A stretch of DNA of 35,955 nt, from positions 1 to 35,955 of the forward strand of contig JAPYTK010000031.1 in NCBI GenBank assembly GCA_029941785.1, written 5' to 3'. Origin of the DNA: Polyangiaceae bacterium. GTDB lineage: Bacteria > Myxococcota_A > Polyangia > Polyangiales > Polyangiaceae. The notes beneath the pieces were generated by a model. The model was not told the DNA's origin. It worked only from the letters and a program-made list of their open reading frames with translations, and did not search any database. Position numbers and translations under genes: made by a program. Below are positions 1 through 35,955 of the stretch, piece after piece; within the stretch, counting starts at the first letter, position 1, and every line of letters begins with the position of its first letter.

Positions 1-1635
1 ATCGCCAACCTCGGCACGATCGCCCGCTCTGGGACGAGCGAGTTTGCCGACAAGCTCGCCACGCTGGCTGAGGAAAACGCCAAGGGCGACGACAGTCGAA
101 CGACCGATCTCATCGGCCAATTTGGTGTCGGCTTTTACGCTGTCTTCATGGTCGCCTCGCGCGTTGACGTCGAGACACTGTCGATGAAGGAGGGCGCCGA
201 GCCCGTCTTGTGGCGCTCGACCGGAGAAGGCGCTTACACCGTACTGCCAGGGAAGAGGGACAAAGCAGGGACGCGTGTCGTCGTGTCGTTCAAGCAAGAA
301 GCCAAGGAGTTCGCCGAGAACTGGCGAGTCAAAGGCGTGATCGAGAAGTACTCCGACTTCGTGACCTTTCCCATCAAGCTCGACGGCGAAGTCGCCAACC
401 AGTCGAGTGCCTTGTGGCGACAGCCTCGCGGAAAAGTGAGCGAGGAACAACATGCGGAGTTCTTCAAACACATTACGCAGGGCCAATGGGGCGAGTCGCC
501 CGCCGCGACGATCCACTACGCGGTCGACGCCCCGGTTCAGTTCTCCGCCTTGCTGTACATCCCCGAGAAGCCCTCCTCGCAGATGTACATGATGCAGAAA
601 GAGCGGCCCGGTTTGCGCCTGTACGCGAAACGCGTGCTCATCCAGCAGAACTGCGAAACCCTCACGCCAGCGTATCTCCGTTTTGTTCGGGGCGTGGTGG
701 ACAGCGAAGATCTCACCTTGAACGTCTCCCGTGAAACCCTTCAAGAAGACCGCTCCTTGAAGCAGATCGAAACCCAGATCACGAAGCAGATCCTCAAGGA
801 ACTCGGACGCATCGCGGACAACGACGAAGACCGTTACAACAGCATCTGGAAGTCCTTCGGTCCGGTGATCAAAGAAGGCGTCTCCATGGACTGGAAAAAC
901 AAGGACGCCATCGCCAAGCTCTGTCGCTTCGAGGCCTTGAACACGAGCGCCGATGAGCACATCTCCCTCGACGATTATCTCGCTGGTAAGAAGGACGATC
1001 AGAAGGAGATCTACTACATGACCGGCGTCGACAGCGCTCAGCTCAGGCGCAGCCCGCACCTCGAGATCTTCCGCAAGCGGGGCATTGACGTGCTGCTGCT
1101 CACCGATCCCATCGACGAGTGGTTTGTCCAGGGTCTGGGCGAATATGAAAAGTGCACGCTGATGAGCGTCGTGCACGGCAAGCTCGATCTGGGAGACGAT
1201 GACGAGGGCAGCGAGAAGGACGAGAATACGATCGCCGCAACGCTCGAGGCGATCAAGAACTCCCTCGGGGACAAGGTCAGCAGCGTGCGTGCCTCGACTC
1301 GGCTCACGGAGACCGCGAGCTGTCTGGTCTCCAACGACGGGGCCATGGGGGCCAACATGGAACGACTCATGAAGATGATGGACGACAAGACGCCGGAGCA
1401 GACGAGGGTTCTCGAGATCAACCCCGGCCATCCCTTGGTCGAAAACCTCAGCGCCTTGGTCGCCGCCGATGCGACGTCGAGCCACGTGGCGATGTACAGC
1501 GAAATGCTTTTCGACCAGGCCCTTCTGAGCGAGGGTGTGGTGCGCGATCCGGCCGCCTTGGTCGAGCGCATACAGCAGCTCTTGGTGGAGAGCAGCGAGC
1601 GACACGCCAGCGCGAGCGCCACCGACGATAACTAG
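1..1635 (+). CDS. htpG: Chaperone HtpG (Hsp90), 5' end missing
   Basis: This is the bacterial Hsp90 chaperone, a cytoplasmic ATP-dependent dimer that helps fold and remodel client proteins. The frame is open from base 1 to a TAG at 1633-1635 and gives 544 residues. About 90 N-terminal residues are missing because the window starts inside the gene. The conserved ATP-lid and nucleotide-binding segment is visible right away (LGTIARSGT, then LIGQFGVGFYAVFMVA). Further on are the middle-domain motif RGVVDSEDLTLNVSRE and the C-terminal dimerisation region with NPGHPLV. The first internal ATG (148) is not the true start, since conserved sequence continues upstream of it. The gene is followed 37 bases later by pdxJ on the same strand. 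Confidence 0.97.
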   Translation: MANLGTIARSGTSEFADKLATLAEENAKGDDSRTTDLIGQFGVGFYAVFMVASRVDVETLSMKEGAEPVLWRSTGEGAYTVLPGKRDKAGTRVVVSFKQEAKEFAENWRVKGVIEKYSDFVTFPIKLDGEVANQSSALWRQPRGKVSEEQHAEFFKHITQGQWGESPAATIHYAVDAPVQFSALLYIPEKPSSQMYMMQKERPGLRLYAKRVLIQQNCETLTPAYLRFVRGVVDSEDLTLNVSRETLQEDRSLKQIETQITKQILKELGRIADNDEDRYNSIWKSFGPVIKEGVSMDWKNKDAIAKLCRFEALNTSADEHISLDDYLAGKKDDQKEIYYMTGVDSAQLRRSPHLEIFRKRGIDVLLLTDPIDEWFVQGLGEYEKCTLMSVVHGKLDLGDDDEGSEKDENTIAATLEAIKNSLGDKVSSVRASTRLTETASCLVSNDGAMGANMERLMKMMDDKTPEQTRVLEINPGHPLVENLSALVAADATSSHVAMYSEMLFDQALLSEGVVRDPAALVERIQQLLVESSERHASASATDDN

Positions 1636-1672
1636 AAACAGGCCCCACGCGCCCGACGAGACGGTTGCCACC

Positions 1673-2398
1673 ATGCCCATACGACTGCACATCAACATCG
1701 ATCACATCGCAACGATCCGCAACGCGCGGGACATGTCTTATCCAGACCCGGTATACGCCGCGCAGCTATGCGAACAAGTGGGCGCCGATGGGATCACCTG
1801 CCACCTGCGCGAAGATCGACGGCACATCCGAGACGCGGACGTACGACGCTTGCGGGAGGTTGTCACGACGCTGCTCAACCTCGAAATGGCAGCCACGGAT
1901 GAGATGATCGACATCGCCGCGGCGGTGCGGCCCGAGGTGATCACGCTCGTCCCCGAGCGGCGCGAGGAGCAGACCACCGAAGGAGGACTCGATGTCGTGG
2001 GACAACGTGCCGCCATCGAGAAGACACAGCGGATGGCCGAGCGGCACGGCATCAAGATGAGCTTGTTCATCGCGGCCGACGAAGAGGCGATCAAAGCCTC
2101 GGCAGATCTCGGTGTGGCGCAAATCGAACTGCACACGGGAGACTATTGCCATGCGCCGAGCGAAGCTGAGCTCGAACGTCTCAAACGGGGGGCGAAGTTG
2201 GCGCACGGGCTCGGCTTGGAGGTCGCCGCAGGTCACGGCCTCACGCGACACAATGTCATACCTGTTGCGGCCATCGCGGAAATCGAAGAACTCAATATTG
2301 GCCACGCCGTGGTTGCAGACGCGATGTTCATGGGCCTCGGCGAGGCGGTGTGCTCCTTTCGGGACGCGATCGAGCGCGGTCTCGCCCTACGTGACTGA
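1673..2398 (+). CDS. pdxJ: Pyridoxine 5'-phosphate synthase PdxJ
   Basis: PdxJ joins 1-deoxy-D-xylulose 5-phosphate and 3-amino-2-oxopropyl phosphate to make pyridoxine 5'-phosphate, the last ring-closing step of the DXP-dependent vitamin B6 pathway in the cytoplasm. The 241-residue product is the usual length. It begins with the typical MPIRLHINIDHIATIRNAR and carries the conserved segments GADGITCHLREDRRHI, LNLEMA, VTLVPERREEQTTEGGLDV, IELHTGDY, GHGLT and LNIGHAVVADA. The ATG at 1673 was chosen because family homology starts there; the frame is open further upstream but runs over the end of htpG without recognisable sequence. acpS follows 41 bases later, the pdxJ-acpS order common in proteobacteria. 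Confidence 0.96.
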   Translation: MPIRLHINIDHIATIRNARDMSYPDPVYAAQLCEQVGADGITCHLREDRRHIRDADVRRLREVVTTLLNLEMAATDEMIDIAAAVRPEVITLVPERREEQTTEGGLDVVGQRAAIEKTQRMAERHGIKMSLFIAADEEAIKASADLGVAQIELHTGDYCHAPSEAELERLKRGAKLAHGLGLEVAAGHGLTRHNVIPVAAIAEIEELNIGHAVVADAMFMGLGEAVCSFRDAIERGLALRD

Positions 2399-2439
2399 GG
2401 CGATCGACCTCGGCGTCGGTCTGAGCGTATGATGCGGCC

Positions 2440-2835
2440 ATGATTCTTGGACTCGGAATCGATGTCTGCTCGATCGAGCGCATGGAAGCGATAATCGATC
2501 GCTGGGGCGATCGCTTCGTGCACCGGATCCTCGGACCCGTGGAGCGTGAGCACTACGCGCGCCGACGAGACAAGGCGACGCTGCTCGCGGGTCGTTTCGC
2601 AACGAAGGAGGCCGCCGCCAAGGCGATGGCCGGCGCGCGCGGCGTAGGATGGCATCACCTCGAGGTGCGCGCAGCGATCAAACGGCCGCCAGAACTCATC
2701 TTGCACGGCCCCGCCCGCGAGCTGGCCGATTCCGTTGGCGTCGAAGGCGTGCAGCTGTCAATCACACATGATGCGGGCGTCGCGGCCGCGGTCGTGATCA
2801 TGGAAGGACCGAAGCGAAAAGCGAGCTGGCCATGA
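2440..2835 (+). CDS. acpS: Holo-[acyl-carrier-protein] synthase AcpS
   Basis: AcpS transfers the 4'-phosphopantetheine arm of coenzyme A to a serine of acyl carrier protein. The 131-residue product opens with the metal-binding motif GLGIDVCSIERM (Asp8). It contains the second signature RFATKEAAAKAM, whose Glu is the other metal ligand, and ends with the LSITHD segment. The length is normal for the short AcpS type. Its stop overlaps the start of nnrD in an ATGA arrangement (2832-2835), which suggests translational coupling. The free-standing carrier protein at 6623 needs this kind of modification, but nothing in the sequence shows that AcpS serves it. Confidence 0.96.
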   Translation: MILGLGIDVCSIERMEAIIDRWGDRFVHRILGPVEREHYARRRDKATLLAGRFATKEAAAKAMAGARGVGWHHLEVRAAIKRPPELILHGPARELADSVGVEGVQLSITHDAGVAAAVVIMEGPKRKASWP

Positions 2836-4394
2836 TCCCCGTGCTCAGCCGCGCGCAGATCCGGGCGTACGACGCCGATGCCATCGAGCGATGTGGCGTA
2901 CCGGGTATCGTCTTGATGGAAAACGCCGGGCGGGGAGCAGCAGAGCGCGTCGTTCAACTGCTCGGCGAGCGCCCATCCAACGAGGCCACAGTGATCGTGT
3001 GCGGCCCCGGAAACAACGGCGGGGACGGGCTGGTCGTCGCGCGCCACCTGCGAGCGCGAGGCCTCCCCGTGCGGGTGTTTCTCGTCGGTGATGTTGGGCG
3101 AATGCCCGCTGACGCGAAGACCAACCTCGATGCCTGGCGAGGCCTCGGCGGAGAGGTGCAGAGCATCGACGACGATGTGGGCGCGCTTCGTGCCGCGGTC
3201 GAGCATGCACCTTTGGCCATCGACGCGGTATTCGGAACCGGGCTGGCTCGGGACATCAGCGGAGTGTTCGCCGGCGTCGTCGACGTGTTGACGGAGTGCC
3301 GTTGCGACACGGTAGCGCTCGACATTCCTTCGGGGATCGACGCCGACACCGGGCAAGTACTCGGCGTCGCGATCCGGGCCCGCTACACGCTGAGCTTCGG
3401 GCACCTCAAGACAGGTTTGCTCCAAGGCGCCGGCCTTCTGCACGCCGGCGCCATCGAATGCCTCAGCCTCGGGATCTTCGACGAATCGGTTGTTGCGCAG
3501 ACTGGGCACCGGGCACAGATCATCGAGCCACGGGACGTTGCGCGGGCGATCGGGGAGCGGGCCATCGACAGCCACAAGTACCGAGCCGGTCACGTCCTTC
3601 TCCTCGCGGGAAGCGCAGGAAAACTCGGCGCGGCGAAGCTTGCAGCACAAGGCGCGCTGCGCGCAGGGGCCGGGCTGCTCACACTCGCAAGCTGGCCGGG
3701 CTGCAAAGACGCCTTCAGCGATCTCCCCGCGGAGATCATGACCGCCGTCATCGATCCGGGTGATCTCCTGGGCAGTATCGAGGAGATGTTGGTCAAAAAG
3801 AGCGCCATCGCCATCGGCCCTGGCCTTGGCCTCGACTCCAGCGCCCGTGAACTGGTTGACGAAATCGTGCTGCGCTCCGCTCTCCCGGTCGTCGTCGACG
3901 CCGACGCGATCACCCACTTCTCCGGGCGGGCAGATGCTCTTCGCGATGCAGCCGGACCGCGGATCCTCACCCCGCACACCGGAGAACTCGCGCGCCTGCT
4001 CGACATCCCCGCGAGCCAACTCGAAGCCGACCGTTTGAGCGCAGCGGAGCACGCAGCCACACAATCGGCCTCCCTCATCGTCTACAAAGGACCGCACACC
4101 ATCATCGCTTCGCCCGACGATAAGCCGCGGATCTGCGACCGAGGAAACGCCTTGCTCGCCACCGGTGGTTCGGGCGACGTATTGACGGGTGTCATCGCTG
4201 CGCTTCTGCAAAACGCCAGCCCACTCGACGCGGCCTGCGCCGGCGTCTTCCTTCACGCCAACACCGCCGATCATTGGCGCGCGACCCAAGGAGCGGATCG
4301 AGGCATGGTGGCGAGCGACATCATCGCAGGATTACCTGCAGCCATCGCCGCGTTGCCCCCTCGCGTTGACCGCACGAGCGCGCCGTCATCCTGA
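2832..4394 (+). CDS. nnrD: Bifunctional NAD(P)H-hydrate repair enzyme (epimerase/dehydratase)
   Basis: This 520-residue protein repairs hydrated NAD(P)H. The N-terminal half (YjeF_N/NnrE, about 1-215) epimerises the R and S hydrates, and the C-terminal half (carbohydrate-kinase-like NnrD, about 230-510) dehydrates the S form using ADP. Visible motifs are MENAGRG, GPGNNGGDGLVVARHLRARG and DIPSGIDADTG in the first domain. The second domain has HKYRAGHVLLLAGS, IGPGLGLD, TPHTGELARLL, VYKGPHTII and the nucleotide-site motif ATGGSGDVLTGVIAALL. It starts inside the acpS stop codon. Domain order and length match the fused enzyme of many bacteria. A long antisense frame across this gene is a GC-driven shadow. 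Confidence 0.96.
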   Translation: MIPVLSRAQIRAYDADAIERCGVPGIVLMENAGRGAAERVVQLLGERPSNEATVIVCGPGNNGGDGLVVARHLRARGLPVRVFLVGDVGRMPADAKTNLDAWRGLGGEVQSIDDDVGALRAAVEHAPLAIDAVFGTGLARDISGVFAGVVDVLTECRCDTVALDIPSGIDADTGQVLGVAIRARYTLSFGHLKTGLLQGAGLLHAGAIECLSLGIFDESVVAQTGHRAQIIEPRDVARAIGERAIDSHKYRAGHVLLLAGSAGKLGAAKLAAQGALRAGAGLLTLASWPGCKDAFSDLPAEIMTAVIDPGDLLGSIEEMLVKKSAIAIGPGLGLDSSARELVDEIVLRSALPVVVDADAITHFSGRADALRDAAGPRILTPHTGELARLLDIPASQLEADRLSAAEHAATQSASLIVYKGPHTIIASPDDKPRICDRGNALLATGGSGDVLTGVIAALLQNASPLDAACAGVFLHANTADHWRATQGADRGMVASDIIAGLPAAIAALPPRVDRTSAPSS

Positions 4395-4498
4395 CACAGG
4401 GTGCGGCTGCAGAGCCACAGGTCACGAAGTTCCATTCCCTCAAGGTGTTGTAATGACGTGTCTTGCCAGGTGGCATCGCCCTTGCTCCATGCACAGGC

Positions 4499-5044
4499 AT
4501 GCGAAACAACACACCCTCAAGCACCTCTCCCACGGATCGTTCCAGGGAGGAGGTCCGCGACGCGCTCGTCACCTTGCGCCCGACGCTCTACCACCGCGCG
4601 CTTCGCCTCACCCGCAACCGCGAACAGGCCGAAGACGTGGTTCATGACACGATGGTCCGCGCCTTGCGATTCGCACATCAGTACCAGGCCGGCACCAACG
4701 TCAAGGCCTGGCTCAACCAGGTACTCAAGAGCGTCTTTCTGACCGAGTGCCGTCGGCGCGGTCGGCAACGTCGCGCATACAACACGATGCGAATCGATCC
4801 TTGCACCTGGCTCAGCAAGGACGGTTTGCCCGCCATGACCAACCTGTCGCGGGGGCCAAGACGAGCCATGGACAATCTCCCGCCCTGCTACCGCTCAGCG
4901 GTAAACCTCATCGACCTTCACGGAATGAGCTACCGGGACGCAGCCGCAAGGCTCGGCGTACCGCTCGGAACGGTCATGTCCCGCCTGCACCGGGGCCGCA
5001 AACAGCTCGCCGCAGAACTGCTCCCGTCGCCACTCGCTGCCTGA
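4499..5044 (+). CDS. RNA polymerase sigma factor, ECF type (sigma-70 family)
   Basis: This is a small two-domain sigma factor that redirects RNA polymerase. Region 2 is seen at about residues 20-60 (LYHRALRLTRNREQAEDVVHDTMVRALRF in pieces, with a following WLNQVLKS segment). Region 4 is at about 120-170, with LPPCYRSAVNLIDLHGMSY and the helix-turn-helix AAARLGVPLGTVMSRLHRGR. The ATG at 4499 (181 residues) is preferred. An in-frame ATG at 4463 would add 12 residues with no family resemblance. No anti-sigma gene lies next to it: upstream is nnrD, and downstream a convergent gene ends 17 bases away. How its activity is controlled is therefore not visible here. Confidence 0.9.
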   Translation: MRNNTPSSTSPTDRSREEVRDALVTLRPTLYHRALRLTRNREQAEDVVHDTMVRALRFAHQYQAGTNVKAWLNQVLKSVFLTECRRRGRQRRAYNTMRIDPCTWLSKDGLPAMTNLSRGPRRAMDNLPPCYRSAVNLIDLHGMSYRDAAARLGVPLGTVMSRLHRGRKQLAAELLPSPLAA

Positions 5045-5061
5045 GCGCCGAAGTCAGCCGA

Positions 5062-5379
5062 TCACGCGTCGAGTTCGCCCCGCTTGGCTTTCTCCGTCCA
5101 GCTGCGCAGTTCTCCGTCCATGATCTCGATCGCCTTTCCCTTGAACATGCGCAAAAGGAAGGGCACTTCGAGATCAAAGGAGATGGACCCGGGCGCGAGC
5201 TCGATCACGCCCTTGAGGCTCGCGCCCTTCACCGAGAAAGACGCTTCGGCACGACTCTCCGACGTCCAGTTGATCGTCGGATTGTAATTGGGGTATTTCG
5301 CTCTGTAGGACTCGAAGGCCTTCTCGGCGACCTTCTTGGCGAGTTCAGGACTGAGGTCATGCTTCATCGCGTGCTTCAT
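5062..5379 (-). CDS. Polyhydroxyalkanoic acid system family protein
   Basis: The product is a 105-residue soluble protein without a signal peptide. Its pattern matches the short family annotated as polyhydroxyalkanoic acid system (PHA_gran_rgn) proteins: an N-terminal helix ELAKKVAEKAFESYRAKYP, an extended central part ending in FSVKGASLKGVIELAPGSI, then VPFLLRMFKGKAIEIMDGEL. The family name comes from association with polyhydroxyalkanoate granule genes in some bacteria; the biochemical role is not established. No PHA synthase or phasin lies nearby, so a role in granules cannot be argued from context. It converges on the sigma-factor gene and is divergent from the lipoprotein gene at 5493. 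Confidence 0.8.
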   Translation of the reverse strand: MKHAMKHDLSPELAKKVAEKAFESYRAKYPNYNPTINWTSESRAEASFSVKGASLKGVIELAPGSISFDLEVPFLLRMFKGKAIEIMDGELRSWTEKAKRGELDA

Positions 5380-5492
5380 GGGCGCCGGTATACCACCGGA
5401 CCGGCCAAGGCGCGTAGGGTGGCTACGCCAATGTGCGCGAATGGTGCTTCCCCACTGGACGGCAGCGTTTTTTTGCGTAGCCTTACAGCGTC

Positions 5493-6611
5493 ATGACCCC
5501 AAACGCACTCTCTCGCGTGATCGCCTGCGCCTGCCTCACCCTCGCATGGGTCGGCGGCAGCGCGTGCAGCAGCGATCACGGCGACCTCGTAGCTGCCGGT
5601 GCCGGCGGCCAAGCTGGGGCAAGCAACGGGAGCGACAGCAGCGCAGCGAACAGCACGAGCGCCGGTAGCGGTGGCGACACGATGGGCCCGGCGATCAATG
5701 AGGGCTTCATCGGAGGGCCATGCGAAAGCGATGCGGACTGCGACTACGACGGGGGATTCTGCCTGGGGGACAGCGAGGGATTTCCAGACGGCATGTGTTC
5801 GCTCGATTGCGAGAAGTATTGTCCCGATCAAGACGGGGCGGTCACGACCTTCTGTGTCGATCCAGACGAATTGGATGCGTCCATCATGACGATGATCCCG
5901 TCTGGCTTGTGCACCACCCGTTGCGACTACGGCGAGAGTCCATCGGGCTGCCGCGACGGCTACCAGTGTCAGCTTCAAGAGCGCTATGGCGACGAAGAGA
6001 CGAAAATCTACAGCTGTGTCCCTGGCACCGACGATCCCTTTGTCCTCGGAGAGTGCCACCAACAGCTACTCGACGAAGGGATCGCCTTCAGCCCGGCAGT
6101 CAATCCGAAAGCTTCACCTGAGGGACAACCCAATCTGATCTGCGACATCGAAGACCCGATCTACATCTCGCCCGTTCTTCACGGTGTCACTTACCGACCG
6201 GGCAGTGTCGACGGCGAAGCGAACGCCATCTTCACCGGCTGCGAGCACGGGCTTGCGATGGTCGACAGTGCAATGCTTTTGGCCGGTCAAGACATCAGCG
6301 ACGTCGTGCACTGGGGGATCTACAACTGCAGGGTCATCTCGGGCACGAGCAAGCTCAGCGAGCACGGGTACGCAAATGGCATCGACATCGCTGGTCTCAG
6401 GACAAAGGACGGCGAGTACTATAGCGTCCTCAAGGACTGGGAGGTCGGCCAATCATCGCCCACCAGCATCGGTGGGAAATTGTTGCGCACTTTTGCGCTA
6501 CAGGCCTTCAACGACGGGGTCTACAACATCATTCTTTCGCCCGACTACAACGAAGCACACGCCGACCATCTGCACTGCGATCTCACGCCCGGCGGACATT
6601 TCTTCAAATAG
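5493..6611 (+). CDS. Extensin-like family lipoprotein with Cys-rich N-terminal region
   Basis: This 372-residue exported protein has a signal peptide ending near VGGSAC at residues about 19-25. The lipobox is imperfect but a lipoprotein is likely. A Gly/Ala/Ser linker follows (about 30-65), then a Cys-rich region (about 72-175) beginning GGPCESDADCDYDGGFC, a pattern common in myxobacterial secreted proteins. The C-terminal half (about 200-372) matches the extensin-like C-terminal domain, related to zinc D-Ala-D-Ala carboxypeptidase folds. It contains SEHGYANGIDIAGL and the closing HADHLHCDLTPGGHFFK, which hold the His and Asp residues expected of the metal site. Peptidoglycan as substrate is an inference from the fold. 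The carrier-protein gene follows 11 bases later. Confidence 0.82.
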   Translation: MTPNALSRVIACACLTLAWVGGSACSSDHGDLVAAGAGGQAGASNGSDSSAANSTSAGSGGDTMGPAINEGFIGGPCESDADCDYDGGFCLGDSEGFPDGMCSLDCEKYCPDQDGAVTTFCVDPDELDASIMTMIPSGLCTTRCDYGESPSGCRDGYQCQLQERYGDEETKIYSCVPGTDDPFVLGECHQQLLDEGIAFSPAVNPKASPEGQPNLICDIEDPIYISPVLHGVTYRPGSVDGEANAIFTGCEHGLAMVDSAMLLAGQDISDVVHWGIYNCRVISGTSKLSEHGYANGIDIAGLRTKDGEYYSVLKDWEVGQSSPTSIGGKLLRTFALQAFNDGVYNIILSPDYNEAHADHLHCDLTPGGHFFK

Positions 6612-6622
6612 GCGACACGGAC

Positions 6623-6898
6623 GTGGCAAACGAGAAGGCAAGCGCGAGCCGGGACGCGATCTACGAAGCCCTCCACGACCACATTCAGGCTGAGGTCTTG
6701 CTTCGCGACGAGGCGCTGGGCGCCGACGAAGATCTCTTCGATGCCGGCTTCGACTCGATGTCGCTGACTCGGATCCTGGTGTTCGTCGAAGAGCGTTTCG
6801 GCACCGTGATCCCAGACGAAGATGTCGTGCTCGATGAAATCGAGACGCTGAAGAAGCTCACCGACTTCGTACACGGCTACGTCGGCCAACCATCATGA
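6623..6898 (+). CDS. Free-standing acyl/peptidyl carrier protein
   Basis: The 91-residue product is a four-helix carrier domain. The phosphopantetheine attachment motif is DAGFDSMSL, with Ser45 as the modified residue. Acidic flanks (EDLFDAGF and PDEDVVLDEIETLKKLTDFV) are typical of carrier proteins. It starts at GTG (6623); no strong ribosome binding site is seen, but it lies only 11 bases after the preceding gene. Its stop overlaps the start of the adenylation gene by four bases (6895-6898). The pair therefore looks like an activating enzyme and its dedicated carrier, as in DltA/DltC or the prolyl-carrier systems. No condensation, ketosynthase or thioesterase gene is in the window. Confidence 0.9.
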   Translation: MANEKASASRDAIYEALHDHIQAEVLLRDEALGADEDLFDAGFDSMSLTRILVFVEERFGTVIPDEDVVLDEIETLKKLTDFVHGYVGQPS

Positions 6899-8370
6899 GC
6901 GAACCGGCCGTGCCCACAAACGGGTGGCGACCTTCCCTCAAGGCCTTGACGGCCCGCGGCGAGGTCGTCGCGCTCCAGAGCGATGGTGAAACCACCACCT
7001 ACGCACAACTCGCTGGACGCGCCGAAGCGATAGCCAACGCTCTCATCGACGCGGGCGTGCAAACAGGAGACCACGTCGCCCTGCTTTCAGCTGGTCGCGG
7101 TCATGACGAGGCTGCGGGACTGCTCGGTGTGATCCTCGCCGGTGGCGTCGTCGTGCCCCTTCATCACGGGGCGCCGCGCGCACAGATCGCAAACGTGATG
7201 AGGGCCGCAAACTGCCGGGCCATCGTCCACGACGAGAAGAGCGCGGCCCATGTCCGAGACATCGGTGCGCCCGATCCTCCGCTTCGCGTCGAGCTCGACG
7301 ACGAGGGCTTCGTGCTCGCAAGTCTCGGCGTGATCGCGGACGCCACCGGACCACCCTCACCGGGTATCGCATGCATCTTGCACACCTCGGGTAGCACCGG
7401 CATGCCGAAAGCGGTCCCCATGCGGTGGGAGGGGATCGACGCCTTCACGAGTTGGATGATGAAAATCACGCGGCTCGAGCCAAGGGATCGGGTGCTGCGG
7501 GTAGCCGAGCTCAGCTTCGATCTCGCGTGGTTCGATCACTTGGCAGCCTTTCGGTCCGGCTCAACCTTGCTCACCATGTCCCGACGGCAGCTGAGCACCG
7601 CTCGATCGATCGCCGATCAAGTTCGCCTGCTCGCGCCAACGGTCGTCTACAGCGTCCCGTCCTTTTTCATGAGACTGTGCGCAGGGTGGCCGAAACACGA
7701 GGCCCTGCCGAACGAGCTGCACACGATTTGTTTCGCCGGAGAGATCTTCCCACCGAGCGAGCTTCTCGCCCTCGCGCACCGCGCACCCAATGCGCGCCTG
7801 TTCAACTTGTTCGGTCCGACGGAGACGAACGTATGCACCTTTCACGAGGTCGACCGCTCTTCGCTGGACGGGCAGCGCGAGACACCGATCGGGACGCCGG
7901 CTCCGTACGCCGACTGTAGGCTCGTCGACCCCTCCGATCCCAAAATCCTCATCGAAGGAGTGGGCACGGGCGAACTCCTCGTCCGTGGCCCAACCGCCCT
8001 CGGCGGAGAGTGCCGGACTCGGGATCAGGTCCGGCGAGCCGAAGACGGCCTGTTCTATTTTCGCGGCAGACTGGACCGAATGGTCAAGATCCGAGGATAT
8101 CGCGTCGATCCCTCGGAAGTCGAAACCGCCCTGTGTACTCACCCTCACGTTCGCCAAGCCGCGGTCATCGCAAACGAGCATCCTCGTTTCGGGATGCAGC
8201 TCTCCGCCTTCGTCGCTGCCGATAATGAAGCCAAACCGGAATCGATCCGTGCGCACCTCTCCGAGCACCTTCCCAGCTACATGGCGCCGCAGCGTCTGGT
8301 CTTGCGAACGGAGTTGCCGCTCACGGAAAACGGCAAGGTGGATTACGACGCGCTTCATCCGAGCGGCTGA
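6895..8370 (+). CDS. Free-standing AMP-forming adenylation enzyme (amino-acid or acyl:carrier-protein ligase)
   Basis: This 491-residue ANL-superfamily enzyme activates a carboxylic acid as the adenylate and probably loads it on the carrier protein encoded just upstream. Motifs in order: A3 LHTSGSTGMPKAV (162-174); SFDLAWFD, whose first Asp sits where alpha-amino-acid adenylation domains bind the amino group; A5 NLFGPTETN (304-312); A7 YFRGRLDRMVKIRGYRV (Asp394); and A10 LTENGKVDYDAL with catalytic Lys481. The motifs FAGEIFPPSEL and GPTETNVCTFHEV resemble stand-alone amino-acid:carrier ligases such as the prolyl-activating family. That resemblance is from memory and does not fix the substrate. 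The catalytic residues look intact. It converges with the next gene at 8377. Confidence 0.88.
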   Translation: MSEPAVPTNGWRPSLKALTARGEVVALQSDGETTTYAQLAGRAEAIANALIDAGVQTGDHVALLSAGRGHDEAAGLLGVILAGGVVVPLHHGAPRAQIANVMRAANCRAIVHDEKSAAHVRDIGAPDPPLRVELDDEGFVLASLGVIADATGPPSPGIACILHTSGSTGMPKAVPMRWEGIDAFTSWMMKITRLEPRDRVLRVAELSFDLAWFDHLAAFRSGSTLLTMSRRQLSTARSIADQVRLLAPTVVYSVPSFFMRLCAGWPKHEALPNELHTICFAGEIFPPSELLALAHRAPNARLFNLFGPTETNVCTFHEVDRSSLDGQRETPIGTPAPYADCRLVDPSDPKILIEGVGTGELLVRGPTALGGECRTRDQVRRAEDGLFYFRGRLDRMVKIRGYRVDPSEVETALCTHPHVRQAAVIANEHPRFGMQLSAFVAADNEAKPESIRAHLSEHLPSYMAPQRLVLRTELPLTENGKVDYDALHPSG

Positions 8371-8376
8371 CCTCCG

Positions 8377-9330
8377 TCACTCAAACATGTCGGCATCCGA
8401 CGGCGACCTGATGCAAGGCCGAAGAGGAGCCGGTGCGTGCCGCTTACGCCAACGATTGAGCCAACCGGCGGTGAGCCAGTCAATTTTCATCGCTAATTGT
8501 CGCTCCTCGAGCCAGGCGTGACGGCAGCGTGGCCACGGCGAGGTCGGATCGCGCGACACGAATACGACCCGTTGCCAACGCCCGATCAGCGTGACGAGTT
8601 CGTCCGCTTTTCGTCGCCGAGCCAATAGCAGCTGCTGCCGCATCCGCTCAGCTTGAAGTTCGTGCCCGCCAAAGAGAAGCCGGTCCAAGTCCCAGCTCAT
8701 CCGGGCCTCGAGCCAGGTTCGTGCCCCACCAGAATGCGTTGTGCGCTCGGGATCATAGGATGTCGGAGAGAGCGTCGTCGTCTCGTCGAGAAGCCGGGTG
8801 GTCCGTAGCTGAAGCCGCGGCAGCCAGGCAGCCCGGCGCGACCGAGCGGACAGAGCATCGAGACGGGTGGTGAGGGGCCCGAAACCGGATCGCTGTAGGC
8901 CGGCGCGCACCGCGGCCTTCAGTTCAGAGGGCGTGAAGGTCATCGCAGTCGGCCCCTTGCTCTGTGCGGCGGACGCTGGGAGAGGTTTGATCTTCGCCGA
9001 CGCTGCCCTCGGACCCTGTGCCACCAGACCCTGTGCCACCAGCCCCTGTGCCACCAGCCCCGAAGACACGAGGTCCGAAGACACGAGGTCCGCCGACTCG
9101 ACAATGCCGCCAAGTGGCACACTCAAGACGAGGCCGGCCGCGTAATCCGATCGCCGATCACTTCCGAGCCATTTGAAGTCGATCCCCAACTGTGCCCCGG
9201 CTGCGGTCTCCTTGAGGCGGAGCGAGCCGGCAGGCGAATCGAAAGGCTGCACATGGGAAGGGTCGCTTGGCTGAGCCATGCGGACCTGGACGCTGAGCAA
9301 GAGAACCGCGACGCTGAGAAGTGGCTTCAC
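8377..9330 (-). CDS. Secreted protein with LVxxG pentapeptide repeats, function unknown
   Basis: The product has 317 residues and begins at GTG with a signal peptide (KPLLSVAVLLLSVQVRMAQ). At about residues 80-106 it has five LV-x-x-[DG] pentapeptides encoded by tandem 15-base units. The C-terminal half contains WLEARMSWDLDRLLFGG followed by a helical Arg/Leu-rich stretch ending LIGRWQRVVF. This pattern recalls exported proteins of myxobacteria with a short barrel-like strand and a long helix. The last 40 residues are basic and rich in Trp. No enzymatic motif is seen and I do not recognise the family. It lies 74 bases downstream of the beta-propeller lipoprotein gene on the same strand. Confidence 0.7.
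   Translation of the reverse strand: MKPLLSVAVLLLSVQVRMAQPSDPSHVQPFDSPAGSLRLKETAAGAQLGIDFKWLGSDRRSDYAAGLVLSVPLGGIVESADLVSSDLVSSGLVAQGLVAQGLVAQGPRAASAKIKPLPASAAQSKGPTAMTFTPSELKAAVRAGLQRSGFGPLTTRLDALSARSRRAAWLPRLQLRTTRLLDETTTLSPTSYDPERTTHSGGARTWLEARMSWDLDRLLFGGHELQAERMRQQLLLARRRKADELVTLIGRWQRVVFVSRDPTSPWPRCRHAWLEERQLAMKIDWLTAGWLNRWRKRHAPAPLRPCIRSPSDADMFE
9013..9091. repeat. Tandem 15-base repeats inside a coding region
   Basis: Three copies of a 15-base unit (accctgtgccaccag at 9013 and 9028, with a one-base variant at 9043) are followed after four bases by two identical copies of a second unit (gaagacacgaggtcc at 9062 and 9077). The length is a multiple of three, so copy-number change keeps the reading frame of the minus-strand gene and would add or remove LVAQG or LVSSx pentapeptides. 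Confidence 0.9.
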
Positions 9331-9404
9331 AACGTGTCATCGACGCGAGCCTCTTTCCTGTCTCACGAAGACGTCCTCCGGGGCGTCGCCGAGCGAACCG
9401 CCCG

Positions 9405-10814
9405 CTACAGAGGCATGCGGTGGATGCCGCCATCGTTCATGTTCTGGGTACCGTAGTTCGCCCAGTAGACATGCGTAGCGTCAACCTCGATATCGTAGGG
9501 CGTTCCTTGATTTGAAGCGGCGGTCTGGATATTGCCGCCCATCTTGGGCACGCTGCGGATCGTCCCGGAGTTCATGTCGGGGATGCCGAAGTTCGCCCAA
9601 TGGAGATCGTCTGCAGCCTGCGTCAGGAAGATGTTGTTCTGCTGACCGGTCGCGAGGGCGGTGGGCGATCCTCCCGCAAGCGGCTTCCTCCACAGCGTAT
9701 TCTTGCCGGTCTCGTTGTAATAGACGTTGGTCGCATCGAGCACGACGCCATACATCAACGAACCGTCCTCCAATTTCGTGGCCATTCCCCCGACCTTCGG
9801 CGCCTTGTAGAGCGCGCCATCGGTGAACATGTTGACCTCTTGGCCGGAGTTCGTCCAGTAGACGTCGGTGTCGTTGACCGCCAAGAAGAAGGGCTTGTAC
9901 ATGCCGCTCGCGATGACCTCCACGGTTCCCCCAGCCAAGGGTACGCGGTTGATGCTGCCGTCGATGTAAGCGGGATAGGCGCCAGCGTTTGTCCAATAGA
10001 CATGGGTCGCATCGACGACCACGTTGCTCGGTGCGAGGAGGTTCGTCGCCAACACCTCCGCCGTTCCCCCGGCGAGGGGAACGCGTGACAAGACGCCGTT
10101 GGTCAGGTTGCCACTTCCGCGCTCGGTGTAATACGCGTGCGTCGCGTCCACCGCCAAGCCGAACGCCGCCGTGGCAGTGGTCGCGAGCTTGGTCGGAGCC
10201 CCGCCTGCGAGCGGCACAGAAAGAACGCCGCCGTCATTGTAATAGGGGTAGGTTCCCATCTCGCTCCAGTAGACGTGGGTCGCCGACAACTCGATGGCAG
10301 TTGGATGCAACCGCCCGGTCGCCAGATCGTCCGGATCGCACGCGCCATCGGAACAGGTCCCGTGGCAGAGCACTCCGCAGGCACCGCAATTGACCGGATC
10401 GCTCGCGGTGTGGGCCTCGCAGCCCGTTTCCGCGTCGCCGTCGCAGTCCTGGTAGCCCTGGGTGCACACCAGTTCGCACATGGCGTCGATGCAGGTCGCG
10501 TAGGACGCCTCGCCAAAGGAGCACTTCTCGCCGCAAGCGCCGCAGTTGGACGCGTTCGTCTTGATGTTGACTTCACAGCCGTTGAGCGGCTCATCGTCGC
10601 AGTCACCCCAGCCATCCGGACAGGTCGCGCCAGCCCCCGCTTCGCCTCCGGCGCCCGCCGCTCCTCCGGGCCCGACCGCTGTCGTCGCGCCGCCAGCGCT
10701 GGTGGAGCTTCCATTCTGGGCAGCATCGGTCTGCTGATCCGAGTCGCTCTCAGCCGTCTTGGCGCACGCAACAGAAAGAAACACCAAACTCGCCCACATA
10801 CCCCACAAGCGCAT
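9405..10814 (-). CDS. Lipoprotein with Cys-rich module and beta-propeller repeats
   Basis: The product has 469 residues. The ATG at 10814 was chosen because a clear lipoprotein signal follows (MRLWGMWASLVFLSVAC, lipobox Cys17); the frame is open further upstream but without coding signs. A Ser/Gly/Ala linker (about 30-65) leads to a Cys-rich region (65-165) with two NCGACG modules spaced by CEVN and CEAH segments. The rest (about 175-469) consists of propeller-blade repeats, each with a D-A-T-H-V-Y-W or similar motif followed by a small-residue turn and VPLAGG. Such surface propellers are common in myxobacteria and often mediate binding; the ligand is unknown. It may be co-transcribed with the secreted protein downstream. 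Confidence 0.85.
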   Translation of the reverse strand: MRLWGMWASLVFLSVACAKTAESDSDQQTDAAQNGSSTSAGGATTAVGPGGAAGAGGEAGAGATCPDGWGDCDDEPLNGCEVNIKTNASNCGACGEKCSFGEASYATCIDAMCELVCTQGYQDCDGDAETGCEAHTASDPVNCGACGVLCHGTCSDGACDPDDLATGRLHPTAIELSATHVYWSEMGTYPYYNDGGVLSVPLAGGAPTKLATTATAAFGLAVDATHAYYTERGSGNLTNGVLSRVPLAGGTAEVLATNLLAPSNVVVDATHVYWTNAGAYPAYIDGSINRVPLAGGTVEVIASGMYKPFFLAVNDTDVYWTNSGQEVNMFTDGALYKAPKVGGMATKLEDGSLMYGVVLDATNVYYNETGKNTLWRKPLAGGSPTALATGQQNNIFLTQAADDLHWANFGIPDMNSGTIRSVPKMGGNIQTAASNQGTPYDIEVDATHVYWANYGTQNMNDGGIHRMPL

Positions 10815-10887
10815 GCGATTATCATAGCGAATTGCCGCCTCGAATGCAGCCCCGCTGCAGAAGGGAGATCTCCGCGCCCCGGCTTCG

Positions 10888-11871
10888 TCAGTCGGTCGCG
10901 GGCATCCGCAATCCCGGGGCGACCGTAAACGGGGTGAGCCGATCGCCGGCTCGCCAGGCGAGACATGCACGAATCTCAGCCCCCGGCACCATGTCGTCCA
11001 AAGCAAGCTGCCCGCGAAGAGCCACGATCGGGACGTCTCGTGCCTGCGATCGAAGGGCCCCCTTCTCGACATCGATCATCAGTAGGTGCAGCACGAAGAG
11101 CCCCTCCTCGCTGCGCGCCCGAGCTCGAGCCAAACGAAGCGGACGAAGTGTCCAGCTAAGCTGAATCGTGCGAGCGTTCGTTGCGCTGGCGAGAAGTTCA
11201 TCGCGCTCGATGGACTCGCCGGGACCGGTTTCGCCCTTCGTCTCGGCCTCAGGCTCCGCCGTGGAGCTCGCCTTCGCCGCTTGGGCTTTCGCCGCACCAT
11301 TGGACGGGCTCGTTTTCTCCGGCACATCCTCGGCAACGGCAGCATCTGTCACGACGGAGGCGGACGCCTTCGGCAGGTCGGCGGCGTCCGTGGACTCGCC
11401 GCTCGCCTGCCCACCCAGCCCGCGTTTGGCGTTGCGCTTCGTATCCGCAGCGGCCGCGAATCGATCCCGAAGCACCCGAGCTTCGCGGTGCTCAGGCTCA
11501 GATCCCACGACCTCGTCGAGCACCCGAATTGCCTTGTCGAAATAGCCCTGTGCGGCATAGATTTCGGCCAAAGTGACGGTGGCCAAAGGGGGCGGCGCGG
11601 TCGGCAGAGAATCGGCCGGCAGGGGCCCGAGGAACATCTTTGCCGCTTCTGGCAAATGCAGCCCCTTGTCGATCACCTGCGCGACGAGATCGCGAGCCCG
11701 CCCGAGCCAACCGCGGACACTCCGCCTTCGAGACACCGGAGTGCTGTGTTTGACAATCTCGTCGACGAGCTCCGCTTGGGTGAGCACTTCGGGTCTCACG
11801 ACGCCAAATCCACGCGCGCGCTCGATGAGTTCATCCCGCGATTGCGCGTGGAGCTGTTGGGGCGTGAACAT
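10888..11871 (-). CDS. TPR-containing protein with Rho-N-like N-terminus
   Basis: The 327-residue product is predicted cytoplasmic, with no signal peptide. Residues about 5-45 (QLHAQSRDELIERARGFGV, then LTQAELVDEIV) resemble the SAP/Rho N-terminal helical module that binds nucleic acid. Residues about 95-140 form a TPR-like pair (LAEIYAAQGYFDKAIRVLDE). A low-complexity Ala/Glu/Lys linker follows (about 145-215). The C-terminal 110 residues are a beta-rich domain beginning around IQLSWTLRPLRLARARAR and ending in TPFTVAPGLRMP. The Rho-N plus C-terminal beta-domain layout recalls DUF4912-type proteins, but that match is tentative. The gene has 73 bases before the next start and an intrinsic terminator upstream separates it from the YegP-like gene. 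Confidence 0.75.
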   Translation of the reverse strand: MFTPQQLHAQSRDELIERARGFGVVRPEVLTQAELVDEIVKHSTPVSRRRSVRGWLGRARDLVAQVIDKGLHLPEAAKMFLGPLPADSLPTAPPPLATVTLAEIYAAQGYFDKAIRVLDEVVGSEPEHREARVLRDRFAAAADTKRNAKRGLGGQASGESTDAADLPKASASVVTDAAVAEDVPEKTSPSNGAAKAQAAKASSTAEPEAETKGETGPGESIERDELLASATNARTIQLSWTLRPLRLARARARSEEGLFVLHLLMIDVEKGALRSQARDVPIVALRGQLALDDMVPGAEIRACLAWRAGDRLTPFTVAPGLRMPATD

Positions 11872-11969
11872 GGCCGCACCATATCACCGATCATCGGCGT
11901 TGACGCCCCACAGTGACCAGACGCACGCCGGCTCCGTCGGCGACGAGAAATCAGCGAAGGAGACATCAC

Positions 11970-12003
11970 AAAACGAAAACGCCACCTCGTCGAGATGGCG
12001 TTT
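11970..12003 (-). terminator. Rho-independent terminator of the YegP-like lipoprotein gene
   Basis: Read on the minus strand, AAACGCCA (12003-11996) pairs perfectly with TGGCGTTT (11984-11977). A T-G wobble and a CTC/GAG extension follow, closing on a three-base loop. The stem runs into TTTTCGTTTT. It lies 44 bases past the stop codon of the gene ending at 12047 and before the TPR gene starting at 11871. Confidence 0.85.
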
Positions 12004-12046
12004 CGAGCACGCTCCTTCGAGCGCGCGCACGGGCGTCGATTCCCTA

Positions 12047-12829
12047 CTACGGATTGGCAACCCGCTCGCTGTACAGGAGTGCGGCGACCGTTTTGGCGCC
12101 ACGCTTGGCATTGTACTTCGACACGTACATTTCGCTGGTGCCAATGATCTCGTGATTGGCAGCCTTGAGGTTGAAGTAATACTGGCCGTTCTTCGCTTGG
12201 AGGATTTCGAAGTTGTTGATGTCTCGGCCGTTGGCCCGCACCGAATCGATTCCGGCGAGCGCCCCGTGCTTGCTGACGTAACCTTCGCTCGAGAGAACGA
12301 TCTCGTGGTTCGCAGCTTCGAGGTTGAAGTAGTACTCGCCATTCTTCGCTTCGAAGAGGTCAAAGGCAGCGCCATTGTTGAGAGCAGCTTCGAGACGAAG
12401 GATCTTGGCGACGACGCGACGGACGGTCAGTGAGCCGCGCTTGGCACTGTACTTCCTCGTGTACAGCTCACTGGTACCGATGACCTCGTAGTTCGACGCT
12501 TCGAGGTTGAAGTACCACTGGCCGTTCTTGGCCTTGTTGAGCTCGTAGAAATCCATGTCCACGCCGTAGGTCTTGACCGCCTCCACGCCATTTTGGGCGC
12601 CAGCTTTGGCCTTGTAGCCCTCGGACTGGAGGATGATCTCCCCGTTGCCAGCCTTGAGATTGAAGTAGTACTCGCCGTTCTTCGCCTCGAAGACGGTGAA
12701 TCGTCCGGGCAAGCGAATCTCTTCGCTGACGCTACCGACCTCCTCGGAAGTGTCGACGGCGCAGCCCGTGAGCAGGGTGGCCGTGGCGAGGATGAATGCA
12801 GAGAGCAGCTTGGTGATGTTGGTGTTCAT
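12047..12829 (-). CDS. Lipoprotein with four YegP-like (DUF1508) repeats
   Basis: This 260-residue lipoprotein has a signal peptide ending in the lipobox LLTGC (Cys23). The mature part is four copies of the small YegP/DUF1508 fold, each centred on KNGxYYFNL followed by N-x-E-[IV] and a SExY motif (about residues 43-88, 90-140, 155-200, 205-255). Repeats 1 and 3 share the GEYYFNL and SEGY forms, and repeats 2 and 4 share GQ[WY]YFNL and the YSAKRG/YNAKRG forms. This indicates duplication of a two-repeat unit. YegP itself is a small soluble protein of unknown function, so a membrane-anchored four-repeat form is unusual. A good ribosome binding site (aaggaacg) precedes the ATG, the upstream region is AT-rich and an intrinsic terminator follows. 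Confidence 0.87.
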   Translation of the reverse strand: MNTNITKLLSAFILATATLLTGCAVDTSEEVGSVSEEIRLPGRFTVFEAKNGEYYFNLKAGNGEIILQSEGYKAKAGAQNGVEAVKTYGVDMDFYELNKAKNGQWYFNLEASNYEVIGTSELYTRKYSAKRGSLTVRRVVAKILRLEAALNNGAAFDLFEAKNGEYYFNLEAANHEIVLSSEGYVSKHGALAGIDSVRANGRDINNFEILQAKNGQYYFNLKAANHEIIGTSEMYVSKYNAKRGAKTVAALLYSERVANP

Positions 12830-12955
12830 GGGTCGTTCCTTCGTGTTGGGTCGTTTATCGTAACGCCAACCATTAAAGCAACATGAATGCCAACTTCGCT
12901 AAGAGACACAACTACTTGTAATCATAACAATCTCACCGATTCGGAGTGTTGTTAT

Positions 12956-12994
12956 TTTGCAATAAATGTTATTTATTCTTATAATTATTGCAAA
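12956..12994. promoter_or_regulatory. AT-rich palindromic site upstream of the YegP-like gene
   Basis: The intergenic region 12830-12997 is much richer in A and T than its surroundings. It contains a perfect 10-base inverted repeat: tttgcaataa (12956-12965) and ttattgcaaa (12985-12994), 19 bases apart. The space between is almost pure A/T. The repeat ends three bases before the ribF stop codon. It could be an operator for the minus-strand YegP-like gene, about 130-165 bases upstream of its start, or a weak hairpin at the end of the ribF operon. No T-run follows, so a terminator role is less likely. I could not assign a clear -10/-35 pair. Confidence 0.45.
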
Positions 12995-12997
12995 TTA

Positions 12998-13948
12998 TCA
13001 ATACCAGATACCCTCTAGGTCGGGGTCCGGCACGGCGTCGTTCAAGAGCTGCTGCGCGCGCTCACCGTCAGCCTCGATCTGAACGCGCAGTTCATCGAGG
13101 CCCGCGAACTGCCTCTCGTCCCGAAGACGCGAGACGAGATGGACGCGTAGTTCCGCGTCATACAGATCCTCGTCGATCCCAAACAGATGCACCTCGACCA
13201 GTGGCGACGAAGCGCCCGTGGCGACCGTGGGCCGCAAGCCAATGTTGGCGACGCCCTTGCCCAAGGCACGCCAGTCGCTCTCGCGCCGAACGTCGACCAC
13301 GACCGCGTACACGCCAAAAGGCGGAAGGACCTCCATCACTCCGGCCAGATTGCAGGTTGGAAAGCCAATCGTGCGGCCCCGTTGATGACCACGGACCACC
13401 TGGCCCGACACCATATGAGGGCGCCCGAGCATTTCGCTCGCCTTATCCATCTCGCCGGCAGCGATGAGCCCGCGCACGCGGGTGCTCGACCAAGCGCCGC
13501 GATCATCGCAGACGAGTGGCTCGGCAATCGCATCGAAACCGAGATCGATCCCGAAGCGCTCCAAGGCATCGAAACCGCCACTTCGCCCACGACCAAAACG
13601 AAAATTGTAGCCAACCATCACGAGTTTGGCGCCCAGTTCTTGGTACAGCACAGTCCGCGCAAATTGCTCCGGACTCTGTGCGGCAAATTCTGGAGTAAAG
13701 GCCCGAACCACGACATCGAGGTTCGGGCAGTGACGGCGTACCAGTTCACGTTTGCGAGCAATCGTCGTGAGCAGAGGCGGGGGGACCCGTCCCAGCGTCA
13801 CGGCCGGATGCGGTTCGAATGTCATCAATTTAGGCGTGAGCTCCCGCTGCTTGGCCAACCTGGCGACCGCGTGGATCACCGCCTGGTGACCACGATGAAC
13901 GCCATCGAAGTTTCCGATGACGACAAGGGCTTGTGCAGCTTGGCTCAT
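12998..13948 (-). CDS. ribF: Bifunctional riboflavin kinase / FMN adenylyltransferase RibF
   Basis: RibF phosphorylates riboflavin to FMN and adenylates FMN to FAD in the cytoplasm. The 316-residue product is normal length. The N-terminal nucleotidyltransferase domain (about 1-165) carries the GNFDGVHRGHQAVI motif, TFEPHP, GYNFRFGRGRSG and the SSTRVRGLIAAG segment. The C-terminal kinase domain (about 180-310) has GRTIGFPTCNLA, FGVYAVVV, GVANIGLRPTV and EVHLFGIDEDLY. It is the last gene of a four-gene run and its ATG overlaps the stop of the upstream lipoprotein gene (13945-13948). Housekeeping ribF at the end of a kinase-receptor operon is not its usual position next to ileS-lspA. Confidence 0.96.
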   Translation of the reverse strand: MSQAAQALVVIGNFDGVHRGHQAVIHAVARLAKQRELTPKLMTFEPHPAVTLGRVPPPLLTTIARKRELVRRHCPNLDVVVRAFTPEFAAQSPEQFARTVLYQELGAKLVMVGYNFRFGRGRSGGFDALERFGIDLGFDAIAEPLVCDDRGAWSSTRVRGLIAAGEMDKASEMLGRPHMVSGQVVRGHQRGRTIGFPTCNLAGVMEVLPPFGVYAVVVDVRRESDWRALGKGVANIGLRPTVATGASSPLVEVHLFGIDEDLYDAELRVHLVSRLRDERQFAGLDELRVQIEADGERAQQLLNDAVPDPDLEGIWY

Positions 13949-15492
13949 GGCAGACAGGTGCTCGGCGTGGGGTGGGCTTCACAATACACCGGGTCGGTCG
14001 GAGCGCCGATCTCGATCACCACGGATTGCGATTCGAGCTTCGCTCGGGTGCCGCACAAACGACCATCTTGGCTCTCGGTCTCGGTCGCCGCACAGATCCC
14101 CGCTTCGTTGGGTACCGTCCAGGCCTGTCCGCTGGGGTAGACCAGATTGGTCGCGTAACGCCCTTGCGGGAGGCAGCCATACACCATGCGCACCGGCCGC
14201 CCGAACCGCGCCGACAACCCCTGTTGGACGGCTTCGGGATCCTCGATCAGTGCCCGCCCCGCATCGTCCCGTTCTCGGGCGAGCAGGAGCGTCAACTCCG
14301 CATTCGGCCGACTCTCGTCAATGCACAAGACGGCCGGACGTAGCGCCAACATCAACTCCCCCGTGATCTCACCGAAATCGGCCGTGAGCTGTGCGGTCGT
14401 CGCCAGCCCTTCGTGAAGGGTCATCGCTGGCATGACGACGACGGGCGCCACCTGCGGACGAAGCGAACTGCCGTCTTGAAGTTTGCTCAACAAGCCAAGC
14501 GGGGTGAGCGCCGGCACGAGCGAGGTCTCCGGAATGTGGTCCAAGCCATCGATCACCCCATTTCGGTCGACATCCTCGCGAGACATCGCAAATTGCGCAT
14601 CCTCGACCGCCAAGAAGAACGGCGACGCGGCGGCCAACGCTTGCTCTTCGCTTTTTAGGTTCGCGTCGAGCTGTAGGCGAACAAATGACTCTTCGGTTCC
14701 AGCTGGGTCGGCCAAATCGAAGGTGGCGATCGGATAGTCGGACGGGACGACGACGCGCTCGACCCGATCGTTGGCGAACTGGCTATCGAGAACTCCCCGA
14801 AAGCGAAACAACGGCCGCTCGTGGGGCAGAGCCAATACCAGATTCACGGTCACACCATCAACCCGAGCGCCGGCCTCACCAATCACCCGCAGCCCGTTGT
14901 GGTCGAGGTCACCGAGACCGATCACCGCGTACTCGACCGGGCCGCCGGCCATGACTCCAGCGAGATTACGAATCGCCCCCCCCGCGATGTCCCCTCGCGT
15001 CGGGAGCTGGGCAATGATCAACGCGGGATTGTAGTCACCATCATGATCATAGAAACCACGAACATGATACTCGCCAGCCGATAGAGGGGCGACATGCCAG
15101 GCCGCCGACACCGTCACCTGTGGCCCGTCCGGCGGTGGACACCTCAGCTTCCCGTCAGGCTCGAACGACAACTGATGGTAGACAGGAGAAAAGAGTTCTT
15201 CGCCCGTGATGACCGACAAGCCGACCGGCGTCCGGCCCACTCCGTCGGGCGGTGGCAAGGATCGCCGATCGAAGACCATCATCACCGCCGAGCCAACGAT
15301 ACGACCGTCGCGCGTGCACGGCAGCGGTCCAGAGTAGACGAGCTGTCCCGCGATCGCGCCAGCAGGCCCGCCCTGAGGTCCTTCGGGAACAAAGGTGTCA
15401 GGCTCTCCGCATCCCGCGATCGACAAGAGACACGACAGCCAGGCGATGTTGACGCAGTAGCTCCGCAGAAAGTGAACGAGGGGGGAAGTCAT
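13945..15492 (-). CDS. Large lipoprotein of the kinase-receptor operon, function unknown
   Basis: The product has 515 residues with a lipoprotein signal (lipobox SIAGC, Cys28). The mature region looks all-beta. Residues about 45-75 (GAIAGQLVYSGPLPC) resemble a transthyretin/carboxypeptidase-regulatory-like strand pattern. Two Asp-rich turns, FYDHDGDYNP and REDVDRNGVIDG, resemble calcium-binding loops. Cys residues near the end (CIDES, YGCLPQG, AGICAATE, LCGTR, YCEAHPTPSTC) may form disulfides. I do not recognise a named family. It lies 5 bases after the TonB-receptor gene and overlaps ribF. A surface lipoprotein encoded with an outer-membrane receptor suggests it could be the receptor's partner for capturing a ligand; this is inference from position only. 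Confidence 0.8.
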   Translation of the reverse strand: MTSPLVHFLRSYCVNIAWLSCLLSIAGCGEPDTFVPEGPQGGPAGAIAGQLVYSGPLPCTRDGRIVGSAVMMVFDRRSLPPPDGVGRTPVGLSVITGEELFSPVYHQLSFEPDGKLRCPPPDGPQVTVSAAWHVAPLSAGEYHVRGFYDHDGDYNPALIIAQLPTRGDIAGGAIRNLAGVMAGGPVEYAVIGLGDLDHNGLRVIGEAGARVDGVTVNLVLALPHERPLFRFRGVLDSQFANDRVERVVVPSDYPIATFDLADPAGTEESFVRLQLDANLKSEEQALAAASPFFLAVEDAQFAMSREDVDRNGVIDGLDHIPETSLVPALTPLGLLSKLQDGSSLRPQVAPVVVMPAMTLHEGLATTAQLTADFGEITGELMLALRPAVLCIDESRPNAELTLLLARERDDAGRALIEDPEAVQQGLSARFGRPVRMVYGCLPQGRYATNLVYPSGQAWTVPNEAGICAATETESQDGRLCGTRAKLESQSVVIEIGAPTDPVYCEAHPTPSTCLP

Positions 15493-15497
15493 GATTC

Positions 15498-17933
15498 TTA
15501 CAAGCGGTACGAGAGAAAACCCATGATGCGTCGACCCACGCGGTTACCGAATGGATGCATTTGGGGAGGCGGTCCGACCACACCAGATAGAGCATTGAAC
15601 ACCACGACCTCCGCGCGGGCCTTCCGACGCTCGAGGAAGGAGTAGCCCACGCTACCATTTAGAAGATGGTAGGCGGGCAAATCGAAGCGCCGGTCGACAA
15701 TGCCTTCGAGGGACGCAATCTGCTCGACCCAGCGCTGTGCCGTCTGATAGTGCACACTGAGTTCAGCATCGAGTCCAAAGGACGAACGCAACTGCACGCC
15801 GGCGTTGACCTTGTGACGACTCGTCGACCGGTCTGCCGAAGCCGCACAGCCCGTCGGCCGTTCGAGCAGCTTGTAGTTGACGGCGTAATTGGCGAACACG
15901 TCGATGCCTTCGACGCCATACCAACGGGCCCCAAGCTCCCCGCCAAACACGTGATCGACGCCGCAGTCGTTCTGCCAGCCTCCACTCGCCACTCGGAAGC
16001 GGCCCGTCTCCGGGTTGATACCGCCCAGACCCGCGGCCACGTCGGAGAGCGTGAGCGGTCGCGCGTCCGCGAGTTCGATCGCATCGCTGATCCGATGATA
16101 ATAGGCTGCCGTTTCCACCTGAAACGCGCGGTGCTCCTGATTGGCATAGCCCAGCTCCGCCGCCAGAATATTCTCGGGACCAAGCCGAAAATCCACATCG
16201 TCATCCCGCGATGAGGAGGAGAGCATCTCGAGCCCGGCCAGAGAAAGTTGGATGGGCAAGTGGAGATGAGACTCGAGAAAACTCGGTGAACGAAAGGCTG
16301 TGCCAACCGAAGCGCGTACCGCCTGGCGCCCGCTCTCGCTCGGCCTGAGGATCACGCTCCCCCGGGCTGAAGGAACAGCCGTTCGAATCGAAGGAACGTA
16401 ATCCACCCGCCCCGACAAGACCACGCGCACAGCCTTCGACACCCGAACCGCGTCCTGGGCAAACACGCCCACATGATTTTCCGTGGGAGGCTCATCGACG
16501 AGGTAATTCCAGCGAACACGCTTGAGCCGGTATCCCAGGCCCGCACTCAGTTCGTGTTCGAAGTGGGCGAGGAGGCGAAAAACCCGATTGAATTGCACGT
16601 CGGCACCCACGACATCTTGCCGCGGGTCGGTTTCGTACAGACCGTGGCCAAGATAGGCAGCGTTGGCGGAAGCAAAAGCGGACAGGTGCGTGTAGGTCAG
16701 CCTAAACACGAGGGGATCGACGTCCAAGCGACCGTCGACGTAACCGTGGTCCATGTCGACGACATAGTCGTTGAATGGGCCAACGCCGTAGATGTCGATC
16801 AAGCTGTGGCTGTAGCCGCTCGTGACCCGCAAGCGTTTGCCTTTGGAGAATCGTCGAGTGACATCCAAGTAGGCGCGCGCGTTTTGTGCGCCAACGTTTT
16901 GATCAAAGTCACTGCGCCGAAGATCCACACGCGCCGAAGACACCTCCCGCGTCCATCGTGGATAACGAGTAAACCCAGCCCCGGCGCGATACGCGAGATC
17001 GCCATCTCGCCCAGTCGTCGACAAGGAAGCGTACAGCTGCGCATGGTCTCCGACACCGACTCGCGCCCTATTGCCTCCCTCGCCAGGTGTCCGGGTAATG
17101 ATGTTCACGACCCCTGCAAAAGCGTCGGCGCCGTAAAGAGAAGAGCCCGGACCGCGCACGACCTCGATGCGCTCCACCTGATCGACGTCGATCGCCAATC
17201 CCTCCCAGAATGTCGAACCGAGAATGTCGTTCTTGATGACCCGACCGTCGATCAGAATGAGGAGTTTGTTCGCGAGTCGCCCATTGGAGCCACGCATCGA
17301 GACGTTGCTGTCGCCACCGGTGATCTGCATGACGTCCATGCCCGCTACACGGCGCAACAGCTCGGGGATGCGCGTGATCCCCGAGAGACGGATGTCCTGT
17401 GCGGTCACGATGGTGGTCGAGTTGGGCGCATCGAGCGGATTCTGAGCCCGACGCGAAGCGGTCACAATTCGCTCCTCGTACAGGTGCGGAGTCCTCCCGA
17501 CCTCCCCGGTTCGTCCCGCTGCGGAGGGCTCACCGCGGGACATCGACTTGGTTGCGAGTTGGGCCGCACGTCGGCGCTTGAGATCGACGAGCAGGGCCTC
17601 GACCGCATCCCGATCGTCGGGCTCCGTCCGCAGGTAGCTCCGGTACACGGTGATGGCCCGGTCGAGATGGCCTGCGTCGGCGAGGGCGCGCGCGATGTTG
17701 TAACGGACCGCCGGATGCGGAAAGATCTCGTCCGCCCGCTCGAGCTCCGCAATACCTGTTTCGTATCGCCCCTGCGCAATGAGCTGCATGCCCGCCTCGA
17801 AATGACCGCGCGCTTCACTCCGCGCGTCGGCGCGTCCGCGCCGGCTATAGCCCGATGCCAACGCCAAGGTCAGGACGAAGAAACACAGGGGGAGCCATGA
17901 GCGCCGCAATGACACGGGCCCACGATAGGTCAA
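15498..17933 (-). CDS. TonB-dependent receptor with N-terminal TPR region
   Basis: This 811-residue outer-membrane protein has a signal peptide (about 1-37, hydrophobic PLCFFVLTLALASG). Residues about 38-115 form TPR-like helices (EAGMQLIAQGRYETGIAELE, YNIARALADAGHLDRAITVY). A TonB-box-like and plug domain follows (about 150-290): EERIVTASRRAQNPLDAP, TIVTAQDIRLSGI, VSMRGSNGR, LLILIDGRVI, VERIEVVRGPGSSLYGADAF. The beta-barrel makes up the rest. The last residue is Leu rather than the usual aromatic. A TPR region before the plug is not part of classical siderophore receptors. The gene overlaps the kinase gene by four bases and precedes a lipoprotein gene by five bases. The transported ligand cannot be told from sequence. 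Confidence 0.92.
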   Translation of the reverse strand: MTYRGPVSLRRSWLPLCFFVLTLALASGYSRRGRADARSEARGHFEAGMQLIAQGRYETGIAELERADEIFPHPAVRYNIARALADAGHLDRAITVYRSYLRTEPDDRDAVEALLVDLKRRRAAQLATKSMSRGEPSAAGRTGEVGRTPHLYEERIVTASRRAQNPLDAPNSTTIVTAQDIRLSGITRIPELLRRVAGMDVMQITGGDSNVSMRGSNGRLANKLLILIDGRVIKNDILGSTFWEGLAIDVDQVERIEVVRGPGSSLYGADAFAGVVNIITRTPGEGGNRARVGVGDHAQLYASLSTTGRDGDLAYRAGAGFTRYPRWTREVSSARVDLRRSDFDQNVGAQNARAYLDVTRRFSKGKRLRVTSGYSHSLIDIYGVGPFNDYVVDMDHGYVDGRLDVDPLVFRLTYTHLSAFASANAAYLGHGLYETDPRQDVVGADVQFNRVFRLLAHFEHELSAGLGYRLKRVRWNYLVDEPPTENHVGVFAQDAVRVSKAVRVVLSGRVDYVPSIRTAVPSARGSVILRPSESGRQAVRASVGTAFRSPSFLESHLHLPIQLSLAGLEMLSSSSRDDDVDFRLGPENILAAELGYANQEHRAFQVETAAYYHRISDAIELADARPLTLSDVAAGLGGINPETGRFRVASGGWQNDCGVDHVFGGELGARWYGVEGIDVFANYAVNYKLLERPTGCAASADRSTSRHKVNAGVQLRSSFGLDAELSVHYQTAQRWVEQIASLEGIVDRRFDLPAYHLLNGSVGYSFLERRKARAEVVVFNALSGVVGPPPQMHPFGNRVGRRIMGFLSYRL

Positions 17934-19633
17934 TACGGCGAGGCTTTGTACCCACTCGGTGTCTTGAGCTTCTTGGGCCTTGGCGTACCGGGCGATCGCC
18001 GCGGGCGCAGTTTCTTCGATGTTCGAGCCCGATCGAGCTTCACGTCGATGCGAAGGGATCGCCTCTGAACCTCGACCGATCGAGGACGATGTCCCGCCTT
18101 GCGCAGGGTAAGTACCAGAGGCTCAGCGTCGCGAACCGAGCGACGGATCGTGCACGGCGTGGCCTCGCAGCGCTGCGTCTCGCCCTCATGAACGCTAGCC
18201 CCGGCTGGCTCGCTGCTCACGACCACCCCCCCCACGTCGATGCCTTCGCCTATCGCAACCACACCGGCGTCCAGACCCGCGACGGGAATGACCCGGGCGA
18301 GACGTGGTTCCGCTCGGCCCGCCAGCTCCGCTTCATGGGTCACGCTGACGCCAAGAGCCATCAGAAACAGCGCAGCGGCCGCGATCCCGACACGGCGCTT
18401 TGGCAAGCGAAAGCCTGCCCCAAGCGGCTCCAAAACGGCGGATTGGGCCATCGGTGCAGGCGTCGCGCTCGGGATGAATGGCTTGCCGGAACTGGGCGGG
18501 CCGGGAAAGTCGAGCGCCGCGGGGATGTGGTGATCTCGAGTGGTGGGGGCAGCACTCTCGAGAAGCTGATCGGGCAAGGTGTCGGAGCTTGGCGGGTCGT
18601 CGAGTAACGGGAACTCCGAAGAAGAGAAGGGCGGGCGCATCACCGGTTCGGAGACCGACGGCGGATAGCGACTAGGCGCAATGCCATCGATCCCGACGAG
18701 GGCTTCGAGCATGTGATCGATGTCCTCGAAACGATCGTCAGGATCTTTTGCGAGGCAGCGCATGACGACGTCGATGCACGCCTCGCCTGCCCGCAATTCA
18801 GGAAGTATGCGACGCATGGGCGGAGGAGGCTCGTTGACGTGGGCCATGAGCGTCTTGACGCTGTTGCCCCGCTCGAACGGTGGCTCTCCAGTCAACATCT
18901 CGTAAGCCACTACCCCTAACGCATAAATATCCGTCCGAGGCGAGACCGCATGACCTAAGATCTGCTCGGGCGCCATGTACTTTGGGGAGCCCATGAACAG
19001 ACCTTCCTGAGTCAGGTCTTCGGTGTCTTCCGGGGTGAACTTCTTCACCAGACCGAAATCAAGCACCTTCAAGGCGAGTTCTTCTCCTTGCGTCGTCACA
19101 ACGACATTCGCGGGCTTCATGTCTCGGTGGATCACCCCTAGCGCGTGTGCCTCACGAAGCGAGCGCCCGACCTCCCGCATGATGTGAGACACGCTCACTT
19201 CATCCATGGGGCCATCTTCGCGCAATATCTGGTAGAGCGTCCGGCCTCGCACATACTCCATCGCGATGTAGTAGATGTCGCCGTCTTGCCCGTAATCGTA
19301 GACCGTAATCGTGTTGGCGTGATTCAAATTCGCCGCCGTCGAGGCCTCACGAAAGAAGCGCCGCTGAAACTCCGGGTCGTCTTCTTGATCGTACTTCGGC
19401 GAGAGCACCTTGAGCGCGCACAGCCGACCCAAAGGAGCTTGGACCGCCTTGTAGACCTTTCCCATGCCGCCGCGCGCGATGAGCGCCGTGATGGTAAACT
19501 TGTCGCTCACGGTCCGACCGATGAGCGGATCTTGCCGCGTGGACTCGGTCGGTTGAGGATCGTCGATCGACGACTCGGCAAGTCGTGGATCGGTCGACGG
19601 AATCCTCTTGTTCGGCCGCGGCGGTTCCTTCAC
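17930..19633 (-). CDS. Transmembrane Ser/Thr protein kinase with PEGA-like tail
   Basis: The product has 567 residues. The kinase domain spans about 46-315: Gly-loop IARGGMGKVYKA (52-63), Lys75 in CALKVL, catalytic HRDMKPANVV (169-178), LDFGLVKKF (191-199) and the MAPEQ segment (220-224). All catalytic residues are present. A Pro/Ser-rich linker (315-410) leads to one membrane segment (about 415-432, VGIAAAALFLMALGVSV). The extracytoplasmic tail has a PEGA-like domain (VVVSSEPAGASVHEG, LRKAGHRPRSVEV), then a basic C-terminus. It heads a run with the TonB receptor (4-base overlap), a lipoprotein and ribF, so signalling and an envelope uptake system look coordinated. It is divergent from the selenoprotein gene at 19715. 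Confidence 0.95.
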   Translation of the reverse strand: MKEPPRPNKRIPSTDPRLAESSIDDPQPTESTRQDPLIGRTVSDKFTITALIARGGMGKVYKAVQAPLGRLCALKVLSPKYDQEDDPEFQRRFFREASTAANLNHANTITVYDYGQDGDIYYIAMEYVRGRTLYQILREDGPMDEVSVSHIMREVGRSLREAHALGVIHRDMKPANVVVTTQGEELALKVLDFGLVKKFTPEDTEDLTQEGLFMGSPKYMAPEQILGHAVSPRTDIYALGVVAYEMLTGEPPFERGNSVKTLMAHVNEPPPPMRRILPELRAGEACIDVVMRCLAKDPDDRFEDIDHMLEALVGIDGIAPSRYPPSVSEPVMRPPFSSSEFPLLDDPPSSDTLPDQLLESAAPTTRDHHIPAALDFPGPPSSGKPFIPSATPAPMAQSAVLEPLGAGFRLPKRRVGIAAAALFLMALGVSVTHEAELAGRAEPRLARVIPVAGLDAGVVAIGEGIDVGGVVVSSEPAGASVHEGETQRCEATPCTIRRSVRDAEPLVLTLRKAGHRPRSVEVQRRSLRIDVKLDRARTSKKLRPRRSPGTPRPKKLKTPSGYKASPY

Positions 19634-19714
19634 TGCGTCGTCCTCTGAGTGCCCCGATCGGACGGCATTGTATCAGCCTCAAGTGCCCCTTGCACCAAGC
19701 TCCGTGCTGAGTTC

Positions 19715-20260
19715 ATGGTCGAAGACGTGGCTCATTCGCTCGACAACACCTTCTCGCTACCGAATGAAGCGGGGCACTCGGTGCGTATTTCGGACGCGCT
19801 CGGAGAGCGCACCGGCACGGTGCTCCTGTCATTCCGCGGACATTGGTGACCTTTCTGCGTCAGTTCCTGGAAGGGACTGAAGAAACGGGCATCCGCATTC
19901 GAAGCTCTCGGAGTGCAAGTCTTCGGCATCGCCACCGACACGCAAGAGCAGCTTTCCGACTTCCGGATCGCGCTCGATTTGCCTTTCACGATGCTGTCCG
20001 ACCCCCTGCTGAGCAGCGCTCAGGTGTTCGATATCCCGGTCAGCAGCAAGGCGTCGTACGCGACCTCCTTGGCTCTGCACCCCGTGCTTCGGCATCTGCC
20101 TAAGAAGGCGTTCTTGCAACCGGTCTTTTTGCTCTGGAGGGGAAAGGAACAGCTTTACGCCTGGCGTCAAACCGAGAAACTGCGCAATCTCTTCGGCGCC
20201 AATGGTCGGCCTTCTCCTCAGGGCATCTTCGACATCACCGAACGTTTGATCACCGGCTAA
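19715..20260 (+). CDS. Peroxiredoxin-like selenoprotein (in-frame TGA read as selenocysteine, W-U-P-F-C)
   Basis: This is a 181-residue AhpC/TSA-type redoxin with one in-frame TGA at 19847-19849. Before it the frame reads TFSLPNEAGHSVRISDAL and VLLSFRGHW. After it the same frame continues PFCVSSWKGLKK, FEALGVQVFGIATDTQEQL, LPFTMLSDPLLSSAQVF and GANGRPSPQGIFDITERL to the stop. Relatives in this family read RGxWCP[FY]C, so the TGA replaces exactly the first, nucleophilic Cys. Reading it as selenocysteine gives U45-P-F-C48. A SECIS-like hairpin follows at 19852-19885 and the base after TGA is C, a context weak for termination. The expected role is thiol- or peroxide-reduction in the cytoplasm. 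The ATG at 19715 fits the family start; a GTG at 19649 would add 22 residues. Nonsense mutation is the alternative. The sel genes must lie elsewhere. Confidence 0.83.
19852..19885 (+). promoter_or_regulatory. Putative bacterial SECIS element of the peroxiredoxin-like gene
   Basis: This mRNA hairpin directly follows the TGA codon. A lower 5-pair stem is formed by tttct (19852-19856) and agaaa (19881-19885), with a three-base bulge gcg on the 5' side. An upper 8-pair stem is formed by tcagttcc (19860-19867) and gggactga (19873-19880), with one U-G wobble. The five-base apical loop is tggaa (19868-19872). There are 18 bases between the TGA and the loop, and a G is at the second loop position. 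Both agree with the known bacterial SECIS pattern (loop about 16-37 bases after UGA, G among the first two loop bases). The layout of lower stem, bulge, upper stem and small loop resembles the element in fdhF. Confidence 0.78.
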
Positions 20261-20301
20261 GCTCGCCAAACTGAAGCAGCATGCTAGAAGAGCGCCTCGT
20301 C

Positions 20302-20601
20302 ATGAAACTCAACAACGCTCAAAAGCGCCACTTGCGCAGTCTCGGTCATCACCTCGACCCCGTGGTGCAGCTCGGCAAGAAGGGGATCACCGAAGGACTC
20401 ACCGAGGCAACAGACGTCGCGCTCACCACCCACGAGCTGATCAAGATCAAGTGCGGTAGCGAGTGCCCTGTGTCACGCGAGGACGTCGGCGAACAACTCT
20501 CGCAGCAGCTCAAGGCCTCACTGGTCCAGACGCTGGGGGGGACCATCTTGCTTTACCGCCGTCACCCGCAGAAGCCGAAAATCAAACTGCCCCGCGCCTG
20601 A
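20302..20601 (+). CDS. yhbY: YhbY-family RNA-binding protein (CRM domain)
   Basis: This small protein binds RNA through a CRM/YhbY fold and in other bacteria is associated with pre-50S ribosomal subunits. The ATG at 20302 gives 99 residues and matches the family start (MKLNNAQKRHLRSLGHHLDPVVQLGKKGIT). The in-frame ATG at 20281 adds seven residues and is an alternative. Conserved features are the GKKGITEG loop (GxxG type), ALTTHELIKIKC and the C-terminal GTILLYRRHPQKPKIKLPR. It starts 41 bases after the selenoprotein gene on the same strand and may share its transcript. It converges closely with the minus-strand gene ending at 20617. Confidence 0.93.
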   Translation: MKLNNAQKRHLRSLGHHLDPVVQLGKKGITEGLTEATDVALTTHELIKIKCGSECPVSREDVGEQLSQQLKASLVQTLGGTILLYRRHPQKPKIKLPRA

Positions 20602-20616
20602 CCGGGAGCGCTCATC

Positions 20617-21279
20617 CTACGATGGCGCCGTCAGGTCGATGGGATCACCGGCAGCCGCACCGACGACGCGCTCCGCATCCGCGATCACCTCGGCGAGTTT
20701 CGGCATCTTCTCCCGACGAGCCGCCTCGGCCAGCAATTCCCTAGCGGGGCCGAACTCCTGCGCCACCATGGCAGCGAGCGTCAACGCATCGATGGCGCTC
20801 CGCCGAACAACCATGTCTGGCGAGGCGAGATGCAGAACGAAGAGATCCGTCCAGTCTTCGTCCCACGCCACCGCCATGTGTGCGAGCACCCGAAGGGCGC
20901 GCGGCGCATCGTCTCGACCCACATCGAGCGCCACCCCCAACAGCTTGGACTGCGCGATGAACCCTGTCCGCTGAAGGATCTCTTGCATCACGGGGATCAC
21001 GCCCGATCCGGCGGCCTCAACGAATACGATGTCCAGTTCGCGGTTGTCGAACACGATGAACTGTGCGCCGCCGTCGGTCGCGTATTTGACGACCCTGCCG
21101 TCCGCTTCGTCGGCCGCCTGAGCAATACCCCGGTCCGATAGGAGGGCCCCGAGCACCGCCGCCGTGTTCCGGTTGTCTGTCTCGGGGGACAGCGCATAGA
21201 TGTAACGGTCGCGCTGCGTCATCGCCACGAGCAGTTGTTTGGCGCGCTTCTTCAGCGCCGTCTCGTTGGTCACCTCCAT
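20617..21279 (-). CDS. HEAT-like helical protein, function unknown
   Basis: The product has 220 residues. The ATG at 21279 was chosen because it lies 4 bases after the stop of the upstream gene; the longer open frame upstream only reads antiparallel shadow of that gene. The protein is soluble, without a signal peptide. Residues about 1-100 form an alpha/beta segment (YIYALSPETDNRNTAAVL, GGAQFIVFDNRELDIVFVEA). The second half is helical with a HEAT-like repeat (LASPDMVVRRSAIDALTLAAM). It ends in a short acidic tail. No known family is recognised. It is probably co-transcribed with the outer-membrane protein gene upstream. Confidence 0.72.
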   Translation of the reverse strand: MEVTNETALKKRAKQLLVAMTQRDRYIYALSPETDNRNTAAVLGALLSDRGIAQAADEADGRVVKYATDGGAQFIVFDNRELDIVFVEAAGSGVIPVMQEILQRTGFIAQSKLLGVALDVGRDDAPRALRVLAHMAVAWDEDWTDLFVLHLASPDMVVRRSAIDALTLAAMVAQEFGPARELLAEAARREKMPKLAEVIADAERVVGAAAGDPIDLTAPS

Positions 21280-21283
21280 ACGG

Positions 21284-22102
21284 TCACAGGATGAGGGATA
21301 GGCCCACGGTTTGAACGAACGAACCTTCCGTGGCGCCCAAGGGCCCCACATCCCGCGTCGCGCCATCAGCGTCGACAGCTGGAACCACCTCGTGAGCCAG
21401 GCCACTCTGCCCCAGAGCCGGCGCAAACACCGCCTCGTAGGAGAGCGCCAGCCATCGGGGCACGATGTCGTACGCGATTCCTAATCCTACCGGGATCTCC
21501 GCAAAAACCCCGCTGCGGCTACCCACCTCGAAGGTGTTGTTGCCACCATTCGTGATGGTCTGCGGCTCAAACTGAAACCGGCCCCAGCCCACCCCGATGC
21601 TCAGCCATGCTCGTGCGCGTGGGCTAAGTTCGTACGTCGGAGCCAACCTCGCCCCAAACACGAAGGTCTCCAACGAGAGCGGGCCGTAACTCGCGTCGGG
21701 GCGAATCGACTTGTCGGTGCCGCTCTGCAGACTGCCCGGCGGGAGCTGAACGTCATGCACAACCCGAAAGAAGTACGGTTGGAAACGCAGCCACGACCAC
21801 ACGCGCCAGCGCAAGTGCACGCCGAAGCCGGGCGCCGCGGGATAATGCGTCCGGCTGGGTTGCAAGGCCTGGCTGAAAGGTCGACTCAGATAGACAAAGT
21901 CTCCACCAATCTCGATGCGCCGTTGCCAACGGGGTGCAGGCCACGGCTCGAGTTCGGGAAGCGCGGGGAGACCTTGCCGCTTCTCGCGCTCGGCTTGCTC
22001 GACGTCCCGATCGGGGGGCGACGAAGACTCTGCGGCATAGGCCACCTGGCTGCAACAGAGCAGGCAGCAACAAAACAAGAAGGAGCCGAGTATGGCGTGC
22101 AC
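21284..22102 (-). CDS. Predicted outer-membrane beta-barrel protein
   Basis: The 272-residue product has a signal peptide (about 1-23, Cys-rich hydrophobic core FLFCCCLLCCSQVAYA with an A-Y-A cleavage site). The mature protein shows alternating strands typical of an 8- to 10-strand barrel: RIEIGGDFVYLSRPF, FGVHLRWRVWSWLRFQPYFF, ETFVFGARLAPTYEL, AWLSIGVGWGRFQF, VFAEIPVGLGIAYDI, LALSYEAVFAPAL and a final TVGLSLIL strand. Such small barrels are common structural or porin-like proteins; no substrate can be inferred. It is divergent from the desaturase gene at 22226 with 123 bases between. Confidence 0.75.
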   Translation of the reverse strand: MHAILGSFLFCCCLLCCSQVAYAAESSSPPDRDVEQAEREKRQGLPALPELEPWPAPRWQRRIEIGGDFVYLSRPFSQALQPSRTHYPAAPGFGVHLRWRVWSWLRFQPYFFRVVHDVQLPPGSLQSGTDKSIRPDASYGPLSLETFVFGARLAPTYELSPRARAWLSIGVGWGRFQFEPQTITNGGNNTFEVGSRSGVFAEIPVGLGIAYDIVPRWLALSYEAVFAPALGQSGLAHEVVPAVDADGATRDVGPLGATEGSFVQTVGLSLIL

Positions 22103-22225
22103 GACGAGTTAGCTAATCACGACCCACCGCCGAGCACAAACATCGCCGTCGCCAGTCCAGAGTCGGGCTAAGGTTGGCTCGCGCACAGCCGGTCCCCACG
22201 CGCCGCCGGTCCCGCCACGAAAGCC

Positions 22226-23185
22226 ATGACCTTCCTGCGATCCGCAATCACCTACGCACTCTTTCCAATCAGCTTCGCGGCCGCGATGATCGCGGGACTC
22301 TGCGGTCTTGCCCGAGGCCTGGAGCACGGCGCCATGCTCGCAGGGATCACCTTCGCCACGATCGTCATCGTCGCCATCGCTGAGCGCATCAACCCGCAAT
22401 ATGCGCGCTGGAACGTCGCGCGCAACGACATCGCCACCGACCTGATGCATTCGCTCGTCTCACAGATCATCTTGCCAAAAGTCCTCGAACTCGGCTTGAG
22501 GATCGTGATGCTTGCCGGAGCGGCTAGACTTACCCAGTGGCTGGGCTTCACCGTCTGGCCCACCCGCTGGCCTCTGCTGGCACAGCTCGCCTTGGCGCTG
22601 CTGCTTTCGCAGTTCCTCGAGTATTGGCTGCACCGCATGATGCACGAGCGACCTCTCTTGTGGCGCCTCCACGCGACACACCACAGCCCCGCTCGCCTGT
22701 ATTGGCTCAACGCCGGACGCTTTCACCCTCTCGACACGGCGGCATCCTTCACCGTCTCGATGACGCCGCTCCTGTTGCTCGGCGCGAGCGCGGACGTGAT
22801 GCTCATGCTCACCGTTTGGATCGCCGTCCACGGACTCTTTCAGCACGCCAACATCAAGGTGCGCCTCGGCCCCCTCAACTACCTTTTCAGCATGGCGGAG
22901 CTTCATCGCTGGCATCACTCCTTGCGACTTGAGGAAGCCAACCGCAACTACGGGAACAACATCATCATTTGGGATCTCGTGTTCGGCACCTTCTTCCATC
23001 CGAGCGATCGGGAAGCCGAAGAAGCGGTAGGCATTTCGGATCTGGATGCGTTTCCAGCGCGCTACGTCGGACAACTTCTCTCGCCCTGGCGCTGGCCATC
23101 GATCGAAGAAGCGAGTCGCTCGGTAGCCGAGAAACCCCGGGGATCAGATGCGCCCTTTCCGCGCGAACCCGACCCAGGACCTTAG
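22226..23185 (+). CDS. Sterol desaturase / fatty acid hydroxylase family membrane protein
   Basis: This 319-residue integral membrane di-iron oxygenase has at least four hydrophobic segments in the first 200 residues. The histidine clusters that bind the iron pair are complete: HRMMH (136-140), HATHH (149-153), an additional FHPLD site, FQHANI, and HRWHH (227-231) followed by NYGNNIIIWDLVFGTFF. This is the bacterial branch of the family that hydroxylates or desaturates lipids such as fatty acids, carotenoids or sterols; substrate cannot be fixed from sequence. The last 60 residues are a hydrophilic tail. Its stop codon overlaps the stop of the convergent protease gene (23182-23185). Confidence 0.9.
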   Translation: MTFLRSAITYALFPISFAAAMIAGLCGLARGLEHGAMLAGITFATIVIVAIAERINPQYARWNVARNDIATDLMHSLVSQIILPKVLELGLRIVMLAGAARLTQWLGFTVWPTRWPLLAQLALALLLSQFLEYWLHRMMHERPLLWRLHATHHSPARLYWLNAGRFHPLDTAASFTVSMTPLLLLGASADVMLMLTVWIAVHGLFQHANIKVRLGPLNYLFSMAELHRWHHSLRLEEANRNYGNNIIIWDLVFGTFFHPSDREAEEAVGISDLDAFPARYVGQLLSPWRWPSIEEASRSVAEKPRGSDAPFPREPDPGP

Positions 23186-24951
23186 GTCCCTTTGCGTTCC
23201 ACGATCAGCAGACTTCCAATGTAGATCGCGAGCAGTCCGTTCACTCCGCACCAGACCGTCGTGAGCAGCCAACCCAGGGGGCTGCCATGCTGACCCAGCA
23301 GGACGACGCTGAGCAGGAAACCGCCCGTGCCGACGGAAAACCCTGCCACAAACCCCGCCATCCGCCGAACGCTGAGCAAGCTCACGACGAGAACGACGGG
23401 CAACAGAGCATTGGCGAGCGGCAAAAAGCGATGCCACGAGGCGCCGATGAGCACGAGATCCCACTGAGCAAAGGGACGGGAGAGCAAATCGACGACGAGG
23501 TGGTGACGACCGAGCAGCCACGGCAAGAAAAACAAGAGTCCCACCGAGGTACCTATGGCGCCAAACCAAAAACCGGCCGAGCGAAATCCGACGATCGGCC
23601 CCCTCTTTTTAGCCCACCTTCGCGCGAGCCCCAGAGCCAAGAGAAGCGCCGCAAAACGCGCGAGCAGTTGGCGCGTCATCACGCCCCGCACGGCAGCTCC
23701 AGCTTGCAGCAAGCCCGCTCCCGCCGCGCCATCCTCGAGAGGGGTGACGTGCTTGATGAGCGCAGCGGCCACCGCATCGCCATCGGTGACGCCGAGACCA
23801 ACGAGCATCGCAGCGGCCGCCGCCACGTGAGGCGAAGCCATGGATGTTCCGTTGTACGAGGGGAAGATCTCGCACTTGTTCAGGCCCCGCTGACAGACGG
23901 TCTGCTGCACGACCGCCACCCCCGGCGCCGCGAGATCGACCCCTCGTCCGCGCGAGGAAAAACGGGCGAGCTTGTCGTTCTGGTCCGTGGCGCTCACCCC
24001 GATGACCCCTTTGCTCGCTCCCGGGTACGACGCCGCACCACCATTGTTCCCTGCGGCGGCCACGACGATCGCTCCACGACCTCGTGCGTAGGCGACGGCT
24101 TCTCGGAGCACGCGGGATTGCCGTGGCCCGCCGAGACTCAAGTTGATGACCTGAGCGCCATGCTGAGCCGCCCAGCGAATACCGTCTGCCACCGCGCTGG
24201 TCGTTCCCCAGCCATCCGCGGACAGGACCTTGACGGGCATGAGCCGAGCCCCGAAGGCGAGCCCGGCCGCGCCCAAACCGTTGTGCGTCGACTGCGCGAT
24301 CGTGCCAGCGACATGCGTTCCGTGCCCGTGATCATCGTTGGCGTGCCGCTTACCGGTCACGAAATTGAAGCCAGCAACGCAACGTGTTTGCGCCAGATCC
24401 GTCGCCTTGGCGAAACCCTCGAAGCTCTCGCATGCGATACCGGTATCCACCACCGCGACGGTCACGCCGCGTCCAATCGATCCCAGCCACGCCACCTCGG
24501 CCCCCACCCGGCGCAAATGCCATTGGTCGCGATACATCGGATCGTCGGGCGCAAAGAGGGCCCGCACGCGAAAGTGAGGTTCGACGTACTCGACGCGCTC
24601 GTCTCCGCGCAGCGTGGCGACAATCGCCTTGAGCCGCCCGCGAAGCGACGGCTTGATGCGCACGATTTCTACTCGTGTCTCGTCAGCAAGCGCGCTGGAA
24701 CGAGACGTGAGCCCGAGCTTCGCAAGCCATTTCGCGATGGTGCCTGATTCGATGTCATCTTCAAAATCGACAACGTACTCGCCTTCGATGACGTAACTGC
24801 CATGGCTCGCATCGTCGAAGGTCGGCCCCGCGGACGGCTGCGCGCGCGCGGTTTGGCTGATCAGCATCAACAACGCGGCCGTCAACGCCAGAAGGAATGT
24901 CGAACCCACACCCTGACGCCCCACCCTTTTGTTCAATCTCGCGTTCATCAT
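23182..24951 (-). CDS. Subtilisin-like (S8) serine protease with C-terminal multi-pass membrane domain
   Basis: The product has 589 residues from the ATG at 24951 (an in-frame ATG at 24984 adds 11). A signal peptide (to about residue 37, ending TARAQ) is followed by a propeptide-like region (about 55-130). The S8 domain has Asp169 in VAVVDTGIA, His210 in HGHGTHVAGT, the oxyanion region AAAGNNGG and Ser370 in YNGTSMASPHVA, so the triad is complete. From about residue 430 the protein has five or six hydrophobic segments (for example FWFGAIGTSVGLLFFLPWLL and LLPVVLVVSLLSV) and ends in a short basic tail. The catalytic domain should thus be extracytoplasmic and membrane-tethered. It is divergent from the M49-type gene at 25078. 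Confidence 0.92.
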   Translation of the reverse strand: MMNARLNKRVGRQGVGSTFLLALTAALLMLISQTARAQPSAGPTFDDASHGSYVIEGEYVVDFEDDIESGTIAKWLAKLGLTSRSSALADETRVEIVRIKPSLRGRLKAIVATLRGDERVEYVEPHFRVRALFAPDDPMYRDQWHLRRVGAEVAWLGSIGRGVTVAVVDTGIACESFEGFAKATDLAQTRCVAGFNFVTGKRHANDDHGHGTHVAGTIAQSTHNGLGAAGLAFGARLMPVKVLSADGWGTTSAVADGIRWAAQHGAQVINLSLGGPRQSRVLREAVAYARGRGAIVVAAAGNNGGAASYPGASKGVIGVSATDQNDKLARFSSRGRGVDLAAPGVAVVQQTVCQRGLNKCEIFPSYNGTSMASPHVAAAAAMLVGLGVTDGDAVAAALIKHVTPLEDGAAGAGLLQAGAAVRGVMTRQLLARFAALLLALGLARRWAKKRGPIVGFRSAGFWFGAIGTSVGLLFFLPWLLGRHHLVVDLLSRPFAQWDLVLIGASWHRFLPLANALLPVVLVVSLLSVRRMAGFVAGFSVGTGGFLLSVVLLGQHGSPLGWLLTTVWCGVNGLLAIYIGSLLIVERKGT

Positions 24952-25077
24952 GACTGATCTGACACCCCTTCGACCCCTTGGCATATCTTCGTTTCGTCAT
25001 TTCCCGATGGCTTTTACGTGCAGACCATCATGGATCGCTTGAGCAGCGGGGTCGAGATGTGCGAGGGTCGCGGGCCC

Positions 25078-26841
25078 ATGCGGATCCATACAAACACTCG
25101 GTCGCTCCTTCGCTTGTGCTCGTGCGCAGCCCTTCTCAGCGCCTGCGCGAGCCCTATCGCCCACGCTCCAGCGCCGGTGGAGTACATCCCGATCGCACCG
25201 GTCGACGAGCCGCTCGACGGGGAAGCGCCGCCGCCGCCCAAGACGAGCGAGGCGGACGAAGCGCTGATCTTACAGTTACGCAATAGTATCAAGCAGTTCG
25301 CGCCGGCTCAGATCACCGCCAACGTGACAGACTTGCCCGAGAACGAGCGCGCCGCCCTGCACAAGCTCATCGAGGCCTCGAAACACCTGGAGGCCGTATT
25401 CGAGCGCCAAGCCTCGGCCAACAATCCGGCACTCGCGCAGCGGCTCGCCAACGACGAGAGCGATCTTGGCCAGCTGCGGCTCGCCTATTTCAAGATCATG
25501 CGTGGGCCCTGGGACCGGCAAAAGGACCACGCTCGCTTCGCCGGCGAGCAGGATTACTACCCCGGCGCTGGGTTTTACCCCACCGATCTCACCAGCGAAA
25601 AATTCGACGCCTACCTCGGGGCCCATCCCGACGAGACCAAGTCGCTGACGGGACTGTTCACGCTGGTGAGTCGCAAAGGCGACAAGCTCGTCGCGACGCC
25701 CTATCACAAGGCCTACGCAAAATGGCTCGAGCCGGCAGCCAAACGAATGGAAGAGGCGGCAGAATTGACCAAGAACGCTTCGCTCTCCACCTTTCTCCGC
25801 TCACGCGCCGCCGCCTTCGCGACGGACGACTATTACCAGAGCGACCTGGACTGGATGGACCTCAACAGCCGAGTCGAAGTCACCATCGGACCGTACGAGG
25901 TCTACGAAGACAAGCTCAAGGGCTACAAGGCTTCCTACGAGTCCTTCGTGACCGTCAGCGATCCGGTGGCCTCGAAGAACCTCGCCAAATACAAAGGGCT
26001 CTTGCCCGACATGGAGAAACACCTGCCGATCCCCCGGTCGATGCGAACGGTGCGCGGCAGCGAGAGTCCGATCCGCGTCGTCGATCTGGTCTTCACCGCA
26101 GGGGACGCCCGAAAATCAATCCAAACCATCGCCTTCAATCTTCCGAATGACGAGCGGGTGCGCAAAACCAAAGGAGCCAAGAAGGTGCTCCTGCGCAACC
26201 TCATCGAGAAGAAGTTCGATCTGATCCTGCGCCCGATCGCGGCCCGCATCATCTCATCCGATCAACAACAGTTTATGTCGGCCCCGGCGTTCTTCAACCA
26301 GGTCTTGTTTCACGAGCTGTCCCATAGCCTTGGCCCAGCGCACACGAAGAAGGACGGCAAGAAGGTCGAGGTGCGCGTTGCGCTCGAGAGCAGCTACTCG
26401 GCCATCGAGGAATGCAAAGCAGACGTCATGGGCGCCTACAACACGCTGTACATGATCGAGCGTGGCGAGTTCCCCAAGGACTTCAGAGAAAAAGCACTGG
26501 CGTCGTATTTTGCGGGGCTGTTTCGAAGCGTGCGTTTCGGTGTGAGCGAAGCACACGGTAAGGGGGCCGCGGTGCAGATCAACCGATTCCTCGAAGACGG
26601 AGCTGCTGCCTTCGACGCGAAGACGGGACGATTCACCGTCGATTTCGCGAAACTCGAGACGGCGATCACGAATCTGACCCGCGATTTGTGTGTGCTCCAG
26701 CACAACGGAGACAAAGGCGCGGCAGACGAGTTGTTGAGCAAGTACGGGACGATGTCGCCATCGATGAGCCAGGCCCTGGGCTCGGTGAACCACGTTCCGG
26801 TGGACATCCGGCCCATCTACCCAATGGCCGGGGAGAAGTAG
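25078..26841 (+). CDS. M49-type (dipeptidyl peptidase III-like) metallopeptidase lipoprotein
   Basis: The product has 587 residues. The ATG at 25078 was chosen because a lipoprotein signal follows (LLRLCSCAALLSAC, lipobox Cys). The zinc site is H412-E-L-S-H416, with a second motif E444-E-C-K-A-D as in the EEC[RK]A signature of family M49. Most dipeptidyl peptidase III enzymes have the longer HEXXGH; the short HEXXH form is known in some bacterial members. Other segments fit the family, such as DLDWMDLNSRVEVTIGPYEVY and the glutamate-rich helix around SYSAIEECKADVMGAY. It likely removes dipeptides from short peptides at the cell envelope. A gene for an E1 subunit follows 84 bases later. Confidence 0.88.
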   Translation: MRIHTNTRSLLRLCSCAALLSACASPIAHAPAPVEYIPIAPVDEPLDGEAPPPPKTSEADEALILQLRNSIKQFAPAQITANVTDLPENERAALHKLIEASKHLEAVFERQASANNPALAQRLANDESDLGQLRLAYFKIMRGPWDRQKDHARFAGEQDYYPGAGFYPTDLTSEKFDAYLGAHPDETKSLTGLFTLVSRKGDKLVATPYHKAYAKWLEPAAKRMEEAAELTKNASLSTFLRSRAAAFATDDYYQSDLDWMDLNSRVEVTIGPYEVYEDKLKGYKASYESFVTVSDPVASKNLAKYKGLLPDMEKHLPIPRSMRTVRGSESPIRVVDLVFTAGDARKSIQTIAFNLPNDERVRKTKGAKKVLLRNLIEKKFDLILRPIAARIISSDQQQFMSAPAFFNQVLFHELSHSLGPAHTKKDGKKVEVRVALESSYSAIEECKADVMGAYNTLYMIERGEFPKDFREKALASYFAGLFRSVRFGVSEAHGKGAAVQINRFLEDGAAAFDAKTGRFTVDFAKLETAITNLTRDLCVLQHNGDKGAADELLSKYGTMSPSMSQALGSVNHVPVDIRPIYPMAGEK

Positions 26842-26925
26842 CGACAACGACCGATCCGTGCGCTACCGGGCCCCTGCCGGGCGCGAAAGCTGCGAACACG
26901 GGCGTTTTGAGCTATTTAGCTGGGC

Positions 26926-28080
26926 ATGCAAGGCACTAGCGGGACAGCCGACCTGATTGAGGGCGAAACGGACGGCAACACAGTAGCGCCTGATCTGGGT
27001 CTGTATCGGGTGCTGCGCGACGACGGCGGTATTCGCTCCGTCAGCGATCCGGTCATCTCGGCCGAGACGAAATGGCGCGCCTACCGCGAGATGAAGCGGA
27101 TCCGCCTGCTCGACGCCCGCATGATCCTGCTTCAACGCCAAGGGCGCGTCGGGTTTTACGGAGCCTGCACCGGGCAAGAGGCCACGCCGACGGGAACAGG
27201 GCTCGCGCTGCAAGAGCAGGATTGGGTCTTCCCGGCCTTGCGGGAGAGCTCGATCATGCTTCTTCGAGGCATGCCCCTTAGCACGTACCTCTGTCAGATC
27301 TTCGGCAACGCCGGCGATGTGCTCAAGGGCCGGCAGATGCCTTCTCACATGAGCGCGAAGCAGGTCAATCAGGTCTCCTGGTCGAGCTGCATCGGTACCC
27401 AACTTCCCCACGCCGTCGGGGCCGCTTGGGCGGCCAAGCTGCGCGGTGACGACGCGGTCGCCATCGGGTTCATTGGCGACGGAGGGACGAGCGAGCCCGA
27501 TTTCCACAACGCGATGAACTTCGCAGGGGTCGCGAAGGTTCCGTGCGTGATGATCTGCCAAAACAATCACTTTGCCATCAGCGTGCCCTCCTCACAACAG
27601 ACGGCCTCCGAGACCTTCGCGGTCAAGGGACGCGCGTACGGCGTGCCCTCTCTACGGGTGGACGGCAACGATGTGCTCGCCGTGTACCACGCGGTCTCCC
27701 AAGCCGTGGCGCGCGCCCGGCGAGGCGAAGGGGCAACCTTCATCGAGGCGCTCACCTACCGTATCGGCGCTCATTCCTCGAGCGACGACCCCTCCCGGTA
27801 CCGGTCCCAAGAAGAAGTGGACGCGTGGCTGAAGCGTGATCCCGTCAAGGCTCTCGAACGTCATTTGCGAGCGGAAGGTTCGCTCGACGACGCAAAAGAC
27901 AAGGCTCTCGAGGACGAGCTCAACGAGGAAATCCTCGCCGCAGTCAAGACGGCCGAAGCCCATGCACCGCCGCCACGTGACAGCTTGTTCGAAGACGTCT
28001 ACGCCGAACTCCCGTGGCACCTCCGCGAGCAACGCGATGCGCTGCGAAAGTTACCGCCCGCGCCAGGGCACGGAGATTGA
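26926..28080 (+). CDS. 2-oxoacid dehydrogenase E1 component, alpha subunit
   Basis: This 384-residue thiamine diphosphate enzyme subunit decarboxylates a 2-oxoacid and passes the acyl group to E2 lipoyl domains. Motifs: RVGFYGACTGQEATPTG, LRESSIMLLRGMPL, FGNAGDVLKGRQMPSHMS, the ThDP-Mg motif beginning GDGGTSEPDFHNAMNF (184-199) and ending CQNNHF, and RIGAHSSSDDPSRYR, the loop phosphorylated in animal enzymes. The FYGACTGQEA and SSDDPSRYR forms resemble branched-chain 2-oxoacid dehydrogenases more than pyruvate dehydrogenases. No E1 beta, E2 or E3 gene is adjacent, so the partner must be encoded elsewhere. The N-terminal 40 residues are longer than usual in bacteria. Confidence 0.93.
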   Translation: MQGTSGTADLIEGETDGNTVAPDLGLYRVLRDDGGIRSVSDPVISAETKWRAYREMKRIRLLDARMILLQRQGRVGFYGACTGQEATPTGTGLALQEQDWVFPALRESSIMLLRGMPLSTYLCQIFGNAGDVLKGRQMPSHMSAKQVNQVSWSSCIGTQLPHAVGAAWAAKLRGDDAVAIGFIGDGGTSEPDFHNAMNFAGVAKVPCVMICQNNHFAISVPSSQQTASETFAVKGRAYGVPSLRVDGNDVLAVYHAVSQAVARARRGEGATFIEALTYRIGAHSSSDDPSRYRSQEEVDAWLKRDPVKALERHLRAEGSLDDAKDKALEDELNEEILAAVKTAEAHAPPPRDSLFEDVYAELPWHLREQRDALRKLPPAPGHGD

Positions 28081-28086
28081 CACCCG

Positions 28087-29034
28087 GTGAGGGTCTCTGA
28101 GTTTCGCTTCTTGGCCGCCGCGTTGGTCCTCCACCTCGCGTTGCCGGTGGCGGCAGCCATCGCACCCGCTCGGGATGAGCTCGCGGGACTCGACGAGCGT
28201 GGTGCGATCCAAGAGATCGAGGTCGAACTGGACGAGACGCCTCCCCCACCGATCGACGAACGGCCGCTCCCCTTGCCCGAGGACCGAGAAACGAGCGAAA
28301 CGCCAAGGCTACCGCTCGACCCCCATCCGCTCCCCCACGTAGCACCTACCGCCTCCGCCCGACCGGCCGAAAGCGCGACCCCCACACCGACGGCTGCACC
28401 GGTGACAGCCGAGCTCGGTACCGACGAATACAACCGGCCGCCCCCCGCTATCCCCGGACCCGGACAGATCCCCGGAGCGGGCGGCCCATCCGTCTGGCAG
28501 GTGCTACCCGGAGCCACATCCAGTGGTCGCGCCCGAGGGCCGGCTGCGCCAACCACGATTCCCAAGCGCAAGATCGACAGGAAGGCGGCCGAGCGAGCCC
28601 TCGAAGCGGGGATGCTAAAAAAGGACAAAAAACTCGGCTTGGACTTTCCAGCCGCGAGCGCCATCGCGTCCGTCGTACGAACGACCGTTCGCGGTTCCGA
28701 AGCTCCGTACACGTGCAGCGCTGGTTTTTCGATCGCTCTTGGGCCTCAGGGAACGACGAGATCCGTCAGTCTGCTGCACCACCAAGGAGGCAGTCGCGCC
28801 CTGTGGCAAGGGATCAAGGGTCAAATCCTCGCGGCGCTCTCCGCTCGGCAGTTTCCGATGCGAAGCGCTTTCGCCAAAGGCGCGATCGTCACTGTCAGCG
28901 TCAACTCGACGACCCGTAAGCCGGCCGGGGGAACGAGTCGCAAAGGACTCAGTTTCAGCTTCGACCCCAGCGACATCGGGGCGCGAAAGACGCGATTCGT
29001 GACCGTTGGCTCTAGCGCACAGCCGGTGAGATAG
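28087..29034 (+). CDS. Proline-rich membrane-anchored periplasmic protein, TonB/TolA-like layout
   Basis: The product has 315 residues starting at GTG, 6 bases after the preceding stop. One N-terminal hydrophobic segment (FLAAALVLHLALPVAAAIA) is followed by a long Pro-rich, charged stretch (about 45-170). A folded C-terminal domain follows (about 185-315, LDFPAASAIASVVRTTVRG, YTCSAGFSIALGPQG, ALWQGIKGQILAALSARQF). An inner-membrane anchor, Pro-rich spacer and small C-terminal domain is the layout of TonB, TolA and similar energy-transfer proteins. The C-terminal domain does not show the TonB YP motif, so the assignment is structural only. It begins a run of three envelope genes. Confidence 0.68.
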   Translation: MRVSEFRFLAAALVLHLALPVAAAIAPARDELAGLDERGAIQEIEVELDETPPPPIDERPLPLPEDRETSETPRLPLDPHPLPHVAPTASARPAESATPTPTAAPVTAELGTDEYNRPPPAIPGPGQIPGAGGPSVWQVLPGATSSGRARGPAAPTTIPKRKIDRKAAERALEAGMLKKDKKLGLDFPAASAIASVVRTTVRGSEAPYTCSAGFSIALGPQGTTRSVSLLHHQGGSRALWQGIKGQILAALSARQFPMRSAFAKGAIVTVSVNSTTRKPAGGTSRKGLSFSFDPSDIGARKTRFVTVGSSAQPVR

Positions 29035-29042
29035 GAGCGACA

Positions 29043-29804
29043 GTGAGAGGAATGAGGGTCAGCTCTTTCGCACCACTGCGGGACCGTGCGATGCTCCACA
29101 TCATGATGCGCCTCGGACCCCTCACGTGTGCAGTCTTGCTCTTGGCCGGCGGCAAAGACAAACCGAAGCCAACGACCACGACGGCAGCCACCGCGGCGCC
29201 AACGGCGGTCGCGGCGGCTCCCAAAGTGGTCGTCGCCAAAGCGAAGGCCCTCGATGTCGCACGACTCCAAAAAGCCCTGCGATGCACCAAGGGATCCACT
29301 CACGCCGGACCGTGCAGCGTACTTGCCGCGTTCGAGAACTGCGTGGCGCTGCCGAGGCTCACCGCAGCAGGCGAGAGTCGCTACCTGGGCGAGGGCTACC
29401 GAGTGAAGAGCGGTGCCTTCGTCGACGAGTTCACGGTCCTGAAGCGTTGGTCCGTCACAACCAAAGAGGCCGGGCCAGGCCAGATGCCGAACAAGTTCGC
29501 CATCGGTGCCATTCCCGACACCCGCTCTGGGGCCATCCGTCACGCCAAAAAAGCTATCGCCAAGTATCGAAGAGGCGACGTGACAAAGGCCATGAACGCG
29601 GCCGTTCGCTACGTCAAAGAGCGCACGGATTGGTCAGAGGCGAGAGCCACCCCGGCCGAAAAGAACCAGATCTACATTTCGTCGACCGGCCCCGCTTATC
29701 TCTGCCCACTCAAGAACCAACGCGTCCTGCTGGTGCAACAATCAGCGCTGACCGACAAGGCTGCCGACGGCGTCTACGCCACCCTCTGGCCCGTGACTTG
29801 GTAA
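29043..29804 (+). CDS. Exported protein with Ala/Thr-rich linker, function unknown
   Basis: The product has 253 residues from the GTG at 29043. A clear ribosome binding site (aggag, 29033-29037) five bases upstream supports this start over the ATG at 29052 or 29091; the site overlaps the stop of the gene before. The signal segment reads LTCAVLLLAGGKDKPKP. Its shape is that of a lipoprotein signal, but Gly stands where the lipobox Cys would be. A Thr/Ala-rich linker follows (about 45-65), then a folded domain with four Cys (LRCTKG, GPCSVL, ENCVAL, YLCPLK). No family is recognised. The next gene starts 2 bases after the stop, so the two are probably translated together. Confidence 0.72.
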   Translation: MRGMRVSSFAPLRDRAMLHIMMRLGPLTCAVLLLAGGKDKPKPTTTTAATAAPTAVAAAPKVVVAKAKALDVARLQKALRCTKGSTHAGPCSVLAAFENCVALPRLTAAGESRYLGEGYRVKSGAFVDEFTVLKRWSVTTKEAGPGQMPNKFAIGAIPDTRSGAIRHAKKAIAKYRRGDVTKAMNAAVRYVKERTDWSEARATPAEKNQIYISSTGPAYLCPLKNQRVLLVQQSALTDKAADGVYATLWPVTW

Positions 29805-29806
29805 CG

Positions 29807-30496
29807 ATGAAAACGCCTCTCCTCTTGTCGGTTGCGCTCGGCTTGGCGCTCGTCCTCGTCAGCGGCTGCGGCGCACCGATCGTCAGCCTACAGGAGGGGC
29901 CCCGCGAATACGTCGCCACCGACTACGATGTGGTCATCAAGCGCTGGACGCGTTCTCAAGACCTGTTGCTTTTCGGCGAACTCGAACGCGCACTGACGGT
30001 CACAGCGACATTCGAAACATGGGATTTTCGTTGGGCGTACACGATTCGTTACGCACGAGACTATCGGCTGACGATCCCCCAACGACAAGAGCTGCTGGCC
30101 GAGTCGCTCGCGAAGACGCGCGATACCCACGAATTTTTCGTCGCGCTGTACGGCAGCAAACAGAAGTTCAACGACCTGAACAAGTCTGACAGCGCCTGGA
30201 TCGTGCGGCTCATCGACTCCACGGGCAACGAGAACGCACCCAGCGAAATCGAGGCCATCAGCAAGCCGAGCATCTTGCAGCGACGTTATTACCCGTACAA
30301 CACGGTGTGGCGTAAAGCCTTCCGCGTGAGGTTCCCGCGAAAGTCGGTCCAGGGACGAGCGACCATCGCGCCAAACGCCAATTGGCTTGGGCTTCGCTTC
30401 GCGGGACCGTGGGGAAACACCGAACTCGTCTGGAAGATCGCTGCCGAGCAAGCCACGCCAAATTCAAGCGGCTCCGCTCCGCCCACGACCGGCTGA
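29807..30496 (+). CDS. Lipoprotein, function unknown
   Basis: The product has 229 residues with a clean lipoprotein signal (LLLSVALGLALVLVSGC, Cys22). The mature protein starts GAPIVSLQEGPREY and is mixed alpha/beta with many aromatic residues (FETWDFRWAYTIRYARDY, ILQRRYYPYNTVWRKAF). A helix TIPQRQELLAESLAKTRDTHEFF lies in the middle. No Cys remains after the anchor. I do not recognise the family. The open frame extends further upstream, but that part is a shadow of the previous gene; the ATG at 29807 is fixed by the signal peptide. It is the last of a tightly spaced envelope run and converges with the small gene ending at 30547. Confidence 0.82.
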   Translation: MKTPLLLSVALGLALVLVSGCGAPIVSLQEGPREYVATDYDVVIKRWTRSQDLLLFGELERALTVTATFETWDFRWAYTIRYARDYRLTIPQRQELLAESLAKTRDTHEFFVALYGSKQKFNDLNKSDSAWIVRLIDSTGNENAPSEIEAISKPSILQRRYYPYNTVWRKAFRVRFPRKSVQGRATIAPNANWLGLRFAGPWGNTELVWKIAAEQATPNSSGSAPPTTG

Positions 30497-30546
30497 CGGC
30501 CTATCGGCCTCGGGAGCTTCGGCGGGGGGCGCTCTCGCGGTCGGAG

Positions 30547-30765
30547 CTAACGCTCTGAGTCGGGCGGCTCGCCGGGCATGCGACGAGCCAGCCAGCCGAT
30601 CAACGTCAGACCCGCCTGGCGGGCGTCAGCCGGCACGTCGCCCTGAAGTGCCAGCGAGATCTGCCGAATGAGACGAGTGCGCGACATTTCACAAAGCTCG
30701 TCCGCGGTGCCACTGACGACATGGGGTTCGTTCATATTCGCCGCGTCCAAGATGCTCTTCCCCAT
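30547..30765 (-). CDS. Small protein downstream of ftsK, function unknown
   Basis: This 72-residue frame has an ATG 7 bases past the ftsK stop. It reads MGKSILDAANMNEPHVVSG, then a helical part (ELCEMSRTRLIRQISLALQG) and an amphipathic end (AGLTLIGWLARRMPG). No clear ribosome binding site is present, so it would rely on coupling to ftsK. The frame continues upstream without a stop inside ftsK, but that part has no protein-like composition. No family is recognised. The position directly after ftsK and the plausible helical composition favour a real gene, but a chance frame is possible. Confidence 0.45.
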   Translation of the reverse strand: MGKSILDAANMNEPHVVSGTADELCEMSRTRLIRQISLALQGDVPADARQAGLTLIGWLARRMPGEPPDSER

Positions 30766-30772
30766 GGTCAAT

Positions 30773-33604
30773 CTAGCGGGCACCGATGAGGATCTCGCGG
30801 GGCTTCGATCCGTTAGGCGGGCCAACGATTCCTTCGCGCTCCATCGCTTCGACGATTTTGGCCGCGCGGTTGTAGCCGACGCCAAGCTTGCGCTGGATCC
30901 AGGAGGTGGAGCACTTGCCCGACTCCGCGACGATGCGGACAGCTTGGTCGTACAAGGCGTCGGCTTCAGCACCACCGCCCTTGCCCCCGTCTTCGGGTTC
31001 TTCCGTCCCCCTAACGATGCTTTCGTCGTAATCCGGCTCACCCTGCTGCCTTAGCATTTCTGTGACCTTTTGCACCTCTTCTTCGGACGCAAAGGGACAC
31101 TGAACGCGCTTCACGTCGTTGGTCCCGTTCATCTTGACGAGCATGTCACCGCGGCCCAGCAAGTGCTCCGCACCCTGCTGATCGAGGATGGTCCGACTGT
31201 CCACTTTTTGCGCCACGCGGTAAGCGATACGGGTGGGAAAGTTCGCTTTGATCATCCCGGTGATCACATCGACACTCGGTCGCTGCGTCGCGAGGATAAC
31301 GTGGAGCCCCGCCGCGCGCGCCTTCTGCGCGAGGCGTGCAACGGAGGCCTCAACCTCCTTGCCTTGCTGCATCATCAGATCGGCAAACTCCTCGACAACC
31401 ACGACGATGTACGGAAGTTTTTTAGGCGGCTCGGCGTCCGATCCATCCTTCGCAGCGGAGATCTCGATTTGCTCGCCCACCGGGCCGATGGCGCCGACCG
31501 TCTTTGGCCCCTTGGGTAGCGGAAGCTCGCCCCGGTTCACCCGTTTGACCCACTTGTTGTAGGTGACGATGCTTCGCGTCCCCGCGTCGGCGAAAAGTTG
31601 ATATCGCCGCTCCATCTCGTCGACGGCCCAACGCAGCGCATTGGCCGCCTGCTTCATGTCCGTCACGACGGGAAACAAGAGGTGCGGGATGGCATCGAAA
31701 GGCGCAAGCTCGACAACCTTCGGATCGATCATCAGCAGGCGCAGATCCTCTGGACTTCGCCGAAACAACAAGCTCAGGAGCATGACGTTCAAACCCACGC
31801 TCTTTCCCGCGCCGGTGGCGCCGGCCACGATGACGTGAGGCATGCTCGCCAGGTCGGCGAAGTAGGGGCGGCCAATGATGTCTCGGCCGAGCACGCAAGG
31901 CAGCGGAGCATCCATTTCCATGAAGTCTTGCGACTCGACGAGTTCACGCAGGCTGACCGATGCTCGCGTTCGGTTCGGCACCTCGAAACCGATACGGTTC
32001 TTCCCGGGAATGGGGGCGATGATGCGGACCTTGCGCGACAATCCGAGCGCAAGATCGTCGGCGAGCCCCGCCACCTTGGATACCTTTGTCCCGGCAGCCG
32101 GCGAAACCTCGAAGAGAGTGACCGTGGGACCAGGATGGATCTCCTGAACTTTGCCGTCGACCCCATAGTCCGCGAGCGTCTTTTCGAGGAGGCGGGCCGT
32201 AGCCTTGAGCGCGGACTCATCGATTTCGGCGCCGCCGCCGATGGCCGGATCGAGAAGGTCGGGACTGGGCAATTGGAAAGCAGCTTTCGCCTGGCGCTTG
32301 CTGCTTCGGCGGCTCTTTACGGTCTTCGACGCAAACGAGGTATCGACAATTTTCGGTTCATTATCAGTGGTTTGCCTGCGTTTCGGATCCGTCCCGTCTC
32401 GCTTCATGCTCGCCGTCGCTAGCCGCTGAGGAGGTCGGGCTTTCTTGGCTACTGCCGCTGCCACCGGAAGCGCATCTACCCTCACCTTGGCCGTGATCAA
32501 CGGGGTCAGGGCGGCGCTCAGAACGTCTTCCTGTTCGAGCACGTCACTCCCTTCGATCGGTGCAATCGCAGGCTCGGCCAGGGGACGCGAACTCGAACGA
32601 ATGACCGCCGGCTCTTGGCATCCAGGGTCATCATCTTTCCGAACGCGCGTTGCCCCTTCGCTACTCGCCGCGTCGAGCTTGGTCAGTGCGAGTCGGCCGC
32701 TGCTCGATGTCACGCCTTGGTCATCCGCCAAGGCGACGATGATCGCATCCGCCTGCTCGTTCGTCATGATGCAAGGCTCGTCAGCCCGGCGCTCTTCGTC
32801 CCGTCGCTCACGGTCGGCGACGCGCGAGAGGGACCAGGCCTGCGCGACCTTGTTCGCTGAGCGAGACATGTAGCCCCGAAGTCGTGCGACAGCGGACTCG
32901 AATCGTTGAGCAACATCGATGAACGAGAAGGTCGCCCGCTCGATCAAGATGAGCCCCACGGCGGTCAGACCAATGAGGAAGGATCCGACGGTCGAGAACA
33001 ACCCTCGCGCAATCTCACCAAACAGTTCGCCGACAATGCCCCCGAGAGGCATTCCACCGAAAGCTCTGCCATCCGACATCGCGATATGGGTCAGCGCCGA
33101 TGCGATCACGGCAATGACGATGTCCCCGCTGACGCGACTTATGCTGAAACGAATCTTCCTGTCGGACAGCAGCGGTCTGGAAAGCAACACGAGTTCCACG
33201 GGAATCAACCACGCGACGACCCCGATCAAGCCCACAGCAAAACGAGCAAAGACCGCGCCCACCGGTCCCACCCAATCGCTGCCACCGATTTCGGGACGAA
33301 AAGGATCACCCTGAAAAGACGCCAAAGCGAGCGCGGCGTACAAACCGGCGGCCATGAGCAGCAGGGCTGCCGCTTCCCGCGCATAACTCCTCATGCTGCG
33401 CCGCGGAGGTATCTCGGGGGCCGGATCCGACGCAGTCGCCCCGACGCTTGGCGAACCGGCAGCCTTCGCACGAGAGGCGCGTTTGCTGGACTTCGGCTTG
33501 GATTTCGCCTTCAGCGCACGCGGGCGCTGCGATTCCTCAAGAGAATCGGTATGCGCCGCCGAAGACGGCAGTCTGGCTCGAAGGCCCGCAAGGGAGAAAC
33601 TCAT
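30773..33604 (-). CDS. ftsK: DNA translocase FtsK/SpoIIIE family
   Basis: This 943-residue membrane-anchored DNA pump acts at the division septum to clear and align chromosome termini. The N-terminal region has a basic, Lys/Ser-rich cytoplasmic leader (1-70), then four or more membrane segments (about 78-255). A long variable linker follows (about 255-440). The motor domain carries GKNRIGFEVPN, the Walker A motif GATGAGKS with Lys601, Walker B in VVVVEEFADLM (about 733-743) and the HVILATQRPSVDVITG segment. The C-terminal winged-helix gamma domain (about 880-943, STSWIQRKLGVGYNRAAKIVE) reads orientation signals in DNA. All parts are complete. A terminator-like hairpin lies in its upstream region. 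Confidence 0.96.
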   Translation of the reverse strand: MSFSLAGLRARLPSSAAHTDSLEESQRPRALKAKSKPKSSKRASRAKAAGSPSVGATASDPAPEIPPRRSMRSYAREAAALLLMAAGLYAALALASFQGDPFRPEIGGSDWVGPVGAVFARFAVGLIGVVAWLIPVELVLLSRPLLSDRKIRFSISRVSGDIVIAVIASALTHIAMSDGRAFGGMPLGGIVGELFGEIARGLFSTVGSFLIGLTAVGLILIERATFSFIDVAQRFESAVARLRGYMSRSANKVAQAWSLSRVADRERRDEERRADEPCIMTNEQADAIIVALADDQGVTSSSGRLALTKLDAASSEGATRVRKDDDPGCQEPAVIRSSSRPLAEPAIAPIEGSDVLEQEDVLSAALTPLITAKVRVDALPVAAAVAKKARPPQRLATASMKRDGTDPKRRQTTDNEPKIVDTSFASKTVKSRRSSKRQAKAAFQLPSPDLLDPAIGGGAEIDESALKATARLLEKTLADYGVDGKVQEIHPGPTVTLFEVSPAAGTKVSKVAGLADDLALGLSRKVRIIAPIPGKNRIGFEVPNRTRASVSLRELVESQDFMEMDAPLPCVLGRDIIGRPYFADLASMPHVIVAGATGAGKSVGLNVMLLSLLFRRSPEDLRLLMIDPKVVELAPFDAIPHLLFPVVTDMKQAANALRWAVDEMERRYQLFADAGTRSIVTYNKWVKRVNRGELPLPKGPKTVGAIGPVGEQIEISAAKDGSDAEPPKKLPYIVVVVEEFADLMMQQGKEVEASVARLAQKARAAGLHVILATQRPSVDVITGMIKANFPTRIAYRVAQKVDSRTILDQQGAEHLLGRGDMLVKMNGTNDVKRVQCPFASEEEVQKVTEMLRQQGEPDYDESIVRGTEEPEDGGKGGGAEADALYDQAVRIVAESGKCSTSWIQRKLGVGYNRAAKIVEAMEREGIVGPPNGSKPREILIGAR

Positions 33605-33723
33605 ACCTACAAGTACCTACATTGTCCCATATCGGTGCTGGATAGCCAGGGCAAAGTTTCCCGCTCGATGCGCTTCGATAAGCAACTGCTGCGCAGACGT
33701 TCATGTACAAAGAGCAAATCGAC

Positions 33724-33746
33724 AAAAAAGGTGCCTCGAAGGGCAC
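33724..33746 (-). terminator. Terminator-like hairpin in the ftsK upstream region
   Basis: On the minus strand, GTGCC (33746-33742), loop CTTCGA and GGCAC (33735-33731) form a short GC-rich hairpin, followed after one base by six T residues (33729-33724). It lies 120 bases upstream of the ftsK start in the 210-base divergent gap 33605-33814, where no other gene was found. No minus-strand gene ends just before it, so it might act in the ftsK leader or end a short RNA. The stem is only five pairs, so this is tentative. Confidence 0.4.
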
Positions 33747-33814
33747 GAACTCTTTCAATTCCATGCGCTCGGGCGGTAGCATTCGCCAGCCTTCGATCCT
33801 GGAATCCAACATCT

Positions 33815-35512
33815 ATGGCCATGACTCCTTTGCGCTTCTTCTGGCGCACAAAACAAACCGCGGTTTTCGCACTCATCATCTGTTCGCTCACGGCGCTCGG
33901 ATGTGCCGTCGATCAGGCACACCTGGATCGCTGGCAAAAGACAGAAGAGGGGCCACGACGATTGTCCGCCGTGGTGCTCTTTGAAAAATATCCTGTTGAA
34001 CTCCGAGTTCGCGCGGCCCAATCGCTGATCGAAATGAAACCCCGCAAAGGGCAGCGCGTGGGCCTCGATCGCCTGGTTCACGGCTCGTTGGTGTGTGACC
34101 CAACCTTCGTCACCGCTGGCGGACCAGAGGAGCCCTGTCGAAGAGTGCAGCTCGCGGCTGAGACACGCGCGCAGATCCTTCAACAACTCGTGCCGATCAT
34201 CATCACCGAACTCGGCAAGCCGCTGCCCAAACCCACGCAGGGTGGCCAAGCCACGCCCGATCCTTCCTTCAAGTACAAGGACGCGGCGTACATGATGATG
34301 ACCTACGACAAGCAGGAGATCATCACCAACCAGGCGCTGAAGAAGCAACTGAAGTCGGCCCTCACCAAGTGGGCGATGGCCGACTTCGAGCGTAAGCTCA
34401 ACGACCGGTCTCAAGCCTACGGAATGGAGCAGCTACTGCGACTCATCGGCTCCGAATCCGTCGCCGGGCTCCCCGCGCTGATGACGAAGGAAAACCGGAA
34501 CCTCAGCAAGATCGCCTCTCTCGTCGCCAAGCTCGGCACCAAGACGGCGAAGGACGCCGCGGGCCGCAAGCTCGTCACCATCATGAAGTACGTTTCCTCC
34601 GCCAAATGGCGGAAGGACAAGGAGCCGGGGCTGAAAGAAGCGAACCGGAAGGCGAAGATCGAGCCTACCAAGAAGCAATTCGAAGCGCAGATGGCCGACT
34701 ACCAAAAAGAAGCCGGCGAGCGCGTGTTTGTGTCGATGAAGAAGGTCGGTGGGTCCGCCGTGGTGAAGTACTGCCTCGGCGTCGCAAGCGACGAAAAACA
34801 ATCTACCAAACGACGTCGGCAGTCCTTGGCTGCGATCGAAGGACACATCGACAACAAGAGCAAGTCGCAGATCGACACCTTGCTGAACATCGCCAAGAGC
34901 GACGCGCCAAACCTGGTGTTGGATCAGGCTTTTCGCCGCGTGCGAGAGCTCCCGCGGGACAAGACCGCTCCGCAGCTGTACGATCTGTTCAAGACCAAGA
35001 AATGGAAGTTGCGCCGTGCCGCCGCGGCCACCATTTTGGCCATGTCCACGGCCAAACACATCGACGAATTCATCGACAACCTATCGCGACTCGCGCGCAA
35101 GAACTTCAACCTTCCTGAAGTGCTCACCTACGGCGCCTTGCTCGGTGCGCTCAAAGACGGGGATGCAAAAAAGGCCCTGTTGAAACACACGAACAAAGGC
35201 AATGTTCGCGCACGGCTCACCGCTCTGAGCTATTACTTCGAGTACGGTACGAAAAAGGACCTCAAGGCGCTGGCCGCATTCGAGCGCGCGGGCCAACGCA
35301 TTCCAAAGTGTGACGAGGACGGTGAATGCGACTGGTCGTGTGTAGTAGGCTCAGGCAAGAAAAGGGTGACCAAAGACGTCAAAACCTTGGGAGACTTCGT
35401 CAAATACTGCATCGTACCTAAGGCCGCGAGCAACGTGCCTAAAGACGAGAAGAAGAAGAAGCGCGTCGGAAAAAAGACCGACTCCAAAACGGGTAAGGCA
35501 ATGAGCAAGTAG
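33815..35512 (+). CDS. Large HEAT-repeat-like lipoprotein, function unknown
   Basis: The product has 565 residues from the ATG at 33815 (a second ATG at 33821 is equally possible). A lipoprotein signal follows (AVFALIICSLTALGC). The mature protein is mostly alpha-helical and very Lys-rich. Several segments have HEAT/armadillo-like spacing: QLLRLIGSESVAGLPALM, LDQAFRRVRELPRDKTAPQL, WKLRRAAAATILAMSTAKHI and VRARLTALSYYFEYGTKKD. The end is a highly basic tail (KDEKKKKRVGKKTDSKTGKA). The frame is open far upstream (to 32906), but that part is antisense to ftsK and is not coding. The next gene begins 15 bases later. The role is likely protein binding at the periplasmic face; no partner is evident. 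Confidence 0.82.
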   Translation: MAMTPLRFFWRTKQTAVFALIICSLTALGCAVDQAHLDRWQKTEEGPRRLSAVVLFEKYPVELRVRAAQSLIEMKPRKGQRVGLDRLVHGSLVCDPTFVTAGGPEEPCRRVQLAAETRAQILQQLVPIIITELGKPLPKPTQGGQATPDPSFKYKDAAYMMMTYDKQEIITNQALKKQLKSALTKWAMADFERKLNDRSQAYGMEQLLRLIGSESVAGLPALMTKENRNLSKIASLVAKLGTKTAKDAAGRKLVTIMKYVSSAKWRKDKEPGLKEANRKAKIEPTKKQFEAQMADYQKEAGERVFVSMKKVGGSAVVKYCLGVASDEKQSTKRRRQSLAAIEGHIDNKSKSQIDTLLNIAKSDAPNLVLDQAFRRVRELPRDKTAPQLYDLFKTKKWKLRRAAAATILAMSTAKHIDEFIDNLSRLARKNFNLPEVLTYGALLGALKDGDAKKALLKHTNKGNVRARLTALSYYFEYGTKKDLKALAAFERAGQRIPKCDEDGECDWSCVVGSGKKRVTKDVKTLGDFVKYCIVPKAASNVPKDEKKKKRVGKKTDSKTGKAMSK

Positions 35513-35527
35513 CTCGGTTGAGAAACC

Positions 35528-35955
35528 ATGAACGGCGATCCAAACAAGAAGAGTGCACGGACCTTCCAATGCCGCGACGTGCTTTGGGAGCAATTTGAAC
35601 AGCTTGCGCGCAACCTCGAGTGTTCCGTCGACTATCTCGTCAACGAGTCGATGAAACAGTACGGGCGCCAGCACGGGTCTCACGCCCCGGCGATGCCAGG
35701 AGGCGGAGGCTACCCTCAGCCTCCTGCACTCCCGGGACCGCCAGGACCGCCGGGACCTCCAGGAATGGCGCCCCCGCCGCCAGGACCACCAGGACCGCCG
35801 GGACCTCCAGGAATGGCGCCCCCGCCGCCAGGACCACCAGGACCGCCGGGACCTCCAGGAATGGCGCCCGCGCCGCCAGGACCACCAGGACCACCGGGAT
35901 CTCCAGGAATGGCGCCCGCGCCGCCAGGACCACCAGGACCTCCAGGAATGGCGCC
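35528..35955 (+). CDS. Ribbon-helix-helix-like protein with collagen-like Gly-Pro-Pro repeats, 3' end missing
   Basis: The visible part has 142 complete residues and runs off the window. Residues about 11-46 (RTFQCRDVLWEQFEQLARN, then CSVDYLVNESMKQYGRQ) have the strand-helix-helix pattern of ribbon-helix-helix DNA-binding proteins. A Gly-rich hinge follows, then from about residue 68 a collagen-like region of GPP triplets broken by GMAP[PA]P[P] segments, with a 16-residue period. In myxobacteria, similar N-termini are, as I recall, found on FHA-domain proteins; if so, a phosphothreonine-binding domain would lie beyond the window. That cannot be checked here. It is 15 bases downstream of the HEAT-like lipoprotein gene and probably in the same transcript. 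Confidence 0.75.
   Translation, partial: MNGDPNKKSARTFQCRDVLWEQFEQLARNLECSVDYLVNESMKQYGRQHGSHAPAMPGGGGYPQPPALPGPPGPPGPPGMAPPPPGPPGPPGPPGMAPPPPGPPGPPGPPGMAPAPPGPPGPPGSPGMAPAPPGPPGPPGMA
35732..35955. repeat. 48-base tandem repeat encoding collagen-like triplets
   Basis: The marker atggcgcc recurs at 35765, 35813, 35861, 35909 and 35948, giving a period of 48 bases four times and then a shorter unit of 39. Each unit encodes three GPP triplets plus GMAP[PA]P. Units 1 and 2 are nearly identical and units 3 and 4 diverge slightly (GMAPAP, one GSP). All changes keep frame. The array continues past the window end. Confidence 0.92.

Follow-up and report, generated by a model that had tools for sequence, protein, structure and literature searches.

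The window analysed here, a stretch of 35,955 nucleotides from a Polyangiaceae bacterium, is contig C31 of a draft genome of 6.03 Mb (415 contigs, 98.8% complete). At its centre of interest lies a frame of 181 residues plus TAA, 19715-20260, whose sole interruption is a TGA at 19847-19849, confirming a preliminary description of this DNA in which a single in-frame TGA was said to split an otherwise open frame. The features of the locus are:

17930-19633, minus strand: Ser/Thr protein kinase gene, divergent and upstream, setting the 5' limit of the selenoprotein gene
19715-20260, plus strand: predicted selenoprotein gene, AhpC/TSA-Redoxin type (Prx-like), 181 aa with U45-P-F-C48; ATG at 19715, TAA at 20258-20260
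19847-19849, plus strand: in-frame TGA predicted to encode selenocysteine as residue 45; every ortholog shares the TGA at this column, where other homologs have Cys
19850-19858, plus strand: P46-F47-C48, completing the UPFC redox motif; the putative resolving Cys is at 19856-19858, and C48 is invariant in 45 homologs
19860-19880, plus strand: bSECIS-like hairpin, 9-bp stem UCAGUUCCU/AGGGACUGA, GGA triloop at 19869-19871, 19 nt spacing from the UGA
20072-20215, plus strand: subfamily signature LHP-x-[LIV]-R...FLQP...NLxGAxGRP, residues 120-167, including P136 and R165, from the alignment of homologs
20281-20601, plus strand: yhbY-like gene with a CRS1/YhbY RNA-binding domain, starting 20 bp past the selenoprotein stop

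The encoded protein would have a size of about 20 kDa and is probably cytosolic, with no apparent signal peptide, and U45 and C48 are its only Cys or Sec residues. A single Pfam match to AhpC-TSA (PF00578, residues 12-108, 66.7 bits, cut-off 26) spans the TGA, so that both sides do belong to one redoxin family as first proposed, and Redoxin (PF08534, residues 12-114) is also matched above its cut-off with 42.4 bits. None of the curated NCBIfam models reached its cut-off on the window protein or its orthologs. The TGA occupies the first-Cys position of the W-C-P-[FY]-C motif of homologs and the second Cys is intact, both as originally noted. Standard gene calling had been expected to split the gene into two fragments and hide the enzyme; the downstream fragment, 19913-20260, is indeed the only one in the standard ORF listing, while the anticipated upstream fragment is absent from it.

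Co-transcription of the selenoprotein gene with the downstream yhbY-like gene is possible. The gene neighbourhood is not conserved: instead of the kinase and yhbY genes, the orthologs examined are flanked by aminotransferase and CN-hydrolase, by GNAT and glyoxalase, or by GIY-YIG genes, and none of the neighbouring genes suggests a partner. Neither a sigma-70-type promoter upstream of the gene nor, in a scan of the window, an Rfam match was found. Further along the window, two overlapping frames without a Pfam match (20617-21426 and 21284-22102) lie on the minus strand at 20617-22102.

The capacity to decode UGA as selenocysteine, predicted from this gene in the preliminary description, is reflected in the genome, where selA, selB, selC and selD are all present. 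The tRNA-Sec gene scores 74.3 bits (gathering score 47) and is also called by ARAGORN, with anticodon TCA, and selB adjoins it in divergent orientation. The selA gene is complete (481 bits), and selD scores 280 bits but is truncated by the end of contig C100, so that its Sec/Cys position is not covered. The features by which bacterial selenoproteins are recognized are thus found together: a TGA at a redox-Cys position, the four sel genes in the genome and a hairpin in agreement with the bSECIS rule. According to this rule, the apical loop is 3-9 nt and the stem 4-16 bp, with a G in the first two loop positions (PMC13188914), and the element lies 16-37 nt from the UGA with an MFE of at most -7.5 kcal/mol (PMC13188914, 2026 review). 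The hairpin at 19860-19880 agrees with the rule on every count, the first 40 nt after the UGA having a folding energy of -13.4 kcal/mol, and a consensus bacterial SECIS was therefore found where a search for one had been suggested.

The hairpin occurs in all four orthologous sequences, including the window gene; 86% of cells are paired, and at two pairs both partners have changed. Versions slid along these four sequences were clearly worse, and 66 of 500 shuffles were as good; the shuffle support from the four orthologs alone is thus modest and suggestive. For the ortholog in G206 (a genome of another Myxococcota class), the hairpin is unremarkable for the protein sequence it encodes (P 0.32), and overall folding energy compared with synonymous shuffles gave a weak signal (z -1.7 to 0). 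A hairpin with a G in the loop and a stem of 6 bp or more was present in 18 of 22 TGA paralogs from Myxococcota versus 1 of 23 Cys paralogs (Fisher p 7e-8, relatedness being ignored), and this hairpin-specific test discriminates TGA from Cys genes much better than global folding energy does.

Three orthologs with 42-50% identity over the full length were found in the Myxococcota genomes searched, one in a MAG of the same family (Polyangiaceae OFTM3, G008; L018/L051), one in another family of the same class (G467, L160) and one in G206 (L161). All three carry TGA in the same column, and the random loss of frame in relatives that would have marked a decaying gene is not seen. Past the TGA, the orthologs share 40-53% amino-acid identity and nucleotide differences fall mostly at third positions, which indicates that the downstream part is translated and under purifying selection. 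The shared TGA column, together with conservation that runs on past it, argues that the in-frame TGA is not there by chance. The four sequences form one clade (support 100/99), and the next relatives (G575 and G578; L194, L195), both also with TGA, join it with weaker support (94/62). No Cys ortholog was seen among the Myxococcota genomes searched, and judged by these sequences the subfamily is apparently Sec-only. Across the wider set of homologs, the residue-45 column holds Cys or TGA, as an alignment proposed at the outset was meant to reveal; R41, G42, U/C45, P46, C48 and D96 are invariant in 45 homologs, and P136, which we infer to be the cis-Pro, and R165 are near-invariant.

The gene is one of several of its kind in the genome. 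Of the 21 AhpC-TSA matches, eight contain a TGA, which in every case replaces the redox Cys: besides WUPFC of the window protein, the motifs are TPGUTIEGC, FVUPYC, TFUPVC, MWUPPC, AWUAGC, AWUSTC and GWUPGC. The seven other genes lie on contigs C316, C41, C162, C9, C182, C52 and C39 (L198, L200, L204, L210, L211, L212, L213) and have most probably been mis-called by standard annotation as well. In a set of 74 Myxococcota genomes, treated as independent, selA scored over its cut-off in 39 of 40 genomes with TGA redoxins versus 9 of 34 without (p 3e-11), and the sole TGA-redoxin genome lacking such a selA (G344) is just 85% complete. The nine genomes with selA yet no TGA redoxin at E 1e-8 are G023, G114, G261, G229, G410, G413, G431, G454 and G489.

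A structure model built from the four orthologs only was poor (pLDDT 54) and was replaced by one based on a 45-row alignment. The model from 45 homologs (pLDDT 92.3, pTM 0.88) has a peroxiredoxin/thioredoxin fold; its best PDB matches are PrxQ/Bcp proteins (3hjp, Z 20.4, rmsd 2.3 over 155 residues), with further matches to proteins of the ResA type. In this model U45 would directly precede the helix 46-56, similar to the attacking Cys of thioredoxins, and the active site, U45-P-F-C48, is a thioredoxin-like UxxC. The peroxiredoxin signature PxxxT/SxxC(U) is absent, the corresponding segment reading RGHWUPFC, and alignment to 5enu places R41 at the Pro and U45 at the Thr. This replacement of PxxxTxxC by RxxxUxxC makes a thioredoxin-like selenenylsulfide oxidoreductase more likely than a true peroxidase, and the original label of a peroxiredoxin-like protein accordingly holds in a refined sense: by its motif, the protein is Prx-like and not a peroxiredoxin proper.

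We consider it highly probable (about 0.93), judging from the combined sequence evidence, that 19715-20260 encodes a Prx-like thioredoxin-fold selenoprotein whose UGA is decoded, under the direction of the hairpin, by the organism's own tRNA-Sec, SelA, SelB and SelD. The earlier claim that the gene encodes a selenoprotein is thereby supported by the Sec genes, the SECIS element and the TGAs of the orthologs. In the proposed mechanism, the ribosome would read the UGA as selenocysteine with the help of these four components, and the SECIS hairpin, located within the coding sequence just past the UGA, would direct the recoding, for which the sequence evidence is strong. The motif and fold suggest that the U45 selenolate attacks the substrate and that C48 then resolves the U45 intermediate as a selenenylsulfide; disulfides, or else oxidised thiols or peroxides, would be reduced, with electrons probably supplied by a thioredoxin- or glutaredoxin-type reductant.

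The same selenoprotein might instead serve mainly in peroxide reduction, the peroxidatic role falling to U45 or C48 in the manner of PrxQ/Bcp. Selenols reduce peroxides well, and the nearest solved folds are the Bcp/PrxQ peroxiredoxins; against this stand the thioredoxin-type arrangement of the UxxC motif, the missing PxxxTxxC signature and the separate PrxQ-like gene of the same genome, with its TGA at the peroxidatic Cys (TPGUTIEGC), and we regard a mainly peroxidatic role as unlikely. A more radical alternative would do away with the selenoprotein and leave two short genes, a 44-residue peptide and a 115-residue protein starting at GTG 19913. This is the picture obtained from standard ORF calling, but it would break up a domain match that covers both halves and leave the second piece without the UxxC motif and helix 1, and the codons between 19850 and 19912 are conserved in all orthologs. 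Two separate genes are accordingly very improbable.

Still less credence can be given to a nonsense change of TGC or TGT, whether the gene is dead or has been misread. The assembly is a draft of 415 contigs and one base change suffices to create a TGA, but a pseudogene or sequencing error is already contradicted by the three orthologs, which have the same TGA followed by a conserved protein, and TGA recurs at the redox Cys of seven other AhpC/TSA genes in a genome where a SECIS and all Sec genes are found. Reassignment or general read-through of UGA without selenocysteine, which would likewise leave an in-frame TGA in a coding frame, is equally remote: TGA is the ordinary stop of 11 of the 24 window genes in the analysis gene set, the TGAs of the eight redoxins fall at redox Cys positions, and a tRNA-Sec with a TCA anticodon is present.

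The predicted selenoprotein thus joins a known class, since redoxin-type UxxC selenoproteins do exist in bacteria, as had been assumed. The 2005 Sargasso Sea survey (PMC1088965) already counted Prx-like UxxC selenoproteins among those known, and reviews from 2022 and 2026 include them again; a table in PMC13188914 contains both Prx-like thiol:disulfide oxidoreductase selenoproteins (PF00578, UxxC/UxxU) and a Redoxin family protein selenoprotein (PF08534, UxxC). The window protein shares with the former the Pfam family, Sec as the first residue of a thioredoxin-like UxxC and a bacterial SECIS downstream, and differs from these proteins, which were compared by description only, in its C-terminal signature LHPxxR, FLQP, NLxGAxGRP. 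It is likened to the latter, also by description only, through the PF08534 match and the UxxC motif. The Sec-containing peroxiredoxin (TxxU) and PrxQ/Bcp have the same fold and provide the best PDB matches, but the TxxC/U signature of these enzymes is replaced by UxxC. Likeness to the SelL-related model NF040769 is weak (27.4 bits over residues 14-134, at most 26.6 bits for the orthologs) and far under the curated cut-off of 120. The SelL motif is UxxU, and that of the window protein UxxC.

While the kind of selenoprotein is known, this branch and the count of such genes in this genome look little described, and eight Sec redoxins in one myxobacterial genome is more unusual than the subfamily itself. 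Among Myxococcota, aerobic soil bacteria are the most familiar members. According to a 2026 review, selenoproteins are seldom kept by aerobes; the Sec-rich lineages treated in reviews are mostly anaerobic, and the 2022 and 2026 reviews make no mention of myxobacteria. A search of a literature collection with few subscription papers returned nothing relevant on selenoproteins in Myxococcota or Myxococcales. With knowledge of the organism's oxygen use, the eight Sec redoxins would make the rarity of selenoproteins in aerobes testable. Since gene callers hide this enzyme and most probably seven other redoxins, databases are likely to give a false picture of redox biology in Sec-using myxobacteria.

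The subfamily is rare, with four close and two distant members among several hundred Myxococcota genomes. No relatives were found on viral contigs, and the four found on plasmids are weak and partial. We tentatively suggest, as a possibility that is itself somewhat doubtful, that this Sec-only redoxin subfamily is limited to Myxococcota, the phylum searched, and to genomes with expanded Sec use in AhpC/TSA proteins, where it may be part of a selenium-based thiol redox system. A separate group of redoxins with an FW/YW-U-PPC motif and a C-terminal extension, whose open frames run to some 400 codons or beyond, was also observed (L163 and L180 in G217 and G387, with similar genes elsewhere); these extended proteins have a weak NCBIfam match or none and are widespread among genomes belonging to another Myxococcota class.

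Follow-up and report, generated by a model that had tools for sequence, protein, structure and literature searches.

Does the in-frame TGA at positions 19847-19849 (forward strand) of the window, by which we mean the whole stretch of 35,955 nucleotides analysed here, encode selenocysteine (Sec), and is the hairpin that follows it a functional bacterial SECIS element? The evidence set out below makes it very probable that the hairpin acts as a bacterial SECIS within a selenoprotein coding region; on this reading we predict that SelB binds it, that Sec is inserted and that the product is active as an enzyme. The gene (19715-20260, forward strand) encodes a Prx-like (AhpC/TSA) thioredoxin-fold protein of 181 amino acids with Sec at residue 45; the ATG at 19715 is its putative start, in a reading frame that is also open farther upstream. 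It is flanked by a divergently oriented protein kinase gene on one side and a CRS1/YhbY-domain gene on the other. The TGA lies in the motif GHW-U-PFC, and its Cys partner, Cys48, is encoded by the TGC codon at 19856-19858 (forward strand), which overlaps the 5' arm and the bulge of the hairpin. Together these residues form a UxxC centre, U45-P-F-C48, of which both columns, U45 and C48, are invariant among six relatives, and past the TGA the frame stays free of stops and conserved over about 135 codons.

The product carries an AhpC/TSA domain (PF00578, E = 2.4e-18, 66.7 bits against a cut-off of 26), and Pfam also assigns it to Redoxin. An AlphaFold2 model (mean pLDDT 87.4) has a thioredoxin fold in which residues 46-56 form a helix directly after U45, and the solved structures closest to the model are those of Bcp/PrxQ and ResA. 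By sequence profile and model, the protein thus has the thioredoxin fold in common with PrxQ/Bcp peroxiredoxins and with ResA, but its redox centre is UxxC, like the CxxC of ResA and not the TxxC of peroxiredoxins. Matches to NCBIfam models all fell under their cut-offs, including those to thiol peroxidase PRK09437 and the PrxQ equivalog, as well as that to the SelL-related redox protein NF040769 (27.4 bits against a cut-off of 120 bits), so that membership of the last family is not indicated. Prx-like thiol:disulfide oxidoreductases with PF00578 and a UxxC or UxxU centre are a predicted prokaryotic selenoprotein family (PMC13188914, PMC9312934), and the Prx-like UXXC family was already present in the Sargasso Sea set (PMC1088965). 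The window gene adds a new member to this described Prx-like UxxC family, with which it shares the PF00578 match and UxxC in place of the peroxiredoxin TxxC/TxxU site, although its subfamily is distinct, with the conserved stretches LHPE-R-x-P-K-x-FLQP and NL-GARGRP in the closest members. Literature searches on selenoproteins in myxobacteria returned no paper on this topic, a result that does not show that none exists.

The hairpin spans 19852-19885 on the forward strand, and the geometry proposed for it in a preliminary description (a five-pair lower stem, a three-base bulge, an eight-pair upper stem and a five-base loop, 18 nt after the TGA) was recovered with all 13 pairs present. The 5' arm of the lower stem (19852-19856, UUUCU) pairs with 19881-19885 (AGAAA) and is weakly conserved; three unpaired bases, GCG, bulge on the 5' side at 19857-59; and the upper stem and loop occupy 19860-19880, where 19860-67 (UCAGUUCC) pairs with 19873-80 (GGGACUGA) through eight pairs, one of them U-G, beneath the apical loop UGGAA (19868-72) with GG at loop positions 2-3. 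In a 140-nt context, pair probabilities were 0.97-1.00 in the upper stem and 0.62-0.83 in the lower stem. Folding bore out the proposal, in that the hairpin is part of the minimum free energy (MFE) structure of 19825-19905, where U19868 and A19872 also pair and leave a GGA triloop. The published bSECIS model (PMC13188914 Fig. 2A; earlier use in PMC1088965) specifies a loop of 3-9 nt, a stem of 4-16 bp, a G in loop positions 1-2, a spacing of 16-37 nt and an MFE at or below -7.5 kcal/mol. The window hairpin agrees with every rule of this model: it lies directly 3' of the Sec-UGA inside the coding region, with the frame open and conserved on both sides; it has a 5-nt loop of the N1-G-G-N-N2 type (3 nt if its U and A pair) on an upper stem of 8-9 bp; G occupies loop position 2; 18 nt separate the TGA from the apical loop; and the MFE of 19850-19889 is -16.1 kcal/mol. 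Nothing in it falls outside the model, its own features being the GCG bulge on the 5' side and the poor retention of the lower stem in orthologs. An Rfam scan of the whole window gave no match.

Agreement with this model can arise by chance, and the preliminary description had treated the hairpin as independent support for Sec insertion. The 81-nt stretch at 19825-19905 is not more stable than dinucleotide shuffles of itself (z = -0.5). When a hairpin was scored as an uninterrupted stem of at least 4 bp under a loop of 3-9 nt, with G among the first two loop bases and a spacing of 16-26 nt, its stability was equalled after 12 of the 971 TGA triplets in the window and after 60 of the 5914 codons in its genes, or about 1%. 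Compared with synonymous-codon randomisations of the same peptide under local codon usage, the hairpin is stronger than expected (p = 0.0035, z = -4.0). It does support Sec insertion, but at a chance level of about 1% the hairpin alone is weak to moderate evidence, and weaker independent support than had been claimed. The hairpin is real and somewhat unusual, and it is convincing only through conservation.

That chance level is also what favours reading the TGA as a nonsense mutation in a pseudogene, or as a sequencing error, with the hairpin a chance by-product of GC-rich coding sequence. Three close orthologs, L067 (G133), L021 (G039) and L086 (G338), bear directly on this. Their proteins are 43-51% identical, they come from genomes of other genera (G338 lies outside the window's class by its kinship labels), and the tree places them with the window gene in a single clade (100/99). 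All three carry TGA at the same codon, and coding conservation, with an excess of third-position changes, extends over both sides of it. A mutation or an error is hard to reconcile with a TGA that recurs at this codon in independent genomes, some from other families and from another class, with a conserved open frame of about 135 codons beyond it, with full Sec machinery in the genome, and with a hairpin whose presence tracks TGA as opposed to Cys codons (both below). For practical purposes the orthologs have already refuted this reading, to which we give a very small probability.

Conservation of the hairpin is concentrated at its apex. In an ungapped four-sequence alignment the upper stem is 86% paired with three pairs invariant, all four sequences retain the core pairs between 19863-67 and 19873-77, and the loop is UGGAA throughout except for one UGGAG. 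In the lower stem 70% of cells are paired and the outermost pair is kept in only one of the four sequences; of the two-stem hairpin first described, it is therefore the apical upper stem that holds in orthologs, whereas the lower stem is poorly kept. The actual structure is 80% paired, above the 41-70% of slid-structure controls. Compensatory changes, which the preliminary description had suggested looking for, occur at two pairs of the upper stem: at columns 15/33 a C-G pair is G-C in L021, and at columns 18/30 U-A and C-G alternate between the window and L067, in both cases by synonymous codon changes on the two sides. Covariation over these four sequences is nevertheless not clearly above shuffles (37-124 of 500 were as high), and the case thus rests on the contrast between Sec- and Cys-encoding relatives. 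No Cys-encoding close ortholog was found in our searches, so this contrast was drawn from the wider family.

Across that family, the best hairpin had a median of -10.0 kcal/mol in 35 relatives with TGA versus 0.0 in 31 with a Cys codon. Within the phylum, hairpin strength differed between Sec and Cys members (P = 2e-9, Mann-Whitney U-test), and after dereplication at 75% identity a hairpin at or below -7.3 kcal/mol was found in 20 of 24 Sec members versus none of 16 Cys members (P = 1.5e-7), although these P values ignore the relatedness left after dereplication. Checked against the two outcomes named beforehand as counting against the element, Sec homologs that lack the pairing and Cys homologs that keep it equally well, the element held up: Sec-encoding homologs retain a hairpin and Cys-encoding ones do not. 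The nearest Sec/Cys pairs differ in the hairpin, for example L109 (aacttccAGGTCCggaagtt) and L072 (ctttcAGATTCgggag), whose proteins are 56% identical. A search of genome contigs with a Cys-form query yielded Cys relatives from gammaproteobacteria only, which serve as Cys controls, together with partial Bacteroidetes matches. L107 (G050) and L109 (G051) come from two genomes of the window's own genus in which the search found no close ortholog. Both are Sec versions (YRGGWUPYC) of another subfamily whose members mostly encode Cys, and both have a hairpin of their own, which makes for a compact natural Sec/Cys comparison.

An alternative interpretation is that the hairpin is a mere by-product of the amino acids conserved downstream of the UxxC motif, with no function as RNA. 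The residues SW(K/R)xL, common to the four close sequences, do fix part of the stem, and the hairpin of L086 is not better than its own synonymous null (p = 0.18). We consider this interpretation very improbable because synonymous randomisation rarely yields the window hairpin, as given above; because Sec members jointly exceed their synonymous nulls (combined p = 2e-14, dereplicated) and Cys members do not (p = 1.0); because subfamilies with other residues form hairpins at other apex positions; and because Cys relatives with similar residues have no hairpin.

The position of the apex itself varies by subfamily, with loop centres near 18.5, 20.5, 21.5, 22.5, 25.5 and 27 nt after the UGA, despite a protein alignment that shows no gap after the Sec codon. 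Apex registers cluster on the family tree more than shuffled labels do, with Cys members between them. The apex thus appears to occupy several registers in one family, each largely tracking a subfamily and separated by Cys lineages, a pattern that fits either repeated independent Cys-to-Sec gains, each accompanied by a newly formed SECIS, or an element that has slid along the sequence; we hold this account tentatively, at slightly less than even confidence. We make no claim as to the number of Sec gains, since the tree comprises 97 columns and contains many unresolved forks.

The capacity to decode UGA as Sec is encoded in the source genome (6.03 Mb, 98.8% complete), where tRNA-Sec (74.3 bits, anticodon TCA), SelB beside it (322.9 bits summed), SelA (481 bits) and SelD (280 bits; L017, L105, a gene cut by the contig end at G000:C100:18184-18930) all score above curated cut-offs. 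More broadly, tRNA-Sec was detected in 32 of 36 TGA-bearing genomes versus 1 of 18 Cys-only genomes (P = 2e-9, Fisher's test), where Cys-only denotes a genome with no TGA member among the matches listed; the four TGA-bearing genomes without tRNA-Sec are 76-84% complete. One relative genome, G191, holds two tRNA-Sec genes above the Rfam cut-off (G191:C30:14654-14742 and G191:C421:3903-3996), reflecting either duplication or contamination. A second, distantly related AhpC/TSA-like gene in the source genome (L104, G000:C41:30265-30555) likewise has a TGA where the alignment places the active-site codon (FVUPYC). The hairpin downstream of it has a contiguous-stem score of about -7.3 kcal/mol, so the genome holds at least two Sec candidates of the AhpC/TSA superfamily.

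Other bacteria are known to have Sec-like tRNAs that carry a different amino acid, which lends some weight to the idea that this UGA is decoded as another amino acid, such as Cys or Trp. We regard this as highly unlikely here because the tRNA-Sec candidates examined include just one tRNA with a TCA anticodon, tRNA-Sec itself, because the genome encodes SelA and SelD, and because relatives have Cys at the site. With Sec as the preferred decoding, the mechanism is most likely the standard bacterial one, a reading that draws on the published model (PMC13188914) and on the comparative evidence. The complex of SelB, GTP and Sec-tRNA-Sec would bind the upper stem and the G-containing loop just 3' of UGA 19847-49 and would deliver Sec to the A-site UGA; with SelB on the stem-loop, the ribosome is proposed to add selenocysteine as residue 45 rather than end translation there. 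The resulting protein would be a Prx-like enzyme with predicted thiol:disulfide oxidoreductase activity, its redox centre U45-P-F-C48 lying where the first helix of the thioredoxin fold begins.

The hairpin is real but of a well-known kind, since the gene belongs to a known family of selenium-containing thioredoxin-like proteins. For the organism, what standard annotation would break in two at the TGA is instead one intact gene for a selenoprotein, and the Sec machinery of the genome is complete. For the Prx-like family, a clean Sec/Cys comparative set within the phylum is now available, and its moving apex register could help to trace how SECIS elements originate or change place as Cys and Sec replace each other.
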